Shown here in pieces: positions 1-64,000 of a stretch of 64,000 nucleotides of DNA; the stretch's first letter is position 1, and each line of letters opens with the position of its first letter. Source of the DNA: Anaerococcus sp. Marseille-Q7828 (GTDB lineage Bacteria; Bacillota; Clostridia; Tissierellales; Peptoniphilaceae); the NCBI RefSeq assembly GCF_949769285.1, contig NZ_OX458331.1:496001-560000 (forward strand), written 5' to 3'. The notes below the pieces were generated by a model. The model searched no databases. It was not told the origin of the DNA and was given only the letters and a program-made list of their open reading frames with translations. A program made the translations under genes and the position numbers.

Positions 1-189
1 GGAATCTATGAAGTTGTGCTCTACTATCACTAGAGAAAATAGCCCGTGGGATGTTTTCTCCTCGTAGTAGTCGAGTATTTCTTTTGAGATGTGACCATTT
101 TCATCAGCCTTGGAACTTGCCATTGGTGGCATGATAATCCTATTTTTAAAGTTTATATTTTTCGCTTTTAATTCTTCAAACATTTTCAT
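1..189 (-). CDS. NADH:flavin oxidoreductase (old yellow enzyme family), N-terminal fragment
   Basis: The gene runs off the left edge, so only the first 63 residues are visible. The N-terminus contains FKNRIIMPPMASSKADENGH, typical of the FMN-binding TIM barrel of the old yellow enzyme / 2,4-dienoyl-CoA reductase family, where this loop lies over the flavin. These are cytosolic FMN enzymes that reduce activated C=C bonds with NAD(P)H. I chose the first ATG because AGAGG lies five bases upstream; a second in-frame ATG follows two codons later. It is on the same strand as the disrupted cation transporter and starts just after that gene's stop. The substrate cannot be told from this fragment. Confidence 0.8.
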   Translation of the reverse strand, partial: MKMFEELKAKNINFKNRIIMPPMASSKADENGHISKEILDYYEEKTSHGLFSLVIVEHNFIDS

Positions 190-203
190 ATATACCTCTA
201 ATT

Positions 204-1101
204 TTACCTGTCAGTGTAGTCTACATTTGGGAAAGCTTCTATCTTGTAGGTTGGGAAGTGATTTTTTACATCGCTTACTACTTCTTCTAGAACTTCTAGC
301 CTATCTTCTGCATCTAGGCTTATTATTACATCAAATCTGATTTCCTTGTCGCTTTCATCTACATATAGGCCATGAATGCCGTTGATGTGCTGGTGGGAAA
401 ATACTATTTCTTTTATTTGGTCTTTGATGCTTGTAATGTGGCGGTTTTGGGCGTTGATTGGATAGACGCCTACAGCTGTGAGCATTATTTGGTGCTTATA
501 GTAAACCTCAAGTTGTATGTCTCTGATGATTTCGTCTAGTTCTTCTGCCGTATGAGTTTCTGGAACTCCTATGTCAATTGAGCCATTCCAATCATTGGGA
601 CCGTAATTGTTGAGTACAAGAGCGCTTGCTCCCTCTACACCTGGGAAATTTTCTACTGTTTTGATTACTTCTTGGGCAAGCTCTGGGTCTATTTTCTCTC
701 CTAAAAGTTGCGATATGGTTTTGCTTAACATATCTATGGCAGATTTTATAATGATAATAGATATGATAGCTCCCAAGTATGCTTCTAGGGAAATATCAAA
801 CAAGACAAAAATTCCTGCAGCTAGGAGAATTGACAGTGATACTATAGAGTCAAGTTTGGCATCCTCGCCCGAGTTTATGAGAGAGTCAGACTTGACCTGA
901 TCACCTACCTTTAGGAAATAGTGGGCTATGGCAAGTTTTACTATGACAGATAGGCTAACTATGATAATACTCATGATGCTATATGATGGTTCTATGGGGT
1001 TAAATATTTTCTTTACTGCCTCCACCAGGGATGTTATACCTACATACAAGATGATTACTGATATCACCATAGCGGATAGGTATTCTATCCTACCATAGCC
1101 A
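204..1101 (-). pseudogene. CDF cation-efflux transporter, 3' part (gene split by an IS)
   Basis: This is the C-terminal three quarters of a cation diffusion facilitator (divalent metal/proton antiporter family), cut off from its 5' part by the IS at 1102-2582. The broken frame resumes at YGRIEYLSA, which completes the family motif HPFG-YGRIEY when joined to the other fragment. Four hydrophobic segments follow, then a cytoplasmic domain of the ferredoxin-like CDF type (VEGASALVLNNYG, HGLYVDE). Removing the IS and one copy of the 3-base duplication restores one frame of 383 residues. Such transporters export Zn, Mn, Fe or Co; the metal cannot be told here. The insertion should abolish a full-length product. 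Confidence 0.88.
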
Positions 1102-1140
1102 TGAGCTGAACCCGTAAACACGGAATAATTTAATAATATT

Positions 1141-2012
1141 TTAAGCGGAATGTAATCTATATTCAATAGGTGACATTCCGTTTAATTTTGTCTTTATCCT
1201 GTCTTCGTTGTACCATTTTATATATTTATCTATTTCTTTTCTTAATTGTTCATAATTCTTAAATTCTACACCATAGTACATTTCTTGTTTGAGTATACCA
1301 AAGAAGTTCTCCATTGGTGAATTGTCTAGACAATTCCCTTTTCTTGACATGCTTTGCTTTATGTTTAGCTTCTTAAGCTTGTTAGACCACGAACTATGTT
1401 GGTAATGAAATCCCTGATCTGAGTGTATTACTAGATCTTTTGTATCTTTAAATTTATTAATTGCTTTATTTAACATTCTGTTTGTTAGTTTAATTGTTGG
1501 ATGATTACTTAGTGTATAGCTAATTATCTCGCTGTTATATACATCAAGGATTGGTGATAGGTAAAGTCTTTGCTCATGTCCTTTGATTCTAAATTCTGTT
1601 ACATCTGTTAACCATAGCTGGTTAGGTTTTTTAGCTTTAAAGTTACGGTTTACTATATTAGGAGCTACTTTACCTACTTGTCCTTTGTATGATGAGTATT
1701 TTCTTGATCTAGTTTTAAATTTAGTACATAAGAGTCCTTCTTGTCTCATTATTCTTAATACTCTTTTATGATTTACTATTAAACCTTTATTTCTTAAGAC
1801 TTTACATACTCTTCTGTATCCGTATCTACCTTTACTTGCTTTAACTATCGACTTGATATCTTCTCTGACTTTCTTATCTTTATCTACTGGATTTTCTAAT
1901 TTAATCTTCCATTCATAGTATGAAGATTTAGGGATTTTAGCTACTTTTATCCATTCACTTGCTTTAGTTTCAGGGTATTCTTTAAGAAGATTAAGTATTA
2001 TCTTTGTTTTTT
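1141..2012 (-). CDS. IS150-type transposase OrfB (made by -1 frameshift)
   Basis: DDE integrase of the IS3 family. An HTH_21-like N-terminus (KGRYGYRRVCKVL) precedes the rve core. The catalytic acids are visible in WLTDVTEF, VIHSDQGFHYQ and the downstream Glu in NSPMENFFGIL, so the active site appears complete. The only internal ATG (1749) would remove the N-terminal domain. The frame stays open upstream and overlaps the end of orfA in the -1 register. A run of six A (coding strand, 2007-2012) lies just before the orfA stop, so the protein is probably made as an OrfAB fusion by programmed frameshifting, the usual IS3 arrangement. The start given here marks the likely slip site. Confidence 0.88.
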
Positions 2013-2537
2013 CCTTGCTTCTGCTTCCTCTTCCAGTAGCAAGGCTTGAAACTTTTTTTCGAATAGTATTTGCATTTTTAGATATTTGTTTTCTTCTCTA
2101 AGCCTGATTAATTCTTCTCTTTCAGATTCAGCGATTGGTTTATCATTCTTTGATTTCTTATCTGCTTTAGGCATATCTTTCTTAGGCCTTCCTCTGTTAT
2201 CTTCTAGCCCAGATAAACCACGTTCTCGATATGCTTTCTCCCATCCATATACCATGGACCCATTTACAAGATTGAAGTGCTTGGCGGTTTCTCTAAGCGA
2301 AGTATTATTGATTTGCCTATATTGTATTACAGATAACTTGAATTCACTAGTATATTTATTGTTATTTTGTTTTTTATTTAAGTTATCAAAACCTCCTGAA
2401 TTGTATTTGTTAATCCAATTTTTCATTGTTGCATTAGGAATCTTATATTTTTTAGCAATCATTTTTTGACCACCATACTCTCCTGATAAGTATTCTGATA
2501 CTAGCTTAATTTTAAATTCTTTTGTATATTTTGGCAT
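1998..2537 (-). CDS. IS150-type transposase OrfA (helix-turn-helix subunit)
   Basis: A 179-residue protein with two tandem helix-turn-helix domains (about residues 5-50 and 60-110, each with the EFK...A..Y pattern) followed by a basic stretch and a leucine-zipper-like coiled coil (REELIRLREENKYLKMQILF). OrfA proteins of this class bind the IS ends and dimerise with OrfAB. The last codons contain the six-A run where ribosomes could slip into orfB. The ATG lies 45 bases inside the right end of the element. Confidence 0.9.
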   Translation of the reverse strand: MPKYTKEFKIKLVSEYLSGEYGGQKMIAKKYKIPNATMKNWINKYNSGGFDNLNKKQNNNKYTSEFKLSVIQYRQINNTSLRETAKHFNLVNGSMVYGWEKAYRERGLSGLEDNRGRPKKDMPKADKKSKNDKPIAESEREELIRLREENKYLKMQILFEKKFQALLLEEEAEARKKQR

Positions 2538-2582
2538 GAAAAAACCCCTCCATCCGTATTCCGGATTTTGGGGTGCAGCTCA

Positions 2583-2839
2583 CCAAAGGGGTGCTTGTTG
2601 TCAGCTTCTTTTCCAGCAAGTTTTGTTCCTACAATGGTTATGACAGAACTTCCTGCATCAGACAAGTTGTTTACTGCATCTACTAGTATAGCTATGGAAT
2701 TTGATTTCATACCTATAAATACTTTAAATATTGCAAGGACTGCATTGCCAATAATACCAAAAATACTGGTTTTAATAATTTTGTTTTCTCGTTCTTTTTC
2801 TAATTCATCTAATTTCTTAAAATCTTCAAATCTTTTCAA
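2583..2839 (-). pseudogene. CDF cation-efflux transporter, 5' part (gene split by an IS)
   Basis: Encodes the N-terminus of the transporter continued at 204-1101. It has a charged leader, a first membrane helix (SIFGIIGNAVLAIFKVFIG), the metal-site helix ILVDAVNNLSDAGSS (the D-x3-D pattern of CDF site A), and then KHPFG, where the IS enters. The apparent start is TTG, with only a weak purine-rich stretch (GAAAGTAG) upstream. Transcription from here now runs into the IS and gives about 85 native residues followed by IS-encoded sequence. Confidence 0.85.
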
Positions 2840-2913
2840 TTTAACTACTTTCTATATATCTTATAATTCTTACTCATTAACAAATCTATCTATTTTTGCA
2901 AATAATACTATTC

Positions 2914-3324
2914 CTAACTTATCTCATCTTCTAAGTATCTTTGTCTAAGATTAATAACTTTTCGTTCAATCTCACTTATAGTTTCTTTAAAGAAATCATC
3001 TGACTTTCCTGTAGGATCTTCCAAGCCCCAATCTTCTTTGTATTTACTTTTTATATGTGGGCAGCTTACATTGCAGCCCATAGTGATTACTATGTCGACC
3101 TCTGGGATATCGTCAATAAGTTTTGAGTATTGGTCTTTCGCCATATCTATATCATAAATATCTTTCATCAGCCTAAGGGCATCTGGGTTTAGATTGTCAT
3201 TTTCTATATTGCCAGCTGAATAACTTTCAAATACATCGCCAGCATATTTTTTGCTCAAAGCCTCGGCTATCTGGCTTCTACAGCTATTATGAACACAAAT
3301 ATAAGCCACTTTTACTTTTTCCAT
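2914..3324 (-). CDS. arsC: Arsenate reductase / low-molecular-weight phosphatase family
   Basis: A 136-residue cytosolic protein. The P-loop CVHNSCRS at residues 10-17 is the CX5R(S) anion site of LMW-PTPase-type arsenate reductases. GCNVSCPH near residues 83-90 supplies the further cysteines used in the thiol relay that reduces arsenate to arsenite. DPTG near residue 102 fits the conserved Asp-Pro acid loop. Thioredoxin is the usual electron donor. No arsenite pump or ArsR lies next to it in this window, so it may be a stand-alone resistance gene. Confidence 0.88.
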   Translation of the reverse strand: MEKVKVAYICVHNSCRSQIAEALSKKYAGDVFESYSAGNIENDNLNPDALRLMKDIYDIDMAKDQYSKLIDDIPEVDIVITMGCNVSCPHIKSKYKEDWGLEDPTGKSDDFFKETISEIERKVINLRQRYLEDEIS

Positions 3325-3386
3325 ACAATCCCCCGTTTTTTGCTTTAAGAATATTATACTGTTTTGCTGTGATTAAAATAATGCAC

Positions 3387-3413
3387 AAAAAATAAGCCTA
3401 TCGCTAGGCTTAT
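3387..3413 (-). terminator. Rho-independent terminator after the sialic-acid operon
   Basis: On the minus strand ATAAGCCTA and TAGGCTTAT form a 9-bp stem with a 4-base loop, followed by a run of T. It lies six bases after the rpiR stop and closes the nan operon. Confidence 0.85.
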
Positions 3414-3418
3414 AAGTT

Positions 3419-4243
3419 TTACTTCTCGTAGTTTATGTTGAGGGCTTCTAAGGTGTCGCCGTGGAGTTTTTCTTTTAGGTTTTTGTCTTCGTCTACGAAA
3501 AATGAGTAAAGGAGGTCTACCATTACTGATAAAGGGAATTGGGGGCTTATAACGTTGCCGTAGTTTAGGTGTTTGAGTGATGGGACTAGGACTATTTCGT
3601 CGCAGTAGTCTTTTACTTTGTCCCTATTTTGTGAAGTTATTAGGACCGTTTTGGCCTTTTTCTTGTGGGCTTCTTTTAGAAAATGTAGAACTTCTTCTGT
3701 CTCGCCACTTATGCTAAGGCCAATGATTAGACTATTGGCTGTGTGAAATACTGCTCGCATTTTCATCTGGTCTGTGTCTGTGATGGAGTCAATGTTTACC
3801 CCTATCCTCATGAACCTAAGTTCCATCTCGTTTGCTGCAAGGCCTGATGATCCCTTGCCGCACACGAAGACTTTTTCGCTACTATTAAAATAGTCTATGA
3901 CTCTTTTGATCTGATTTTCGTCTATCAAGGAATAGCTTTTGTTTAGGAGTTCTTGGTAGGTTGTTAGAACTTTGCTTACGTTTTGGGTGATGACTTCTTG
4001 TTTTACTACAAAATTTTGCTTATACTCGTAGATAAATTCCCTATAGCCTCTAAATCCACACTTTTGGGCAAATCTTGATAGGGAGGCTTCGGATACAAAG
4101 AGTTTTTCTGCCAATTTTTTGGCAGCAAAGTCTCCCTTTTTGTTATTGTGGATGAAAAAATCAGCTATATTTTTTTCTACTGGGGTGAAGTTTTCATAAT
4201 TTGATTCTATATTTTCAATAACTGATTTTGTACGGTAGTCTAT
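3419..4243 (-). CDS. RpiR-family regulator of the sialic-acid operon
   Basis: A helix-turn-helix RpiR N-domain (SNYENFTPVEKNIADFF then LFVSEASLSRFAQKCGFRG) is followed by a SIS sugar-isomerase-like sensor domain (VFVCGKGSSGLAANEM, LIIGLSISGETEEV), about 274 residues in all. RpiR proteins sense phosphosugars; with nan genes upstream the likely ligand is ManNAc-6-P or GlcNAc-6-P. The frame opens directly after the nanK stop. TAAGGAGG (4250-4257) overlaps that stop, and the first in-frame codon at correct spacing is ATA at 4243. No ATG, GTG or TTG occurs before the conserved domain; the TTG at 4114 would delete half the HTH. The start is therefore either a rare ATA or a sequence error. Confidence 0.82.
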   Translation of the reverse strand: MDYRTKSVIENIESNYENFTPVEKNIADFFIHNNKKGDFAAKKLAEKLFVSEASLSRFAQKCGFRGYREFIYEYKQNFVVKQEVITQNVSKVLTTYQELLNKSYSLIDENQIKRVIDYFNSSEKVFVCGKGSSGLAANEMELRFMRIGVNIDSITDTDQMKMRAVFHTANSLIIGLSISGETEEVLHFLKEAHKKKAKTVLITSQNRDKVKDYCDEIVLVPSLKHLNYGNVISPQFPLSVMVDLLYSFFVDEDKNLKEKLHGDTLEALNINYEK

Positions 4244-4254
4244 GGCAGGCCTCC

Positions 4255-5139
4255 TTACTTGTTTTCTTTTTTGTAGTTATAAAAGGCACCGAGCATGCCT
4301 GCTGAGTTTTGATGTTGGGCAAATTTGAGGGTGATTTGCTCATAGATTGGCTCTGCTAGATTTTCTCTAAGTTTGCCATCTATTATGTCATATAGGTAGT
4401 CTTCCTGGGCCATAATACCGCCCCCTAGGATTACTGTATCTGGGTTTAGGACATAGGAGATGTTAGCTATACCTATGGCTAGAGCTTGGCACATTTCATC
4501 TATTGCCTTGATGCATATAGGATCGGACTTCTTGGCTAGTTCAAAGATTTTTTTACCATCCCAATCTTCAACACTCTCATTTTTTTCTCTAGCTACATTT
4601 TCTACTAGACTTTTAGCAGAGCCTAGGGATTGGAGAGTGCCATTTTCTATTTTCATATAGCCTACTTCTAGGGCAGAGCCTGATACTCCTTGGTAGACCT
4701 CACCATTTATTACAGCACAGCCACCAATGCCAGTTCCTATGGTTAGGATGAGAGCAATCTTGCTATCCTTGCCTGCTCCTGATGTGTATTCGGCAAGGCC
4801 TGCACATTTGACGTCGTTTTCTACTGAAGAGTTAAGGCCAAATTTTTCCTTGATTGGTTTTTTGAAGTTGATGCCTGTGTAGTCAGGTATGAGCTTTGAT
4901 GCATAGCGGATAGACCCATTTTCCCTGTCGACCATGCCGGCTGTGGATATGACTACACCCTCTATATCTTGATTTTCTGTGTAGTTTTCTATGATTTTTA
5001 GGACCTTTTTTAGAATCTCTGGTCCACCTTTTTGGGCCTGGGTTGGTATTTCGTGGTTTTCAATTATGGTCCCGTCTTCGCTTATTAGACCGTATTTAAT
5101 GAAAGTTCCACCTATGTCTATGCTTATGTATTTTTTCAA
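4255..5139 (-). CDS. nanK: ROK-family N-acetylmannosamine kinase
   Basis: Cytosolic sugar kinase of the ROK family, 294 residues. The ATP phosphate-binding loop DIGGTFIKYG is at the N-terminus, ENDVKCAGLAE holds the catalytic Asp, and GTGIGGCAVINGEVYQG follows. The zinc-binding CxCxxxxC motif of classical ROK kinases is absent; the equivalent region reads SGSALEVGYM, as in other Firmicute ManNAc kinases. I prefer the TTG at 5139 over an upstream ATG at 5196: AAGGAGAGAG lies just before it and the domain begins two residues later, while the longer version would overlap the preceding gene. In the pathway it converts ManNAc to ManNAc-6-P. Confidence 0.82.
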   Translation of the reverse strand: MKKYISIDIGGTFIKYGLISEDGTIIENHEIPTQAQKGGPEILKKVLKIIENYTENQDIEGVVISTAGMVDRENGSIRYASKLIPDYTGINFKKPIKEKFGLNSSVENDVKCAGLAEYTSGAGKDSKIALILTIGTGIGGCAVINGEVYQGVSGSALEVGYMKIENGTLQSLGSAKSLVENVAREKNESVEDWDGKKIFELAKKSDPICIKAIDEMCQALAIGIANISYVLNPDTVILGGGIMAQEDYLYDIIDGKLRENLAEPIYEQITLKFAQHQNSAGMLGAFYNYKKENK

Positions 5140-5192
5140 GTCTCTCTCCTTGTTTTTATAATTGACAAAAAGGCAGATAAATCTGCCCCCTG

Positions 5193-5642
5193 TCAAATTT
5201 TTATTTTAAATATGGCCTTTTTAATCTTCTCTGGCCCGCAAGCTTCTAGGCCTGTCATATGTCCATCGTCTGGATAGCATATGAGAAAATCACCCTCTTC
5301 TAATACTAAAGAAGTCTTGCTTTCTCCTTCTATAGGCAAGAAGTCGTCTTCCTTCACATAAGCTCCTGGCTTCATATTTTCTATGAAGTTTAGGTCGATT
5401 CTTTCTCTTCCTTTTAGGATTATGTGCAAGTCTAGGTAGTCCTTGTGGGCTTCCCAGAATCTATTCTCTGGATTTGTAGTTTCATATTCTACTATATTTA
5501 CAAATAGTTTATCATCTTTTATGTCGTGGCGTCCAGGCTCATATGATTTTAAATCATTGGCCTTGGCGTAGGCAAAGCATTCTTTGATTTTTTCTTCTAG
5601 AAAATTATATTCGTCCAAGTTTGTAATATTTCCAAATATCAT
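5193..5642 (-). CDS. nanQ: YhcH/NanQ family protein (DUF386)
   Basis: A 149-residue cupin-like protein with the family pattern AHKDYLDLHIILKGRERID and a later EEGDFLICYPDDGHMTG, where His and Glu would bind a metal. YhcH/NanQ proteins accompany sialic-acid operons and are reported to help interconvert N-acetylneuraminate anomers. It sits between the transporter (one base away) and the kinase, which supports this role. Cytosolic; no signal peptide. Confidence 0.85.
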   Translation of the reverse strand: MIFGNITNLDEYNFLEEKIKECFAYAKANDLKSYEPGRHDIKDDKLFVNIVEYETTNPENRFWEAHKDYLDLHIILKGRERIDLNFIENMKPGAYVKEDDFLPIEGESKTSLVLEEGDFLICYPDDGHMTGLEACGPEKIKKAIFKIKI

Positions 5643-5643
5643 A

Positions 5644-7158
5644 TTACACTTCCTTATATACTGTTGAATTTGCTGGTGGAGTGAATTTCACCTTTTTAAC
5701 CTTGTTGTAGATGACAGATCCTATAAGGCCTACGACCAATGATACTGCTATTGATATCATTGAGTATGACCAGAATGATACTTTGGCTGGGTCAACAAAG
5801 TATTTGATATATACCATCACACATGAAGCTACTATGAAAGCAAGGCTTGCACCAAATTTGTTGGCAACTTTTGTAAAGGCTCCTAGGATAAATATTCCAA
5901 CCAAGATTCCTAAAACTAGTCCCATAAATCCGTTGAACCATTCGTAAGCTGATTTGACTCCACCATGAGCTAGTAGAATTGATACTACTATGGCAAATAT
6001 ACCTACCACTAGTGAAACTCTTTGGCCTATCTTGGTTTGTTTTTCAAAGGTCATGTCTTTTTTGTTAAAAGTTGATTGGATGTCTAGGGCCCAGCTTGAT
6101 GCAACTGAGTTTAGTCCTGTTGATAGGGTTGATTGGCTGGCTGCATATATGGCTGCTAGTAGGATACCTGTAACTCCTACTGGAAGTTCGTAAGCTATCC
6201 AAGATGCAAAGATTTGGTCTTGTTGGGCACTTGGTGGTAGAGGATTGCCTTGGCTTTGGTAAAAGACATATAGTCCTGTTCCTATTAGGTAAAACACAGT
6301 AGCTATGAACAAGGATAAGCATCCATTTGTTATCATCATTTTTCTAAGTTGTTTGGAGTCATTTGTTGTTGTAAATCTTTGTACTATATCTTGGCTTGAT
6401 ACATAAGATCCTATGGTATTGATACCAGCTCCTACTATTAGTAAAAACACGCTATCTTTTAGGATATTTGGATCAAAGATTGGTTGGTCAACTGCCAAAA
6501 ACTTGTTGTTGGTAAATAATTCGTAGTTGATTGCACCAAGGCCACCATCTATATTGCTTACAAGATAGATTAGTCCAAAAGTTACACCTATTAGAAGAAC
6601 CGAGCCTTGGATGAAGTCTGTCCATAGAACTGATTTTAGTCCACCTGTATATGAATATATTATAGCTATAACGCCCATGATTATAATCAATAGGTCTACA
6701 CTGATGCCCATAAGTTCTGATAGAACCATACAAGGTAGATACATGATAATAGACATTCTACCGATTTGATAGATTATAAACATTATCGCCCCTAGAACTC
6801 TGAGGCCCTTGGATTGGTATCTGATTTCTAGGTATTGGTAAGCTGTATCTATGTCTAGTTTGCTGTAGATAGGTAGGAAATATTTTATAGTAAATGGTAT
6901 AGCTATAAGCATTCCTAGCTGAGCAAACCACATTATCCAAGTGCCAGCATAAGAGTTACCTGCAAGTGATAGGAATGATATTGGGCTTAGTAGGGTAGCA
7001 AAGATAGAAACTGATGTTACCCACCATGGGATTGATCCATCACCTCTGAAGTATTCCTTGCCCTTCATTTCCTTTTTGGAAAAGTGAAGACCAGCAAAGA
7101 GAACTGCTCCAAGATATGCTATAAGTATGATTAAGTCAATAGTTGTAAAACCCTGCAT
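5644..7158 (-). CDS. Sodium:solute symporter, probable sialic-acid importer
   Basis: A 504-residue membrane protein of the SSS family with about 13 hydrophobic helices. Family landmarks are the N-terminal STIDLIILIAYLG-like helix, KGKEYFRGDGSIPWWVTS, and YSYTGGLKSVLWTDFIQG, plus a helix with AAIYAASQSTLSTGLNS that corresponds to the Na-site region. Placed between nanA and nanQ, it is very likely the N-acetylneuraminate/Na+ symporter, as SSS-type NanT/SiaT proteins are in other bacteria. The substrate is inferred from context alone. Confidence 0.83.
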   Translation of the reverse strand: MQGFTTIDLIILIAYLGAVLFAGLHFSKKEMKGKEYFRGDGSIPWWVTSVSIFATLLSPISFLSLAGNSYAGTWIMWFAQLGMLIAIPFTIKYFLPIYSKLDIDTAYQYLEIRYQSKGLRVLGAIMFIIYQIGRMSIIMYLPCMVLSELMGISVDLLIIIMGVIAIIYSYTGGLKSVLWTDFIQGSVLLIGVTFGLIYLVSNIDGGLGAINYELFTNNKFLAVDQPIFDPNILKDSVFLLIVGAGINTIGSYVSSQDIVQRFTTTNDSKQLRKMMITNGCLSLFIATVFYLIGTGLYVFYQSQGNPLPPSAQQDQIFASWIAYELPVGVTGILLAAIYAASQSTLSTGLNSVASSWALDIQSTFNKKDMTFEKQTKIGQRVSLVVGIFAIVVSILLAHGGVKSAYEWFNGFMGLVLGILVGIFILGAFTKVANKFGASLAFIVASCVMVYIKYFVDPAKVSFWSYSMISIAVSLVVGLIGSVIYNKVKKVKFTPPANSTVYKEV

Positions 7159-7169
7159 ATGATATCTCC

Positions 7170-8090
7170 TTATACAATGTATTTCTCACGAGCTTTATTA
7201 ATCATGGCAGCTGCTTCTTTGACTATAGCTTGGTCTGATTCTATAAGTCCGGCTAAAGGTTTTCTTACAGAGCCCAGTTCTAGGCCTTCATTTTCTTTAA
7301 GTATAGCTTTTATAACTGCATACATATTGCCATGGCCTGATACCATCTTGTAGATGATAGCGTTGATGTCATATTGCATCTTGCGTGCTTCTTCTAAGTT
7401 GCCATTTATTAGGTGTTCGTTCATCTTTAGGAATAAATCAGGCATAGCTCCATATGTTCCACCGATTGCACCTTCTGCACCGATTAAGCGACCTGATATA
7501 AATTGTTCATCTGGACCGTTGAAGATAATATAGTCTTCGCCGGCATCTTGTTTGAACATTTGTATGTCTTGAACTGGCATAGATGAGTTTTTCACACCTA
7601 TTACATTAGGATTCTTTCTCATTTCTGCAAATAGGCTTGGTGTAAGTGCAACACCTGCTAGTTGTGGGATGTTGTAGATTACAAAATCTGTGTTTGGAGC
7701 AGCTGATGAAATGTCGTTCCAATATTCTGCTATAGCATATTCTGGAAGTCTAAAATATATTGGAGGTATAGCTGCTATGGCATCTACTCCAAGACTTTCT
7801 GCATGAGCTGCAAGTTCCATAGAATCTTTTGTGTTGTTGCAAGCTACGTGAGCTATAACTGTTAATTTGCCCTTAGCTTCTTCCATGACATTTTCTAAAA
7901 CGATTTTCTTATCTTCAACACTTTGGTAGATACATTCTCCAGAAGAACCGTTAACATATACTCCCTTAACACCTTTTTCGATAAAGTATTTGGTAAGATT
8001 TCTCACTCTTTCTGGGCTGATGTTGCCTTCTTCATCATAGCAAGCATAAAATGCTGGAATTACTCCCTTGTATTTGTCTAAATTTCTCAT
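7170..8090 (-). CDS. nanA: N-acetylneuraminate lyase
   Basis: A 306-residue TIM-barrel aldolase of the DapA/NanA family. GVYVNGSSGE is the carboxylate-binding GSSGE-type loop, FVIYNIP carries the catalytic Tyr, and VIGVKNSS carries the Schiff-base Lys (about residue 165). It cleaves N-acetylneuraminate to ManNAc and pyruvate in the cytosol. The GSSGE loop and the surrounding operon favour lyase over dihydrodipicolinate synthase. Eleven bases separate it from the downstream transporter. Confidence 0.92.
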   Translation of the reverse strand: MRNLDKYKGVIPAFYACYDEEGNISPERVRNLTKYFIEKGVKGVYVNGSSGECIYQSVEDKKIVLENVMEEAKGKLTVIAHVACNNTKDSMELAAHAESLGVDAIAAIPPIYFRLPEYAIAEYWNDISSAAPNTDFVIYNIPQLAGVALTPSLFAEMRKNPNVIGVKNSSMPVQDIQMFKQDAGEDYIIFNGPDEQFISGRLIGAEGAIGGTYGAMPDLFLKMNEHLINGNLEEARKMQYDINAIIYKMVSGHGNMYAVIKAILKENEGLELGSVRKPLAGLIESDQAIVKEAAAMINKAREKYIV

Positions 8091-8109
8091 ATTGTCCTCT
8101 CCTATATAA

Positions 8110-8805
8110 TTATTCTGCTAATTTATCAACGAAATTTTTTGTAATAACTTGTGGTCTAGTTATTATTGAGCCAACAACTACACTATAAGCACCTAGGTCT
8201 ATAACCCTCTTTGCCTTTTCTGGTGTATTGATATTGCCCTCAGCAATGACTCTTGCGTTTACATTTTTGATGATCTCTCTAAGAATAGCAAAATCATCTT
8301 CCTCGATCTTATCTCCCCTAGATTGGTCTGTATATCCAACCAAGGTTGTGCCAACAAAATCAAAACCAAGTTCATCTGCATGGATAGCTTCTTCGACAGT
8401 AGAACAATCAGCCATCAGCAATTGGTCCGGATATTTGTCTCTGATTTCCTTATAAAAATCATCAAGGCTAAGTTCATTTGGTCTAAGGTCTCCTGTAGCG
8501 TCTAGGGCTATGATATCTACATTTGTTGGTATAAGTTCCTCAACTTCAGCCATAGTTGGTGTTATGTATACTTTCGAATCGTCATAGTCTCTTTTAACTA
8601 TGCCTATAATTGGAAGATCCACTTCTTTTTGGATTTCTCTAATATCTTCGCTAGTATTCGCTCTGATGCCACTTGCCCCACCTACTTTGGCAGCCCTTGC
8701 CATCCTTCCCATAATAAATGAAGAATGCAAAGGTTCATCAGCCAAGGCTTGGCAAGAAACAATGAGCTTACCCTTCAAAGATTCAATTTTTTTACTATCG
8801 CTCAT
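8110..8805 (-). CDS. nanE: N-acetylmannosamine-6-phosphate 2-epimerase
   Basis: A 231-residue TIM-barrel epimerase converting ManNAc-6-P to GlcNAc-6-P. Visible family sequences are [16 protein letters not shown] at the N-terminus, GIVKRDY with the catalytic Lys, [21 protein letters not shown], and [13 protein letters not shown] followed by [10 protein letters not shown] in the phosphate-binding half. The frame is open upstream, but I take the ATG at 8805 because GAGGAAGGA immediately precedes it. It is the first gene of the nan operon. Confidence 0.93.
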
Positions 8806-8827
8806 TCCTTCCTCCTCATTTAAGGCA

Positions 8828-8856
8828 ATTATATACCGTCTTGAATATAATTTCAA
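8828..8856 (-). promoter_or_regulatory. Promoter of the nan operon
   Basis: On the minus strand TTGAAA (8851-8856) and TATAAT (8828-8833) are separated by 17 bases and lie just upstream of the nanE ribosome-binding site. This is a good sigma-A type match. Confidence 0.72.
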
Positions 8857-8873
8857 TTTACTTGCCACATTCA

Positions 8874-8885
8874 GAAATTACTTTC
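8874..8885. promoter_or_regulatory. Candidate RpiR operator
   Basis: GAAATTACTTTC is a GAAA-N4-TTTC palindrome located 18 bases upstream of the nan -35 element. RpiR-family sugar regulators often use short A/T-rich palindromes of this type. Assignment to the operon's own RpiR is inference. Confidence 0.4.
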
Positions 8886-8907
8886 AATAAAAGGCAAAAC
8901 AAGATAA

Positions 8908-8965
8908 CATTTTCCCGTTTTCCCTAAGTTTTTAGTGAAAGTGAATTCAGGAAAACAGGAAAATG
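8908..8965. repeat. Long inverted repeat upstream of the nan promoter
   Basis: CATTTTCCCGTTTTCC (8908-8923) and GGAAAACAGGAAAATG (8950-8965) are 16-base arms with one mismatch, separated by 26 bases. Each arm holds two TTTTCC-type half sites. No T-run follows, so it is more likely a regulator-binding array than a terminator. Confidence 0.5.
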
Positions 8966-8987
8966 ATATGACCTTATTTTGCTACAA

Positions 8988-9030
8988 ACAAAAAAAGCTG
9001 ATAAGGCAGAATTAATTGCCTAACAGCTTT
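8988..9030 (-). terminator. Terminator after the methyltransferase gene
   Basis: On the minus strand AAAGCTG...CAGCTTT, with an inner GGCA/TGCC pair, forms a stem followed by seven T. It begins six bases beyond the stop of the gene ending at 9037. Confidence 0.8.
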
Positions 9031-9036
9031 ATTGTA

Positions 9037-9837
9037 TTAATTTTCACACACAAACAAAAAATGGTTGCTTGCTGATAATAAATTTTCATTTTTTGAGTGG
9101 CTTTGGTGCCAAGATAAGTATGTGGAGAAGCTTTCTTCTGACATTTGGTTTATTTTATCTGCTAAAATTTCAGAAAATCCATCGCTTGCTATTCTTTCTA
9201 TTATTTTTAAGTTCTCTTTTTCTAGCATTTTTGTGCATTCATCTAAGGTGAAATATATGAATGGAGTGTTTTTAACCCTCAATTTTCCTTGGTCAAAAAG
9301 ATTTGTTGACATGAAATTTGGATTATATTTAGTTTCTGTCATTGGGATCATATCGTGATTTATAAATGCTATTAAGATATGACCACCTTCCTTACAAACT
9401 CTTTTGGCCTCTTTTAGGGTAAATTGTCTATCTTTTTCATTTGATAGGTGATACATTGGACCAAAAAGTAATACTAAGTCAAAGTAATTACTAGCTAGAT
9501 CACCCATATCCATGGATGACTTTTTGTAAGCTTTGATATTTTTTATATTTCTTTGAGAAATCTTTTCATCTAATTTTGAAAAATTAGCACTAGATGGCTC
9601 ATATGATACAACTTCATCGACTTTTTCTGCTAGATAAATGCTGTATACACCTGTTGCCGCCCCAACGTCTAGAACTTTTGTTTTGCTACTTATAAGTTTA
9701 TCAATTTCATTGATTGTTGTTATTTTTTCTACTGATCCAGCCTTACTTTCCAGTCTTTTTTCTTCGTCAAAAATTTTGTATAGTTCATCATTTCTTTTAA
9801 AATCATCGGTAATTTTTAAAATATCATTTATGTCCAT
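9037..9837 (-). CDS. Class I SAM-dependent methyltransferase
   Basis: A 266-residue cytosolic protein with Rossmann-fold methyltransferase motifs. Motif I is VLDVGAATGVYSIYLA (about residue 54), followed by the acidic strand VVSYEPS, then FDLVLLFGPMYHL (motif IV region) and GGHILIAFINHD (post-motif III strand). The target is not identifiable; relatives are generic Methyltransf_11/25 proteins. It lies three bases after the DUF4236 gene, so the two are probably cotranscribed, with the terminator at 8988-9030 closing the unit. Confidence 0.8.
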   Translation of the reverse strand: MDINDILKITDDFKRNDELYKIFDEEKRLESKAGSVEKITTINEIDKLISSKTKVLDVGAATGVYSIYLAEKVDEVVSYEPSSANFSKLDEKISQRNIKNIKAYKKSSMDMGDLASNYFDLVLLFGPMYHLSNEKDRQFTLKEAKRVCKEGGHILIAFINHDMIPMTETKYNPNFMSTNLFDQGKLRVKNTPFIYFTLDECTKMLEKENLKIIERIASDGFSEILADKINQMSEESFSTYLSWHQSHSKNENLLSASNHFLFVCEN

Positions 9838-9840
9838 TTC

Positions 9841-10839
9841 CTATTCCCCATCCAAAACTGTATCCGAAAATACTATCAGAGTATCTAAGCCCGTTGAGTT
9901 ATATAGGGATAGGAAGCCGTATTCTACTTGATAAACTTCTCTATTTTCCTTATATCTCCTGTCTGGGCTGCCGTCTTTGTTGGTATGCTCATAGGTTTTG
10001 CCAAGTACTGTGGCATCTTTTGCTGGGGTTTGGTCTTCTAGGAAGATCATTTTGCCTAGGTTGATGTCTATGTCTTTGAAGTTTAAGGCATTTACCTTGC
10101 TACCCTCTTTTATTACTATAGAATCTGGCAAGAAAATAAATTTGCTAGTTGTGGCATCTAGAGTAAAGGTCTCTGCATTTGTTTCTATCTCGTCGTTGCC
10201 CTTGTAGTAGATTATTGGCATGCGAGATAGGATTTTCATATCTGCGCCAGTTTCTTCCTTTAGTTCTTCTGCTTCTGTGACTAGCCAGACCTCATCTGAT
10301 TCCATAATTCCTTCTAGGAGTTTGTTGGTTTGGCTTAGTTCTTTTGCTGCCTCATCGGTGAAGTCGTAGTCTATTTTTATGGTGTCATTATTTTTGCTAT
10401 ATAGGCCAAAGACTAGTCCTAGGGCTGATATGATCAAAAATAATGGGTTTACTATTGCAAGCCCTATTCCTGCTAGAACTAATATCCCAGCAATAATCTT
10501 GTTGGTCTTGTTCTGCTTTTTGGCTGCTACTAGCTCTCCCATATCTCCTGATCTGATATTGCCTATATCATTAGTAAAATTCTTGGAATTATTGCTTACA
10601 TCCTCTCTTTTCTTGCTAGTTGTGGCTTTTTGGGCCTTGGTATTATTAAAAGGGTTTTTGAATTCCTTTTGGTAGGAAACCCCCGTGCCTGGTATATAGG
10701 CTGTTCCACGTATGTTGCCCTTGGCAGTTCTTGTAAGCCTAAAGCCCTTGCCACCCCAAGAAAATCCTGGCCCTGATTTGCTCATATTTACTCTAAAACC
10801 CTTGCCTAGGTTTATACTTTTTCTATATCTAAATCCCAT
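9841..10839 (-). CDS. DUF4236 protein with membrane hairpin
   Basis: A 332-residue protein. The first 60 residues (MGFRYRKSINLGKGFRVNMS, then SKSGPGFSWG) match the DUF4236 domain of unknown function. Residues about 135-170 (NKIIAGILVLAGIGLAIVNP and what follows) give two adjacent membrane helices, and the C-terminal half is a soluble domain with no motif I recognise. A longer frame exists, but ATG at 10839 is preceded by AAAGGAGAATGAT and starts exactly at the domain. Function unknown. Confidence 0.72.
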   Translation of the reverse strand: MGFRYRKSINLGKGFRVNMSKSGPGFSWGGKGFRLTRTAKGNIRGTAYIPGTGVSYQKEFKNPFNNTKAQKATTSKKREDVSNNSKNFTNDIGNIRSGDMGELVAAKKQNKTNKIIAGILVLAGIGLAIVNPLFLIISALGLVFGLYSKNNDTIKIDYDFTDEAAKELSQTNKLLEGIMESDEVWLVTEAEELKEETGADMKILSRMPIIYYKGNDEIETNAETFTLDATTSKFIFLPDSIVIKEGSKVNALNFKDIDINLGKMIFLEDQTPAKDATVLGKTYEHTNKDGSPDRRYKENREVYQVEYGFLSLYNSTGLDTLIVFSDTVLDGE

Positions 10840-10903
10840 ATCATTCTCCTTTGTAATATTATACCAAAGAAAAGATTTTTTATTAACATTAAATATAATT
10901 AAC

Positions 10904-10930
10904 TTGACTTTTAAAATAATCAAGTATAAT
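10904..10930 (+). promoter_or_regulatory. Possible promoter of the YkvA-like gene
   Basis: TTGACT (10904-10909) and TATAAT (10925-10930) precede the gene, but the spacer is only 15 bases, shorter than optimal. Confidence 0.4.
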
Positions 10931-10979
10931 ATTCTTACAAGTTAACATTATTTAAACTCATTTTAAGAAAGGAGTTTTT

Positions 10980-11261
10980 ATGAATAAATTAAATACAATC
11001 AGAACATCCATTCCTGCTTTTATGAAAGCTCTATTTAACAAAAATACACCTGCCAGCGCAAAAATCGCCGTACTAGCAGCAATACTATACGCAGTAATGC
11101 CAGCAGATTTGGTAGCTGACGTTGTTCCATTCCTAGGCTGGTTTGACGATGCAATTGTAATGGCTATTTTGTTTACAATTGCAGGCAAAATGATTCCAGA
11201 TACTGTTATGGATGAGAAAAAAGACGAAATAGAAGATATTAATTACCAAGAAATGGATTAA
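10980..11261 (+). CDS. DUF1232 (YkvA-like) membrane protein
   Basis: A 93-residue protein with the DUF1232 pattern YAVMPADLVADVVPFLGWFD followed by DDAIVMAILF. Two hydrophobic helices flank the conserved Asp-rich turn. Family function is unknown. AAAGGAG lies seven bases before the ATG. It is transcribed alone, with a strong terminator directly downstream, against the direction of the neighbours. Confidence 0.8.
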   Translation: MNKLNTIRTSIPAFMKALFNKNTPASAKIAVLAAILYAVMPADLVADVVPFLGWFDDAIVMAILFTIAGKMIPDTVMDEKKDEIEDINYQEMD

Positions 11262-11266
11262 AAATT

Positions 11267-11291
11267 TCCAGGCTTTGCCTGGATTTTTTTT
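11267..11291 (+). terminator. Terminator of the YkvA-like gene
   Basis: TCCAGGC and GCCTGGA form a 7-bp stem with a TTT loop, followed by eight T, six bases after the stop codon. Confidence 0.9.
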
Positions 11292-11294
11292 GTA

Positions 11295-11439
11295 CTAAAA
11301 AACCCAAGCATCTATTAAAATCATTTTCCAAACAAGGGCTAGATAAGTCGTCTTGACTATTTCTTACTTTGCGATTTATCCTAGCATCAACTGGTATTGT
11401 TGACTCCTGTTTTTATAATAATCTTAAAAGCTTGGGTTT
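11295..11439 (-). ncRNA. Candidate structured small RNA (6S-like rod)
   Basis: Read on the minus strand, about 143 bases fold into a rod. Outer arms are AAACCCAAGC (11430-11439) and GCTTGGGTTT (11300-11309), followed by T. Next comes an AGATTATT/AATGATTT helix with wobbles, then an unpaired middle. An apical stem pairs 11372-11384 (CTAGGATAAATCG) with 11339-11350 (CGACTTATCTAG). A closing stem, central bubble and apical stem followed by a terminator T-run resemble 6S RNA, though it is short for one. A weak TATAAC -10 lies just upstream (about 11442-11450). No protein frame covers it. The 6S identity is only a suggestion. Confidence 0.45.
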
Positions 11440-11581
11440 AGTTATATTCTTCAAAGCAAATTTCTTTAATTACTCATATCGCCATATCAAAACTGAAGTG
11501 TGTACATTGGACTTCTCCACTTTCTTTTATTCTCTAAGTTTCAACCGAGGCTTATTAGCAATTTTTGCTACATATTTTATC

Positions 11582-11842
11582 TTAAAGAAGATTTTCTTTT
11601 GCGTATTCAATTATATCGTCAGATTCATACATTGCCTTACCATCTATAACAAGACATGGTACCTGGACCTTTCCTCCGACTTCTTCTAACTTTTTCTTAT
11701 TTTCATCTCCGCAAGTCGCATCTTCTATGTTATATGATGGGAATTTTTCAATGTCATTTTCTCTAAAGAAATTTAACACCTTCAAGCAATATGGACAATC
11801 TGGCTTAAAATATAGCTCAAACTGTGAGTCTTCACTTTTCAT
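11582..11842 (-). CDS. Glutaredoxin-like protein
   Basis: An 86-residue thioredoxin-fold protein. CPYC near residues 16-19 is the classical glutaredoxin dithiol. KVQVPCLVIDG supplies the cis-Pro loop (VP) and MYESDDIIEYAKENL matches the C-terminal helix that binds glutathione. It is probably a small cytosolic disulfide reductase. There is an additional Cys pair (ATCGD and VPCLV) beyond the active site. Confidence 0.85.
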   Translation of the reverse strand: MKSEDSQFELYFKPDCPYCLKVLNFFRENDIEKFPSYNIEDATCGDENKKKLEEVGGKVQVPCLVIDGKAMYESDDIIEYAKENLL

Positions 11843-11943
11843 TGGACTGCCCTCCTATTCCATCAGTTTATATTAAAGATATATCTTTGTATTAATATTA
11901 TACCCAGCAAATGATTTCCTAAACACTTTTTTAAAAAATATTT

Positions 11944-12708
11944 TTAATTAAAGTCAACAGGTGCCATCAAAACTTTGCCTGTTCCTCTGTACACATTCAC
12001 TAAGCCTTCTCCACTTACTGCAGATCCTACCAGTGAACTTGTTGAGCGCTCTACTGTAAATTTCAATGAGCCAGACCAAGCTATGGCAAAGGACCCATCT
12101 ATTTTTAGTTCATCATCAACTAGGTCGATTTCGATTAGTTCATTCCTAGCTACTGGTGACTCAAGAGCAACTACGCCATCTCCTTTGAGGCTTAGGTTGA
12201 ATAATCCTTCTCCGCCGGCTACAGCAGATGAAAATGAGCTTCTTGTTGCTATTTTGTGTTGGAGACTCGCTTCACTAGCCAAATAATATCCATCTTCTAG
12301 AACTATTGATCCATTCCAAGCTCCAACATCTATAAGAATTATATATTTATAAGTAGGTTCTAGGACTATCATGCCTGTTCCATGGTATTCTGGTTTTACA
12401 GCAGTTTCCTTGGTAACTGTACTTCTTAAACTTTTGCCTATAAAATCACCAACTCCTTTGATGCCAGAACTAGCGTTTACATCGCCTATCATCCATTGCA
12501 TAGCACCCGCTTGTACAGTAACTGGGCTTTGTTTTAGGTCACATACTAGTTGTTTTAATCTAACACCCATTTGTGAAGCAAAGTATTCTCTTTGGGCAGT
12601 TTCCTTGGTAACTGATAGGTCTCTCTTGTACTCAGCAACTCTAAAGGCACCCATCTGGTAAGTTACGTCAATATCATCATTGTTTAGAAAATTTTCAATC
12701 TTATACAT
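11944..12708 (-). CDS. AIM24 family protein
   Basis: A 254-residue beta-rich protein of the AIM24/TIGR00266 family. Recognisable patterns are the repeated Gly-rich strands GEGLFNLSLKGDGVVALESP and GEGLVNVYRGTGKVLMAP, and VQAGAMQWMIGDV in the N-terminal half. Bacterial members are soluble beta-prism proteins of unknown biochemical role. It stands alone, with ribosome-binding site AGGAGAAC before the ATG. Confidence 0.82.
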   Translation of the reverse strand: MYKIENFLNNDDIDVTYQMGAFRVAEYKRDLSVTKETAQREYFASQMGVRLKQLVCDLKQSPVTVQAGAMQWMIGDVNASSGIKGVGDFIGKSLRSTVTKETAVKPEYHGTGMIVLEPTYKYIILIDVGAWNGSIVLEDGYYLASEASLQHKIATRSSFSSAVAGGEGLFNLSLKGDGVVALESPVARNELIEIDLVDDELKIDGSFAIAWSGSLKFTVERSTSSLVGSAVSGEGLVNVYRGTGKVLMAPVDFN

Positions 12709-12796
12709 AAGTTCTCCTTATACTTTTGGACTTATTATATCAAATTATTATTCTAAATCTATCTATTAATGATAATATTATTTTAAATATTGATTG

Positions 12797-13213
12797 TTAA
12801 ATCATATTCCAATTATTTGCCTTTAAGATTTGCAAGTTTTCCTCGTTAGTTGTGCAAATCTTGCCCTTATAAGGAATTTCATAGCTTATCTTTTTACCTA
12901 GGTGTAGTAAATTTATAATGGTTTTGTTAGATTTTTCTTCTATTTCAAAGTCTTCTATTTCATTTGCTGGCAAGAGGGTAAAATTTCCCTTACTTGAATT
13001 GCTTATTTCTTTTTCATATATGCCTTTTGGGCTGAAGTATAGGATAAATGTTCTTGCCGAATCCATAGTATACAGCAGATTGCTAGCTAGAAGTTTAGCA
13101 ATCCCAGTCTTTGTATCATTATGTTTCATTGCTACCAGGAAATTTTTATTATCGTTAAAGTTTTCTTCAACCTTTGCTTTTATTTCGTTTGTATCGTTAA
13201 ATAATAATCCCAT
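12797..13213 (-). CDS. Hypothetical protein
   Basis: A 138-residue soluble protein that I do not recognise. It has no signal peptide or membrane helix. The C-terminal half (EDFEIEEKSNKTIINLLHLG, then KISYEIP) alternates like a PH-like or beta-sandwich domain; some bacterial PH-like proteins have similar length. It follows the small XRE regulator by nine bases on the same strand, so the pair is probably an operon. Confidence 0.6.
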   Translation of the reverse strand: MGLLFNDTNEIKAKVEENFNDNKNFLVAMKHNDTKTGIAKLLASNLLYTMDSARTFILYFSPKGIYEKEISNSSKGNFTLLPANEIEDFEIEEKSNKTIINLLHLGKKISYEIPYKGKICTTNEENLQILKANNWNMI

Positions 13214-13222
13214 TGTATTCTC

Positions 13223-13426
13223 CTATTTAAAAATAAATACTTCTTTGATGTCTTTGTCTAGGACCTTGCAGATTTTGTAGGCTGTTTCAAGTGTTGGGCT
13301 TATGGTGTTGTTTTCATAGGCCATGATCGATCTTCTCTTTAGGCCAACAGCGATTGCTAGCTTATGCTGAGATAGGCCCTTTTCCTTTCTAAATTCTGCG
13401 ATTCTATTTTCTATTTGAACTTCCAC
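13223..13426 (-). CDS. Small XRE-family regulator
   Basis: 67 residues, essentially a single Cro/CI helix-turn-helix: LSQHKLAIAVGLKRRSIMAYENN with TISPTLETAYKICKVLD after it. It belongs to the short YozG/Rro-like class that usually autoregulates. Two direct repeats just upstream (13448-13493) are candidate binding sites. It is first in a two-gene unit with the hypothetical protein downstream. Confidence 0.8.
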   Translation of the reverse strand: MEVQIENRIAEFRKEKGLSQHKLAIAVGLKRRSIMAYENNTISPTLETAYKICKVLDKDIKEVFIFK

Positions 13427-13447
13427 GTGATCATCCTTTCATAGAAA

Positions 13448-13493
13448 ATGTTACATTTTTAGTACTAAATATGTTACATTTTTAGTACCAAAT
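13448..13493. repeat. Two tandem direct repeats upstream of the XRE gene
   Basis: ATGTTACATTTTTAGTAC occurs at 13448-13465 and again at 13471-13488, a 23-base period, each followed by a short near-copy (TAAAT/CAAAT). Two identical sites about two helical turns apart in front of an XRE gene suggest an autoregulatory operator overlapping its promoter. Confidence 0.6.
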
Positions 13494-13524
13494 GTTGTTT
13501 TAAATGTCAAAAATATTTTTCAAT

Positions 13525-13557
13525 ACAAAAAATCCTATGATCTAAATCATAGGATTT
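13525..13557 (-). terminator. Terminator of the opp operon
   Basis: On the minus strand AAATCCTATGAT and ATCATAGGATTT form a 12-bp perfect stem followed by a T-run, starting seven bases after the stop at 13564. Confidence 0.9.
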
Positions 13558-13563
13558 GCTCTT

Positions 13564-13752
13564 TTATAATAATATTGCAAAAAGCAAGATTGGGCCTACT
13601 ACTATTAGTAGGGCTGGGAAGAGTACTTTTATAGCGGCAAGGAACATTGCTAGTTTGTCGTATTTTTCTAGATTGTCGTCTTCTAGCAAGGATTCCTTTT
13701 GATAGATTTCATCGCTGGATTTGCCAGAAAATCTATCTATTGGTTTTCTCAT
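13564..13752 (-). CDS. Small membrane protein at the end of the opp operon
   Basis: 62 residues: an acidic soluble N-half and one C-terminal membrane helix (LAMFLAAIKVLFPALLIVVG). Its ATG overlaps the oppF stop (ATGA), so it is translationally coupled. I do not recognise the family. Position suggests an accessory subunit of the oligopeptide transporter, but this is only context. Confidence 0.65.
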   Translation of the reverse strand: MRKPIDRFSGKSSDEIYQKESLLEDDNLEKYDKLAMFLAAIKVLFPALLIVVGPILLFAILL

Positions 13753-15368
13753 AAAACACTCATCTCTTCTAATTCTGATTCTTGTTTTGCTTTTTCTGCC
13801 TTATTTTTCTCGTAAGCTTTTTGTTTTTCTTCTTCGCTTACTTCCATCAAGTGGCAAGCTACATAGTGACCATTGTCGTAATCTTTGAGCTCAGGCTCAT
13901 AGGTCTTACAGATGTCCATAGCGTACTCACATCTGGTGTGGAAACGGCATCCCTTTGGTGGGTGAACTGCTGATGGGATGTCCCCTTCTATTACAGCTAG
14001 TTCTTGGCCTTGGTCCACGTCAGTTCTTGGTATGGCTTGTAGCAAGGCTTGTGTATATGGATGTAGTGGTTTATCAAAGATTTGCTCTGTAGTTGCTAAT
14101 TCTACTAGTACTCCAAGGTACATTACCCCTATTCTATCAGAGATGTATTTTACTACTGATAGGTCGTGGGTGATGAATAGATAAGTTAGGTTGTTTTGAT
14201 CTTTTAGGTCTTGGAGTAGGTTTATAATTTGTGATTGGATTGATACGTCTAGGGCACTTACTGCCTCGTCACAAACTATAAAGCTTGGTTTTAAGGCAAG
14301 GGCTCTGGCTATACCAATTCTTTGTCTTTGTCCACCTGAGAATTGGTGAGGGTATCTGTGGAGGAAGTATGGTGCTAGTCCACATTTTTCCATGGTTTCT
14401 TGGATGTATTCGTTGTATCCAGCTTCTTTTCTGGATTTGAATAGTTCGTGTCCTAGTACGCCTTCACCGATGATATTTCCTACAGTTATCTTTGTATCCA
14501 AGGATCCGTATGGGTCTTGGAAGATCATTTGTAGGTCTTTTCTCATCCTTCTCATTTCTTCTGAGTTTAGTTCTGATAAGTCTATACCACTGTCTTTGAG
14601 ACTTTCTAACTCTTCGAATCCTTCTTTTGAGCTTAGGGTCTGTCTATATTCGTCGACTATGTTTATTTTTTCGCCAACTTTTTTTGAAAGTTCTGCTCTT
14701 TTTGTGGTTAGTTCTTTGTATTTGTTGTCAGCTTCCAAAGCTTTGTGGTAGGAGTCCCAATCACGAGATCTCATTTTGAGCTTGTCTTCGAAGTCTTCTA
14801 TGTCTTCTAGGACTACTGCTCTTTCTTTTAATGCTTTGTAGTAGTCTTCTAGGAGGCTTGATACCTTAGATAGGTCATCACTTGCTAGTAATCCACCAGC
14901 AATTCTTACCATATTGGTATATTTTTCTTCGATTTCGTGACGTTTTAGCATAGCACGTTCGTTTATTTCTGCACGTGCTTCGTCAGTACTTGCGCCTTCT
15001 AGTTCAGTGTATATAGCATCCAATTCCTCTCTTGCTTTAGCATAGTTTGGGTATTGGCCTGGTATATTTTTGATCATTTTGCCCATATATTCTGGAGCAA
15101 TATCTTCTATTGTTTTGCCGTAATATAGGGTGGTTCCTTCAGTTTGTTCGTAGATTTGTAAAAGAGTTCTACCAAATGTAGATTTACCACAACCAGATTC
15201 CCCTACTAGGCCTAGGGTTTCACCTTCGTAGATATCTATTGTGATAGATTCGTTGGCATGAACATAGTCTCTTGGTCCCTTATCAAATATAGATTTCTTT
15301 TTTAAAGGGAAATATTTTTTAAGGTTTCTTATTTTAAATAAGACCTTCTTATCGTTAGTTGTTTCCAT
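13749..15368 (-). CDS. oppF: Oligopeptide ABC transporter ATPase OppF with a large internal insertion
   Basis: 539 residues against the usual 310-330. Walker A GESGCGKST is at 56-64, the Q-loop MIFQDP only at 281-286, then the signature SGGQRQRIGIARALALKP, Walker B FIVCDEAVSALD, the H-loop LFITHDLSV, and the C-terminal OppD/F Cys cluster (CRFHTRCEYAMDIC). Roughly residues 91-260, between Walker A and the Q-loop, form an extra helical charged segment (REELDAIYTELEG, VLEDIEDFEDKLKMR) likely to be coiled coil. All catalytic motifs are intact. It overlaps oppD by 14 bases. The insertion may contact OppC/B or another partner; its role is unknown. Confidence 0.88.
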   Translation of the reverse strand: METTNDKKVLFKIRNLKKYFPLKKKSIFDKGPRDYVHANESITIDIYEGETLGLVGESGCGKSTFGRTLLQIYEQTEGTTLYYGKTIEDIAPEYMGKMIKNIPGQYPNYAKAREELDAIYTELEGASTDEARAEINERAMLKRHEIEEKYTNMVRIAGGLLASDDLSKVSSLLEDYYKALKERAVVLEDIEDFEDKLKMRSRDWDSYHKALEADNKYKELTTKRAELSKKVGEKINIVDEYRQTLSSKEGFEELESLKDSGIDLSELNSEEMRRMRKDLQMIFQDPYGSLDTKITVGNIIGEGVLGHELFKSRKEAGYNEYIQETMEKCGLAPYFLHRYPHQFSGGQRQRIGIARALALKPSFIVCDEAVSALDVSIQSQIINLLQDLKDQNNLTYLFITHDLSVVKYISDRIGVMYLGVLVELATTEQIFDKPLHPYTQALLQAIPRTDVDQGQELAVIEGDIPSAVHPPKGCRFHTRCEYAMDICKTYEPELKDYDNGHYVACHLMEVSEEEKQKAYEKNKAEKAKQESELEEMSVL

Positions 15369-16356
15369 CTTCCCTTTCCTTTCTATTTGGATAATGACAT
15401 CTGATTCTTTGGTTCTCGTTTACAGCTACAAGTTCAGGCATTTGATTGATACATTTTTCTGTTGCAAACTTACATCTATCGGCAAATTTACATCCCTTTG
15501 GTAGGTTTAGTGGGTGTGGCACTGAACCTGGTATAATGTCCAATCTCTCATTCTTATCACTTGTTATAGATGGTATAGAGTTTAGTAGGGCTACTGTATA
15601 TGGGTGGTTGTAGTCTGTAATATCTCTTTTGAAGATAAATTCTACTGGAGATTGTTCAACTATTTGTCCAGAATACATAACCGCTACTTCATCTGCCATT
15701 TGATTGATAACCCCAAGGTCGTGAGTGATAAATAGGATAGATGTATTAAGTCTATGCTTTAGGTCATTCATTAGTCTTAGGATTTGAGCTTGAATTGTTA
15801 CGTCTAGAGCTGTTGTAGGCTCGTCGGCTATTAGTAGTTTTGGTTCACAGGCTAGTGCCATAGCAATCATAACCCTTTGGTTCATACCACCTGATAGTTC
15901 AAATGGATATTGTTTGGCAACAATATGTGGGTTAGGAATCTTAACAGATGCAAGAAGCTCCTCACATCTTTTCGCTGCTTCAGCCTTACTCATATGTCTG
16001 TGAAGAATCAAAACTTCTGAGATTTGCTTTTCAACAGTAAATACTGGGTTTAGTGAGCTCATCGGCTCTTGGAAGATCATGGAGATTTCGTTTCCCCTGA
16101 TTTCTTCCATTTGCTTTGTGCTATATTTTGTTAAATCTTCACCTTTGTATAGGATTTCTCCCTCATAAATCTTTTGGTTAGGTTCAAATAACCTTAAAAT
16201 AGACATGGCTGTTTGGCTTTTTCCAGAACCAGATTCACCTACAAGGCCAAGGGTTTTCCCTTCATCAATAGTAAATGAAACGCCATTTACAGCCTTGATT
16301 AATCCTTTTCTTGTGGAGAAATATGTGTGAAGCTTATTTATTTCTAGTAATCTCAT
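15355..16356 (-). CDS. oppD: Oligopeptide ABC transporter ATPase OppD
   Basis: 333 residues, normal length. Walker A is GESGSGKSQTA, the Q-loop SMIFQEPMSSLNPVFT, the signature SGGMNQRVMIAMALA, Walker B LLIADEPTTALD, and the H-loop LFITHDLGV. The C-terminal oligopeptide-family extension has the Cys motif CKFADRCKFATEKC, which binds an Fe-S cluster in some homologues. It hydrolyses ATP at the cytosolic face together with OppF. Confidence 0.94.
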   Translation of the reverse strand: MRLLEINKLHTYFSTRKGLIKAVNGVSFTIDEGKTLGLVGESGSGKSQTAMSILRLFEPNQKIYEGEILYKGEDLTKYSTKQMEEIRGNEISMIFQEPMSSLNPVFTVEKQISEVLILHRHMSKAEAAKRCEELLASVKIPNPHIVAKQYPFELSGGMNQRVMIAMALACEPKLLIADEPTTALDVTIQAQILRLMNDLKHRLNTSILFITHDLGVINQMADEVAVMYSGQIVEQSPVEFIFKRDITDYNHPYTVALLNSIPSITSDKNERLDIIPGSVPHPLNLPKGCKFADRCKFATEKCINQMPELVAVNENQRIRCHYPNRKEREDGNN

Positions 16357-16364
16357 CTTTACCT

Positions 16365-18338
16365 CTATCTCTCATTTGCTCTTGGGTCTATAGCATCACG
16401 CATAGCATCACCTATTAGGTTTACAGAGAAAGATGCTAAGAATACTGCTAGTACTGGGAATATCCATCTCCACCAGTAGATGTTTAGTACATCAGAGCTT
16501 TGTGCTGCTGTCAACATATTACCCCATGATGGAGTAGGTTCTTGTACACCAAAACCTAAGAATGATAAACCAGATTCTGTTAGTAAGTTACCAGCATATC
16601 CTAGTGTTGCGTTTACTATAACGATTGAAAGGATATTTGGTAAAATATGTTTCATCATAATTGACCAGTTCTTAACACCAAGGGCACGAGCTGCAGTAAT
16701 GTAATCACGTTCACGTTCTGCAAGGATTTGTCCACGTACTAGACGGGCAAGTCCTGTCCAACCTAACAAACCTAGAAGAACCATTACCATGGTGATTCTT
16801 TGAGTTTGGCTAGCTCCTGGTGGCAATAGCGCTGATAGGGAGATAAGCATTGGATAAAATGGGAATGATGCAATAATTTCTGACATTCTCATCAAGATAT
16901 TATCCACACGTCCTCCGGCAAAACCTGAAATCATACCTATAAGTACACCAAGAACTACTTGAAGTACTGTGGAGATTAGGGCGATTATCATAGTCATACG
17001 ACCACCGTGGATTAGTCTTGTGAAGATATCACGACCTTGGTCATCAGAACCAAATCTAAATCCATTAAGTCCCCAAGTTTTGATCTTGCCTTCCTTGTCA
17101 ACTGCGTATTGGTTAAAGTAGGATGCGTATATTTGATCAAATTCACCATCTGGTGCATTTAATTCACCGTAGTTATCTAAACCCCAAGTATAGATCTTGC
17201 CGTTTTCATCAAGGGCAGTAAAGGTAGAATCTCCACCTTGGATATCTACTATTGGAGCTTCAAATTCTGGAACATTATTGCCAGAAATACCAGCTCTAGA
17301 CGGTCCCCAAACATATAGTTTTCCTTTGTCATCAAGGGCTGCAGCTGAGCTAGATGTTAGGGCAACTTTTTTGACAAATACTGAGCCATCAGTCAATTCT
17401 TTTGGCATAGCTGTTTGGTTTTCTGCACCCATTACACCTATAAGTTGAACTGTTCCATCTGTCTTTGCAACAATCATATTGATTGGTGAAGTATCAAAGT
17501 CTTCGACTTGGCCTTGAACTGTTGATGGAATCATGTTCAAACGGCTGGCCATAGTTGAACCCCAAACTACAAGATTTTTCTTTTTGGTAACTATTACTGA
17601 ATATTGAACACCAGCACCAATTTTTTCTATACCTTCTTCTTTGATTTGGGCTTCTTGCATTGGTGGAATCTTTGTTTGATCAAAGGAGTTGTTACCCCAA
17701 CCATAAAGTTCACCATCTTCTGTAGCTATAAGGATATGTCTATCCCCAGCTGCCACATCTTTGATTTCTTTACCAGCAAGGCCTTCTTTTACTTTATCAG
17801 GTATGGATGTAATATTGTCTTCGTTGTTTGATCCCCAAACATAAACATTGTTTTCGTTTGTAAGACCAACAGCAAAGGTATTACCCATTGATATTTTCTT
17901 TGTACCTTCTTTTTCCATTTCACCAGGGAAATTCATATATGCCCCACCTGGAGCAACGTTAGTAAGGTTACCTTGTGAATAATATTGGTTAAAAGGTAGG
18001 ACCCTAGAGCCTATAAATACAATTAGTATTATAGCTACAAACATTATAAGTCCAATAACACCAAGTGGGTTTCTAAAGTAGTTTCTTAACGCTACTTGAC
18101 CTGGTGAAAGGATTGCTTCTTCCTTTAGGTCCTTATTTTCTGTGGAAGGATCTCCACTTGTACCTATATTTGAATTTGGTCCGTTGAGATTTTCTCTCAT
18201 CTCTGGATCTAGTCTATTGTCTTCTACTTTTTTAGTTTCATTTTCATCTAAACCATCTGCAAATGTAAAGCCTCTAAGGAAATATGACTTTAAAAACTTC
18301 TTATATGATTTTAATGATTTGTTAAATGTCTTGTTCAT
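16365..18338 (-). CDS. oppC: Oligopeptide permease OppC with an inserted seven-bladed RCC1-like propeller
   Basis: 657 residues instead of about 300. The order is a cytosolic N-tail (1-90), TM1 (about 95-118), the inserted domain (about 147-428), then GSDDQGRDIFTRLIHGG and the standard five-helix BPD_transp_1 domain with EAA loop ARALGVKNWSIMMKHILPN. The insert contains seven repeats, each ending in a strand such as VYVWGSN, LYGWGNN, LVVWGST, VQLIGVM, LYVWGPS, IYTWGLD or IKTWGLN. This is the pattern of RCC1 blades, and seven make a closed propeller. It replaces the normally short loop after TM1, which faces outside, so the propeller should be extracellular near the substrate-binding protein. 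Confidence 0.9.
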   Translation of the reverse strand: MNKTFNKSLKSYKKFLKSYFLRGFTFADGLDENETKKVEDNRLDPEMRENLNGPNSNIGTSGDPSTENKDLKEEAILSPGQVALRNYFRNPLGVIGLIMFVAIILIVFIGSRVLPFNQYYSQGNLTNVAPGGAYMNFPGEMEKEGTKKISMGNTFAVGLTNENNVYVWGSNNEDNITSIPDKVKEGLAGKEIKDVAAGDRHILIATEDGELYGWGNNSFDQTKIPPMQEAQIKEEGIEKIGAGVQYSVIVTKKKNLVVWGSTMASRLNMIPSTVQGQVEDFDTSPINMIVAKTDGTVQLIGVMGAENQTAMPKELTDGSVFVKKVALTSSSAAALDDKGKLYVWGPSRAGISGNNVPEFEAPIVDIQGGDSTFTALDENGKIYTWGLDNYGELNAPDGEFDQIYASYFNQYAVDKEGKIKTWGLNGFRFGSDDQGRDIFTRLIHGGRMTMIIALISTVLQVVLGVLIGMISGFAGGRVDNILMRMSEIIASFPFYPMLISLSALLPPGASQTQRITMVMVLLGLLGWTGLARLVRGQILAERERDYITAARALGVKNWSIMMKHILPNILSIVIVNATLGYAGNLLTESGLSFLGFGVQEPTPSWGNMLTAAQSSDVLNIYWWRWIFPVLAVFLASFSVNLIGDAMRDAIDPRANER

Positions 18339-18348
18339 ATTACCCCTC

Positions 18349-19311
18349 TTAAGCGTCTAGTTTAACCCTTGGATCAACTAGCGCATAGGCTATATCCATT
18401 ATCAAGTTTCCTAAAAGTGTAAGTACTGCATAAAACATTGATAGGGCTAATATAATATTGTAATCTTGGGCCATAACTGCAGAAATAAGTTCGTTACCAA
18501 TACCCCTATATGAGAAGATTCTCTCAGTAATAGCAGAACCAGAGAACATACCTAATACTGCCCATGTTAGGGCTGTAACAACTGGAATAAGCGCGTTTCT
18601 AAAGGCATGTGAATAGATAACAGTCTTTTCTTTAAGACCCTTAGATCTTGCCGTTCTAATATAATCTTCGTTTAAGGCATCAAGCATTGAGTTTCTAACA
18701 TATCTAGAAAGTCCTGCAAGAGAACCTATAGTAAGTGTAAGTGTTGGTAAGAACAAATATCTCACCCATTCACCAAATTCGTTGGTCCTTGGCATACCGT
18801 TGGCTGGGAACCATTTAAGTTTAAATGCAAAAATATAAATTGCAATAAGACCTATAAAAAATACTGGAATTGACAAACCAACCAGTGTTAAAGTCTGGAA
18901 GGTCCTATCAAAGACCCCTCCCCTATGGGTGGCCGACCTTATACCAATCAGTACCGATAGAACAAATGAAATAATGGTAGAACCGATATTTAGAAATATT
19001 GTATTCTTTAGTGGTTCTTTTAAATATTCTTTTACATCACGTCTAACTCTAATGGACTCACCAAGGTCACCTTTAAGAGTTCTGCCTAACCATCTAACAT
19101 ATTGCTCTGGATAGGACTTATTTAGTCCATAACGTTCAGAAAGTGTCTCATAAAGCTGTTCCTCTTGTGCCTTAGTCATACGGGTTCCTTGTGGCATCAT
19201 GGCCTTTATCGGATCCCCAGGCATAGCTTTAGAGAAAGTAAATAGCAATATAGATATGATTATTGCAACAGGTATCATGTTTAAAATTCTCTTTACTATA
19301 TAACGGAGCAT
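18349..19311 (-). CDS. oppB: Oligopeptide permease OppB
   Basis: A 320-residue membrane protein of the OppB/DppB class. The N-terminal LRYIVKRILNMIPVAIIISI helix is followed by the TFSKAMPGDP motif, the exterior loop LNKSYPEQYVRWL, and the EAA loop RTARSKGLKEKTVIYSHAFRN. It ends with ALVDPRVKLDA as in the family. It is the first gene of the oppB-C-D-F unit and of normal length, unlike OppC and OppF. A consensus promoter lies 138 bases upstream. Confidence 0.94.
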   Translation of the reverse strand: MLRYIVKRILNMIPVAIIISILLFTFSKAMPGDPIKAMMPQGTRMTKAQEEQLYETLSERYGLNKSYPEQYVRWLGRTLKGDLGESIRVRRDVKEYLKEPLKNTIFLNIGSTIISFVLSVLIGIRSATHRGGVFDRTFQTLTLVGLSIPVFFIGLIAIYIFAFKLKWFPANGMPRTNEFGEWVRYLFLPTLTLTIGSLAGLSRYVRNSMLDALNEDYIRTARSKGLKEKTVIYSHAFRNALIPVVTALTWAVLGMFSGSAITERIFSYRGIGNELISAVMAQDYNIILALSMFYAVLTLLGNLIMDIAYALVDPRVKLDA

Positions 19312-19448
19312 AATTTCCCTTCCTATTTTGTTATATAATTGATTTTTTTATACTTACTAAATCCTTATCAATTGAATAATTTCTATGTATTTATTTAGTA
19401 AAAATCAAATAGGTTAAAAACCCCAAAATAACATTTTTTATAAGTAAT

Positions 19449-19477
19449 ATATTAATATATTGACCCGACTTTGTCAA
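19449..19477 (-). promoter_or_regulatory. Promoter of oppBCDF
   Basis: Minus strand TTGACA (19472-19477), 17-base spacer, TAATAT (19449-19454). It lies between the oppA terminator and oppB, so the permease and ATPase genes have their own start of transcription. The rest of the 347-base gap is AT-rich with no frame. Confidence 0.75.
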
Positions 19478-19608
19478 ATATTATTAATATAATAACAAGA
19501 AATAATTATCATTTTTATGTATAATTATTTACTTATTCATGTCTTGATTTCCTATATATTTATGCAAATAAACTAATAAACCCATCAAATTATACATTTT
19601 CATTAACT

Positions 19609-19635
19609 AAAAAAGCTCACCTAGGTGAGCCCTTT
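19609..19635 (-). terminator. Terminator of the first oppA gene
   Basis: GCTCACCTAGGTGAGC (19615-19630) is a perfect palindrome, extended by one G-C pair on the minus strand and followed by a T-run, 24 bases after the oppA stop. Confidence 0.88.
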
Positions 19636-19658
19636 TAGTTTTAAGAGATTTTCGATAA

Positions 19659-21917
19659 CTATTTAGCTATTGTAATTGCGTTAACTTGATCTGCAAATTG
19701 CCATGTTGGCGTATTGATATCAAATCCTTCAACTCTGTTTGTGTAACCTGTGTGGAATAGGTTAGAGTATAGAGGAATTTCTGGTAGGTAGTCATTGTAC
19801 CAAAGTTGGAATTTCATCCATTCTTCTAGGAATGCTTCCTTATCATCTGGAGCGATTCTACGAAGTTTTTCTGTGATTTCATCAACTGCTGGATCGTTTG
19901 TTCTTGTCTTGTTATCGCTACCTTTTGAGTTGTATTGATACCATGGGTCAAATATTGGTGCAAAGTTTGTACCCATGTTAAATGCTGTATATTCTGCATC
20001 TTCTGTTGGAGATGTGTAATATTGCAATAATGTTGCAAAGTTACCAGCTGTTACGTTATATTCCATACCAACTTGTTTAGCGTTGTTTGGAAGTTGGTTA
20101 GAAATTAGTGTTGTAATTGGAGATTCATCAGAACCGTATTGGTTAACAACTAGTCTCTTACCATTTTCATCGTATCTAAAATAATCAAAATTATCAGCAT
20201 TTGAAGCGAATTCTTCGTCAGCTTTTGCCTTATCCCATGGAGTTTTTCCATCAGCTTCAAATGTAAATGGTGTTTTGTCAAGTAATTCGTTAGCTGTATC
20301 AAGGTTTAATTGATAGTTAATCATATTAGGATCACTTTCTAGGTCAGCTCCTTTTTCCTTGTACATCCATTGGCTTTGGCCGTACATACCGTTTGTTACT
20401 ACACCGTAACCACCAGCATATGATTGTACGAATGAGTTTCTGTCCATTAAGTGAGCGATAGCTTGACGAACTTCTTTATATTTTGTGTTTCCTCTATCTG
20501 TTAAGAATGTAAGGTTACCATAACCAGATCTTTCAAATTCGTTGAATTTGATCTTGCCAGCGTCAGCTGCAGCTCTCATTTGGTCAATCTTACCACCATC
20601 TGCTTCTGATTCCCAAATATCTATGTCTCCATTTTCAAGTAGGTCAACTGCTATATTTGAGTTTACTGTTTGTACTATGATGTGTGGAACTGTTGCCTTG
20701 TCACCCTTAGCATTTCCTGCATAGTTAGGGTTTAGAGATAGTTTAACCATGTTGTTTTTGAATTCATCAAACATATATGGTCCAGTTGTAACTGTTGGGT
20801 TAACCCTATAATCATTGTAGATATTAAGCATTGCTTGTTCGATTAGTTGCAAGCTTGGGTCAACATCGCCATTCATCTTATCTTCTAGGATTTTTACTTC
20901 TTCTTCATGAGCTGCTTTTTCTTCTTCGTAAGCTGCCTTGTCATCTTCAGAAGCATCTGCTCCTGGTTCTTCTACGTTTTCTTCAAAATCTGCATTTAGA
21001 TTGTCGATTTGTTTTTGAAGGTCGTCTTTATATTTTTGGATTTCTTCTTCACTTGGTTCATATCCATCTTTTGCAACAAGTTTTGTACCATCTTCGTTAA
21101 GAACAAGATTTTCACTTACTGCGTGTAGTGGGAATGGACTTGCTGAAGCTAGAGCTGCTTCTTCGAAATATGGTAAGAATGAGCTATCAACTGTAAATTC
21201 GAATGTGTAGTCATCGATTTTCTTTTGACCTTCAAAGAAGTCAACATCATTACCTTCTGCATCCTTACCTGTGTGGTAAGCTTCGTAGCCTTTTAGTGAG
21301 TCAGAGCCGATTGTTGTAGAACCTGTTACTGGTATAAATGATGGGTGAGTAAATATTAGAGATCCATATAGGTAATCATCTGATTTAACTGGCTCGCCAT
21401 CAGACCATTTTAGGTCCTCTTTGATTTTGTATTGGTAAGTTTTTGAACCATCTTCATTTTCGGTAACTTTTGGTTCACCATCAAGAACGGCTGGGTTATT
21501 TACCCATTGACCATTTTCGTCTTGAACTACTGTTGAATATCCACTGTTTCCTTCGATACCTAGTAATTTTCTTACAGTAACGTCGTTAGCGTTGTTTGTC
21601 CAACCACCGTAGAAGTCACCGTTCAAATCAGCAAGACCAAGTACTAGGGTGTCATCAGAAGTTTGAGCTTCAAAGTTTTCTACTTCTTCGCTAGCTTCTG
21701 CGTCTTCCTCAGTATTTTCGCCTTGATCATCTGTTGTTTCTTCTGCATTATCTTTGTTAGCATCATCTGTTGTTTCTTCTGCTGAAGTATCTTCAGTTGT
21801 TGCTTGCTCAGCATTATCTTTTTCAGTATTAGCTGAATCAGTGTTTCCTCCACAAGCTGCTAGAGTTGTTGCCAAGCCTAGTGCCATTAGGGAAGAAAAT
21901 ACTTTTTTAATTTTCAC
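19659..21917 (-). CDS. oppA: Oligopeptide-binding lipoprotein OppA (copy 1)
   Basis: Extracellular solute-binding protein, family 5 (SBP_bac_5), about 752 residues. The signal peptide MALGLATTLAACGG ends at a lipobox, so Cys is lipidated and anchors it outside. A very acidic linker (residues about 30-85) follows. Family motifs include KEDLKWSDGEPVKSDDYLYG and GNLTFLTDRGNTKYKEVRQAI. A highly charged helical segment around residues 290-355 (PSEEEIQKYKDDLQKQI onward) is absent from ordinary OppA. I take GTG at 21917, with GGAGGG seven bases before it, because the paralogue at 23052-25235 begins at the same place. Confidence 0.92.
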   Translation of the reverse strand: MKIKKVFSSLMALGLATTLAACGGNTDSANTEKDNAEQATTEDTSAEETTDDANKDNAEETTDDQGENTEEDAEASEEVENFEAQTSDDTLVLGLADLNGDFYGGWTNNANDVTVRKLLGIEGNSGYSTVVQDENGQWVNNPAVLDGEPKVTENEDGSKTYQYKIKEDLKWSDGEPVKSDDYLYGSLIFTHPSFIPVTGSTTIGSDSLKGYEAYHTGKDAEGNDVDFFEGQKKIDDYTFEFTVDSSFLPYFEEAALASASPFPLHAVSENLVLNEDGTKLVAKDGYEPSEEEIQKYKDDLQKQIDNLNADFEENVEEPGADASEDDKAAYEEEKAAHEEEVKILEDKMNGDVDPSLQLIEQAMLNIYNDYRVNPTVTTGPYMFDEFKNNMVKLSLNPNYAGNAKGDKATVPHIIVQTVNSNIAVDLLENGDIDIWESEADGGKIDQMRAAADAGKIKFNEFERSGYGNLTFLTDRGNTKYKEVRQAIAHLMDRNSFVQSYAGGYGVVTNGMYGQSQWMYKEKGADLESDPNMINYQLNLDTANELLDKTPFTFEADGKTPWDKAKADEEFASNADNFDYFRYDENGKRLVVNQYGSDESPITTLISNQLPNNAKQVGMEYNVTAGNFATLLQYYTSPTEDAEYTAFNMGTNFAPIFDPWYQYNSKGSDNKTRTNDPAVDEITEKLRRIAPDDKEAFLEEWMKFQLWYNDYLPEIPLYSNLFHTGYTNRVEGFDINTPTWQFADQVNAITIAK

Positions 21918-21950
21918 GAGTATACCCTCCATTAATAATATGTTAAGTAA

Positions 21951-21979
21951 ATTTTAATCCATAAATCATTTTTTGTCAA
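21951..21979 (-). promoter_or_regulatory. Promoter of oppA copy 1
   Basis: Minus strand TTGACA (21974-21979), 17 bases, TAAAAT (21951-21956), 34 bases before the GTG start. Confidence 0.75.
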
Positions 21980-22303
21980 TAGGAAAAAGCTGTTATTATT
22001 TATCTTGACGTATATTTATACATTAAAACGGTTGGTTTTACAAGCTTTGAAATCACGGCTCAAATAATTATGAAGAAAACTTTATTGTAATATTGTAGTG
22101 AATGCAGGTGTTCTGGCACTTAACTAAAGTACTTGTTATATTTATCACTTTTACTAGATACGTTTTCTTTATACATTTTTATCTTATATATGCGAAAAAT
22201 AATTTTTGTTTTTTTGTGCAAATTTCAGCTAAAAGTTTGTTATTATAATCACTTACATGAAAAATGTACTATAAATTATCTTATTATGATTAAGCTCTAT
22301 TTA
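21980..22303. other. AT-rich intergenic region
   Basis: No convincing frame, ribosome-binding site or RNA was found between the oppA promoter and the XRE gene. Short open frames on the plus strand lack start signals and look random. A terminator for the XRE gene is not obvious. Confidence 0.5.
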
Positions 22304-22813
22304 CTAATTAGGTTTTTCTTTTTTAAAAATATAATAAAAAACTATAAGGGGTGATATTATAAAAATCACTGGCAAGATCAATTTTGAAAATGCGAAGTAA
22401 TCAATCTCATCTAATTTGTCCCCCATATTTTTTACAGCTTGGGGAAAGGCTATCACTGAAATAGCTAGAAAAACTGTAAGTATCATAAATGGCATTTGCC
22501 TTGGATCTTTGTTTAAGGCTCCCTCCATTAATCCAAAGTAATATAATAAATAGAAAATAAGTCCAATAGCTGCATATAAAAAATCCCAAAAAATATTTGA
22601 TATAAGGGGCTTATTATATTCGCCATCATTTTTGAAGTATGCCATATCAACTCCAAATATTTCAGATAATTTAACAAGATTGTCCATGGAAGGCTCGGAA
22701 AGTCCTTTTTCCCACTTTGAGACAGCTTGCCTTGATATATTTAATTCCTTTGCCAAGTATTCTTGAGTAAGATTTAATTCTTTTCTTTTGTCTTTAATTT
22801 TTTCTCCAATCAT
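22304..22813 (-). CDS. XRE-family regulator with C-terminal membrane helices
   Basis: 169 residues. The N-terminal helix-turn-helix (LNLTQEYLAKELNISRQAVS, then KWEKGLSEPS) is followed by three or four hydrophobic helices (LYAAIGLIFYLLYYFG, MPFMILTVFLAISVIAF, LILPVIFIISPLIVFYYIF). Membrane-tethered XRE proteins of this layout are common in Firmicutes; their signals are mostly unknown. AGGAGGTCTT precedes the ATG. It lies alone between the two oppA genes and may respond to peptides or envelope state, which is inference. Confidence 0.78.
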   Translation of the reverse strand: MIGEKIKDKRKELNLTQEYLAKELNISRQAVSKWEKGLSEPSMDNLVKLSEIFGVDMAYFKNDGEYNKPLISNIFWDFLYAAIGLIFYLLYYFGLMEGALNKDPRQMPFMILTVFLAISVIAFPQAVKNMGDKLDEIDYFAFSKLILPVIFIISPLIVFYYIFKKEKPN

Positions 22814-22942
22814 AAGACCTCCTATTTCTATTGTAGGGAAATCTTTGATAAAAAGCTAGCAACTATAGGGCAACTTGGGTGTTTTTCCCCAGTATTTGCT
22901 GATTTTTTGTTTTAATTTGTAGGTTTTTTATTTATGCTGCCA

Positions 22943-22990
22943 CAAAAAAAGACCTCCTCAAGTTAGTTTTGCTTCTAACTTTTGGAGGTC
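22943..22990 (-). terminator. Terminator of oppA copy 2
   Basis: Minus strand GACCTCC (22984-22990) pairs with GGAGGTC (22951-22957) around an inner AAGTTAGAAG/CTAACTT helix, then a T-run. It is 61 bases after the stop. Confidence 0.82.
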
Positions 22991-23051
22991 AGTTTACATT
23001 TCCTAAATTACTATTAAATAATGAGGAAAAATATTTTTATTTTACTAGGTG

Positions 23052-25235
23052 TTATTCTCCTAGACTTATGGCGTTGATTTGGTCGTTTAGGTGCCATACT
23101 GGACTCATGATATCAAATCCCTTTACTCTGTTTGAGTATCCTGTGTGGTAGATATTTGAGTATAGTGGAATTTCTGGTAGGTAGTCATTGTACCAAATTT
23201 GGAATTCTACCCACTTGTCTAGGAAGCCTTCTACATCAGATGGATCTGTTTTTCTCAAATCTTCAGTGATTTTGTCAGCTTCTGGGTCATTTGTTCTTGT
23301 CTTGTTAAAAGGACCTTCTTGTGAGTAGTATAGCCATGGGTCAAATGGTACACCGAAGTCTGATCCCATGTTGAATGCTGTGTAGTCTGGGTCTTCTTTT
23401 GGATAGTTGTATAGCTCTATTAATGTTGAGAAGGAACCAGATGTTACATTGTATTCCATACCAGCTTGGGCTGCATTTATTGGTAGTTGGTTGGAAATAA
23501 GGGTTGTGATTGGTGATTGGTCTGAGCCATATTGGTTTACTACCAATCTCTTACCATTTTCATCGTATCTGTAGTAGTCAAATCCTTCTAGGTCTCCCTT
23601 GAAGTTTTCTTCTAGTTTTGCCTTATCCCAAGGTGTTTTGCCATCTTTTTCATATTTGTATGGAGTTTGGTCTAGTAGTTCATTAGCCTTGTCTATATTT
23701 AATGTGTAGTTGATCATTTCGCCTTCTACATCAGCTCCACGTTCCTTATACATCCATTGGCTTTGACCGTACATACCATTGGTTACAACACCATAGCCAC
23801 CTGCATATGATGCAACGAATTCGTTTCTATCCATTAGGTAAGCTATAGCTTGGCGGACTTCCTTGTATTGAGTTGGTCCCCTATCTGTTAGGAAGGTGAT
23901 GTTACCATAACCATTTCTTTCAAAAGATCCTATTTGGATTTTGCCTTCATCAGCAGCCTTTCTCATTTGGTCGATTTTTCCACCGGTGTTTTCATCTTCC
24001 CAAACGTCTATATCTCCATTTTCTAGTAGGTCTACTGCTATGTTATCGTTTATTACTTGGAGGATGATATTTGGAATTGTAGCCTTATCTCCTCTGAAGT
24101 TGCCAGGATAATTTTCATTTAGGCTAAGTTTTGTCATATTGTTTTTAAATGATTCGAACTTATATGGTCCTGGCGTAACTTCTGGCTTAAATCTATATTC
24201 TTCTGTTTCAAAGATAGCTGCCTTGTCTATTAGTAGGCGAGTTGGGTCTATGTCACCTTCCTTGCTGGCTTCAAGTTCTGCTATTTTTTCGTCACGATCT
24301 TTGAGGTCTTGGTCGTATTCTTCCTTTTCCTCGCTACCATCTTCTGGCACTTCTGGGTAATATTCTTCAAATTCTTCCTTTAGTTTTCCAATTCTTGTAT
24401 CTACTGATTGGATAAACTCTTCTTTATCTTGATCTGTCACTTCATAGCCATCTTTTACTTTTAAGCTCTTACCATTTTCAGCTACTTGAAGATTTGGAGC
24501 TATGTAGTGAAGTGGTCTAGCTCCCTCATTTGATAGGGATTGAACGTCAAAGTATGGTAGTTCTTTTGCATCTATAGTCACGCTAAAGCTATAATCATCT
24601 ATTTTTTCTAGACCTTCTAGTTCATTTGAATCATTATTGTGGAAGGCCTCATAACCTACTAGTCCATCGTCACCTATTTGTAGAGAACCAGTCATGGAAA
24701 TGTAGTTGTAATCAGATTGTAAAAGTGTCAAAAATAAGAAATCATCAGCTGTAAGTGGCTCTCCATCTGACCATTTTACATCATCTTTTAGCTTAAATGT
24801 TACTGTCATTGAACCATCGTCATTGTTTACACTTGTTGGTTCTTCAGCTAAAACTGCCTTGTTCCATTGCCATTGTCCGTTTTCATCTTGGACATAGGTT
24901 GTGAAACCATTGTTGCCCTCTATACCTAGAAGTCTACGAGTTTTAACGTCGTTGGCGTCATTACCAAATCCTTGGATGAAATCACCATTCATTGATCCAA
25001 CACCAACTACTAGGGTGTCGTTTGATGTTTGGCTTTCAAAGTTATCCAAATCTTCTTTGGCATCTTGGTCAAGCTCATTTTCTTCTTGGCTATCAGTTGA
25101 TTCATCTGTACTTTCCTTGCTTGTTTGTACATCTTCGCTTGGGTTAAGAGAATCTGTATCTGATCCTCCACAGGAAGCAAGGGTTAGAGAAAGGCCTAGG
25201 GCCATTACAGATGAAAATACTTTTTTTATTTTCAT
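23052..25235 (-). CDS. oppA: Oligopeptide-binding lipoprotein OppA (copy 2)
   Basis: A 727-residue paralogue of the lipoprotein at 19659-21917, similar along its whole length. Signal MALGLSLTLASCGG with a lipobox Cys, acidic linker, SBP_bac_5 motifs (KDDVKWSDGEPLTADDFLF, GNITFLTDRGPTQYKEVRQA), and the same charged helical insertion (residues about 275-340). It has its own promoter and terminator. Two binding proteins feeding one Opp permease would broaden the peptide range. TAAGGGAGAAATAATA precedes the ATG. Confidence 0.92.
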   Translation of the reverse strand: MKIKKVFSSVMALGLSLTLASCGGSDTDSLNPSEDVQTSKESTDESTDSQEENELDQDAKEDLDNFESQTSNDTLVVGVGSMNGDFIQGFGNDANDVKTRRLLGIEGNNGFTTYVQDENGQWQWNKAVLAEEPTSVNNDDGSMTVTFKLKDDVKWSDGEPLTADDFLFLTLLQSDYNYISMTGSLQIGDDGLVGYEAFHNNDSNELEGLEKIDDYSFSVTIDAKELPYFDVQSLSNEGARPLHYIAPNLQVAENGKSLKVKDGYEVTDQDKEEFIQSVDTRIGKLKEEFEEYYPEVPEDGSEEKEEYDQDLKDRDEKIAELEASKEGDIDPTRLLIDKAAIFETEEYRFKPEVTPGPYKFESFKNNMTKLSLNENYPGNFRGDKATIPNIILQVINDNIAVDLLENGDIDVWEDENTGGKIDQMRKAADEGKIQIGSFERNGYGNITFLTDRGPTQYKEVRQAIAYLMDRNEFVASYAGGYGVVTNGMYGQSQWMYKERGADVEGEMINYTLNIDKANELLDQTPYKYEKDGKTPWDKAKLEENFKGDLEGFDYYRYDENGKRLVVNQYGSDQSPITTLISNQLPINAAQAGMEYNVTSGSFSTLIELYNYPKEDPDYTAFNMGSDFGVPFDPWLYYSQEGPFNKTRTNDPEADKITEDLRKTDPSDVEGFLDKWVEFQIWYNDYLPEIPLYSNIYHTGYSNRVKGFDIMSPVWHLNDQINAISLGE

Positions 25236-25272
25236 TATTATTTCTCCCTTAAATTGTTTTTCTACGACTTAT

Positions 25273-25300
25273 AGTATACGATAAATATAAATATTATCAA
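25273..25300 (-). promoter_or_regulatory. Promoter of oppA copy 2
   Basis: Minus strand TTGATA (25295-25300), 16-base spacer, TATACT (25273-25278), 37 bases before the start codon. Confidence 0.65.
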
Positions 25301-25365
25301 TTTTTGTAAATTTATGAATATAAATGAATATTTATTTTCAATCTTTTACACATTTACAATTCGAC

Positions 25366-25401
25366 AAAAAAACACACCCTAAGAATTACTCCTAGAGTGT
25401 A
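25366..25401 (-). terminator. Terminator of the secreted amidase gene
   Basis: Minus strand ACACTCTAGGAG...TTCTTAGGGTGTGT stem with minor mismatches, followed by seven T, 15 bases after the stop. Confidence 0.8.
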
Positions 25402-25415
25402 TTGATATGATTATA

Positions 25416-27383
25416 TTATTTCTTATTAAGATAGGTGTTTGCAGAGCTTCCACCTACAAGTCTAAAGTATTTTACAGGAAGTCCTCTAGAATCGCCCATG
25501 TAGCCCTTACGAGGTGTTACTGCTACACCATTTTTACTGTAGGACATATGTATGATTGTATCATCTGTTGGGTTTAGGATAAATCCAGTGTGGCCTGCTG
25601 CTCCTGCAGATCCACCTGGCGTACCTGCAACGAAGATGTCACCATACCTGATGTCAGATTCTTTTACTTCATACATTACCTTGCCCTTTGCTCCCATTTG
25701 GAATAGGGTTTCGGTATTGCCTACCCATGCGTTCTTATCTAGGAATCCACCGTATATTAGTGACCTATATACTGCTGATGAGCAGTCTGCTTGGCTGGCT
25801 GTATTTCTGCCTGCACCCATATTGTAGGTTAGCTTGTTAGCTCTGGCATTGAACATCCATTCTATAACTTTATCAACAGATTTTTCACCTGGGATGTTGT
25901 TATCTTCTTTTGTAGCTATACCATTTTCATCGACATTGTATACTACACCTTGTTGTGTAATTGTCTTGTTAGCGGTTAGGCCATTTGATGTGAAATAGTA
26001 GTATTTGTCATCTATCTTCCATACGCCTTCTTTTACATATCCATTTTCGTTAGTGTGGTATTTTTGACCATTGTATGTTACCCATGAATTCTTAGGATTT
26101 TTTACTAGGCCGTTCTTGTCGATATTATAGTATTTTCCACCAGCAATTATAGATGTATTTTGGAATAGAACACCTTGGTCATCAAATACGTATGTATTTT
26201 TGCCTTCGCTAAATAGACCCTTTATAATAGAGCCGTTTTTATTTGTTCTATATGTCTTACCACCAAGGTTGAACCAATAATTCTTTCTATTAGTTGCTAT
26301 ACCATTTCCATCTACTGTGTAGAATCTTGATTCTGTTAGAACTTTTTTATTTGTTTTTAAAACTCCGTCGTTGTCAAAGTAATATGTTTTGTCGGCAATC
26401 TTAGCTATACCTTTTAATAATTTTCCATTATTATCGTTATAGTATTTTTTCTTGTTGATTGTTACCCATTTATTTTTTGGTGCAACCATCTCGCCTTCGC
26501 TTCCAATATCATAATGAGATTCATTTGTTACTAGAAGTCTGTTTAATTGTAAGATACCATCGTTGTTAAAATAGTATTTTTTGTTTTTGATTTCTTTGAT
26601 ACCTCTTACAATATGACCAGTTTCATCTGAATAGTATAGGTTTGCGCCCATTACTGTCCAGTATGCCTTTGGATTTGTAGCATTACCCTTGCTGTCGATA
26701 TTGTAGAATCTATCATTAACTATAACTTGTGCATTTGTAACTAACTTATTGTTTTCGTAATATTTTGTTGTATTCTTTTCCTCAACTATAACACCTGTTG
26801 CCTTTGGAGCATAGTAAACTTTTTGATCAATATTTGTTTCTTCTGTGACAGTTTGATCTTCAGTATTTTGATTGTCAGTAGTTTTATTATCAAGGGATTG
26901 ACTATTTTCGCTTGTTTTAGCATCAACATCGTCAATCATTGTTAAAATTTCGTCAAGATTTGTATCGTCATAGTAAACTAGGTCATTTCTTTGTTCTTGA
27001 TCTTCTGATTCTTCGTTGATTTCATCAGTTAATTCTTCTTGCCTAGTTTCAGCTTCTTCGTTTTCTTCGTTATCGATACTTGTATTTTCTTCTTTTTCTT
27101 CTAATTCTAGCTCTGGCTCTTTATTTTCTGAGATAGCTTCTTCATTCTCATCAAGACTTTGGCTACTTAGCATGATATCTTCATTGCTATCTTCATAGCT
27201 ATCTACTTGATCTTGGCTGATTGGTTGTACTTGATCATTTAAGCTAGCATCAGAACTTTCCTCAGTGCTTAGTTCAACATTCAGATCGTATCCTTCATCA
27301 GCATATGCATTTTCAGAAAGAGTTACAGCTTGAGATACAAATAATGTTGAGGCAAGCAATAATGTTTTATTAATTTTCTTCAT
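25416..27383 (-). CDS. Secreted peptidoglycan amidase with cell-wall-binding repeats
   Basis: 655 residues. A Sec signal peptide (LLLASTLFVSQAVTLSENAYA) is followed by a long acidic Glu/Asp/Ser-rich region (about 30-175), then about eight choline/glucan-binding-like repeats (residues about 190-500; units such as KKYYFNNDGIL and KTYYFDNDGVL alternating with NxWVTxNGKKY). The C-terminal domain (about 515-650) is of the NlpC/P60-like phage amidase type: ADCSSAVYRSL holds the catalytic Cys and GHTGFILN the His. It should act outside the cell on cross-bridges or stem peptides, perhaps in cell separation. No sortase signal is present, so the repeats probably provide retention. Confidence 0.88.
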   Translation of the reverse strand: MKKINKTLLLASTLFVSQAVTLSENAYADEGYDLNVELSTEESSDASLNDQVQPISQDQVDSYEDSNEDIMLSSQSLDENEEAISENKEPELELEEKEENTSIDNEENEEAETRQEELTDEINEESEDQEQRNDLVYYDDTNLDEILTMIDDVDAKTSENSQSLDNKTTDNQNTEDQTVTEETNIDQKVYYAPKATGVIVEEKNTTKYYENNKLVTNAQVIVNDRFYNIDSKGNATNPKAYWTVMGANLYYSDETGHIVRGIKEIKNKKYYFNNDGILQLNRLLVTNESHYDIGSEGEMVAPKNKWVTINKKKYYNDNNGKLLKGIAKIADKTYYFDNDGVLKTNKKVLTESRFYTVDGNGIATNRKNYWFNLGGKTYRTNKNGSIIKGLFSEGKNTYVFDDQGVLFQNTSIIAGGKYYNIDKNGLVKNPKNSWVTYNGQKYHTNENGYVKEGVWKIDDKYYYFTSNGLTANKTITQQGVVYNVDENGIATKEDNNIPGEKSVDKVIEWMFNARANKLTYNMGAGRNTASQADCSSAVYRSLIYGGFLDKNAWVGNTETLFQMGAKGKVMYEVKESDIRYGDIFVAGTPGGSAGAAGHTGFILNPTDDTIIHMSYSKNGVAVTPRKGYMGDSRGLPVKYFRLVGGSSANTYLNKK

Positions 27384-27607
27384 ATTTTATTACCTCACTT
27401 TTATTACAATATAATTACAATAAGTCTATTTTTTTAGTTTACAGACCTATTATAAACCATTTAAAATCTAATTGCAACAAAAAAGTTACAAATATTTGCG
27501 TAATTTATATTTTTTACCCAAAAAAATTAAAAAATAATTACAAATATGTATTTAACTACAAAAAAATAAAGAAACGTGATAGAATTATAATAACTTAAGG
27601 AGGCCAT

Positions 27608-28579
27608 ATGACTTACAAAAAAATACTAGCAAGCCTTGCACTAATAGCTGTTTTAAGTGCTTGTAACAATAAAGAAGCAAAAAATGTCCAAAATGTAGCA
27701 AATGATGAAGAAATATCTCAAGCTCTTGAGGATAATAATACAGAATCTACAGCAGAAGATAAAAAAGGTGAAGAAAAACCTATCACAGAAAAAGAAGCTG
27801 ACACAATCGACTATGATAAGTGGAGAGATATGATAGTCGAGTTTGGTGAATTTGACCAAGATTTTGCCGATGAGCTATCTGATGAAGAAATTGATACAGT
27901 AGTAGGAAAAGCAAAAGAACTAGCAGAAGAAACTGGCTACTGGGATCAAAAGGACTTTGTATTCCAAGAATTAGCAATTGAAAATCCATACCAATCTAGC
28001 AAATTCCCTCTAGATTCAATATCAGCTAAATACAACCAAGAAGCTGCCGAAGAAGGAGAGCTTACAGATAGGTTCAACTACGAGAGAACTTTGATGGGAA
28101 CCTGGGGCTATCCAGCAGATAAGGTTTGGGCAACAGATGATTATTACATCCAAGAAGCTCTAAAGATTGCCTATATGGAAAATGAAAAATTATACTTTGA
28201 CGATTATATAAAAAGAGCTGCAGATATCCTATTTTTGAATAAACTTTCACCAGAAGAAGAAAGCGATGAAAGTACCGAGGCAGAAAATACTGAAGATTCA
28301 TCCGACACTTCAAAAGAAGAAGACGAAAAACCTAAAAAACCAACTATGAGAAGATTTGGCTCAAGCCAAACTGACTACGATGCCATCAAAGCAGCAATGG
28401 TACAATACTATGAATTTTCTCCATCTGTAGTAAATCAAATGACAAATGAAGATATAGACAAGGCCTACACCCGTGCCATGGATAGGCTAGAAGAAACAGG
28501 ATTTGGCGATATAGGACTAATATTTGACGAACTAGGCAAGATGTACCCAGGTGCATCAACCATGTATCCAGGTGAATAA
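27608..28579 (+). CDS. Lipoprotein with a duplicated helical domain, unknown function
   Basis: 323 residues. The signal LASLALIAVLSACNN ends in a lipobox, so it is membrane anchored outside. An acidic low-complexity linker follows, then two related helical units. One is at about residues 72-135 (DELSDEEIDTVVGKAKELAE, then ETGYWDQKDFVFQEL), the other at 255-323 (QMTNEDIDKAYTRAMDRLEE, then TGFGDIGLIFDELGKMYPG). They are separated by another acidic linker. I do not recognise the family. It is monocistronic, AAGGAGGCCAT before the ATG and a terminator after it, and it faces the opposite way to most neighbours. Confidence 0.75.
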   Translation: MTYKKILASLALIAVLSACNNKEAKNVQNVANDEEISQALEDNNTESTAEDKKGEEKPITEKEADTIDYDKWRDMIVEFGEFDQDFADELSDEEIDTVVGKAKELAEETGYWDQKDFVFQELAIENPYQSSKFPLDSISAKYNQEAAEEGELTDRFNYERTLMGTWGYPADKVWATDDYYIQEALKIAYMENEKLYFDDYIKRAADILFLNKLSPEEESDESTEAENTEDSSDTSKEEDEKPKKPTMRRFGSSQTDYDAIKAAMVQYYEFSPSVVNQMTNEDIDKAYTRAMDRLEETGFGDIGLIFDELGKMYPGASTMYPGE

Positions 28580-28583
28580 AAAT

Positions 28584-28605
28584 TAGGGGCTAAAAGCCCC
28601 TTTTA
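28584..28605 (+). terminator. Terminator of the lipoprotein gene
   Basis: AGGGGC-TAAAA-GCCCCT hairpin followed by TTT, five bases after the stop. Confidence 0.82.
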
Positions 28606-28612
28606 TAATTTC

Positions 28613-28684
28613 TAATATTCTAAAATAGTCTTGTTTTGCATTGAATATTCTAATTCGCCACTAAAATTCAACTTCAAAACTCAT
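28613..28684 (-). pseudogene. Remnant of a toxin gene coupled to the RelB-like antitoxin
   Basis: An ATG overlaps the antitoxin stop (ATGA), the arrangement expected for a RelE/YafQ-type toxin gene. It reads MSFEVEF and then stops. A one-base shift extends it as SGELEYSMQNKTILEY before another stop. No full toxin follows; the lipoprotein terminator begins shortly after. I read it as a truncated, frameshifted toxin start, but the piece is too short to name the toxin family. Confidence 0.45.
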
Positions 28685-28986
28685 AGATTGTACTTTCTAT
28701 AAAAATCTTCAAAAACTTCACTGGTAGGTACAGTTTTCCCATTTTCTATATCTCTATAACCTTTTGCTAATTCTTCAAGTAAGTCTTCCTCACTCATATC
28801 CTCTACAATAGGTAAGTTAGGTCTAGTAAGCTTTACTTCCATAGGAATCCCATTCTTCTCAACTATTTGCCTGTAGTACATATTGATAGCAGTAGAAACA
28901 GGTATGCCTAGCTTTGCCAAAATTTCCTCAGCTTGTTTCTTAATTTCCGGTTCAATTCTTACATTAATAGTATCAGTTTTGCTCAT
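28681..28986 (-). CDS. RelB/DinJ-family antitoxin (toxin lost)
   Basis: 101 residues. The N-terminus TINVRIEPEIKKQAEEILAK with LGIPVSTAINMYYRQIV is the ribbon-helix-helix of RelB/DinJ antitoxins; the acidic C-terminus would wrap a toxin. No toxin gene remains downstream, only the short remnant at 28613-28684. It may still repress its own promoter. The divergent gene at 29107 is a second, unrelated antitoxin, and the 120 bases between them hold both promoters. Confidence 0.85.
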   Translation of the reverse strand: MSKTDTINVRIEPEIKKQAEEILAKLGIPVSTAINMYYRQIVEKNGIPMEVKLTRPNLPIVEDMSEEDLLEELAKGYRDIENGKTVPTSEVFEDFYRKYNL

Positions 28987-29028
28987 AAACTCATCTCCTT
29001 ATAAGGATAATACTATCTGTAATGCAAT

Positions 29029-29057
29029 TTGCAATACATTTTTATAGGATGTATAAT
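29029..29057 (+). promoter_or_regulatory. Promoter of the Phd-like antitoxin gene
   Basis: TTGCAA (29029-29034), 17 bases, TATAAT (29052-29057). A TGCAATTTGCA palindrome overlaps the -35 box (29023-29033) and may be an antitoxin operator. Confidence 0.6.
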
Positions 29058-29106
29058 AGTATATATTTATCCTATTTGTGGTATAATAAATGTAAGGAGA
29101 TTAAAA

Positions 29107-29346
29107 ATGAAGATAGATACAAAAACAATGGTTTCTATAACAGAAGCAAATCAAAATTTTTCCAAAGTAGCAAGATTAGTTGATGAAAAAGGCTCTGCAG
29201 TTATTTTTAAAAATAATGAACCTAAATATATAATGGTTCCTTATGAAGAAGACGAAGAAGAATATATATCTGAAGATGAATTAAAGAAAATTTCAGATAA
29301 ATTTTTAGAAAAAAATAAAAAAGCCTATAAAAAGTTGGCTGAATAA
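29107..29346 (+). CDS. Phd/YefM-family antitoxin (toxin decayed)
   Basis: 79 residues starting at the ATG after AAGGAGATTAAAA. The fold signature is SITEANQNFSKVARLVDEKG followed by VIFKNNEPKYIMVPYEE, the Phd/YefM N-terminal DNA-binding domain. The C-terminus is charged and helical, as needed for toxin binding. Downstream lies a broken Doc-like frame (29346-29518). Phd-Doc pairs normally form one operon, so this antitoxin is now orphaned. Confidence 0.86.
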   Translation: MKIDTKTMVSITEANQNFSKVARLVDEKGSAVIFKNNEPKYIMVPYEEDEEEYISEDELKKISDKFLEKNKKAYKKLAE

Positions 29347-29518
29347 TTAGATTTTTTAAAGAAGATATAATATTTCTAGGCGAGCAACTCACTAACAAAA
29401 TAGCGGAGATAAGTCTATAAGAGTTCTATTATTTTTTATCTGTAAATTCTCCTTACAAAACATTCGAGCTAATAATCATATCAATAATACAAAAGCATGA
29501 GACTAGGAAAACTTATTA
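29346..29518 (+). pseudogene. Decayed Doc (Fic-family) toxin gene
   Basis: Directly after the Phd-like stop, one frame reads IRFFKEDIIFLGEQL, which resembles the N-terminus of Doc toxins (typically FSKEDIIFLHEQLI). A stop codon follows, and the same frame then gives FLSVNSPYKTFE, resembling the Doc LLESALNSPFQTF region. The Fic catalytic motif (HPFxxGN) is absent, there is no ATG and the piece is about a third of normal length. It is therefore a degraded toxin. The match is from memory of the family, not an alignment. Confidence 0.5.
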
Positions 29519-29531
29519 GACTCATGCTTTT
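29489..29531 (-). terminator. Terminator overlapping the end of the GNAT-like gene
   Basis: Minus strand AAAAGCATGAG (29521-29531) pairs with CTCATGCTTTT (29491-29501). The stem straddles the stop codon of the gene ending at 29503. Confidence 0.72.
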
Positions 29532-30174
29532 TATAATATTTGATGTAAGTATCGTAAGAACTTTTAATATTTATATCAAACATATCCTTTAATTCTGTGG
29601 CAAAGTAGTCTGTGTCGTCTGCCTCAAAGAATATTTTATCATATTTGTCAAAAAGGAAAGTTAATAAGGCACTGAGGAAGGCTCTTCTGCTTTTTGAATC
29701 GGATTTGCTATTAGCTAGGTAGGCAATTTCATTTTCTTCTACAAAGGCACAAATTGTTATGACCCCATCTTCTCTCATATAGATTGCTTCCTTGGGAAGA
29801 GTACTTACAAAGTCATCAAAACTTGCAGTTAGTGGACTAATATCATAGTGAACTAGAGCGTAATAATCATAAAGAATTTGGCAACATTTCTTGTATTCCA
29901 AACTCCCATATTGACATTGGCAAATATCAACCTTTTTAAGAGGATATTTAAGATTCTCCTTTGTAACTTCGACTTCATAGCACTTTCTCTTTAATATAAA
30001 ATCATTTTTTTCCAATAGATCAATCAAATTATCATTATCAGAATCCACTCCTATTTGTAGGGGCTTTTTGTATTTATCCAGCAAATGATCAAAATCATTG
30101 ATAGTGGATATCTCTGAATTTTCTATATTTAAATATGTATGTTTATTGTGAAATTTATTAGTATAAGTTTTCAT
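29503..30174 (-). CDS. Probable GNAT-fold acetyltransferase
   Basis: About 223 residues. The layout suggests a GNAT-type protein: VITICAFVEENEIAYLANSK would be the central beta strands, SRRAFLSALLTFLFDKYDKIFFEA the acyl-CoA helix and following strand, and ELKDMFDIN the terminal part. The N-terminal half (LLEKNDFILKRKCYEVEV) resembles a first GNAT-like repeat. The pyrophosphate loop R-x-x-G-x-G is not clear, so activity is uncertain. I use the ATG at 30174; the GTG at 30186 lacks a ribosome-binding site. Confidence 0.5.
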   Translation of the reverse strand: MKTYTNKFHNKHTYLNIENSEISTINDFDHLLDKYKKPLQIGVDSDNDNLIDLLEKNDFILKRKCYEVEVTKENLKYPLKKVDICQCQYGSLEYKKCCQILYDYYALVHYDISPLTASFDDFVSTLPKEAIYMREDGVITICAFVEENEIAYLANSKSDSKSRRAFLSALLTFLFDKYDKIFFEADDTDYFATELKDMFDINIKSSYDTYIKYYKKHESNKFS

Positions 30175-30200
30175 ATTAGATCCCACTTCTATAGTACTTT

Positions 30201-30237
30201 AAAAAAACTGATAGATCCAAAAACACTACTATCAGTT
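30201..30237 (-). terminator. Terminator of the DDAH-like gene
   Basis: Minus strand AACTGATAG...CTATCAGTT stem followed by seven T, seven bases past the stop at 30244. Confidence 0.85.
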
Positions 30238-30243
30238 CTTAAC

Positions 30244-31023
30244 TTAGAATCTCAATGATAAGCAAGTCAAAGATCCATCTATTTTCTTAAATTCATCAGT
30301 ATTAACAACTTTAACAGGATATCCTAGAGATTTGATGTGTTCAAGTGTTTTTGGGAATCCATCTGGTACTAGGACTGTGCCGTTGATATATAGGCTGTTG
30401 ATGGCATATAGTTCTTCTTTTGGAACTACAAAACGGTTGAAGTCTTTGAAAGCTTCTTCTTCATTCATCTTTTCGCTTACAAGCATATTGTTATTTTCTA
30501 GATAAATAGCAAAGTCTTTCAAGTGTAGGCCTTCTGTTACAGGAACTGTAGAAGTAGTATAACCATACTTTTCAACAATTTGGCTAAATTGCTTAGCACC
30601 CTCAGCATTGGTTCTATCAGATTGGCCGATGTAAATATGTTTATCAACAACCATAACATCTCCACCTTCCATTGTGCCTGGAGCTTCGATGTAGAATATT
30701 TGATCATCTGAATAATATTTCTTGATAGCTGGCTCTATCTCAAATTTTTCACCATTTCTGCTTTCTCTAGGAGAATTGGTAATAATAGCACATTCCTTCA
30801 AAACTACAGCAGGGTCTTCAACAAAGCAAGAATCAGGATATTCTTCCAAAGCTTCCAAAACAAGAGCCTTGACACCCAAACTTTCAATAGTCTTTACGTA
30901 TTCAGCATGTTGGTTGATAGCATCCTCATAAATAGGCTTATCCTCACTAAACATACCAGTACTAATACCCTCTATCATAGACTTACTTGGTTTTCTTACA
31001 ATTATATTTTTAAATTCTAGCAT
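30244..31023 (-). CDS. Dimethylarginine dimethylaminohydrolase-like amidinohydrolase
   Basis: 259 residues of the guanidino-group-modifying (pentein) superfamily. SCFVEDPAVVL and GTMEGGDVM provide the substrate-binding acids, EGLHLKDFAIYL contains the catalytic His, and SLTCLSLRF at the C-terminus contains the nucleophilic Cys. Size and motif layout fit DDAH (methylarginine to citrulline plus amine) better than the longer arginine deiminases. It is cytosolic, monocistronic and followed by a terminator. The exact substrate is not proven. Confidence 0.87.
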   Translation of the reverse strand: MLEFKNIIVRKPSKSMIEGISTGMFSEDKPIYEDAINQHAEYVKTIESLGVKALVLEALEEYPDSCFVEDPAVVLKECAIITNSPRESRNGEKFEIEPAIKKYYSDDQIFYIEAPGTMEGGDVMVVDKHIYIGQSDRTNAEGAKQFSQIVEKYGYTTSTVPVTEGLHLKDFAIYLENNNMLVSEKMNEEEAFKDFNRFVVPKEELYAINSLYINGTVLVPDGFPKTLEHIKSLGYPVKVVNTDEFKKIDGSLTCLSLRF

Positions 31024-31109
31024 GGTATCCTCCGTATTTAAAATTATATCTGAGGTTAAATAATATTATACCCAATACTAGAATATTAACTTTTAAAGTT
31101 TATACTTTC

Positions 31110-31142
31110 AAAAAAAGATAATGCCATCGCTAGCATTATCTT
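31110..31142 (-). terminator. Terminator of the RraA/GltS operon
   Basis: Minus strand AAGATAATGC...GCATTATCTT 10-bp stem followed by a T-run, five bases after the stop at 31148. Confidence 0.87.
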
Positions 31143-31147
31143 TTCAA

Positions 31148-31828
31148 CTAATCAATAACTTTAACTCCAAGATTTTTTAGGGTTTCATCAACCCATGGTC
31201 TGTCGTAAGTTCCATCAGTTTTCATAGTTTCAAGGATTTTTTCTTCCTTTTTGTTTATTTCCTTTACTTTTTTTATTACTTCAGTTACATCTTCTGGTTT
31301 AATTACAACTATACCGTCACTATCTCCTACTAAGATATCCCCTGGTCTTATTGCTTGGCCCCCTAGAGATATTTCTGTCCCTATTTCTCCAGGACCATTT
31401 TTGTATGGGCCGTTTGGGGAGATTCCTGTTGCATAGATTGCCATATCATCCCATTTTTCTAGCTCATCACTATCTCTAACGCAACCATCTGTTACCATTG
31501 CAGTAACTCCCCTAAGCTTACAGTAGTTTGCCATTAGTTCACCAAAAATCGCTCTATTTGTTGTTCCTAGGGAGTCTATTACTATTACATCTCCTGGATT
31601 TGCTAGATCCATGGCTTTGTGTAAGAATAGATTATCTCCTTGTGCAACTCTTACTGTGAATGCCGGACCTATTAATCTAGTTTTATTTAATGGTCTAATG
31701 CTTTGATCCAAAGATGATGTTCTTCCCATTGCATCATCAAGATTTGCTACTGGGAAATCTTTTAATTGGTCTATTAATTCTCTTTCTGGTCTTTCAAATT
31801 TTAGATTAATTATATTATTAAAACTCAT
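31148..31828 (-). CDS. RraA-like aldolase/decarboxylase (first of two)
   Basis: 226 residues of the RraA / HMG-CHA aldolase superfamily. DAMGRTSSLDQSIRPL is the family N-terminus; GELMANYCKLRGVTAMVTDG followed by CVRDSDEL gives the G-x20-RD signature that binds metal and pyruvate in 4-hydroxy-4-methyl-2-oxoglutarate aldolases. It is more likely a metabolic aldolase or oxaloacetate decarboxylase than an RNase E regulator, since it is encoded with a carboxylate carrier. Last gene of the three-gene operon. Confidence 0.8.
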   Translation of the reverse strand: MSFNNIINLKFERPERELIDQLKDFPVANLDDAMGRTSSLDQSIRPLNKTRLIGPAFTVRVAQGDNLFLHKAMDLANPGDVIVIDSLGTTNRAIFGELMANYCKLRGVTAMVTDGCVRDSDELEKWDDMAIYATGISPNGPYKNGPGEIGTEISLGGQAIRPGDILVGDSDGIVVIKPEDVTEVIKKVKEINKKEEKILETMKTDGTYDRPWVDETLKNLGVKVID

Positions 31829-31844
31829 TTTCGCTCTCTTCTAT

Positions 31845-33164
31845 TTATTTTCTATCAGCACTTCTTCTAAATATAAATGCTATTGTATAAAATACGAGCA
31901 TTATTCCTAATCCTATCCCTAATAGTTTGATTGCTCCATTTTCCCCCATAGCAAGTGCTGGACCTAGTGTTATCATTCCTACCCAGATTGGCATAAAGAA
32001 AAATAAGAACATTCCTGATGAGTCACCTGATGCTGATTGACCTTTTGAGTCTACGCATCTTAAAAGTGTCATTCCTGTTGCAGCATTTCCTGTACATTGG
32101 CCAAACATATTTACCATTTTTTCAAACCACTCATCTTTACAAAAAAATTTACAACCAAAAATATAAAGTGGTGTTAGAATTGCAAACATCACTACACAAT
32201 AGATTATAATTGGTACTATGTATGACACCATAGCGGCTGAATTTATTGTTCCTACTGCTGCTACAATTAGATATTCTAGGGCAAATCCTGATATATTTGT
32301 AACTGTTGTCTTATCTACATATTGGTCAGCTCCTGTTTTTACCATTAATGGCCAAATTATGATGGCGCCAATAATGCCAAGAACTATATCATTCACTTTG
32401 CTAAATCCTTCAGTGATGTATGTTGCTCCTAATTCTCTAATAGCATATCCGAGCATTATACAAAGTGCTATAAAAGCCATTTGTAGAGCAATTGGGTTGA
32501 TTCCTGCTGTTGAAGTTTTTACTCTACCAATTGGAACTTGCTTTTCAACTGGTTTTACACCACCAAAATAATCGGCTGGTAATTTTTCTGGTTTATCAAC
32601 GTATTCAGTATAACCTTTTCTTATACCCCAGTTTACTATTGGCATTCCTATTGATAGGGCTGATACAAGACCAATTGTAGATGTTATCATGGCAATACCC
32701 ATAAAGTCGGGATATCCACCTTCTATGAATAATTGAGCTGCTGATCCTGCTGCACCGTGACCTGCAAAAAATGAATAGATTGAAACCAATCCCCAGTTTG
32801 GTGGTAAACCTTTCCATATTTTAGAAAGTAACAGTCCAACTAATACTCCGAAAAACAATTGAGCTCCATATGTAGCTGCACCCACAAAGGTATAATCAGC
32901 ATAAGATCTTGCTCTTTTGACATTTAAATCAGCACCAAACACTAAACAGGTAAGTATAATTATTATTAAAAAAGATGGATATTTCGATACTCCTTCAGAT
33001 ATAGGTACCACATTTAATATTTGTGGACCCATAATTAGCAAAAGTAAACCACCAATTACTGAAGATGGTATAAAAACTTTTTGTAATATTGTAACTTTTT
33101 CTCTTATGAACCATCCTAATAGCAAAAACAAGCTCAAGTACATAAAGTCTAATATTAATTTCAT
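31845..33164 (-). CDS. GltS-family sodium:carboxylate symporter
   Basis: A 439-residue membrane protein with about 11-12 hydrophobic helices in two related halves. FIPSSVIGGLLLL and SFFAGHGAAGSAAQLF near the middle of the first half, and MFGQCTGNAATGMTLLR in the second, match the re-entrant loops of the GltS (glutamate:Na+) family. Flanked by two RraA-like aldolases, it may import a 2-oxo or hydroxy dicarboxylate, not glutamate; that is inference from context. Confidence 0.78.
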   Translation of the reverse strand: MKLILDFMYLSLFLLLGWFIREKVTILQKVFIPSSVIGGLLLLIMGPQILNVVPISEGVSKYPSFLIIIILTCLVFGADLNVKRARSYADYTFVGAATYGAQLFFGVLVGLLLSKIWKGLPPNWGLVSIYSFFAGHGAAGSAAQLFIEGGYPDFMGIAMITSTIGLVSALSIGMPIVNWGIRKGYTEYVDKPEKLPADYFGGVKPVEKQVPIGRVKTSTAGINPIALQMAFIALCIMLGYAIRELGATYITEGFSKVNDIVLGIIGAIIIWPLMVKTGADQYVDKTTVTNISGFALEYLIVAAVGTINSAAMVSYIVPIIIYCVVMFAILTPLYIFGCKFFCKDEWFEKMVNMFGQCTGNAATGMTLLRCVDSKGQSASGDSSGMFLFFFMPIWVGMITLGPALAMGENGAIKLLGIGLGIMLVFYTIAFIFRRSADRK

Positions 33165-33173
33165 TGATTTCTC

Positions 33174-33824
33174 CTAATTTTCTTTAGTTTGTAATTTGTG
33201 GTAGCCAAATTTTTCTCTTGCTTCTTTTAAGCTAGAGCCATTTTTTATAGCTGCTTCGATTTGAGATTCTTTTTCGTGGATACTGTTAGCAATTTCTAGT
33301 ACTTCTTCACACTTTTCAAAAGGAATTACTATAACACCAGAAGCATCACCTAGAATTATGTCACCATTCTTAACTCTAATATCAGATATTTGGATATCTT
33401 CATTTACAGCTCTTACTTCAACTCTATCTTTTCCGGTTCTCATATAATAACCTTTAGAATATATAGGATAATCAAGTTCTCTTATAGTAGGAACATCTCT
33501 ACAAACCCCGTCTATAACCGTTGCTTCTATATTATGTTCTTTAGCATAGAATGACATAATGTCTCCCCAAACTGTACAGTCGGTTCTACCGTCATTGTCA
33601 ATTACAACAACTTCTCCTTCTTTTACATCATCAATAAAATCTCCAACAGTGCCTTTAACTAATCCACAAGGCATATATGCTACTGTAAACGCTTTTCCGC
33701 ATATCTTATGTTTATGGTCAATAGGTTTAATACCATGCAATGCGCATTCTATTCCTATCTTATCCATTGCATCAGAAACTGTAGCAGTATCTAATTTTCT
33801 AAACTCCTCTACAAAATCTAACAT
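33174..33824 (-). CDS. RraA-like aldolase/decarboxylase (second of two)
   Basis: 216 residues, same superfamily as 31148-31828 but clearly diverged. DTATVSDAMDKIGIE is the N-terminal signature and IEATVIDGVCRDVPTIRELD carries the RD pair. First gene of the operon. I take the ATG at 33824, since TTGGAGG precedes it; a longer frame begins 18 bases earlier with no ribosome-binding site. Two RraA paralogues around one carrier suggest sequential or alternative cleavage of an imported oxo-acid. Confidence 0.8.
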   Translation of the reverse strand: MLDFVEEFRKLDTATVSDAMDKIGIECALHGIKPIDHKHKICGKAFTVAYMPCGLVKGTVGDFIDDVKEGEVVVIDNDGRTDCTVWGDIMSFYAKEHNIEATVIDGVCRDVPTIRELDYPIYSKGYYMRTGKDRVEVRAVNEDIQISDIRVKNGDIILGDASGVIVIPFEKCEEVLEIANSIHEKESQIEAAIKNGSSLKEAREKFGYHKLQTKEN

Positions 33825-33846
33825 CAAATACCTCCAATTCAAAAAT

Positions 33847-33872
33847 ATTGTGTATACATATTGTATACAATC
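33847..33872. promoter_or_regulatory. GntR operator candidate
   Basis: ATTGTATACAAT (33860-33871) is a perfect palindrome, next to a second imperfect copy (ATTGTGTATACAT, 33847-33859). It lies immediately downstream of the -10 box of the RraA operon, where a FadR-subfamily GntR repressor could block transcription. The regulator gene is the next one upstream. Confidence 0.6.
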
Positions 33873-33901
33873 AGTATACCAAAGGTGCTATTTATTGTCA
33901 A
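33873..33901 (-). promoter_or_regulatory. Promoter of the RraA/GltS operon
   Basis: Minus strand TTGACA (33896-33901), 17-base spacer, TATACT (33873-33878), about 50 bases before the first ATG. Confidence 0.78.
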
Positions 33902-33902
33902 A

Positions 33903-33934
33903 TAAAAAACTAATGATATAAATATCATTAGTTT
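33903..33934 (-). terminator. Terminator of the gntR gene
   Basis: Minus strand AAACTAATGAT / ATCATTAGTTT 11-bp stem with a 6-base loop followed by T-rich sequence. It separates gntR from the operon it probably controls. Confidence 0.85.
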
Positions 33935-33953
33935 AAATAAAATTATAATATTT

Positions 33954-34577
33954 TTACATTAATGAAGCTTCAATTGCACTCTTCTTAACACTATCTAAAT
34001 GAATTTTCAACGCTTCTATGGCTAAATCCTTATCTTTTCTACTAATTGCTTCTATTATTTTCATATGCTCATTTATAGTTTTTTCCGATCTATTAGGATC
34101 TTTGGAAGCAATAGTTCTATATACGCTAACTTGTTTATTAAGTTTAATTAATATTTCCGATAGAGTTTCATTATTAGCCTTGTTAATAAAATAATTATGG
34201 AAATCTTCATCTAATTTTCTTGCTATTTCCCATGAAAAATTTTTTTCTAAATTAATATACTTTTCTTTTAAGTTTAATAAAATATATTCATCTAAAGAAT
34301 CGAAAGATTTCTCTAAAGCTAATACTTCTAATGACGACCTAACGTCGTAAATGTTTTCTATATCTTTTGTAGTAATTTGTCTTACAAACGTACCCTTACC
34401 AGGATAACTTATTACAAAACCATCATTTTCTAGATCTTTTAGTGCTTCTCTAACTGGAGTCCTGGATACATGTAATCTTTCAGCAAAAACAGTTTCGACA
34501 ATGGGATCTCCACTTTTTAACTTTCCATTTGATATTAGTTCTTCAATATATAAATATACTTTATCTTTTAATCTCAT
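33954..34577 (-). CDS. GntR-family (FadR/FCD type) repressor
   Basis: 207 residues. The winged helix is at the N-terminus: LKSGDPIVETVFAERLHVSR, TPVREALKDLENDGFV, then YPGKGTFV. The all-helical FCD ligand domain follows (YDVRSSLEVLALEKS, a DEDFHNYFINKANN metal-site stretch, and NEHMKIIEAI with its His). FCD regulators sense small carboxylates, which fits control of the neighbouring carrier and aldolases. Start at 34577: GGGAG lies five bases before this ATG. It is transcribed separately, with its own terminator. Confidence 0.87.
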   Translation of the reverse strand: MRLKDKVYLYIEELISNGKLKSGDPIVETVFAERLHVSRTPVREALKDLENDGFVISYPGKGTFVRQITTKDIENIYDVRSSLEVLALEKSFDSLDEYILLNLKEKYINLEKNFSWEIARKLDEDFHNYFINKANNETLSEILIKLNKQVSVYRTIASKDPNRSEKTINEHMKIIEAISRKDKDLAIEALKIHLDSVKKSAIEASLM

Positions 34578-34722
34578 TATAACTCCCACAAGACTCTTTT
34601 ATAATTATATTTATCTTAATACTCTTATTCATTCTACCTCAAATCACGATTATCAGCAGTTCATATATATAATACAAACTAAAAATATTATAAATCCAAA
34701 TATATTATCGTAGAATAAAAAC

Positions 34723-35226
34723 CTATATTTGATAACTAATATTTCTCTTTATAAAATACATATTCAAATCGTCATCATTAATGCAAGTATCTCCAGCTTT
34801 TACAATTTCACCCTTGTAGTAAATTCCTTTGCCATCGGGAATAAATCCATTTTTGATGTACATTCTTTGTGCTTTACCATAGTCTGGATTAAGTCCAACG
34901 CCGATACCCACTTGTGAACCATTTGCTTTTTTGATTATAGCATCCAAAAGTTCCTGACCTATGCCTTTATTTTGATATTTTTCGAAGACGTTAAAGTCTT
35001 TGATTTCAGGGATTTTGGCATTCTTAAATGGACCTGAACTTGGATTTTTTACTAGAGTGATATATCCTTTAACTTGGTCATCATTTTCATACACTAAAAC
35101 TATACGATCCCCCTTGTTTTGTTCTTGTAAATATGTATTTAAAATGTCAGTTCTCTCATCCCAACCTTGGTCGGCAAAATTCTTGTTTATTTGCCCTATG
35201 TGGTCTACTGTCATTTTTACTATCAT
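34723..35226 (-). CDS. GNAT-family N-acetyltransferase
   Basis: 167 residues. The acetyl-CoA loop is in FNVFEKYQNKGIGQELLDAI (the Q/R-x-x-G-x-G/A motif), with YGKAQRMYIKNGFIPDGKG as the C-terminal GNAT strand and helix. The acceptor is unknown. AAGGGGGAGCTT lies before the ATG. Monocistronic, with a parS-like site immediately upstream. Confidence 0.83.
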   Translation of the reverse strand: MIVKMTVDHIGQINKNFADQGWDERTDILNTYLQEQNKGDRIVLVYENDDQVKGYITLVKNPSSGPFKNAKIPEIKDFNVFEKYQNKGIGQELLDAIIKKANGSQVGIGVGLNPDYGKAQRMYIKNGFIPDGKGIYYKGEIVKAGDTCINDDDLNMYFIKRNISYQI

Positions 35227-35260
35227 AAGCTCCCCCTTTATTACTATTATATTAGTTTAA

Positions 35261-35276
35261 TGTTTCACATGAAACA
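35261..35276. promoter_or_regulatory. parS-like ParB binding site
   Basis: TGTTTCACATGAAACA matches the chromosomal parS consensus TGTTNCACGTGAAACA at all but one central base. It lies between genes about 25 kb from the origin, where parS sites usually cluster. parA and parB themselves are not in the window. Confidence 0.68.
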
Positions 35277-35304
35277 AAAAAGCCACGATTTTTATCGCGA
35301 CTTT
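35276..35304 (-). terminator. Terminator of the duplicated ABC exporter (copy A)
   Basis: Minus strand AGTCGCGAT-loop-ATCGTGGCT stem followed by six T, beginning eight bases after the stop at 35312. The T-run abuts the parS-like site. Confidence 0.8.
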
Positions 35305-35311
35305 GGAAGTT

Positions 35312-36907
35312 TTACATTTTCCCATATACTTTCATTCTCCCCTCATCCATATGTATTAATTCATCAAATCTTGATAGATTCTCTTCTGATAGATCGTGGG
35401 TGATTTCAATTATTATCTTATCTTGTAAGTTTAATAGATAATCTTTTATTATATTGCTTGTTTTGTGGTCAATACTAGCAAAGGGCTCATCTAAAAGTAT
35501 TATTGGTCTATCGGCTACTAGCATACGTACTATGCCTACAATTTGCTTTTCTCCTCCACTTAGCTTATTTATATCCTCATAATTTATGATTTTGTTTCTC
35601 ATTTTTTCGTTTAGGACCATCAAGAAATTGTTTACTAATTTCGTATCGGTCTCCATACTTTTGAAAATACTAATGTTGTTTATAAAATCTGTTCTAAATA
35701 GATATTCATATTGTTTGAGAGAGAATATGTATTCGTCCAAATCGTCTATAGGATTCCCATCTATATAAATTTCCCCAGTTTCTGCTTCTAGGCTTCCATC
35801 AATGAGTTTTAATAGGCTAGATTTGCCAGATCCGCTATGTCCAAGAATAGCATATCTTTTATTTTTCTCAAATACATAGTTTACCTTATCTAAGGAAAAA
35901 TTATCAAATGTGATAGATAAATTCTCTAAGCTTAGCTTATCGACTTTCTTATCTTCCCATTTGTCTTTTTCTTCTATTAGGTCTCCATTAATGAAATCCA
36001 TAGTTTCATCAACTAATTCTTGGGTAGAATTTATAAGATTTATGCAACTTAGAATATCATTAATAGGATCTAGGAAACTAGTAGTGTATCCAAAAGCTGC
36101 TATTCCAACTCCAACAGTGATTTTCCCTTGAGCCAGAAGTATAGCTACTATAACAAAGGTATTAAATTCTACTAGAAATATACCAAAAGCTCCTGCTAAA
36201 TCTGAAATAGTTTTAAACTTACCAAACTTATATCTTTTGTCCTCACTATCAGTAAGATATGACCTATGCTCGTTATTAATATTCTTAAAAGTCACTCTAT
36301 TGATTCGTGATTTACCAGATAATAAGTCAAGAACCTTATCAAAGTATCTCTTTATGCTAGCTATTTGCTCTCCCCTTAAAAATGACAATCTCTTTTTGAA
36401 GATTTTAGGGATAAATACAATTAAGACAGAAGATAATAGGACAACTATACTTATCCTATAATCTACAAAAACAAGCAAGGTTGTTAAAAATACTATAATA
36501 TTTAGTATAGATTTATAGAGATCTATGTAGGCACTTAGATAATCCTCGTCTATTGCTTCCACATTCTCAGTAAAAATCACTAAGTAGTCAGCAACTTTTC
36601 TTTTGTTAAATTCGTGGATGTCTAAAGAAGAAATATGCTTAAACAAATCATCTTTAATCTTTACAAAAAACAACTTAGAAACTTTCCACTCGTATAACCT
36701 AGATATGTATTGGAAGAATAAATTTAGAAGAATCAATAATACATAAATGCCAATAAGTTTAAAAACAAGACTTAAACCTTCTTCTAAAATATAATCAAAT
36801 AAATATTTGTTAACCAATGGAAATATTGCCACAGTAATTGAGTACAATAAAGTAAATATGATTTGTATTATAATTGGAATTTTCAATTTTCGTATATATT
36901 TTTTCAT
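35312..36907 (-). CDS. ABC exporter with fused permease and ATPase, copy A
   Basis: 531 residues. Six N-terminal membrane helices (PIIIQIIFTLLYSITVAIFP onward) are followed by a nucleotide-binding domain with Walker A LGHSGSGKSSLLKL, Q-loop LKQYEYLF, signature KLSGGEKQIVGIVRML, Walker B IILLDEPFASID and H-loop ITHDLSE. It differs by only about a dozen residues from the exporter at 45537-47117 inside the RiPP locus; only the last eight or so residues are unrelated. It is a half-size exporter that should form a homodimer. No peptide genes lie beside this copy. Confidence 0.87.
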   Translation of the reverse strand: MKKYIRKLKIPIIIQIIFTLLYSITVAIFPLVNKYLFDYILEEGLSLVFKLIGIYVLLILLNLFFQYISRLYEWKVSKLFFVKIKDDLFKHISSLDIHEFNKRKVADYLVIFTENVEAIDEDYLSAYIDLYKSILNIIVFLTTLLVFVDYRISIVVLLSSVLIVFIPKIFKKRLSFLRGEQIASIKRYFDKVLDLLSGKSRINRVTFKNINNEHRSYLTDSEDKRYKFGKFKTISDLAGAFGIFLVEFNTFVIVAILLAQGKITVGVGIAAFGYTTSFLDPINDILSCINLINSTQELVDETMDFINGDLIEEKDKWEDKKVDKLSLENLSITFDNFSLDKVNYVFEKNKRYAILGHSGSGKSSLLKLIDGSLEAETGEIYIDGNPIDDLDEYIFSLKQYEYLFRTDFINNISIFKSMETDTKLVNNFLMVLNEKMRNKIINYEDINKLSGGEKQIVGIVRMLVADRPIILLDEPFASIDHKTSNIIKDYLLNLQDKIIIEITHDLSEENLSRFDELIHMDEGRMKVYGKM

Positions 36908-36929
36908 TATTTATTCTCCGATAATAATT

Positions 36930-37110
36930 ATTTAACTTTATTTTAATCGGTAAATAAAAAACATGCAAACAATTATAATTGCATTCATATTTTTTATACT
37001 ATATGTCTTTCATAATTTTAATTTGTAATTCTAGATATACATACAGGTGTTTATCTGATACAAGCATAATTTACTAGTTGACAATACATTCCTACTACTT
37101 TTTAACAATT
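36930..37110. repeat. Repeat of the exporter 3' flank (also at 45385-45536)
   Basis: About 150-180 bases here closely match 45385-45536. Shared stretches include AACATGCAAACAAT, TAATTTGTAATTCTAGATAT, ACATACAGGTG and CTAGTTGACAATACA. At 45 kb this sequence directly follows the exporter stop. Here it is upstream of copy A and next to a fragment of a third exporter copy, so it records tandem duplication of an exporter-plus-flank unit. Confidence 0.75.
36955..36990 (-). terminator. Terminator inside the repeated flank (copy near 37 kb)
   Basis: Minus strand TGCAATTATAATTGTTTGCA hairpin followed by T-rich DNA; counterpart of the better-formed hairpin at 45407-45439. It probably ended transcription of the now-decayed third exporter copy. 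Confidence 0.5.
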
Positions 37111-37147
37111 TCCTCTTAAAAAAGATAATCTCTTTTTAAATATTTTA
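37097..37147 (-). pseudogene. Fossil third exporter copy, 3' piece
   Basis: After the repeated flank, the bases just past 37100 resemble the exporter 3' end. From about 37118, AAAGATAATCTCTTTTTAAA matches an interior exporter segment (46590-46612), so most of the 3' half has been deleted. The match stops near 37147 at AATATTTTA and resumes at 41166, across a 4-kb insertion. Confidence 0.65.
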
Positions 37148-37849
37148 ACTATAGATACTTATAAAGATGGCAAAAAAATCATAGATATCAGAGACTTAAA
37201 AAAGCTTAAAAAAAGCAAAGTCCCTATAAGCATAAAGACCAGCACTAAAGTGCGTAATCTTCTCAGATACTGCGACCGCTACTCAGATGGTAAAGCTATC
37301 AGTATATACCGAGGACATCAGCCTTATGATGATACAGAGCTACGCACCGTAAAAGGCTGGAGGAAGATATATAGAAAGCCTATATCTGACGATTATATCT
37401 TTTATATGCGTGCAAACAGACAAGGCGGAGAGTGGTGTGATTACTGCTTTTATGAGGATACTGTAGAGCTATCAGAAGACGAAAAAGAGCTTATAAGAGC
37501 AGAAAGACGAGAGGAAAGAAGACTACGAGAAGCTCGTAAAAGGCGAGAAGAGTATCAGTGCAAAAGGGCAGAGGGCTACTGGAAAACAGCTTGGCAATGG
37601 CTTTCTGAGGATCAAAGAAAAGTCGAAGATGACTCTTATCCTGAGGAAAGATATAACTTGCTCTATGATGAAGCTGCAAACAGCTTTGAGCAAGCAAAAA
37701 AGCCTTTCTATTACTATAGTGAGTATGACACGGTAGAGGTAAGCGAAGAAGAGTATGAAGAGCTTAAAAACCAATATATATCAAGGTTTGGCGGCTGGGA
37801 AAAGATAGACCTAGAGCACACAGAATACAATGGAAAAAAATTGTATTAA
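37148..37849 (+). pseudogene. 5'-truncated hypothetical gene at the edge of the inserted segment
   Basis: An open frame runs from the junction with the fossil exporter to 37849. It has no ATG start and no ribosome-binding site; GTG at 37250 is the first possible start but lies inside conserved-looking sequence (GKKIIDIRDLKKLKKSKVP precedes it). The product is rich in Tyr, Glu and Arg, with KYWxxW-like and charged helical stretches and a C-terminal EVSEEEYEELKNQYISR. I do not recognise it; codon choice (more GC and AGA/CGA) differs from neighbours and suggests a phage or plasmid source. Confidence 0.55.
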
Positions 37850-37955
37850 TTAGACGGGGGATTCTGTCTTTTTTGTTAAAGAGTAAAAATCCCGCTTGGA
37901 AAGGTAAAAAAACAGAAGTCAAATATTCATATATTAAAATTATTCACATATAAAT

Positions 37956-37983
37956 TTGACATTAGAAAGACATATGCTATAAT
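37956..37983 (+). promoter_or_regulatory. Promoter of the metal-efflux cassette
   Basis: TTGACA (37956-37961), 16-base spacer, TATAAT (37978-37983), 38 bases before the arsR-type start. Confidence 0.82.
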
Positions 37984-37984
37984 G

Positions 37985-38010
37985 TTCATATAAACATATG
38001 CTCATATGAA
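37985..38010. promoter_or_regulatory. ArsR/SmtB-type operator
   Basis: TTCATAT-N12-ATATGAA, with an additional CATATG between the arms. The inverted repeat lies directly after the -10 box and before the regulator's ribosome-binding site, the usual place for ArsR/CadC family repressors. Confidence 0.72.
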
Positions 38011-38021
38011 CGGAGGTGATA

Positions 38022-38315
38022 ATGATAACTATCAAAGATGAAGAAATTTTATTTGATTTAGCTGATCTTTTTAAGGTTTTTGGTGATTCGACTAGGATTA
38101 GAATCATGAATGTGCTTTTTAGTGGACCTACTTCTGTAGGCGAAATTGCAGAAGTCTTGGATATGAGCCAGTCAGCTATAAGCCACCAGCTAAAGAGCTT
38201 GAAGGATAACAATTTGGTCAGTTCCAAGAGAAGTGGCAAGTCAATATACTACGAACTTGCCGATGACCACGTCAAGACAATTTTTATGACAGGATTAGAA
38301 CATATTAATGAATAG
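38022..38315 (+). CDS. ArsR/SmtB-family metal-responsive repressor
   Basis: 97 residues, winged helix: LADLFKVFGDSTRIRIMNVL, then VGEIAEVLDMSQSAISHQLK and SSKRSGKSIYYELADDHV. The CadC-type N-terminal ELCVCDL motif is missing; the likely metal ligands are the Asp/His in the C-terminal helix (ADDHVKTIF plus HINE), the alpha-5 site used by Zn/Co sensors such as CzrA and SmtB. I use ATG 38022, five bases after GGAGG. First gene of a three-gene operon. Confidence 0.88.
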   Translation: MITIKDEEILFDLADLFKVFGDSTRIRIMNVLFSGPTSVGEIAEVLDMSQSAISHQLKSLKDNNLVSSKRSGKSIYYELADDHVKTIFMTGLEHINE

Positions 38316-38324
38316 GAGAATATA

Positions 38325-38549
38325 ATGAAAGTTAAATATAAAGTAGAAAGTGATAACCTATGTCCAAATTGTGCAGCGAAGATTGAAGAGGCTGTTAAGA
38401 AAATTGATGGAGTGAATGATGCCAACCTATCATTCCTAACTTTGAAGCTAAAGATGGAATTAGCTGATGATGCTAATGAAGATGCCATTTTTGATGAGGC
38501 AAATAAACTAGCTGATAAACTTGAGCCAGGGACTGTCTTAGTGAGGTAG
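38325..38549 (+). CDS. Stand-alone heavy-metal-associated (HMA) domain protein
   Basis: A 74-residue ferredoxin-fold HMA domain. CPNCAAKIEEAV is the metal-binding CxxC loop, followed by KKIDGVNDANLSFLTLKLKM. It lies between the repressor and the P-type ATPase, three bases from the latter. ATPases of this class usually carry such a domain at their own N-terminus, which this one lacks. The HMA domain therefore appears to be a separate metallochaperone or detached regulatory domain. Confidence 0.87.
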   Translation: MKVKYKVESDNLCPNCAAKIEEAVKKIDGVNDANLSFLTLKLKMELADDANEDAIFDEANKLADKLEPGTVLVR

Positions 38550-38552
38550 GAT

Positions 38553-40400
38553 ATGTTTGAGTCTATGACAGATGCTCACAAAAAGGAGCTGAGTAAACTT
38601 ATAGCTATAGGTATTTTTACTGCTATATTAGCAGTATTAAGTAATACTATAGGTGAAAATATATGGATTGTGGGTGGGTTTTTATTAGCCTACTTGCTAT
38701 CCGCATGGCATGTTTTGATAAAAGGGTTTAAGGGAATCATCCGTGGCCAGGCCATGGGTGAGGACTTCCTTTTGTCTATAGCATCAATTGCAGCCTTCAT
38801 CCTAGGCCAATATATAGAAGCAATTGCTGTAATACTTTTTTATAATTTTGGTGATTTATTTGAAAATATAGCAAGCCATAAGTCCCGCCAAAACATAGAA
38901 GGACTCCTAGACTTAGTGCCTGATGTGGCCAATAAGGTAAACCCAGATGGTTCTACTACAGAAATCGACCTAGATGATGTAGAAGTAGGAGATATCCTCC
39001 TGGTTCGTGATGGTGAGAAAATTGGTGTGGATGGTGTCGTTATAGAAGGTCATGGCCTCCTTGATACATCCTCTGTCACTGGAGAATCCATGCCAGTAGA
39101 AGCCGAAGTAGGGTCTGAGGTTATATCTTCATCGCTTCTTACTGAGGGTATTATCAAAATACGCGCCCAAAAAGAATTTGATGATTCTGTTGCAGCAAAG
39201 ATTATGGAGATTATAGAAGATTCCGCAGAAAGTAAGTCTGAAAGTGAAAAGATGGTAACAAGATTTGCCAAAATCTATACCCCAATTGTTGTAGCTATTG
39301 CGCTTATAGTAGCTATCATCCCTCCCCTATTTTTTGGAGGAGATTGGTATGACTCTATATTCTTGGCAGCTACATTTTTAGTAATATCATGCCCATGTGG
39401 CCTAGTATTATCAGTCCCACTAAGCTTTATGTCAGGCCTAGGACTAGCTAGTGAAAATGGAATCCTTATAAAAGGAAGCCAGTATTTTGAAGGACTAAAA
39501 AATGCCAAAGTCCTATTATCAGATAAGACCGGAACCCTTACTACAGGGAATTTCAAAGTAAAAGATATAGAATATTTTACTGACCATGATAAGGAAAAAA
39601 TACTCGATTATATATACAATATCGAGCTAATGAGTACCCATCCTATCGCAAAAGGGATAGTAAAAAGTCTAGACCGTGATGAAAAACATGATTTGTTTGA
39701 AGAAGTGACCAATGAAAAGGGCCTTGGTGTAAGAGCTACTAGCAAGGATGGAGACCTAATCAAGATAGGTTCTGCTAGATTTATTGGCTATGATGGAGAA
39801 GAAAATGACAGGGCAATCTATGTATCTATAGATGACAAGCTTGCTGCAAAAGTAATAATCGAAGATGAAATCAAAGACCAATCATTTGAAACTATAGAAA
39901 ATCTTCACAACCATTTTGAAAATATAGCTGTAGTATCAGGCGATGGCAAAAATGCAGTTGAAGAAACAGCCAAAGAACTTGGCCTAGATGACTACTACGC
40001 AGAAGTCATGCCAGACCAGAAGCTAGAAATTATGAAAGGCTACCAAGATAAAGGACTTCCTACAGTCTTTGTAGGAGATGGTATCAACGACGCCCCAGTC
40101 CTTACCAATGCAGATGTTGGTATATCAATGGGAGAAACAGCATCTGACCTTGCTATAGAATCATCCGATATACTCGTAGTTAACGGAGAGTTTAGCCAGA
40201 TGAGCAAGCTAATGAAAATCTCAGACCTTACCAATAGGACAGTAAGGCAAAACGTGATTTTCATAATGGCTGTCAAAATAGTAATCCTAATAGCAGGACT
40301 ACTAGGATATGCAAATATGTGGCTAGCAATATTTGGAGATGTTGGAGTTACAATAATAGCAGTCCTATGGGCAATGAGGATACTAAAAAAGAAAATATAA
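38553..40400 (+). CDS. P1B-type metal-translocating ATPase (Zn/Cd type)
   Basis: A 615-residue membrane ATPase with no N-terminal HMA domain. It starts with membrane helices, then TGES (actuator loop, VTGESMPVEAE), the membrane metal site SCPCGLVLSVPLSF, the phosphorylation motif SDKTGTLTTG, THPIAKGI (the HP motif) and VGDGINDAPVL, ending in two helices. CPC with the accompanying sequence is typical of ZntA/CadA-like Zn2+/Cd2+ exporters. Controlled by the ArsR-type repressor upstream. A strong terminator follows. Confidence 0.9.
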   Translation: MFESMTDAHKKELSKLIAIGIFTAILAVLSNTIGENIWIVGGFLLAYLLSAWHVLIKGFKGIIRGQAMGEDFLLSIASIAAFILGQYIEAIAVILFYNFGDLFENIASHKSRQNIEGLLDLVPDVANKVNPDGSTTEIDLDDVEVGDILLVRDGEKIGVDGVVIEGHGLLDTSSVTGESMPVEAEVGSEVISSSLLTEGIIKIRAQKEFDDSVAAKIMEIIEDSAESKSESEKMVTRFAKIYTPIVVAIALIVAIIPPLFFGGDWYDSIFLAATFLVISCPCGLVLSVPLSFMSGLGLASENGILIKGSQYFEGLKNAKVLLSDKTGTLTTGNFKVKDIEYFTDHDKEKILDYIYNIELMSTHPIAKGIVKSLDRDEKHDLFEEVTNEKGLGVRATSKDGDLIKIGSARFIGYDGEENDRAIYVSIDDKLAAKVIIEDEIKDQSFETIENLHNHFENIAVVSGDGKNAVEETAKELGLDDYYAEVMPDQKLEIMKGYQDKGLPTVFVGDGINDAPVLTNADVGISMGETASDLAIESSDILVVNGEFSQMSKLMKISDLTNRTVRQNVIFIMAVKIVILIAGLLGYANMWLAIFGDVGVTIIAVLWAMRILKKKI

Positions 40401-40406
40401 ATACAT

Positions 40407-40445
40407 TCCCTAGGAAAGTCATGAACTTAACTAGGGATTTTTTTA
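40407..40445 (+). terminator. Terminator of the metal-efflux operon
   Basis: TCCCTAG (40407-40413) pairs with CTAGGGA (40431-40437), followed by seven T. Confidence 0.87.
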
Positions 40446-40479
40446 TTGCAAAAATAGCTTAAAACGATAAAAAAATAAA

Positions 40480-40543
40480 GACAAATGCCAGTTTATGCTG
40501 GGATTTGTCTTCGGTCTGATCAGACAACTTTGTCTGAAGACAA
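40480..40543. promoter_or_regulatory. Cluster of palindromes before the Cys/His-rich gene
   Basis: GTCTGATCAGAC (40514-40525) is a perfect palindrome, TTGTCTGAAGACAA (40530-40543) is another, and TTGTCTTC at 40506 pairs with GAAGACAA. A further stem, ACAAATGCCAG/CTGGGATTTGT, is at 40480-40509. Repeated GTCTGA/TCAGAC half-sites suggest a metal-regulator operator; an attenuator hairpin is also possible. Confidence 0.5.
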
Positions 40544-40607
40544 AATTATGATAAAATATAAAATCGAGGTATAGTTCAGGAGTAGAAATGAATAAAGGGA
40601 GAAATAT

Positions 40608-40991
40608 ATGAATAAAATATTTGCAATATTATTAGCAACAAGCCTAGTAGGCGGTGCGGGATATGCTAAAAACATGGACAATACGCAAAATGAAACTGAA
40701 TCAAATATATGTATAAATGAAGATTCTTATTATCACAATCACATGCACAGAGACTGCGAAAACCATATGGCAGACTATTGTGATGAAACATACAAAAGTG
40801 AAGGCTACCAAGCTTGCAAAGATTTTATGAACGAAAACTACATGGATATGCAAACATGCAAGCACTCCACCAATAAAAACTCTTATGATACTTGCCATAG
40901 AGTAGGAGAAGAGAAAAGAAATAAAAACCATCATCATATGTCAAGGAAATTTTCTAATAGAAATGATGAATGTAAGAAACATATGAGATAA
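40608..40991 (+). CDS. Secreted Cys/His-rich protein, probable metal binder
   Basis: 127 residues with a Sec signal peptide (IFAILLATSLVGGAGYA). The mature part is unusually rich in His and Cys (YYHNHMHRDCENHMADYC, CKHSTNKNSYDTCHR, NHHHM) with Met and acidic residues, and there is no lipobox. It follows a Zn/Cd-type ATPase and is preceded by palindromes, so it may buffer or sequester metal outside the membrane. I recognise no family. AGGGAGAAATAT precedes the ATG. Confidence 0.7.
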   Translation: MNKIFAILLATSLVGGAGYAKNMDNTQNETESNICINEDSYYHNHMHRDCENHMADYCDETYKSEGYQACKDFMNENYMDMQTCKHSTNKNSYDTCHRVGEEKRNKNHHHMSRKFSNRNDECKKHMR

Positions 40992-40996
40992 TCTAG

Positions 40997-41024
40997 AACC
41001 CACAGTATTAATTGTGGGTTTTTT
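40997..41024 (+). terminator. Terminator of the Cys/His-rich gene
   Basis: AACCCACA (40997-41004) pairs with TGTGGGTT (41013-41020), followed by six T. Confidence 0.9.
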
Positions 41025-41165
41025 ATTTGGAAAATTAGAGGAAAAAGTAAAACGAAGTGGACTTCCTTGAGCGGAGCAATAGCGAAGTCGAAAGGTCTAG
41101 CTTTTTACCTCCGTTCATTACAATTATAACCTATTTTACTCGATTTTAATACACTTGTGACTAAA
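41025..41165. other. Right end of the inserted segment
   Basis: No gene. GAGGAAAAAG near 41038 pairs with CTTTTTACCTC near 41102, enclosing GAAGTGGACTTC and other self-complementary pieces, so this stretch could fold as RNA or be a remnant of a mobile-element end. The more balanced base composition differs from the surroundings. Sequence similar to the exporter resumes at about 41166. Confidence 0.4.
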
Positions 41166-41290
41166 TAGGGTATAATGCAATTAATACAGAAGATAAAAGG
41201 ACAACTATGCTTATCCTATAATCTACAAAAACTAGTAAAGTTGTTAAATATACTATAATATTAAGGATAGATTTATTTATATAGTGCCTA
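41166..41290 (-). pseudogene. Fossil third exporter copy, interior piece
   Basis: Continues the match broken at 37147. Shared stretches with 46615-46745 include AGGACAACTATGCTTATCCT, ATAATCTACAAAAACTAG and ATAATATTAAGGATAGATTT. It ends a few bases before the stop of the next ABC gene. With the 3' piece it forms a deleted and interrupted relic of the duplicated exporter. Confidence 0.72.
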
Positions 41291-41292
41291 GA

Positions 41293-43023
41293 TTAGTTAA
41301 CTTTTGAATAATTATCATAATAATTAGTGTACAAGTCTCTATATATTTCTGAATTTTTCATCGCATCTTTATGAGAAGTAAATATCTCTAATTTACCATC
41401 ATTTATAAACCATATCTCATCTGCTTGATGTACTGAAGATAGTCTGTGGGAAACTAAAAAAACTATATTATTATCCCTAAGCTTTGTAACCGCTTTATAG
41501 ATATCCCTTTCTTTTTCCAAGTCTATTGACGCCGTTGGCTCATCCAAAATTATTATATTGCGTTTGTTATAGATAGCTCTTAATATAGCAACTTGCTGAC
41601 CTTGACCTCCTGATAATTCTACATAATCTTCACTAAGTTCTTTTCCTATCCTTTTTCCCAAATCAAAATTAAGTTGCCAGTTTAATAAATCAAGTAGCCA
41701 AGGCATTTTATTATCATAATCTTTTCCTACTTCTGTTCTTATATTTTCAAGACTAGTAAAGTCTTTTATTAGCTTAAAATCTTGGAAAACAGGACTTATA
41801 TGTGAGTAATTTATTCTATCTGTATCATAGCCATTATAAGAGATGTAACCTTGATTTGGCGTATACATTCCTGCTATAAGTTTTACTAAAGTAGATTTCC
41901 CACAACCATTTTCACCTATTATTACTATTAATTTATTTTCATTTACATCAAAATTTATGTCTTCTAAGACATTCTTATGATTATATGCAAATTTTAAGTC
42001 CTTTGAAGTTAAATGGATTTCCTTAGTGTTTATGATTTCTAAAGGTGATTCACTAGGGTCTGGGAGAGACAAAAACTCTATAATAGGCTTAGAAAATAGA
42101 GAATATCTCCAAAAATCAATCAATGATTCTGAAATATCTTTTATAGCATTTGTTATCTTAAATATTGCCATAATAAGTATTGCAAAATAATCTATATTAA
42201 ATTTTCCATTATAAAGCTCAACTACACCAGTAATTAAAACAAAAAAGTATATAAGGATATCAGTAAGATCTGATAGTGTATCCCTAATGCCCATTCTATT
42301 ATAGAAGTCAGTAAATATTTCTATAGTTTTGTCAATATAAATCTTGCTTGATTTAATAATATTAGTTTCCATAGCATTTGCTTTAATATCAATAAATCTA
42401 TCATCTTCAAGTGGTATATATTGGTAGTACCATATCCAGTTGTTGATAGGTGCAAGCTTATTATAAAATTCTTCATCTTTCTTTGAATATAATAACCTTA
42501 TGTAAAAGTTTATAAAAACCAATATCAATACTACAAATCCTGTCCAAAAAGATATGCTAGAAATTATAAATGAAGTTACTATGATAATACTGATACCTTG
42601 GATAATATTTACCAATGCCTCTATCATATTCTCTAAGGCATACTGATTACGCAAGGAATAATTAGCTCTCTGTTGAAGGTCATAAAAATCCTTTGATTCG
42701 GTTACTTTATAAGATATCGACATTGATTTATCGATTAATTCTTCCTCAACTTGATATATAAATTCATTTCCAATCTTTACAGATTGTGTACTAATATAAG
42801 CATTTATTAACTTCAACAAGCACAAAAATATAAAAACATAAATAGCTTTATCAAGTGAATCTTTATTAGCTATAAAATTGGTAATAAGTTCTATAAATTT
42901 GAAAAATCCATAAGCCTCAATAGAACTTATTACAACATTTAATATCAAAATTCCTATAAATTTCTTATTAGTCTTACTAGCTCTCCTTATGAGCGATAAT
43001 GAAGTTTTTATACTATCAATCAT
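41293..43023 (-). CDS. ABC exporter subunit 2 of a likely heterodimer
   Basis: 576 residues. Six membrane helices are followed by an ATPase domain: Walker A IGENGCGKSTLVKLI, signature LSGGQGQQVAILRAI, Walker B IIILDEPTASID, H-loop LVSHRLSS. Its ATG overlaps the preceding ABC gene by eight bases, so the two are probably made together and pair. This class exports peptides or lipids. Part of the XRE-small protein-ABC-ABC unit at 41.3-45.2 kb, separate in sequence from the duplicated exporter. Confidence 0.86.
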   Translation of the reverse strand: MIDSIKTSLSLIRRASKTNKKFIGILILNVVISSIEAYGFFKFIELITNFIANKDSLDKAIYVFIFLCLLKLINAYISTQSVKIGNEFIYQVEEELIDKSMSISYKVTESKDFYDLQQRANYSLRNQYALENMIEALVNIIQGISIIIVTSFIISSISFWTGFVVLILVFINFYIRLLYSKKDEEFYNKLAPINNWIWYYQYIPLEDDRFIDIKANAMETNIIKSSKIYIDKTIEIFTDFYNRMGIRDTLSDLTDILIYFFVLITGVVELYNGKFNIDYFAILIMAIFKITNAIKDISESLIDFWRYSLFSKPIIEFLSLPDPSESPLEIINTKEIHLTSKDLKFAYNHKNVLEDINFDVNENKLIVIIGENGCGKSTLVKLIAGMYTPNQGYISYNGYDTDRINYSHISPVFQDFKLIKDFTSLENIRTEVGKDYDNKMPWLLDLLNWQLNFDLGKRIGKELSEDYVELSGGQGQQVAILRAIYNKRNIIILDEPTASIDLEKERDIYKAVTKLRDNNIVFLVSHRLSSVHQADEIWFINDGKLEIFTSHKDAMKNSEIYRDLYTNYYDNYSKVN

Positions 43024-44746
43024 CTATTGCTCCTTTCATTAGCTCTTCAGATATATCTAGTAAGTGCTTAAAATAAGGAGAATTTTCTTTAAGATAATGA
43101 TAAGTCCCAGAATTTTCTACCTTTTTATCTCTAATAACTATTATTCTATCTACTACATTAGTTATAGATATCCTATGTGATATTATTATATATCCTCTAT
43201 CTTCAAATTCAGAAAGAATATTATAGAATTTAATCTCTTTGTCAATGTCTAAGTTAGATGTAGGTTCGTCAAATATTAACATCCTTTTATTAGATAAAAG
43301 TGCTCTTAGTGTTACAATTAGTTGCTCTTGTCCACCTGAAGGTATGAAAGCATCATCAAAAAACTCGTTACCTATATGATCTTCAAGTTCAAGGTATCTA
43401 AATTTCGACTTATTTTCAATCTTATTTTTATGTATGTAAGATTTTATAAACTCTATATCTCTATTTTGCTTATTATTGAAAAAAAGATTATCCGCTAGGC
43501 TACCAGGAAATAATTTAGATGTTTGGAATGTTGACGCGAAATAATTAATCCTATCATCAGCTGATATATTTTTGCCATCAAATAATATTTGCCCGCTAGT
43601 TGGCTCAAGCAATCCTATTAATAACTTTATAAATGTTGTTTTACCAGCACCATTTTCTCCAATAATAGCTATTTTCTCATCAGAAGTGAAGCTCACACTT
43701 AAATTTTCTAAAGCAAAATCACTAGATCCTGGATACTTGTAAGATACATCAATAAAATCAACCTCAAACTTATTTGTTATATCTAATTCATTGAAAACTT
43801 GAAGATTTTTATTTAAAACTTGATCATACCTTTCAAAAAGATTAGAGTTTTTCTTAATAGATGAATAGCTCTCTAATACTTTCATAATAGACTCACTAAA
43901 TAGGTAATACATATTTAATATAATTACGAAATCACTAACTAAAATATTTTTATGTCTTAATAATAGTATTGCTAGAATAGATATATCATTTAAAATTAGA
44001 AGCAAACTAATATATATCTTAACTTTAAGACTTAGTTTTGATTTTCTATCAAAAATATCAAATAAGTCATCAATTACATTCCTATATCTTTTAAGAATCA
44101 TATCTTTAAGGTGAAAAACCCTAATATCTTTGCTATATTTACTATTAGTAGTAAGTGAGTGGTAGTAATCTTTTCTATTTTCTATATCTCCTAAATCTTC
44201 ATCTTCAAGTAAATCAAAGCTATTGATCTTATCTTTAATTGGGAAAACTAAAATCGCTATAATTATACTTATAAGAAGAATTAATATAGAGTATCTTCCT
44301 ATAAAAAAGCCACTAAATACTGTTAATATAAAAAAAGGAACTATCTCAATAAATCCATTTATTGCTTCTTGATATCCTTCTATATCAGAAGAAAAAAAAC
44401 TTAGCGTCCTTTGGTAGCTACTTACAAATTTTTCGTCTTCAAAAGACCTATACCTATTATTTATAGCTTTCGAATTTATATCAAAAAGGTAGTTCATTCT
44501 AGACTCAAAAGAAAGAAAGGAAACCTTACTACTAAGCATATTATAAGCTACTTTACTTATGCACATTATAAGTCCAATAATTATAATAATCCTAATTAGC
44601 TGGTTCAAATCAAAACCAGCCTCAATTTGTTTCATTACATATCCCAATACATAAGTATCTAGAAAAAAACTAATAATATTAAAAATCCAAAAAACTACAA
44701 TATAGAAAAAATTACATCTAAAAAATTTATTAATAAGATTTTTCAT
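43016..44746 (-). CDS. ABC exporter subunit 1 of a likely heterodimer
   Basis: 576 residues, with TM domain (FLDTYVLGYVMKQIEAGFDL and other helices) then Walker A IGENGAGKTTFIKLL, Walker B MLIFDEPTSNLD and H-loop IISHRIS. The signature is PSGGQEQLIVTLRALL, with Pro in place of Leu at its start, so one composite ATP site may be degenerate, as in many heterodimeric exporters. The ATG overlaps the 66-residue gene by four bases. Confidence 0.86.
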   Translation of the reverse strand: MKNLINKFFRCNFFYIVVFWIFNIISFFLDTYVLGYVMKQIEAGFDLNQLIRIIIIIGLIMCISKVAYNMLSSKVSFLSFESRMNYLFDINSKAINNRYRSFEDEKFVSSYQRTLSFFSSDIEGYQEAINGFIEIVPFFILTVFSGFFIGRYSILILLISIIIAILVFPIKDKINSFDLLEDEDLGDIENRKDYYHSLTTNSKYSKDIRVFHLKDMILKRYRNVIDDLFDIFDRKSKLSLKVKIYISLLLILNDISILAILLLRHKNILVSDFVIILNMYYLFSESIMKVLESYSSIKKNSNLFERYDQVLNKNLQVFNELDITNKFEVDFIDVSYKYPGSSDFALENLSVSFTSDEKIAIIGENGAGKTTFIKLLIGLLEPTSGQILFDGKNISADDRINYFASTFQTSKLFPGSLADNLFFNNKQNRDIEFIKSYIHKNKIENKSKFRYLELEDHIGNEFFDDAFIPSGGQEQLIVTLRALLSNKRMLIFDEPTSNLDIDKEIKFYNILSEFEDRGYIIISHRISITNVVDRIIVIRDKKVENSGTYHYLKENSPYFKHLLDISEELMKGAIDD

Positions 44747-44943
44747 TCTATTACCAGCTCATACTTTTCACAATATTCTAAGTCACTAAACTTACCCATA
44801 TCCGCCATGTACGATAGATTTTTAATACTAGAATAATGAATTTCTAGTATATATTTCTTATTTTCATAATGAACGAGAAAACCAGCTGTATTTTCAATAC
44901 CATCATCAATAAATTTGATAAACGAAGAATTATTATTTAGCAT
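44743..44943 (-). CDS. Small hypothetical protein (66 residues)
   Basis: A small soluble acidic protein that I do not recognise. It alternates beta-like and polar stretches (GFLVHYENKKYILEIHY, then FSDLEYCEKYELVIE) and has one Cys. It begins on the base after the XRE stop and overlaps the following ABC gene, so expression is coupled. It could be an adaptor or recognition protein for the exporter; its length would also allow an unusual precursor peptide, but it has no leader/core layout. Confidence 0.55.
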   Translation of the reverse strand: MLNNNSSFIKFIDDGIENTAGFLVHYENKKYILEIHYSSIKNLSYMADMGKFSDLEYCEKYELVIE

Positions 44944-45183
44944 TTATAATTTATAAGATGGTGAGTTTGGATAATCAAAGAATATTCTACTTATATCAAT
45001 TGAAAGTTCCCTACAAATAGGGATTAGTGTTGAAACATTGGGATCACACAGATTTTTTTCTATTTTTCTTATAGTTTCTACTGATACTAAAGATATGATT
45101 GCTAATTCTTCTCTAGAAATATTTTTCTCTTGACGTTCATATCTTATTCTTTTACCAATATAGGAAAAATCATAGTCATTCAT
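44944..45183 (-). CDS. XRE-family regulator of the ABC exporter unit
   Basis: 79 residues: an XRE helix-turn-helix (ISREELAIISLVSVETIRKI, then EKNLCDPNVSTLIPICREL) with a short tail. The ATG at 45183 has GAGGTGG before it; the upstream GTG does not. The fold resembles the N-terminal domain of the RNPP-type regulator at 49252-50148 but has no repeat domain. It heads the unit with the 66-residue protein and two ABC genes. Confidence 0.8.
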   Translation of the reverse strand: MNDYDFSYIGKRIRYERQEKNISREELAIISLVSVETIRKIEKNLCDPNVSTLIPICRELSIDISRIFFDYPNSPSYKL

Positions 45184-45223
45184 TTTCCACCTCACTTAAA
45201 CTATAAACTTAGCTTTTGTTTAT

Positions 45224-45252
45224 ATTATAGCATATGGTATCAGAATAATGAA
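45224..45252 (-). promoter_or_regulatory. Possible promoter of the XRE/ABC unit
   Basis: Minus strand TATAAT at 45224-45229 with only a poor -35 (TTCATT) at 17 bases. An activator may be needed. CATATG lies in the spacer. Confidence 0.4.
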
Positions 45253-45406
45253 AACCTTTTATTGATGGTTATTTTAAATACAGATATAAGAAAGGACTAT
45301 GTAAAAATTTTATTGTCTATGCTTACAATTTAATCTGTGTACCATTTTGATTTAGAATTATAAAGTCTGATATAATCTGAATTATTTAACTTTTTTTAAT
45401 CCGTAA

Positions 45407-45439
45407 ATAAAAAACATGCAAACAATAATAATTGCATGC
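45407..45439 (-). terminator. Terminator of the RiPP operon
   Basis: Minus strand CATGCAA (45432-45438) pairs with TTGCATG (45415-45421), followed by six T. It lies about 100 bases after the exporter stop and is repeated near 36955-36990. Confidence 0.8.
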
Positions 45440-45536
45440 ATATTTTTCATAATTTTAATTTGTAATTCTAGATATACATACAGGTGCTTATATGATACAA
45501 GTATAATTCGCTAGTTGACAATACACGCCCACTACT

Positions 45537-47117
45537 TTATAACAAATTCCCCTCATCCATTTGTATTAATTCATCAAATCTCGATAGGTTTTCTTCTGAT
45601 AAATCATGGGTGATTTCAATTATTATCTTATCTTGTAAGTTCAGAAGATAATCTTTTATTATCTTGCTTGTCTTGTAGTCGATGCTAGCAAATGGCTCAT
45701 CTAAAAGGATTATTGGTCTATCGGCTACTAGCATACGTATTATGCCTACAATTTGCTTTTCTCCTCCACTTAGCTTATTTATATCCTCATAGTTTATGAT
45801 TTTGTTTCTCATTTTTTCGTTTAGGACCATCAAGAAATTGTTTACTAATTTCGTATCGGTCTCCATACTTTTGAAAATACTAATGTTGTTTATAAAATCT
45901 GTTCTAAATAGATATTCATATTGTTTGAGTGAAAATATGTATTGGTCCAAATCATCTATAGGGTTACCATCTATATAAATTTGTCCAGTATCTTTTTCTA
46001 GACTTCCATCAATGAGTTTTAATAGGCTAGATTTTCCAGATCCGCTATGTCCGAGAATAGCATATCTTTTATTTTTCTCAAATACATAGTTTACATTATC
46101 TAAGGAAAAATTATCAAATGTGATAGATAAATTCTCTAAGCTTAGCTTATCGACTTTCTTATCTTCCCATTTATCTTTTTCTTCTATTAGGTCTCCATTA
46201 ATGAAATCCATAGTTTCATCAACTAATTCTTGGGTAGAATTTATAAGATTTATGCAACTTAAAATATCATTAATAGGATCTAGGAAACTAGTAGTGTATC
46301 CAAAAGCTGCTATTCCAACTCCAACAGTGATTTTCCCTTGAGCCAGAAGTATGGCTACTATAACAAAGGTATTAAATTCCACTAGAAATATACCAAAAGC
46401 TCCTGCTAAATCTGAAATAGTTTTAAACTTACCAAACTTATATCTTTTGTCCTCACTATCAGTAAGATATGACCTGTGCTCATTATTAATGTTCTTAAAA
46501 GTTACTTTATTGATTCGTGATTTACCAGATAATAAGTCAAGAACCTTGTCAAAGTATCTCTTTATGCTAGCTATTTGCTCTCCCCTTAAAAATGATAATC
46601 TCTTTTTGAATATTTTAGGGATAAATACAATTAAGACAGAAGATAATAGGACAACTATACTTATCCTATAATCCACAAAAACTAGCAAGGTTGTTAAAAA
46701 CACTATAATATTAAGGATAGATTTATAGAGATCTATGTAGGCACTGAGGTAATCCTCGTCTATTGCTTCCACATTCTCAGTAAAAATCACCAAGTAATCA
46801 GCAACTTTTCTTTTATTAAATTCGTGGATATCTAAAGAAGAAATATGCTTAAACAAATCATCTTTAATCTTTACAAAAAATAACTTAGAAACTTTCCACT
46901 CATATAGCCTAGATATATATTGAAAGAATAAATTTAGAAGAATCAATAATACATAAATGCCAATAAGTTTAAAAACAAGACTTAAACCTTCTTCTAAAAT
47001 ATAATCAAATAAATATTTGTTAACCAATGGAAATATTGCGACAGTAATTGAGTACAATAAAGTAAATATGATTTGTATTATAATGGGAACTTTTAATTTT
47101 CGTATATAATTTTTCAT
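45537..47117 (-). CDS. ABC exporter of the RiPP locus, copy B
   Basis: 526 residues with fused membrane and ATPase domains. Walker A is LGHSGSGKSSLLKL, signature KLSGGEKQIVGIIRML, Walker B IILLDEPFASID. It is nearly identical to copy A (35312-36907). It lies downstream of the precursor peptide gene (74-base gap) and before a shared terminator, so it probably exports the modified peptide. There is no N-terminal C39 peptidase domain, so leader removal must be done by another protein. Confidence 0.87.
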   Translation of the reverse strand: MKNYIRKLKVPIIIQIIFTLLYSITVAIFPLVNKYLFDYILEEGLSLVFKLIGIYVLLILLNLFFQYISRLYEWKVSKLFFVKIKDDLFKHISSLDIHEFNKRKVADYLVIFTENVEAIDEDYLSAYIDLYKSILNIIVFLTTLLVFVDYRISIVVLLSSVLIVFIPKIFKKRLSFLRGEQIASIKRYFDKVLDLLSGKSRINKVTFKNINNEHRSYLTDSEDKRYKFGKFKTISDLAGAFGIFLVEFNTFVIVAILLAQGKITVGVGIAAFGYTTSFLDPINDILSCINLINSTQELVDETMDFINGDLIEEKDKWEDKKVDKLSLENLSITFDNFSLDNVNYVFEKNKRYAILGHSGSGKSSLLKLIDGSLEKDTGQIYIDGNPIDDLDQYIFSLKQYEYLFRTDFINNISIFKSMETDTKLVNNFLMVLNEKMRNKIINYEDINKLSGGEKQIVGIIRMLVADRPIILLDEPFASIDYKTSKIIKDYLLNLQDKIIIEITHDLSEENLSRFDELIQMDEGNLL

Positions 47118-47191
47118 TATTTATTCTCCGGTAAGAATTATTTTTTTAATAAGGACTCTTTGTTAAAAGGGTCCTTATTAATAAAAATAAT

Positions 47192-47368
47192 CTATCCAAC
47201 TTTCTTTTCTTGATTAACAGATTTTATTTCCAGTGGATTATAATATGGTGTTGATGAGTTTTTTCCTCTACATTGTCCTCTACAAGCGGATATAACCAGT
47301 ATTTCACCTTTTTTAAGTACTGGAATCGATAGTTTTTGGACACCATTTTCTAATTTTTTATTATCCAT
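47192..47368 (-). CDS. Putative radical-SAM RiPP precursor peptide (58 residues)
   Basis: A small gene not covered by ordinary length cut-offs. It starts four bases after the maturase stop (GAGATAA overlaps as a weak ribosome-binding site). The N-terminal half is a charged leader (MDNKKLENGVQKLSIPVLKK), then a hydrophobic stretch GEILVISA and the core-like ACRGQCRGKNSSTPYYNP, ending with a charged tail. The C-x3-C pair with Arg/Gly/Ser/Thr neighbours is a plausible substrate for thioether (sacti/ranthipeptide) or C-C crosslinks by the adjacent SPASM enzyme. No signal peptide. Its position between maturase and exporter is the main support. Confidence 0.75.
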   Translation of the reverse strand: MDNKKLENGVQKLSIPVLKKGEILVISACRGQCRGKNSSTPYYNPLEIKSVNQEKKVG

Positions 47369-47372
47369 AAAT

Positions 47373-48383
47373 TTATCTCATTTCATAATATTTATTGTAA
47401 CGTGCTAAGGCAACTGATTTGCACATAGCAGAACAACCATAGATATTTCCTGTTTCTGATAAAACAGTTCCTGGACATCTTTCACATAAATTTTCTAATT
47501 TACAATCGTTACACTCATTATTTTTTGATTTCTTTTGATTTCTTACATATCTAAAATAATTTGAATTCCAAATATCTTGGATACTATTTTTATATATATC
47601 ACCAACTTCAAGGTAATATCCATTACAAGGATATACCTTTCCGTTACTTGATATAAATAAGCTATGTCTTAGTGTAGGGCACATATATTCATCAGTATTA
47701 TTTATAAACCTAAAATTAGCAGCTTTATCAATTTCCTCAATTATATGTATCAATTTATTTTCAGGAATGAAATATTGTAAAGGAGTTTCTTCGCCATTAG
47801 ATTTAGTAAATATTGATGGTGAAGTAGTAAATGAAAATCCCATATCATCACAATAATTTTTTACTTCCATAAAATCCTCATAATTGTATTTTAGTATAGG
47901 AGTTTTTATTTCTATTGGGATTTTGTATTTATTAAGATTATTCACACCATTCAGAGCTGCTTCAAGTGACCCTTTTACTTGAGTAATTCTATCATGCACT
48001 TTTGCATTCATAGAAAAAATAGTGAGTGAAAAATCAGTAATATAAAGCTCAGAAAGATCTTTAGCAATCTTTTCAGTAATTAAGGATGCATTGCTCAAAA
48101 TATTAACTCTAAAACAAAGATCTCTAGCGTACTTTACAATTTCCATAAAATCTTCTCTTTTAAAACATTCTCCACCTGTAAATACAATTTGGTGAACGCC
48201 CATTTGTCTAAGATTTAATAATATTTTCTTTATTATATCTATTGGAATTCCATACTCAGTATATGATGGAATATAGCAATGTTTACATCTCCAATTACAT
48301 AAAGAAGTTATTTCAATAGTGCAGCTAATTGGAATTTCATTTAGAAATGCATCATTAATAACTTTTTCATAATTAGCTTTCAT
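47373..48383 (-). CDS. Radical SAM/SPASM peptide maturase
   Basis: 336 residues. EITSLCNWRCKHCYIP holds the CxxxCxxC motif for the SAM-cleaving 4Fe-4S cluster, and IVFTGGECF is the GGE SAM-binding motif. The C-terminal SPASM region (CNGYYLEVGDI, ECNDCKLENLCERCPG, YGCSAMCKS) should hold auxiliary Fe-S clusters. Such enzymes install thioether or carbon crosslinks on ribosomal peptides. It overlaps the PqqD-like gene by 11 bases and precedes the precursor. It has no fused recognition domain, which the separate PqqD-like protein would supply. Confidence 0.9.
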   Translation of the reverse strand: MKANYEKVINDAFLNEIPISCTIEITSLCNWRCKHCYIPSYTEYGIPIDIIKKILLNLRQMGVHQIVFTGGECFKREDFMEIVKYARDLCFRVNILSNASLITEKIAKDLSELYITDFSLTIFSMNAKVHDRITQVKGSLEAALNGVNNLNKYKIPIEIKTPILKYNYEDFMEVKNYCDDMGFSFTTSPSIFTKSNGEETPLQYFIPENKLIHIIEEIDKAANFRFINNTDEYMCPTLRHSLFISSNGKVYPCNGYYLEVGDIYKNSIQDIWNSNYFRYVRNQKKSKNNECNDCKLENLCERCPGTVLSETGNIYGCSAMCKSVALARYNKYYEMR

Positions 48384-48666
48384 AAATGAGTTCCTCTTCT
48401 AATAACTTATTAATGAAATCATACACTAATTTAGTTATACTTATTGAAGTATCATTACAATATTTTGCATCAATACTAAGGATTATATCATTTATATTTT
48501 TCTCATCAGATATTCCGATCCATATGTCTACAGCAATACCCTCTATAAAGTACAATTCGTTTTTTCTTTCATCCACTATATAAATATAATTATTCATATA
48601 TTGCCAAGAAATATATCTCTGAATGTGATACTTTTTCAATATAATACTATTGGTCAGAGAAATCAT
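48373..48666 (-). CDS. PqqD-like RiPP recognition protein
   Basis: 97 residues with the PqqD pattern: NNYIYIVDERKNELYFIEG (strand-turn-strand), then AVDIWIGISDEKNINDII and a C-terminal helix KLVYDFINKLLEEELI. PqqD/RRE proteins bind leader peptides and hand them to the radical-SAM partner. AAAGGATATAATAA precedes the ATG. First gene of the maturation operon. Confidence 0.82.
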   Translation of the reverse strand: MISLTNSIILKKYHIQRYISWQYMNNYIYIVDERKNELYFIEGIAVDIWIGISDEKNINDIILSIDAKYCNDTSISITKLVYDFINKLLEEELIYES

Positions 48667-48957
48667 TTATTATATCCTTTCTCTTTCAGATTGTTTAATT
48701 AAATTTTTAGTCATTTGATTCTCATTAGTTTGGCTTTTATTTCTAAAAACTCTTTACTAGTTAGGGTTTCAAATAACATTTTGTTTTTACACAATTATTC
48801 GCACTTTATCATTAAATATCTTAGTTTACACTAGTCCATTTCGACTTAACTTAATAAAAAAAATTCTATACGATAACTGACAATTGCCCTGGAACTAGAA
48901 TATAGAGTCTATTGAAAGACCCTAGTTTAAAACCGTTTTAGGATTTATAATTAATAT
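48667..48957. other. Leader region of the RiPP operon
   Basis: About 290 AT-rich bases before the PqqD-like gene. Contains the AGAGTCT/AGACCCT repeat and two very short minus-strand frames: 48711-48779 (22 residues, no ribosome-binding site) and 48670-48714 (14 residues, ATGA-coupled to the first). They could be leader peptides, but neither shows RiPP or pheromone features. Confidence 0.45.
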
Positions 48958-49000
48958 CTACATAAATTGAATAATATGTAGTTCTAATTTATCTTGTCAA
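48958..49000 (-). promoter_or_regulatory. Promoter and palindromic operator of the RiPP operon
   Basis: Minus strand TTGACA (48995-49000), 18-base spacer, TATTAT (48971-48976). A palindrome with 7-base arms CTACATA (48958-48964) and TATGTAG (48975-48981), 10 bases apart, covers the -10 box. A second imperfect repeat, AGAGTCT-N6-AGACCCT, lies at 48904-48923. The leader to the first gene is about 300 bases and holds only tiny frames (22 and 14 codons). Confidence 0.6.
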
Positions 49001-49122
49001 ATGCAAGAATAATAGTTAGTATCAATTCCATATGTAAACACAGGTTTAGCAGTATCGCTATCGTCTTTGCTCATTGGGAAAATTATTGAAAATACTAACA
49101 ATAAACTTAATATTTTTTTCAT
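48997..49122 (-). CDS. Putative secreted signalling peptide (PapR-like, 41 residues)
   Basis: A short gene directly downstream of the RNPP-type regulator, on the same strand, with AAGGATGG before the ATG. Sec-type signal MKKILSLLLVFSIIFPMS, then a polar spacer KDDSDTAKP and C-terminus VFTYGIDTNYYSCI. Short exported pro-peptides of this build, encoded after their receptor, are the hallmark of PlcR-PapR and Rgg-SHP systems, where a C-terminal fragment is re-imported (often by Opp) and binds the regulator. An Opp system with two binding proteins is present in this window. The RiPP promoter's -35 overlaps its stop codon. Confidence 0.68.
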   Translation of the reverse strand: MKKILSLLLVFSIIFPMSKDDSDTAKPVFTYGIDTNYYSCI

Positions 49123-49148
49123 AATACCATCCTTAATATTAGCTTTTC

Positions 49149-49166
49149 AATTAATCATGATTAATT
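49149..49166. promoter_or_regulatory. Perfect palindrome before the signalling-peptide gene
   Basis: AATTAATCATGATTAATT, an 18-base perfect palindrome, 27 bases upstream of the peptide ATG. It is a good candidate operator for the adjacent regulator, comparable in position to PlcR boxes, though the sequence differs from that box. Confidence 0.5.
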
Positions 49167-49218
49167 TGTCCGTTTAATTAGATATCTTAATATAATTATA
49201 AATAATTTCTCCATAATA

Positions 49219-49241
49219 GAAAACCTGCACTTGTGCAGGTC
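49219..49241 (-). terminator. Hairpin after the RNPP-type regulator gene
   Basis: ACCTGCA-CTTG-TGCAGGT stem (49223-49240) followed on the minus strand by TTTTCTATTAT. It lies between the regulator and the signalling peptide, so the peptide probably has its own promoter. Confidence 0.7.
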
Positions 49242-49251
49242 TAAGCAGGTA

Positions 49252-50148
49252 TTATTCTTGTAAAATTTCATCAATACTTAAAATTAGAACTTTCTTTAAA
49301 TCATTTTTTAATAATAAATCACACAATTTTAGTGAGGAATCTAAATAAAATCTATAGTCAAGTTCTCCAATTTTATATTTAGATATTCCTATCATATAGT
49401 ATAGCAATGGGAAGCTATTATAATTACTTATTTTTGATCCTTCTTCTATCCCAACTTTGCACAAAAGTATGGTATTGGTATACTTTTTTTCAATATAGTA
49501 GTATCTAGCCAAATTATAACAAATCTTTGGAAATAGTTTTGATTCTGTAGGAGTGACTTCTTTTAAATGATTTAATATTTTAAACGCTTTTTCATTATCT
49601 TCTATATCTATATAATATTCAGATAGAGATTGAAGAATTCTTATTTCTAGTTCATTATAATTTGAGCTCTCACTTAATAAATCTTCTGATTTTATAGTCA
49701 AGCTCAGTGCATCTTCTAAATATTTTTTATATAAATTTAAATTTTTATCTTTAGATCTTGACAAACAAGCTTGGAAAAACAATAGATACTGGTCTAATTT
49801 GATTTTATAGCTAGTAGGTAATGTATCTCTGTAATAAGTAAGTTGACTAATGTATTCAAAAATATTATCTAAATTATTTTGATCAAGTTCTTGGCTTGCT
49901 TTCTCTAAAATGTTCTGTAGATCTTGCCAAGATGACCCTTTTTTTGTTTTAAGTAGCAATTCCCACTCTATACCTAAAACTTTAAAGATTGGGACAATTG
50001 AATCTAATCTAGGTAAGTTGTAGCCATTCTCAAGCCTCCTGATTGTGTCAATAGAAACATTGGACTTTTCTGCGAGTTCAGCTTGTGAAATCCCCATTTC
50101 TTTTCTAATTCTTTTTACTTCACTTCCTATGTAATCATATTCTGCCAT
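49252..50148 (-). CDS. RNPP-type peptide-responsive transcription regulator
   Basis: 298 residues. The XRE helix-turn-helix at residues 8-63 (MGISQAELAEKSNVSIDTIR, RLENGYNLPRLDSIVPIFK) is followed by about 220 residues of helical repeats of the TPR type (LEDALSLTIKSEDLL, LQSLSEYYIDIEDNEKAFKI, ICYNLARYYYIEKKYTNTIL, YYMIGISKYKIGELDY). This two-part layout is that of PlcR, PrgX, NprR and Rgg, which bind imported peptides in the repeat domain. The adjacent signal-peptide gene and palindromes support the assignment. It follows the sigma-factor terminator, so its promoter must lie in a very short gap. Confidence 0.83.
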   Translation of the reverse strand: MAEYDYIGSEVKRIRKEMGISQAELAEKSNVSIDTIRRLENGYNLPRLDSIVPIFKVLGIEWELLLKTKKGSSWQDLQNILEKASQELDQNNLDNIFEYISQLTYYRDTLPTSYKIKLDQYLLFFQACLSRSKDKNLNLYKKYLEDALSLTIKSEDLLSESSNYNELEIRILQSLSEYYIDIEDNEKAFKILNHLKEVTPTESKLFPKICYNLARYYYIEKKYTNTILLCKVGIEEGSKISNYNSFPLLYYMIGISKYKIGELDYRFYLDSSLKLCDLLLKNDLKKVLILSIDEILQE

Positions 50149-50179
50149 TTGATTTTCTCTTTCTACTACTTGTTTGTAT

Positions 50180-50217
50180 TAAAAACCACACCATAGCTTA
50201 ATTGCTTGGTGTGGTTT
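50180..50217 (-). terminator. Terminator of the gyrA-rsbVW-sigma unit
   Basis: Minus strand AAACCACACCA (50207-50217) pairs with TGGTGTGGTTT (50183-50193), followed by T. It directly follows the sigma-factor stop. Confidence 0.88.
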
Positions 50218-50218
50218 C

Positions 50219-51001
50219 TTAGATATTTTCCATTTTTTCTAGTTCCATGGTGAATTTTTGTAGGATCTTTTTTTCTATTCGACTTACTGTCATCTGGGAG
50301 ATGTCTAGGGTGTTGGCTATGTCTATTTGGGTTCTGCCCTCGTAGTATCTTAGTTCTAGAATCTCTTTTTCCAAATCGTTTAGCCTTGCTGTTGATTTTT
50401 CTATAAGATCTGATAGTTCTATGGAGTCGAAGTTCCTGTCTTCTTCTCCTATCATATCAGCCAAGTCTATGGAGTTTTCTCCTTTTTGGACTTGGTATTT
50501 CATATCAAGACTTTGTGGAGCGTAAACTTTGCTTGCTTCCATGGTTTCTAGTATGGTTTCTTCGTCTTCGCCCAAGTAGTCTGCTATGTCTTTTACTGTT
50601 GGGGTTCTTTGCAGTTCTTGGGGTAGGACTTTTTTGGCGTTATTTATTTTTTTGTAGAGGTTTTGGATTCTTCTTGGGACTCTGATGACCCAACCCTTGT
50701 CTCTAAAGTAGCGTTTGAGCTCACCCATTATTGTCGGTGTTGCAAATGAAGAAAATTCGTAGCCCTTACTTGGGTCAAATCTTTCTACTGCAAAGATTAG
50801 TCCAAGGCTTGCTACTTGGTAGAGGTCTTCTTTTTCGATGCCCTTTCCTACGTATTTGTTGGATAGGATATCTACTATATACATATGCTCTTCTATTAGT
50901 TCATCGCGAAGTTTTATATCACGAGTTTGGTAATACTCCTCAAATTTCTTCTTGATTTGCTCTTTGTATTCTTGATCAGTTAGATCTTTTTGCTTTGTCA
51001 T
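50219..51001 (-). CDS. SigB/SigF-type RNA polymerase sigma factor
   Basis: 260 residues of the sigma-70 group 3 class. Region 2 (EEHMYIVDILSNKYVGKG, DLYQVASLGLIFAVERFDPS, FSSFATPTIMGELKRYFRDK) is followed by region 3 (RVPRRIQNLYKKINNAKKVL) and region 4 with its HTH (GRTQIDIANTLDISQMTVSR). It is the output of an RsbV/RsbW partner switch encoded just upstream (stop and start share one base). Whether it directs general stress or another regulon cannot be told; no sporulation genes are present here. Confidence 0.88.
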   Translation of the reverse strand: MTKQKDLTDQEYKEQIKKKFEEYYQTRDIKLRDELIEEHMYIVDILSNKYVGKGIEKEDLYQVASLGLIFAVERFDPSKGYEFSSFATPTIMGELKRYFRDKGWVIRVPRRIQNLYKKINNAKKVLPQELQRTPTVKDIADYLGEDEETILETMEASKVYAPQSLDMKYQVQKGENSIDLADMIGEEDRNFDSIELSDLIEKSTARLNDLEKEILELRYYEGRTQIDIANTLDISQMTVSRIEKKILQKFTMELEKMENI

Positions 51002-51336
51002 TAGCTTGCCCTTTTTATGATTTTAATTTCTCCGCTTGTGATTTCAACTTCATCTGCAAGTTCTTGTAAAATTAAATCACGCATTTTTAGTGCACGTTCG
51101 TCTAGGCTCTTATCCTTGCCTATAACTTTGATTTGAAGGTTTTTATCTTCTGGCAAAAATTCTATTTTTATGTCCTCATCGCTAAGCTTGTAGTTGATTG
51201 CCTCGCTTACTACAACTCTAAGGTCTTCAACTTCTTCTATATTAAATCCTAGATCACTTGCAAGGGAAGCGGTAAATAATCTTATGGATTTTAGATAGAT
51301 TTTGCGAGCTGGGATTGTTATGGTAATTTTATCCAT
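51001..51336 (-). CDS. rsbW: RsbW-like anti-sigma factor (short, degenerate ATPase)
   Basis: 111 residues against 140-160 for typical RsbW. The beginning matches the GHKL histidine-kinase-like fold (ARKIYLKSIRLFTASLASDL, then VEDLRVVVSEAINYKLS, where the N-box Asn is retained). The G1 box (DxGxG) and following lid that bind ATP are not visible. It may therefore hold the sigma factor without phosphorylating RsbV, or do so differently. Located between rsbV (four bases) and the sigma gene. Confidence 0.72.
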   Translation of the reverse strand: MDKITITIPARKIYLKSIRLFTASLASDLGFNIEEVEDLRVVVSEAINYKLSDEDIKIEFLPEDKNLQIKVIGKDKSLDERALKMRDLILQELADEVEITSGEIKIIKRAS

Positions 51337-51339
51337 GAT

Positions 51340-51642
51340 TTACTCCATATCAAATAGATCGGATAGATCAGTAATTTTGAATAATTTTTTGATATTTTCT
51401 TTTGTATTTATTATTTTTACTGATTTGCCATTTTCTTTTTGTTTATTGTAGATAAGCATAAACATACCAAGGCCTGTTGAGTCTAGGTAGTCTAGGTCTT
51501 GTAGGTCAAATACTAGGTCTTTGTTGGCATCTATTTTTTCTTCTATGAATTCTTTGAAGTCTTCTTCTGAATAGACATCTAGGTCACCAACAAGTTTTAC
51601 TGTCTGAATATCATCTTCAATTTTTATTTCTTTATCAAACAT
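51340..51642 (-). CDS. rsbV: RsbV-like anti-anti-sigma factor
   Basis: A 100-residue STAS domain. VKLVGDLDVYSEEDFKEFIE and LVFDLQDLDYLDSTGLGMFM contain the conserved Asp-Ser of the phosphorylation loop (S in LDSTGLG). It would release the sigma factor by binding RsbW when unphosphorylated. It starts nine bases after the gyrA stop, so it appears to be cotranscribed with gyrase, an unusual position for such a module. Confidence 0.86.
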   Translation of the reverse strand: MFDKEIKIEDDIQTVKLVGDLDVYSEEDFKEFIEEKIDANKDLVFDLQDLDYLDSTGLGMFMLIYNKQKENGKSVKIINTKENIKKLFKITDLSDLFDME

Positions 51643-51651
51643 TTTCTTCCC

Positions 51652-54114
51652 CTATTTAATATCTTCTCTTTGGACATCGTATGCGCCATCGTCGTATTTG
51701 GTTACTGATACTATTCTATCTTTATCGTCTTTCATATTTTTGAGGGTGACTCCCATGGTGTTTCTTCCTGTTGTAGAGACATCTTTTGCTCTGATTCTTA
51801 TTATATCACCTCTTAAGGAAACCATCATTATGTCTTCGTCTATATCTACTGGGATAGTGTCTACTACAAAGCCTGTCTTTTCTGTTACTTTGTGGCATCT
51901 GATTCCCTTGCCGCCTCTGTTTTGGTTTTTGAAGTTGTTAAATGATGTCTTCTTGCCAAAGCCATTTTCTGTTACAACTAGTAGGTAGGTTTCCTCACCT
52001 CTGATGTTCATTGCTACTACTTCGTCATCTTTGGCTAGTTTTATAGCACGGACTCCACGAGCTTGGCGGCCCATACTTCTCACATCTTCGGTGTTAAATT
52101 GGATGGTCATACCGTTTTTAGTTGATATTATTAGTTCTTCTTCTTTTTCTATGTGGCGGGCAGATATTAGCTTATCGCCTTCTTCAAGGCCTATAGCTAT
52201 GATTCCATTTCTTTGGATAGATGTGAAATTATTTGCATCAGTTTTCTTAATTTTACCATTTTGTGTTTGAAGTACAATCTGATCGTCTTCTTTTAGCTCA
52301 GATAGAGGCATAATCTCTGTTATTTTCTCTCCTGAGTTTAGGGATAGAATATTGATTATGGCTTGGCCACGGCTTGTCCTAGATCCTTCTGGGATAGCAT
52401 AACCCTTTAGGCTATAGACTCTACCAAAAGATGTGAAGAATAGTAAGTCTTCGTGGGTGTTTGTAGTCATGATGCGTTTGATATAGTCATCTTCCTTGGT
52501 ATTTGCCGCAGAAATTCCCTTGCCTCCCCTGTTTTGTACCTTGTAGGTATCTACTGGTAGGCGTTTGATGTAGCCATCATTTGTTAGGGTGATTAGTATG
52601 TCTTCTTCTTCTATAAGCTCTTCTATATCTATATCGCCTTCATCAGCTACAAGCTTGGTGCGACGTTCATCTCCGTATTTTTCCTTAATCTCATTTAATT
52701 CTGTTTCGATTAGGTCTATAAGCTTCTCTTCTGAATTTAGGATTGATAGAAGATAGGTAATTGTCTCTTCAAGTTCCTTGTTTTCGGCATTGAGTTTTTC
52801 AATTTCTAGTCCTGATAGACGTTTCAATCTCATATCTAGGATAGCTTGAGATTGGAGGTCTGTTAGGCCGAATCTTTCTAAAAATATCGCCTTAATCTCG
52901 TTGTCATCATAGGAAGAACGGATGATTTTGATTATCTCATCGATATTATCTATAGCTATTATCAATCCTTCTACTATGTGCTTGCGAGCCTTTGCCTTGT
53001 CTAGGTCAAATTGTGTACGTCTGGTTACTACATCTTTTTGGTGGTCGATATAGTATTTGATTAATTCCTTTAAGGTTAGAATTCTTGGTATACCATCAAC
53101 TAAAGCAAGGTTTATGATACCAAATGTTGTCTCTAGTTGGGTGTATTTATAGAGGTTGTTTAGAACAATATTAGCATTGTAATCGCGTTTGATTTCAATT
53201 ACAATCCTCATTCCCTTTCTATCTGATTCATCACGGATATCAGATATACCATCTATTCTTTTTTCTTTTACAAGGTCGGCAATCTTTTGTATGAGTTTAG
53301 CCTTATTTACTTGGTAAGGGATTTCTGTAACGATAATTCTCTCGCGGTTTTTCTTGAAAGGTTCAATACTAGCTATACCACGAAGTTTAACCTTACCACG
53401 ACCTGTTTCGTAGGCATCCTTGATTCCTTTTTTGCCAAGGATCTTTGCCCCTGTTGGGAAGTCCGGTCCCTTGATAATTTTGTTTAATTCTTGGATGCTT
53501 ATCTCAGGGTTTCTCATGTAGGCAATAGAAGCATCTATGGCCTCATTAAGGTTATGTGGAGCCATATTTGTAGCCATACCTACGGCTATACCGTTAGAGC
53601 CATTGACCAAAAGATTTGGAAATCTTGATGGTAGGACCACCGGTTCTTTTTCTTCTTCGTCGAAGTTTGGTACAAAGTCTACAGTATTCTTATTGAGATC
53701 TCTTAGCATTTCTTTGGCGATTTTTGACATACGGACTTCTGTATAACGCATAGCCGCTGGATCATCACCATCTACAGAACCAAAGTTACCTTGACCTTGG
53801 GCTAGGGGATATCTGGTTGAGAAATCTTGGGCAAGACGTACTAGGGCACCATAAAGTGCTGTGTCACCGTGAGGGTGATACTTACCCATTACCTCACCAA
53901 CTACTCTGGCAGATTTTCTGGTTGGTTTGTTTGGATCAAGACCTAGACCTTCCATACCATAGAGGATTCTTCTGTGTACTGGTTTTAGTCCATCACGTAC
54001 ATCTGGAAGTGCACGAGATACTATTACAGACATAGAATAATCCAGGTAGGCATCCTTCATCTTTTCTTCTAGGTCTACATTTATAATATTGTGTTCATTG
54101 TTAATTTCAGTCAT
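51652..54114 (-). CDS. gyrA: DNA gyrase subunit A
   Basis: 820 residues. Catalytic breakage-reunion domain with the QRDR region ([20 protein letters not shown]) and the active-site Tyr in [14 protein letters not shown]. The C-terminal beta-pinwheel contains the GyrA box QNRGGKGI (seen at two similar places). It introduces negative supercoils with GyrB. Residue at the Ser83-equivalent position is Thr ([10 protein letters not shown]), common in anaerobic Firmicutes. Eight bases after gyrB. Confidence 0.97.
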
Positions 54115-54122
54115 CTTGCCTC

Positions 54123-56024
54123 CTATACGTCAATATTATTTACGTATTTGGCGTTTTCTTCTATGAATTCACGTCTTGGTTCTACCTTTTCTCCCATAAG
54201 TAGGCTAAAGGTGTCATCTGTACTTGTTGATTCTTCGTTTTCCAAGACCCTAAGCAATATCCTGTTGTCTGGATTCATGGTTGTTTCCCAAAGTTGCTCA
54301 GCATTCATCTCACCAAGACCCTTGTAGCGGTTGATCTTGTAATTTTCGCCTTTGATATCTCCTAAGACCCTATCTCTTTCGGCATCTGAGTATACATAAC
54401 GTTCAGACCTACCGTGGGTGATTTTGTATAAAGGTGGTTGGGCAACATAAACATGGCCATCATCTATCAACTCTTTCATATACCTATAGAAGAAGGTCAA
54501 TAGTAGGGTTCTGATATGAGCACCGTCGACGTCGGCATCTGTCATGATGATTATCTTGCCATAGCGAAGTTTTGATATATCAAATTCCTTGCCAACTCCT
54601 GTACCAAAGGCTGTTATCATTGCCTTAATCTCTTCTGAATTTAATATGCGGTCTATATTTGCTTTTTCTACATTTAGGATCTTACCACGAAGAGGAAGTA
54701 TAGCTTGGATGCGATTATCACGTCCACCCTTTGCTGAACCACCAGCTGAGTTACCTTCGACTATAAATATTTCATTTTCGGCAATATCTGTAGATTGGCA
54801 GTCAGCCAATTTTCCTGGAAGTGTTGCACTATCAAGTATAGAACGCTTGCGGGTTAGGTCTCTTGCCTTTCTAGCAGCTTCCCTTGCTCTTCTTGATTGA
54901 AGAGCCTTGTCAAGGATGGTTTGGGCAACTTTTGGATTTTCTTCTAGGAAGCTTTCTAGCTTGGATGAGAAGAAGCTATCCACAGCCCCACGAACTTCAG
55001 AGTTACCAAGTTTTGCCTTGGTTTGACCCTCAAATTGTGGTTCAGATATCTTTACTGATACTATGGCTGTCATACCCTCTCTGACATCTTCACCTTGGAG
55101 GTTTTCTTCGTTTTCTTTGATAAACTTATACTTTCTAGCATAGTCATTGACTCCACGAGTTAAGGCAGACCTAAAACCTGATAGGTGGGTACCTCCTTCT
55201 GGAGTAAGGATATTATTTGCAAAAGTTAGGATATTTTCAGAATATGAGTCTGTGTATTGGAAGGCAATCTCTATTTCTGTATCTTCTTGACTTCCAATAA
55301 AGTGTGGGATTTCTGGCATTATAGAGTCTTTGTTGCGGTTTAAGTAGCCAACAAATTCACTAACTCCACCGTCGTATTTGAATGTTTGGGAAGATTCATC
55401 TCTTTGATCTTCAAATATGATTTGTACGCCAGAATTTAGAAAGGCCATTTCGCGGAATCGGCGTTCTAGGGTCTTTTTGTCATATACTGTTGTATCAAAG
55501 ATTTCTGGGTCAGCCTTAAAGCTTATAGTTGTACCAGTTTCGTTAGTTTCTCCCAAGACTTCCAAATCACTCGTAGCAACTCCACGTTCAAAGGTCATGC
55601 GATATAGGTGACCATCTCTTTTGACTTCTGCTATAAGGTATTCTGATAAGGCGTTTACTACAGAAACACCTACACCGTGAAGTCCACCTGAAAAATGATA
55701 GGCTGATGAGTCAAACTTACCACCAGCGTGAAGAACTGTAAGAACAGTCTCTAGGGTTGATTTGTGAGTTTGTGGGTGTTCTTTTACTGGTATACCTGAT
55801 CCGTCATCTTCTACTGTTATAATATTATCTTCTGATACGGTCACTTTTATGTAATCGCAACGGCCGGCAAGAGCCTCGTCTATAGAGTTGTCTACAACTT
55901 CATAAACTAGGTGGTGTAGACCTTTTTCACTAGTTGAGCCTATATACATACCAGGTCTTAGTCTAACTGGCTCTAGTCCCTCTAAGACCTTAATATTACC
56001 GGCATCGTAATTATTTTCTGTCAT
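54123..56024 (-). CDS. gyrB: DNA gyrase subunit B
   Basis: 633 residues. GHKL ATPase domain ([38 protein letters not shown]), transducer, then the TOPRIM domain ([19 protein letters not shown], with the Mg-binding DADVDGAHI). ATG at 56024 follows AGAAAGGAAAATT; an upstream ATG at 56054 has no such site and overlaps recF. Typical GyrB of the short Firmicute form. Confidence 0.97.
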
Positions 56025-56050
56025 AATTTTCCTTTCTAAAATCTCCCTTA

Positions 56051-57133
56051 TCATAAGTTTTGATAGATTTTGCCATTATTTATGTATCTAAGGGAAGACT
56101 TATCCACCATATCCAAGCTCTTGGTATTGGTAGCTGTAATAATTGTCTGGTAGCCCTCTAGGTTTTCTAAGAGGAAGTGGGATCTTTTTTCGTCAAGTTC
56201 TGAGAAAACATCATCAAATAAAATGACAGATTTATCACCTGTCACTTCCCTTATCAATCTTACTTGGGCTAGTTTTATATTTAGTATTGCTGATCTTTGC
56301 TGGCCTTGAGATCCAAAATTTTTGATTAGCTTATCATTTATGGTGATTTCTATCTCGTCTTTGTGGATGCCAGCTTTTGTCGTCTGATACTTTTTGTCTA
56401 GGTCATAGGATTTTATAAACTTTTGGTAATAATCTTCTTGGCTAGTGGCCATTATATCAGGCCTATAGTTTATTTTTAAATCCTCTTTGCCTTCTGAGAG
56501 CAAATCATGATATTCATTAGCAAATCTTCCTATAAGTTCAGTAATCTTAGCCCTCTTCTTATAGATCCTATAGCCAAAACGGCAAAGATTTTTGTCGAAG
56601 GCTCCTACTTGGTCCTCAAAATATGGACTTTTTTGGTTTTTCAAAAGTTTATTTCTCTGAAAAATAAGCTTATCATATTGTTTTTTGATCTGCTTATAGG
56701 AAAAATCTACACTTATTATTATATCATCAATTAGGTCTCGCCTTAAATTTGGTCCCTCTTTTATTATAAGCAAATCTTCTGGTGTAAAAAGCACCAAGGA
56801 AAAGAGGGCCTTTAAGTCTTTGTTTCTCTCATATTTTACTTCATTTACATAGATATTCTTATTGTTTTGGTCAACATTTATGTAAACGTGCTTAAAATAC
56901 TTATCTTTTCTAATAATGCCTTCAAGGGACATCCTCTCCTTATCAAAGGAAATAATGTCCTTATCTCTAATCTTCTTAAAGCTTGTAGCATTGGCCAGAT
57001 AATAAAGGGATTCCAACAAATTTGTCTTGCCCTGGGCATTATCGCCTATAAAGATATTTATATCCTTAGAAAATTCTACATCTGCCTTATCATAATTTCT
57101 AAATGAATCTAAGCTTATATTTTTAATCCACAT
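56051..57133 (-). CDS. recF: DNA replication and repair protein RecF
   Basis: 360 residues, SMC-like ATPase. Walker A GDNAQGKTNLLESLYYL, signature region NFGSQGQQRSAILNIKLAQV, Walker B VILFDDVFSELDEKR. It loads RecA at gaps during repair. Sits in the standard place between yaaA and gyrB; its start overlaps the last base of yaaA. Confidence 0.95.
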   Translation of the reverse strand: MWIKNISLDSFRNYDKADVEFSKDINIFIGDNAQGKTNLLESLYYLANATSFKKIRDKDIISFDKERMSLEGIIRKDKYFKHVYINVDQNNKNIYVNEVKYERNKDLKALFSLVLFTPEDLLIIKEGPNLRRDLIDDIIISVDFSYKQIKKQYDKLIFQRNKLLKNQKSPYFEDQVGAFDKNLCRFGYRIYKKRAKITELIGRFANEYHDLLSEGKEDLKINYRPDIMATSQEDYYQKFIKSYDLDKKYQTTKAGIHKDEIEITINDKLIKNFGSQGQQRSAILNIKLAQVRLIREVTGDKSVILFDDVFSELDEKRSHFLLENLEGYQTIITATNTKSLDMVDKSSLRYINNGKIYQNL

Positions 57134-57339
57134 TATAAAATAGTAATTTTGACATCATCAAAGATTAGCCAGTCGCCTTTGTAGAGTTTTTTGCCTGGAG
57201 AAAAGCAATCTTCTCCATTTACTATTACTCCCTCATCTTTGATCACTGCCTTGGCAATACCACCAGATGGGAGCAATTGGGTAACTTTTAGCAAATCTTT
57301 TAATGTTATCATTTCTGTTTGAAATTCTAATTCTTCCAT
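57133..57339 (-). CDS. yaaA: S4-domain protein YaaA
   Basis: A 68-residue RNA-binding S4-like domain (ITLKDLLKVTQLLPSGGIAK, then VIVNGE). Located between dnaN and recF exactly as in other Firmicutes. Its function is thought to relate to ribosomes or RNA binding. Confidence 0.9.
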   Translation of the reverse strand: MEELEFQTEMITLKDLLKVTQLLPSGGIAKAVIKDEGVIVNGEDCFSPGKKLYKGDWLIFDDVKITIL

Positions 57340-57348
57340 AGTTTTTTC

Positions 57349-58461
57349 CTAATTTGCTAGCCTTACTGGAAGAACTAGGTAGGTAAATTCTTCATCTTCG
57401 TATTTGCTGTCAACTGGATCTATCAAGCATGGATTTAGGGAAGATTTGAAATTAAGTTTGATCTTGTCGCTGTCAAAGGCTCTGACACCCTCTTGCATAT
57501 ATCTAGCATTGAAGGCTATGTTAAGGTCTGGCCCTTCTTGGTCTATTTCTATAACTTCTTTTACATCTCCTATTTCAGAATTTGATTTGATAATCATGTG
57601 GTTTTCGGCAATTTCTATTCTGATAAGATTTGCCCTACCTGGGTCTGACAAAACTTGGGCACGGTCTAGGGCAGATACTAGCTTAGCCTTGTCAACTATA
57701 ACACTCGTTTCTGATGTTTTATTAATGATATTTCTGTAGTCTATATAGTTTTTATCTATTACTCTGCAATACATAGTAGTGTTTTCAGCTTGGAAAACTA
57801 AGTCATTTTCATTTTTATATATTTTGGTAATAGAATCATCAGCTATAATCCTTGACCATTCCATAAGAGATCTCTTTGGTATGATAAATTCGCTATTTTC
57901 GTATTCTGATTGGTAGTCCATAGAGTTTTTCTTTAAGGCTACCCTGTAGCCATCAAGAGCCACCATATTTAGACTAGCATCTTTTAGCTCAAATAGAATT
58001 CCTGTAAGAGCTAGCTTAGTTTCATCTAAGCTTGTAGCAAATTCTGTTTGTAGAATTGATCTTTTTAATTTATCATTTGATATCTCTAGTGGTGATGTAT
58101 CTGGAAGTTCTAGGTCTTGTTTTTCAAAATACTCAAAGGCAAGAAGGTTGAAGTTAGAATTTTGACTTCTTATAGAGATTTTGCCATCCTTACTTTCTAT
58201 CTTTACAATGTCATTAGGAAGTTTTCTAATGATATTAGTAAATAGATTTGCCTTTAAGGCCATCTCGCCTTCTTCCATTACTCTTGCTTCTATAAAGGTC
58301 TTGATTGTGATTTCTCCATCAAAAGCAGTCAGTGAGAGTCTATCTTCTTTTGCTTCAAAGTATATTAATTCATGAATTTGTATATTGGTGTTTTTGGATA
58401 CTGCCCTGTTGGCAATATTGATAGCATTTATCAGCTCATTTTGTTTAACTTCAAATTTCAT
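57349..58461 (-). CDS. dnaN: DNA polymerase III beta subunit (sliding clamp)
   Basis: 370 residues. Three clamp domains are recognisable, with KQNELINAINIANRAVSKNT at the N-terminus, VALDGYRVALKK in the second domain and LVLPVRLAN at the C-terminus. It forms a ring dimer on DNA at replication. Lies 229 bases after dnaA with DnaA boxes between. Confidence 0.97.
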   Translation of the reverse strand: MKFEVKQNELINAINIANRAVSKNTNIQIHELIYFEAKEDRLSLTAFDGEITIKTFIEARVMEEGEMALKANLFTNIIRKLPNDIVKIESKDGKISIRSQNSNFNLLAFEYFEKQDLELPDTSPLEISNDKLKRSILQTEFATSLDETKLALTGILFELKDASLNMVALDGYRVALKKNSMDYQSEYENSEFIIPKRSLMEWSRIIADDSITKIYKNENDLVFQAENTTMYCRVIDKNYIDYRNIINKTSETSVIVDKAKLVSALDRAQVLSDPGRANLIRIEIAENHMIIKSNSEIGDVKEVIEIDQEGPDLNIAFNARYMQEGVRAFDSDKIKLNFKSSLNPCLIDPVDSKYEDEEFTYLVLPVRLAN

Positions 58462-58572
58462 GGTGTCTCCTCATATAACTATATATATTTAGTAGTATTA
58501 GTAGTAGGGCCTGTATATATGTGGAAAAGTCAAGTAAAGCTTTATATCAAGCCATTACTTATACAAAAGATC

Positions 58573-58682
58573 CTGTGGATAAACCAAGTATAAGTTGGGA
58601 CTTTATCCACATATCATTTTGAGATTATTTTTATAAATTTTAAATTTACTTATCCACAAGCTTATCCCAAAAGTTATGCACA
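58573..58682. promoter_or_regulatory. DnaA-box cluster between dnaA and dnaN
   Basis: Perfect boxes TGTGGATAA (58573-58581), TTATCCACA (58602-58610) and TTATCCACA (58650-58658), with a one-mismatch TTATGCACA at 58674-58682. AT-rich DNA lies between. It is the downstream half of a bipartite origin. Confidence 0.85.
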
Positions 58683-58690
58683 TTTTGCCC

Positions 58691-60097
58691 TTAGTCAGTC
58701 AAAGAATTTCTCAAATCTTCTACTTCTGTTTTAAAATCTTCGTCGCTTTCCATCTGATCTTTTACCTTATCTATGCCATGCATGATGGTAGTATGATCTC
58801 TTTCAAAAGCATTTGAAATAGTAACAAGGGATGAATCGGTCAAATCTCTTGATAGGTACATGGCTATATGCCTTGGATTGACTATCTCCTTTTTCCTGCT
58901 CTTGCCCTTTAGGTCGGAAACTTTTATAGCATATTTCTCTGCTACCTTTTTTTGTATATCGCCTATATTGATGTGCTTTCTCTTGTGGATGGACCTTGTA
59001 TTGATCCCCTTTGTCGCATCTTCAAGGTTTATGGTATTTCTCCCATCTCCCTTGGCGTAGGCAATGGCTGTTGATAAAGCACCTTCCAAATCTCTAATGT
59101 TTGTATCGATATTTTCAGCTATATAGGTCAATATTTCATTATCTATAAAGGCACCTAATTCATCAGATTTTTTCTGGAGTATGGCAACCCTTGTCTCAAA
59201 ATCTGGTTTTTGTATATCAACGGTAATACCCCAAGAAAACCTTGAAAGTAACCTATCTTCCAAGTCTTTGATCTCAAGAGGAGGTCTATCTGATGATAGG
59301 ACTATTTGCTTATCAGCATAGTATAGGTCATTGAAGGTGTGGAATAATTCCGTTTGTGTACCTTCCTTATTAGATAGAAACTGGATGTCGTCTATAAGGA
59401 GGATATCTGCTGACCTGTACTTGTCCCTAAATTCTTGGTTTAAATTTTGGTTTTTGGACCTGCTAGTTGGCTGGATACTTGCTATAAGCTCATTTGTAAA
59501 GCGTTCACTAGATATATACATGACATATAAGTCGTCGCGTTCTTCAAGGATCTTATGGGCTATGGCCTGCATCAAGTGAGTTTTGCCAAGGCCCGAATCT
59601 CCATATATAAATAGAGGGTTGTAGACCTTATTAGGGTGGCCATTTATGATATTTTCAGTAACTGCACTGGCAACAGCTAGGGCGTATTGGTTGGATTTGC
59701 CTTGGATGAAGTTTTCAAAGGTGTAGTTCCTATCCAAAAGTGGCTTTGGATACTTGTTTACTCCCTTTATCCTCATCTGCCCATCGTCATCAAAGTTATT
59801 GCCCAAGGTCAAGATTCTAGAATATGAATCAGAATCCCTTGCAACAACCACGACCTTATAGTGGCCAGGCTCATCTTTTGTAATCCTATCCAAGCTTTCT
59901 TGGAGGGACGGGGTCCATATCTTATCGTAAACGAAAATCATATTGGACTTTGGTATTTCCAAATACAGAGTATTTTCATAGAGATTTAATGGTTTTAAAA
60001 TATCTATCCATGTGTAATATTGACTCTCATCTGGAATATTCATTTTCATTTCATTTTTTAATTCATCTGTAATGTATTCTAAATTGATCATCATCAA
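58691..60097 (-). CDS. dnaA: Chromosomal replication initiator DnaA
   Basis: 468 residues. Domain I (LKNEMKMNIPDESQYYTWID), the AAA+ domain (FIYGDSGLGKTHLMQAIAH Walker A, ILLIDDIQFLSNKEGT Walker B), and the domain IV DNA-binding signature (AMYLSRDLTDSSLVTISNAF, then ERDHTTIMHGI). Opens oriC. AAAGGCTTG precedes the two ATG codons at the start. Confidence 0.98.
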   Translation of the reverse strand: MMMINLEYITDELKNEMKMNIPDESQYYTWIDILKPLNLYENTLYLEIPKSNMIFVYDKIWTPSLQESLDRITKDEPGHYKVVVVARDSDSYSRILTLGNNFDDDGQMRIKGVNKYPKPLLDRNYTFENFIQGKSNQYALAVASAVTENIINGHPNKVYNPLFIYGDSGLGKTHLMQAIAHKILEERDDLYVMYISSERFTNELIASIQPTSRSKNQNLNQEFRDKYRSADILLIDDIQFLSNKEGTQTELFHTFNDLYYADKQIVLSSDRPPLEIKDLEDRLLSRFSWGITVDIQKPDFETRVAILQKKSDELGAFIDNEILTYIAENIDTNIRDLEGALSTAIAYAKGDGRNTINLEDATKGINTRSIHKRKHINIGDIQKKVAEKYAIKVSDLKGKSRKKEIVNPRHIAMYLSRDLTDSSLVTISNAFERDHTTIMHGIDKVKDQMESDEDFKTEVEDLRNSLTD

Positions 60098-60720
60098 GCC
60101 TTTCTTAGTAAAAATCTTTCCACAAGTATAAAGACCTATATTTAAAGGATTAGACCAAATAATAGGACTTATCCACTAATGTGGATTAAATTGTGGATAA
60201 GTTGAAAAATTTTAAATAAAGCTCTATTTTATGAGATTAAAATTATAAAAAATCGAGAAAAATAAAAAAAATTAAAACTTTTCCACAAAAATATAACCTA
60301 TGAAAAGCAAAAACTGGCTTTTCCATATATTTTTACACCTCAAATTATACTATAAAATAGAGATTTGTACAAGTTATCCACATCTTGTTAATAAGTTTTG
60401 GGAAAACTCCCCAAGAAAATTATTATTTAAGATTTTTAATTGTTGATATGTGGATAAGTCTGTGTATTTATTTATAGTTTTTATAATTTTATTTTGATTT
60501 TGTCCATATAATGGGATTTTGATTTTTTTATACTCACATATATTAATTTTTTTTCATTTGGATAAGTGTTCAAATATTGTTGATAAAAATTCTTCCCAAA
60601 ATATTTATCCACATTGAAAAAATATAAGAGAATTCTCTAAAATTTGGTATATTTATAAGGAAAATCCAAGAATTTTTATTCATGGCAAATATTCATAGCT
60701 AATTTAGGATTAAAAGAGCT
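60098..60720. other. Origin of replication (oriC), upstream part
   Basis: About 620 non-coding AT-rich bases between divergent dnaA and rpmH. Perfect DnaA boxes are TGTGGATAA (60192-60200), TTATCCACA (60374-60382), TGTGGATAA (60449-60457) and TTATCCACA (60605-60613), plus near-boxes such as TTATCCACT (60169). Long A/T runs (60230-60300, 60480-60560) would suit a DNA-unwinding element. Gene strand polarity switches here. The dnaA promoter must also lie inside. Confidence 0.9.
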
Positions 60721-60728
60721 AAAAAACC

Positions 60729-60757
60729 TTGACAGAATAGCTATTTCTACATATAAT
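60729..60757 (+). promoter_or_regulatory. Promoter of rpmH
   Basis: TTGACA (60729-60734), 17 bases, TATAAT (60752-60757): full consensus, 33 bases before the start codon. Confidence 0.9.
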
Positions 60758-60790
60758 AATATGAGTCAAAATTTATGAGGAGGTGTAATA

Positions 60791-60925
60791 ATGAAAAGAA
60801 CCTATCAACCAAATAGAAGAAAAAGAGCTAAAGATCATGGTTTTAGAAAAAGAATGTCAACACCAGGTGGCAGACGCGTTATTAAAGCTAGACGTAAGAA
60901 AAACAGAAAAAGACTTTCAGCTTAA
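60791..60925 (+). CDS. rpmH: Ribosomal protein bL34
   Basis: 44 residues: [18 protein letters not shown] then the basic [13 protein letters not shown] and [11 protein letters not shown]. Matches bL34 along its full length. GAGGAGGTGTAATA lies before the ATG. First gene of the plus-strand arm; rnpA follows after 47 bases. Confidence 0.98.
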
Positions 60926-60972
60926 TTTATAAGCCATAAGTTTTGCTTTTTTACTTAGATTTAAGGACATAG

Positions 60973-61323
60973 ATGGAAAAGCGAATAAGTTTAAGAAAAG
61001 ATACTGACTTTCAGAGAGTATACAAAAAGAATCAAGCTTTTTTTAATAGAGACTTTACTGTATTGATCAAAAACAATGGCCTCTCCCATCCCCGCTTTGG
61101 TTTTCCTATAAGCAAAAAGATTGGTAAGGCCAACCAAAGAAATAAACTTAAGAGAAAACTACGCGATATAGTAAGGAATAATTACAAAAATCTCAATGGA
61201 GTTGATATTGTTATCATTCCAAAAAAGCATGTCACAGAATTTGACTACATCAGACTTAAGAAATCTCTAGGTCACGTACTTAGCAAAGCATTTAAAAAGA
61301 ATAAGATTTTTTATGTTAAATAA
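60973..61323 (+). CDS. rnpA: Ribonuclease P protein component
   Basis: 116 residues. The conserved basic motif [19 protein letters not shown] binds the RNase P RNA, and [11 protein letters not shown] is the preceding strand. Assists 5' maturation of tRNAs. Overlaps yidD by 11 bases. Confidence 0.95.
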
Positions 61324-61528
61324 AATTTTTATAAAAATCATTATATTTTATCGAAACTACATTTCTCCACAACTTGGCTTTGGAAAGTGCAAATATCATC
61401 CAACCTGTTCTAGCTACGCTATTGAGTGTTTTAGAAGGTATGGATTTGTAAAAGCATTTTTGATGTCTGTGTGGAGAATTTTACGATGCAATCCTTTTTC
61501 CAAGGGTGGATATGACCCTGTCCCTTAA
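61313..61528 (+). CDS. yidD: Membrane protein insertion efficiency factor YidD
   Basis: 71 residues. [19 protein letters not shown] and [14 protein letters not shown] are the YidD (DUF37/haemolysin domain) signature, with an N-terminal amphipathic segment. Lies between rnpA and yidC as in most bacteria and assists YidC. Confidence 0.95.
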
Positions 61529-61549
61529 TTTATATTATATGGAGAGATT

Positions 61550-62302
61550 ATGATAAATTTTTTAGCTAGCATTTTGGGCAAGCTAATGAGATGGATATAT
61601 GATTCGCTATCAGCAACCGGTGTAGAACCAGAAAACATTTCTTATTATGCCATAGCAATCATTATTATGACTCTTTTAGTTTCCCTAATCACAATACCAG
61701 TTACAATTTCCAGCCAAAAACAGGCTGAACAAACTCAAAGAATAAAACCTAAGATGGATGAAATCCAAAAGAAATATTCCTATGACCAACAAATCATGCA
61801 AAAAAAGATGCAAGAGCTATATAAGGAAGAGGGTGTCAATCCAGGTATTTCATCTTGTCTTATGATGATTTTTCAACTTTTAATCCTCTTTGGATTATTT
61901 AGAGTTATGAACGATACAAAAACCTTTGTCTTCCCTGAGGGCATAGAAAATCTTAGAAGAGATTTCTACTGGGTGCCAGATCTAACACTTGCAGACCCAC
62001 TATGGTTCGGTTTGCCATTACTTACAAGTATATCCCAATTTTTGGTAACCCTATTTTCAATGAAGACTAACCCTCAAATGAGTGAAGGACCAATGAGTGC
62101 CATGAATAAATCTTTTTTATTTATGCCACTAATTTTCTTTATGACCTTTATCAGACTACCAGCTGGTCTTCCACTTTACTATACAATGAGTTCTCTTATC
62201 AGACTTATTATTATGGTAATAATGCATTACACAGTTAAAAAACCAAAACAATTAAATGAGGTAAAAGATGAAAAAGTCAATAATAAAACAAGCAAAAAAT
62301 AA
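61550..62302 (+). CDS. yidC: Membrane protein insertase YidC/OxaA
   Basis: 250 residues of the Gram-positive type with about five membrane helices. No lipoprotein signal Cys is evident at the N-terminus, unlike SpoIIIJ. The cytoplasmic loop (RIKPKMDEIQKKYSYDQQIM, QKKMQELYKEEG) and GISSCLMMIFQLLILFGLF are family landmarks. It inserts membrane proteins with or without SecYEG. The tail overlaps jag by 35 bases. Confidence 0.94.
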   Translation: MINFLASILGKLMRWIYDSLSATGVEPENISYYAIAIIIMTLLVSLITIPVTISSQKQAEQTQRIKPKMDEIQKKYSYDQQIMQKKMQELYKEEGVNPGISSCLMMIFQLLILFGLFRVMNDTKTFVFPEGIENLRRDFYWVPDLTLADPLWFGLPLLTSISQFLVTLFSMKTNPQMSEGPMSAMNKSFLFMPLIFFMTFIRLPAGLPLYYTMSSLIRLIIMVIMHYTVKKPKQLNEVKDEKVNNKTSKK

Positions 62303-63452
62303 AGAAGAAGCTATCAGATTAGCCTTAAATGAAATTGGTAAAGACAGATCAGAAGTTGAAATAGAAGTCATAGAAGAAGGATCTGCTGGATTTTTGGGCC
62401 TTGGCAGCAAGGATGCTGTTGTAAAAGTAATATATGATGAGAGTGTAGAAGAAAGCTTATTTGATTTTGAAGAAGAAATCAAAAGAGATAGCTCTAAAGG
62501 AAATTCATACAATATTTCTAAAAGATCAGAGTATTACAAAAACGAAGCTTCTGCAAATTACAAAAGTGATGATCAGCCAGAAATCCCTAGCCAAAAGGAA
62601 GACTACCAATATGATTCTGCTGCCTTTGAAGATTCTATAAAAAGCATCAGGGGCGAGGAAGAAGACTTAGGAGAATACTCTAGACTTCAAAAAATCAATT
62701 CTTACCAAGAGAATTCATCAAAAGAAAAAAAGGAAAATCCAGACTTATCCCAAGTTTTGGACCACAACATTGACTCTATAACTAATGATGGCTACAAGAT
62801 AGAAAGACGTCCAGAGCCAGTTTTTGAAGAAGAAAAACCACAAGACGAATCTAGTGAAGATTTAGCAGAAGATTCAATAGAAGAATCAAAAGAAGAAAGC
62901 AAAGATGAGTCAATAGCAAGAGTATTTACTGCAGGTGCAGATTCTTCTAAGGTGAATATTGCCAAGGAAAAACAACAATCTGACATTGACAAGTACTACA
63001 AGGCCAAGGAATTTTTAGAAGAAATCTTAGAGCAAATGCACTTCGAAAATGCTACAGTTTATGGCAACTTAGAAGGATCAATCATCAAACTTGATGCCAA
63101 GGTTGATGAAAATGACACAGGCATTGCCATAGGTAGAGGCGGCCAAACTCTAGATGCCATAGAGCTTTTGATTAGAAAATCTATTGATTCAAGGGCAAAC
63201 AACCTCAGAGTAAATGTAGATATCAATAATTACAAAAAACGTAGAGATGAAAAAATTGTAGAACTTGCAGCAGACACTGCAAGAAAAGTTCAAAGAAGCA
63301 AGAAATCTTGGAACTTAAAATACATGAACTCCTACGAAAGAAGACTAGCCCACGAAGAAATTAGCAAACATGAAAATGTAACTAGCCACTCAGAAGGCAT
63401 AGAACCAAAACGTTATGTAGTTGTTTCTTACCTAGAAGATGAAGAAGAATAA
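62268..63452 (+). CDS. jag: Jag/KhpB RNA-binding protein
   Basis: 394 residues, longer than usual because of a large acidic linker. Jag_N domain at residues 3-50 (AKNKEEAIRLALNEIGKD, GSAGFLGLGSK), acidic Glu/Ser linker (about 70-240), then KH (AIGRGGQTLDAIELLIRK carrying the GxxG-like loop) and R3H (MNSYERRLAHEEISKHENV, the RxxxH motif) domains. KhpB binds many RNAs and affects division and cell-wall growth. GAGGTAAAAG lies before the ATG inside yidC. Confidence 0.93.
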   Translation: MKKSIIKQAKNKEEAIRLALNEIGKDRSEVEIEVIEEGSAGFLGLGSKDAVVKVIYDESVEESLFDFEEEIKRDSSKGNSYNISKRSEYYKNEASANYKSDDQPEIPSQKEDYQYDSAAFEDSIKSIRGEEEDLGEYSRLQKINSYQENSSKEKKENPDLSQVLDHNIDSITNDGYKIERRPEPVFEEEKPQDESSEDLAEDSIEESKEESKDESIARVFTAGADSSKVNIAKEKQQSDIDKYYKAKEFLEEILEQMHFENATVYGNLEGSIIKLDAKVDENDTGIAIGRGGQTLDAIELLIRKSIDSRANNLRVNVDINNYKKRRDEKIVELAADTARKVQRSKKSWNLKYMNSYERRLAHEEISKHENVTSHSEGIEPKRYVVVSYLEDEEE

Positions 63453-63456
63453 TGCT

Positions 63457-63481
63457 GGACCCAGAGGGGTCCTCTTTTTTT
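63457..63481 (+). terminator. Terminator after jag
   Basis: GGACCC-AGAG-GGGTCC hairpin followed by TCTTTTTTT, four bases after the stop. Confidence 0.9.
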
Positions 63482-63535
63482 GCCTGTAAAACACTAAAGC
63501 AAATCGCCATAAATTTATAAAAAGCCTTACAAACA

Positions 63536-63563
63536 TTGACATTTTAATATTTTCGCTTATAAT
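63536..63563 (+). promoter_or_regulatory. Promoter of mnmE
   Basis: TTGACA (63536-63541), 16-base spacer, TATAAT (63558-63563). A small CCACG/CGTGG hairpin follows in the leader (about 63578-63595). Confidence 0.8.
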
Positions 63564-63616
63564 CTTTATGTTACAAACCACGGGTCAAAGACGTGGATAT
63601 ACGAAAAGGAGAATAT

Positions 63617-64000
63617 ATGAGTGAAGCTACTATAGCAGCAATTTCCACTCCAACTGGTACCGGTGGTATATCCATTGTTAGGATGAGTGGAGATAAGAGC
63701 AAAGAAATAATTGATAAAATTTTCTCTCCCCTTGCTGGTGGTCCAATAGATAGAAAAAAGGACAACCGCAGGATGAGATATGGAAATATTGTGGACGGCG
63801 ATGAAGTAATAGATGAGGTTATGGTTTCCTTTATGGCAGGGCCTGCCACCTACACACGCGAAGATATCGTAGAAATCAATTGCCATGGTTCCTTTATTTC
63901 TGTCAAAAAGATATTAAACCTGGTTTTGGATTCTGGAGCAGTTTTGGCCGAGCCTGGTGAATTTACTAAACGTGCCTTTTTAAATGGTAGGATAGACCTA
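63617..64000 (+). CDS. mnmE: tRNA modification GTPase MnmE, N-terminal part
   Basis: First 128 residues; the gene runs off the right edge. [19 protein letters not shown] is the N-terminal folate-binding domain signature, and [18 protein letters not shown] with [15 protein letters not shown] follow as in MnmE/TrmE. With MnmG it makes 5-carboxymethylaminomethyl-uridine at the tRNA wobble position. AAAGGAGAATAT precedes the ATG. The GTPase domain lies outside the window. Confidence 0.95.

Follow-up and report, generated by a model that had tools for sequence, protein, structure and literature searches.

The closest described relatives of the locus analysed here are the RaS-RiPP clusters of SSH type (NF050043), carried by streptococci and by a plasmid of Macrococcoides bohemicum; Lactococcus nasutitermitis and three metagenome bins have similar ones. 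Like the present locus, these clusters combine a co-oriented RiPP recognition element (RRE), a radical SAM/SPASM maturase, a small precursor and an ABC exporter, and in the three that were scanned a regulator of RNPP type lies upstream. A second subfamily is the KIS RaS-RiPP (NF050044), whose function is given as not characterised in PMC13361665. On the regulatory side, the nearest parallel is PlcR/PapR; according to PMC9765709, PlcR is reported from Bacillales, nearly all RRNPPA genes come from Bacilli and multi-copy propeptides occur in PlcR systems. An RRNPP_detector survey counts 196 RRNPP-linked biosynthetic clusters, one of them in Peptoniphilaceae and one in Tissierellaceae (PMC10075063); our comparison with it is by these survey counts only, and the present locus or a related one may be among those clusters. 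A thuricin-like cluster is also listed for Anaerococcus prevotii in PMC4289311.

Here we describe a locus in a window of 64 kb (the whole stretch of Anaerococcus DNA that was analysed) which, judging from its genes, is an RRNPP-linked RaS-RiPP locus of this known kind with a PlcR-type switch as a variant, its product and signal being predicted. RiPP machinery known behind Rgg/SHP is joined here to a different RNPP switch, and therefore a similar kind of product would fall under quorum control by two types of regulator.

Organization of the locus

Six ORFs lie in one orientation on the minus strand between positions 45537 and 50148 of the window (Table 1), all of them where the original prediction had placed its six co-oriented genes. 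The overlaps that it had claimed are also present, as the PqqD-like and radical SAM genes share 11 nt, and only 4 nt separate the radical SAM gene from the precursor gene. The peptide and RRE genes are 330 nt apart, with a terminator-like hairpin between them. The computations bear out each part of the proposed radical SAM RiPP locus (RRE, maturase, precursor and exporter), as well as the presence beside it of a regulator of RNPP type and of a short peptide that looks secreted. An Rfam scan of positions 44500-51500 gave no match.

Table 1. Positions in the window of the genes and candidate control elements of the locus.
Feature	Position	Strand	Evidence
ABC exporter, 526 aa	45537..47117	-	ABC_tran + ABC_membrane
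Second exporter gene copy, without adjoining maturase or precursor (duplicate, possibly immunity)	35312..36907	-	
Stable hairpin between precursor and exporter genes	47147..47181	-	
58-aa precursor, putative core ...SACRGQCRGKNSSTPYYNP...	47192..47368	-	Position between maturase and exporter
Radical SAM/SPASM peptide maturase, 336 aa	47373..48383	-	
Stand-alone PqqD-like RiPP recognition element, 97 aa	48373..48666	-	
Terminator-like hairpin in 330-nt leader before RiPP genes	48903..48924	-	
Best sigma-70-like match of region (11/12), candidate RiPP operon promoter	48971..49000	-	
41-aa secreted-looking peptide, candidate pheromone precursor	48997..49122	-	RBS-like site, hydrophobic N-terminus, shared position
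18-bp perfect palindrome AATTAATCATGATTAATT, candidate operator, between regulator and peptide genes	49149..49166	.	
Terminator-like hairpin behind regulator	49221..49242	-	Same place in L076, L078, L079, L080
PlcR-like regulator, XRE HTH + TPR-type helices, 298 aa	49252..50148	-	HTH_3; PlcR profile match

Recognition element, maturase and precursor

The PqqD-like protein scores 22.8 bits in Pfam, just below the cut-off of 23.4, but its fold identifies it as a recognition element: the structure predicted for it, with a pLDDT of 88.4, finds TbiB1, a leader-binding protein, as a match (E 6.8e-6). The maturase matches Radical_SAM and SPASM and has a small precursor ORF next to it; its CxxxCxxC motif is intact, as are those SPASM cysteines that do not vary across an alignment of 12 sequences, that of the window among them. 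The nearest maturases found are 37-42% identical and belong mostly to streptococcal SSH-type clusters, and in the maturase tree the window branch falls outside both paralogues of these clusters (support 88/91). An obvious match to a non-peptide pathway would have spoken against a peptide maturase; no curated cut-off was passed among the 25 of 65 families listed, and the best NCBIfam score is that of heme b synthase, 123 bits where the cut-off is 500. The closest solved maturases by profile are SkfB (E 9.8e-29) and 5v1q (named SuiB).

The set of RRE, radical SAM enzyme, small precursor and ABC protein was read in 7 of the 10 nearest loci and in one plasmid locus. Its order is kept in these relatives as had been anticipated, mostly with a second radical SAM gene before the ABC gene. 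Two radical SAM genes are present in L004, L005, L009, L010, L011, L013 and L038, and in L012 the first one is apparently split into two ORFs, whereas the window has a single one; this distinction is one seen among the relatives and not a published definition of the SSH group. None of the nine plasmid matches is an Anaerococcus record.

The precursor likewise differs from the KSAxCSGxSSH kind. The SSH model, with its cut-off of 45 bits, gives 86-95 bits for three relatives' precursors that were scanned, whereas the window precursor gives no SSH match at E up to 1. The window precursor shares one P, one C and one G with eight SSH-like precursors. Its only NCBIfam match is to the KIS model, a weak likeness over 31 residues (20.1 bits, E 3.4e-4) far under the curated cut-off of 70. 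The difference from the streptococcal examples that had been proposed thus holds, and the locus stands outside the SSH group: it has a single radical SAM gene, and its precursor is accommodated by neither of the two models, SSH and KIS. Conservation of the precursor had been set as a further check and did not emerge in the sequences covered, namely the collected loci and plasmids: among the collected loci it matched only its own genome's copy, and in plasmids there was one match at chance level (E 3).

The KIS model was also searched in 21 relatives, and its cut-off was passed in none of 284 sampled genomes of the genus Streptococcus. In a control with 14 known genomes, 6 gave chance matches when E values up to 1 were accepted, and none did when the limit was 0.01. 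The KIS lead found no confirmation in the Streptococcus genomes and was abandoned; one 52-bit match (L106) has no adjoining maturase.

The putative core contains two cysteines, and together with SkfB as the best profile match they make a sactipeptide-type thioether (Cys-S to alpha-carbon) plausible, though only that. The precursor offers a new two-cysteine core for radical SAM chemistry.

A PlcR-like regulator followed by a short secreted-looking peptide

The regulator had been described as of RNPP type, with PlcR/PapR and Rgg/SHP pairs as known parallels; it is PlcR-like and not Rgg-like. A profile of 19 regulator homologues gives a full-length match to PlcR (E 1.3e-17) and a profile of the 6 closest homologues also matches it (E 6.7e-7), although designed TPR proteins outscore PlcR in both searches. 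Homology to PlcR is found by the profiles and not by the single window sequence, which retrieved only HTH proteins and designed binders among solved structures. Because the single-sequence structure prediction reached a pLDDT of only 49.8, this model was left out of the fold search. Rgg_C is absent among the Pfam matches of the regulator, whereas it is present in all three related streptococcal or lactococcal regulators scanned (L005, L010 and L011). No relatives of the regulator were found in plasmids, and no relatives were found in viral contigs or phages.

As in PlcR/PapR, a secreted-looking peptide gene lies directly downstream of the regulator gene, "secreted-looking" being defined by a crude hydrophobicity rule. 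Differences from PlcR/PapR are the genus, which the original prediction placed in Tissierellia, other peptide motifs and the RiPP cargo. No homologue of the 41-aa peptide better than E 0.022 was found in 31 genus genomes, so that the expected conservation of this small ORF failed and its status as a coding sequence rests on position and form. The regulator-peptide order is nevertheless kept within the genus, but with other peptides. With up to 9 candidates scored per genome, at least 24 regulator matches were found in the genus, of which 22 were counted after the G007 regulator, broken in two pieces, was left out. Among the matches listed, a short secreted-looking ORF lies directly behind 14 of these 22 intact homologues on the sense strand and 8 do without one; the antisense strand gives 1 of 22. 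By chance such an ORF is expected in about 6% of cases (239 of 4,000 pieces of 500 nt drawn at random from the window), and outside the genus it was seen behind 1 of 17 regulator homologues in sense and 3 of 17 in antisense. The peptides of 13 further regulator-peptide pairs in the genus occupy the same position as the window peptide.

In the regulator tree, the homologues with PISIY (5), ID-x-FYV (8) and lactococcin-972-like (4) peptide or cargo types form one clade each, and all type labels require 5 changes, the minimum possible, which was equalled in 0 of 200 shuffles. The window regulator is the sister of the PISIY clade (support 93/92), where all 5 regulators read lead into a peptide and then into secreted or bacteriocin-like products. 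A PISIY-repeat query gave four strong matches in the 31 genus genomes, one being its own source, and all four adjoin a regulator match; two weak matches (E 0.12 and 0.16) were also noted. The window peptide has no exact PISIY motif, and its active stretch may lie around KPVFTY. The papers listed as containing the letters PISIY are unrelated, judging by their titles. With this recurrence in the genus, the case for a signal peptide is stronger than it would be from the window by itself.

Candidate control sites

The "promoter palindromes" of the original prediction come down to one striking example, with no other that stands out. In the 64 kb only AATTAATCATGATTAATT and one other perfect palindrome have arms of at least 9, and when the 129-nt gap between regulator and peptide was shuffled by mononucleotides 20,000 times, a palindrome as good arose in 57 of the shuffles. 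The 16-nt core of AATTAATCATGATTAATT matches the genome exactly at a single site. Allowing 3 mismatches, the window contains no second copy, and none stands before the RiPP operon; in five PISIY loci, the best palindromes do not include it. The sigma-70-like match before the RiPP genes is weak, since promoter-like sites numbered 49 in the scan, where shuffled sequence averaged 41.8 (sd 6.3). The 81-nt stretch 47120-47200, around the hairpin between precursor and exporter, folds with -23.9 kcal/mol (z -5.46).

Exporter copies and a variable site

The maturase is present in 1 of the 31 genus genomes. Homologues of the exporter, in a list that is a lower bound as up to 47 candidates per genome were scored, are 96-97% identical in G016 and G026, and those of the regulator 95% in G016 and 74% in G013. 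The two exporter copies of the window are 97% identical as proteins and 94% identical in DNA over a 300-nt stretch. G013 and G016 keep the regulator, which there precedes ABC pairs with no RiPP genes, and in both a common junction replaces the peptide and RiPP genes and leaves a 29-aa stump of orf66. This junction is read as a deletion because both the window and G026 have orf66 and xre83 in complete form. The opposite view, with 44832-49132 as an insert between the regulator and the ABC pair, was overturned by the whole orf66 and xre83 of G026.

Proposed mechanism and alternative readings

We consider it reasonably probable that this is a quorum-controlled RiPP cluster in which the PlcR-like regulator and the peptide act as a cell-density switch. 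The 41-aa peptide would be exported, trimmed and re-imported to bind the TPR domain of the regulator, which in its peptide-bound form would switch on the genes around it by way of the palindrome and promoters close by. The operon so controlled would yield the 58-aa precursor, the PqqD-like protein would hold its leader, the radical SAM/SPASM enzyme would cross-link the core around the two cysteines, most likely as a thioether, and the ABC protein would export the modified peptide, presumably an antimicrobial. That the pheromone controls the RiPP genes, and switches them on, is what we infer.

The regulator could instead be an older resident of the variable site, serving ABC exporters or another function beside genuine RiPP genes with their own control. 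This is rather doubtful: the regulator indeed precedes ABC pairs in G013 and G016 and the palindrome stands before the peptide only, but the orf66 stump makes these two genomes look like deletion products, and in the sister clade every regulator read leads into a peptide and its products. We think it somewhat less likely that the 41-aa ORF is a small secreted or spurious ORF and that the switch senses another ligand, as would fit an ORF with no genus homologue and no exact PISIY motif behind a regulator type that sometimes does without one; its place and form are nevertheless those of the 13 other peptides, well above the chance expectation.

An ordinary KIS locus acquired from streptococci would explain why the precursor matches that model and no other, yet the score is far below the cut-off, and none of the 284 sampled Streptococcus genomes passes it; we regard this origin as unlikely. 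Still less credible is a decayed remnant whose product is no longer made; the patchy distribution, the repeated exporter copies and the scars are compatible with decay, but all six frames are open and the catalytic cysteines are kept.

Beyond the quorum-controlled cluster itself, it seems to us an evenly balanced question whether the genus holds a family of PlcR-like regulators and pheromones outside class Bacilli, with clade-specific motifs and cargo, whose cassettes are swapped and decay at one variable site, the RiPP precursor of the window being a new subfamily. The motifs of such a family would be PISIY (often in several copies), an ID-x-FYV-like form and the PVFTY of the window, and its cargo a circular bacteriocin, papain- or lectin-like proteins, a secreted protein of 405-422 aa and the RiPP described here. 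The predicted peptides are candidate inducers of bacteriocin-like loci that are silent in the anaerobes of this genus. The variable site lies near a sigma-factor-like operon, the sigma-factor and anti-sigma names of these neighbours having been assigned by eye.

A radical-SAM RiPP locus associated with an RRNPP-type regulator

The original prediction placed six ORFs in this locus, and all were found at their positions on the minus strand (Table); the radical-SAM RiPP locus is genuine and intact and is RRNPP-associated. Pfam assigned an HTH_3 domain to the regulator, Radical_SAM and SPASM domains to the maturase, and membrane and ATPase domains to the ABC protein, among whose Pfam matches no peptidase domain was found. 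The PqqD-like protein falls slightly below the Pfam cut-off, and its fold was predicted with a pLDDT of 88.4, the best solved-structure matches of the model being TbiB1 chains with bound leader peptide (E 6.8e-6, TM 0.76 by query). Because of this confident predicted fold and the TbiB1 match, the protein is, as modelled, a stand-alone RiPP recognition element (RRE). The biosynthetic case for a radical-SAM RiPP cluster is strong, and there is a good case, judged from sequence, for the putative 41-aa peptide as a signal peptide (pheromone).

Features with coordinates and members of the ID-x-FYV-like family
Feature	Location	Remark
RiPP locus	window 45537-50148, minus strand	regulator, 41-aa peptide, PqqD-like protein, maturase, 58-aa precursor, ABC exporter
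ID-x-FYV-like family	L131 (G000:C1:1105191), L132-L136, L061, L065	tail peptide 83-84 nt behind regulator
Circular (uberolysin-like) bacteriocin gene	L077:8719-8943	after regulator and IPISIYSL peptide
Second exporter copy	window 35312-36907
Exporter fragments	window 36938-37158 and 41166-41276	further copies; scars of exporter array
Short XRE gene, 66-aa ORF, ABC gene pair	window 44743-45195 and 41293-44746	separate unit, also in G026 (L081)
Homology of G013 and G016 to window	ends at 49133, restarts at 44831	same points in both; restart within the 66-aa ORF (orf66)

Comparison of the maturase and precursor with SSH-type clusters

Scanning of genome contigs with the maturase gave 13 loci, ten of them near (37-42% identity; six in Streptococcus, one in Lactococcus and three in metagenome bins) and three far (24-25%), and one further relative (39%) is carried by a Macrococcoides bohemicum plasmid. 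In Streptococcus, too, the maturase is uncommon: at 1e-55 it was detected in 4 of 147 sampled genomes. Gene order, read in seven of the ten near loci and on the plasmid, is RRE, first radical SAM (rSAM) gene, precursor, second rSAM gene and ABC gene, except that the RRE precedes the second rSAM gene in L009 and the first rSAM gene seems split in L012. Three precursors of these relatives were scanned with the NCBI model of the SSH motif, which marks a RaS-RiPP subfamily, and all passed its cut-off of 45 bits, scoring 86-95. The plasmid locus (L038) is a complete SSH-type RaS-RiPP cluster outside streptococci; its gene table, which is incomplete, contains no Rgg gene beside the cluster.

The core genes of SSH-type clusters and of the window are alike, but the window has one rSAM gene. 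In the maturase tree (17 sequences, drawn open, with long branches on its two far rows) the window branch lies outside both SSH paralogue groups with support of 88/91. No match to the NCBIfam SSH model was obtained for the window precursor, which matches the model of another RaS-RiPP subfamily, KIS, weakly (20.1 bits, cut-off 70), and alignment with eight SSH-like precursors leaves only P16, C33 and G35 invariant. On these grounds we class the window locus not as an SSH member but as a lineage close to SSH that has a precursor type of its own.

The maturase passes the cut-off of none of the 25 NCBIfam families shown, with heme b synthase scoring highest (123 bits against a cut-off of 500) and WgkB, a peptide maturase, next (107 bits against 650). 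The closest solved enzymes in a profile search are SkfB (E 9.8e-29) and then 5v1q (2e-12), which is named SuiB in the structure-match listing of the PqqD-like model. We infer putative thioether formation around two core cysteines. In the excerpt of PMC13361665, 16 streptococcal RaS-RiPP subfamilies are tied to Rgg, and the function of SSH and KIS is not characterised there.

A PlcR-like regulator paired with peptide ORFs in the genus

Rgg_C was found in the three scanned regulators of streptococcal and lactococcal clusters (E 6e-54, 3e-51 and 9e-31), and no Pfam match to it was found in the window regulator. PlcR was matched over its full length by a profile of 19 regulator homologues (E 1.3e-17) and also by one of the six closest (E 6.7e-7); designed TPR proteins outscore it in both searches via repeated short matches, and among natural chains PlcR alone is matched over its whole length in the best 60 of the 133 matches of the 19-homologue profile. 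The window regulator as a single sequence did not retrieve PlcR among solved structures, and its single-sequence structure model was too poor for use. According to the excerpt of PMC9765709, RRNPPA genes lie within Bacilli in all but one case, with PlcR in Bacillales, and multi-copy propeptides are reported.

The 41-aa peptide has no homologue better than E 0.022 in 31 genus genomes. Searching the genus with the regulator, with at most 9 candidates scored per genome, gave 24 matches, two of which are pieces of one broken gene in the genome G007, so that 22 remain. A crude rule was applied that asks for an ATG at most 500 nt away, an RBS-like site, a length of 25-150 aa and a hydrophobic stretch following a basic residue. 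By this rule a short ORF lies behind the regulator on the sense strand in 14 of the 22 and on the antisense strand in one; such an ORF, here limited to 110 aa, occurs in 239 of 4,000 500-nt pieces drawn at random from the window, each on a random strand. Outside the genus, the sense strand qualifies in one and the antisense strand in three of 17 homologues, an 18th having yielded no match. Given 14/22 in the genus against 1/17 outside, the regulator-peptide pairing is a genus feature and not one of the whole regulator family.

A PISIY peptide family, with one to four PISIY copies (mostly EPISIY) at each of five loci, is likely to be a multi-copy pheromone family. These peptides look secreted and stand directly behind PlcR-like regulators in L076, L077, L078, L079 and L080. 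Eight loci carry a peptide whose tail is ID-x-FYV-like (loosely so in two members), and one of them (L131) is a second regulator-peptide pair in the window's own genome. A secreted lactococcin-972-like protein is encoded directly behind a PlcR-like regulator in four loci (L082, L083, L085 and L068), labelled by PF09683 in the one scanned locus and by eye in the other three. A tree of these 22 regulators gathers each of the three types into one clade. All labels together require 5 changes, the minimum possible, and none of 200 shuffles came as low; the labels were assigned after the ORFs were seen, and near-copies favour such a score. Regulators that precede ABC genes without a peptide form no single group. 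The PISIY clade has as its sister group the window regulator together with those of the genomes G016 and G013 (93/92, narrowly below the program's star), and the ...AKPVFTYG... of the window peptide bears a faint likeness, noticed post hoc, to P-I-S-I-Y. The active end of PapR, the signal peptide of PlcR, is ADLPFEF in the excerpt of PMC6568020.

In L077 a circular bacteriocin is encoded behind the PISIY peptide (PF09221, E 5e-10), and large papain/lectin-like secreted proteins follow PISIY peptides in L079 (by Pfam) and in L076, L078 and L080 (by eye). Six loci with an ID-x-FYV peptide were read, and in five of them a 405-422-aa secreted protein comes next; the stretch of the sixth (L131) is too short to reveal one. 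Across the genus this regulator type mostly precedes secreted products, bacteriocins and exporters, so that a RiPP cassette fits.

The literature searched gave nothing on RRNPP in Anaerococcus, and results for the PISIY motif were unrelated by title. Anaerococcus with radical SAM and RiPP returned PMC4289311 alone, the excerpt of which reports for Anaerococcus prevotii a radical SAM cluster of thuricin-like type; neither this search nor the listing on quorum sensing in connection with Anaerococcus or PlcR gave a description of the present locus. The RRNPP-linked clusters in the excerpt of PMC10075063 include one in Peptoniphilaceae, which may be a related locus.

Candidate control signals and history of the locus

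A perfect 18-bp palindrome, the core of which occurs exactly once in the genome, lies between the regulator and peptide genes, and a stable hairpin lies between the precursor and exporter genes. Promoter-like matches show no clear excess in the region, the best one overlapping the stop codon of the 41-aa peptide.

The maturase is present in 1 of 31 genus genomes and, at 1e-30, in 8 of 249 genomes of the order, own genome counted, where the best other one (G131) is a gene with an in-frame stop. The exporter was detected at 1e-60 in 3 of 31 genus genomes, with at most 47 candidates scored per genome. Regulator homologues occur in G016 (95%) and G013 (74%), and both genomes share CTARTATTAA at the joint where homology to the window is interrupted. 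Since both the window and G026 (L081) have orf66 and the short XRE gene (xre83) in full length, the best reading of this joint is a deletion, which would have taken more than half of orf66 and whatever preceded it, and the lost piece may have contained the peptide and RiPP genes. G016 retains an exporter copy (97%); the window has a second copy and further scars, a pattern that would agree with retention of immunity or export functions. Different cassettes adjoin a sigma-factor-like operon (named by eye) in G012, G013, G016 and the window's own genome, and in G026 it is first adjoined by about 9 kb of sugar-use-like genes.
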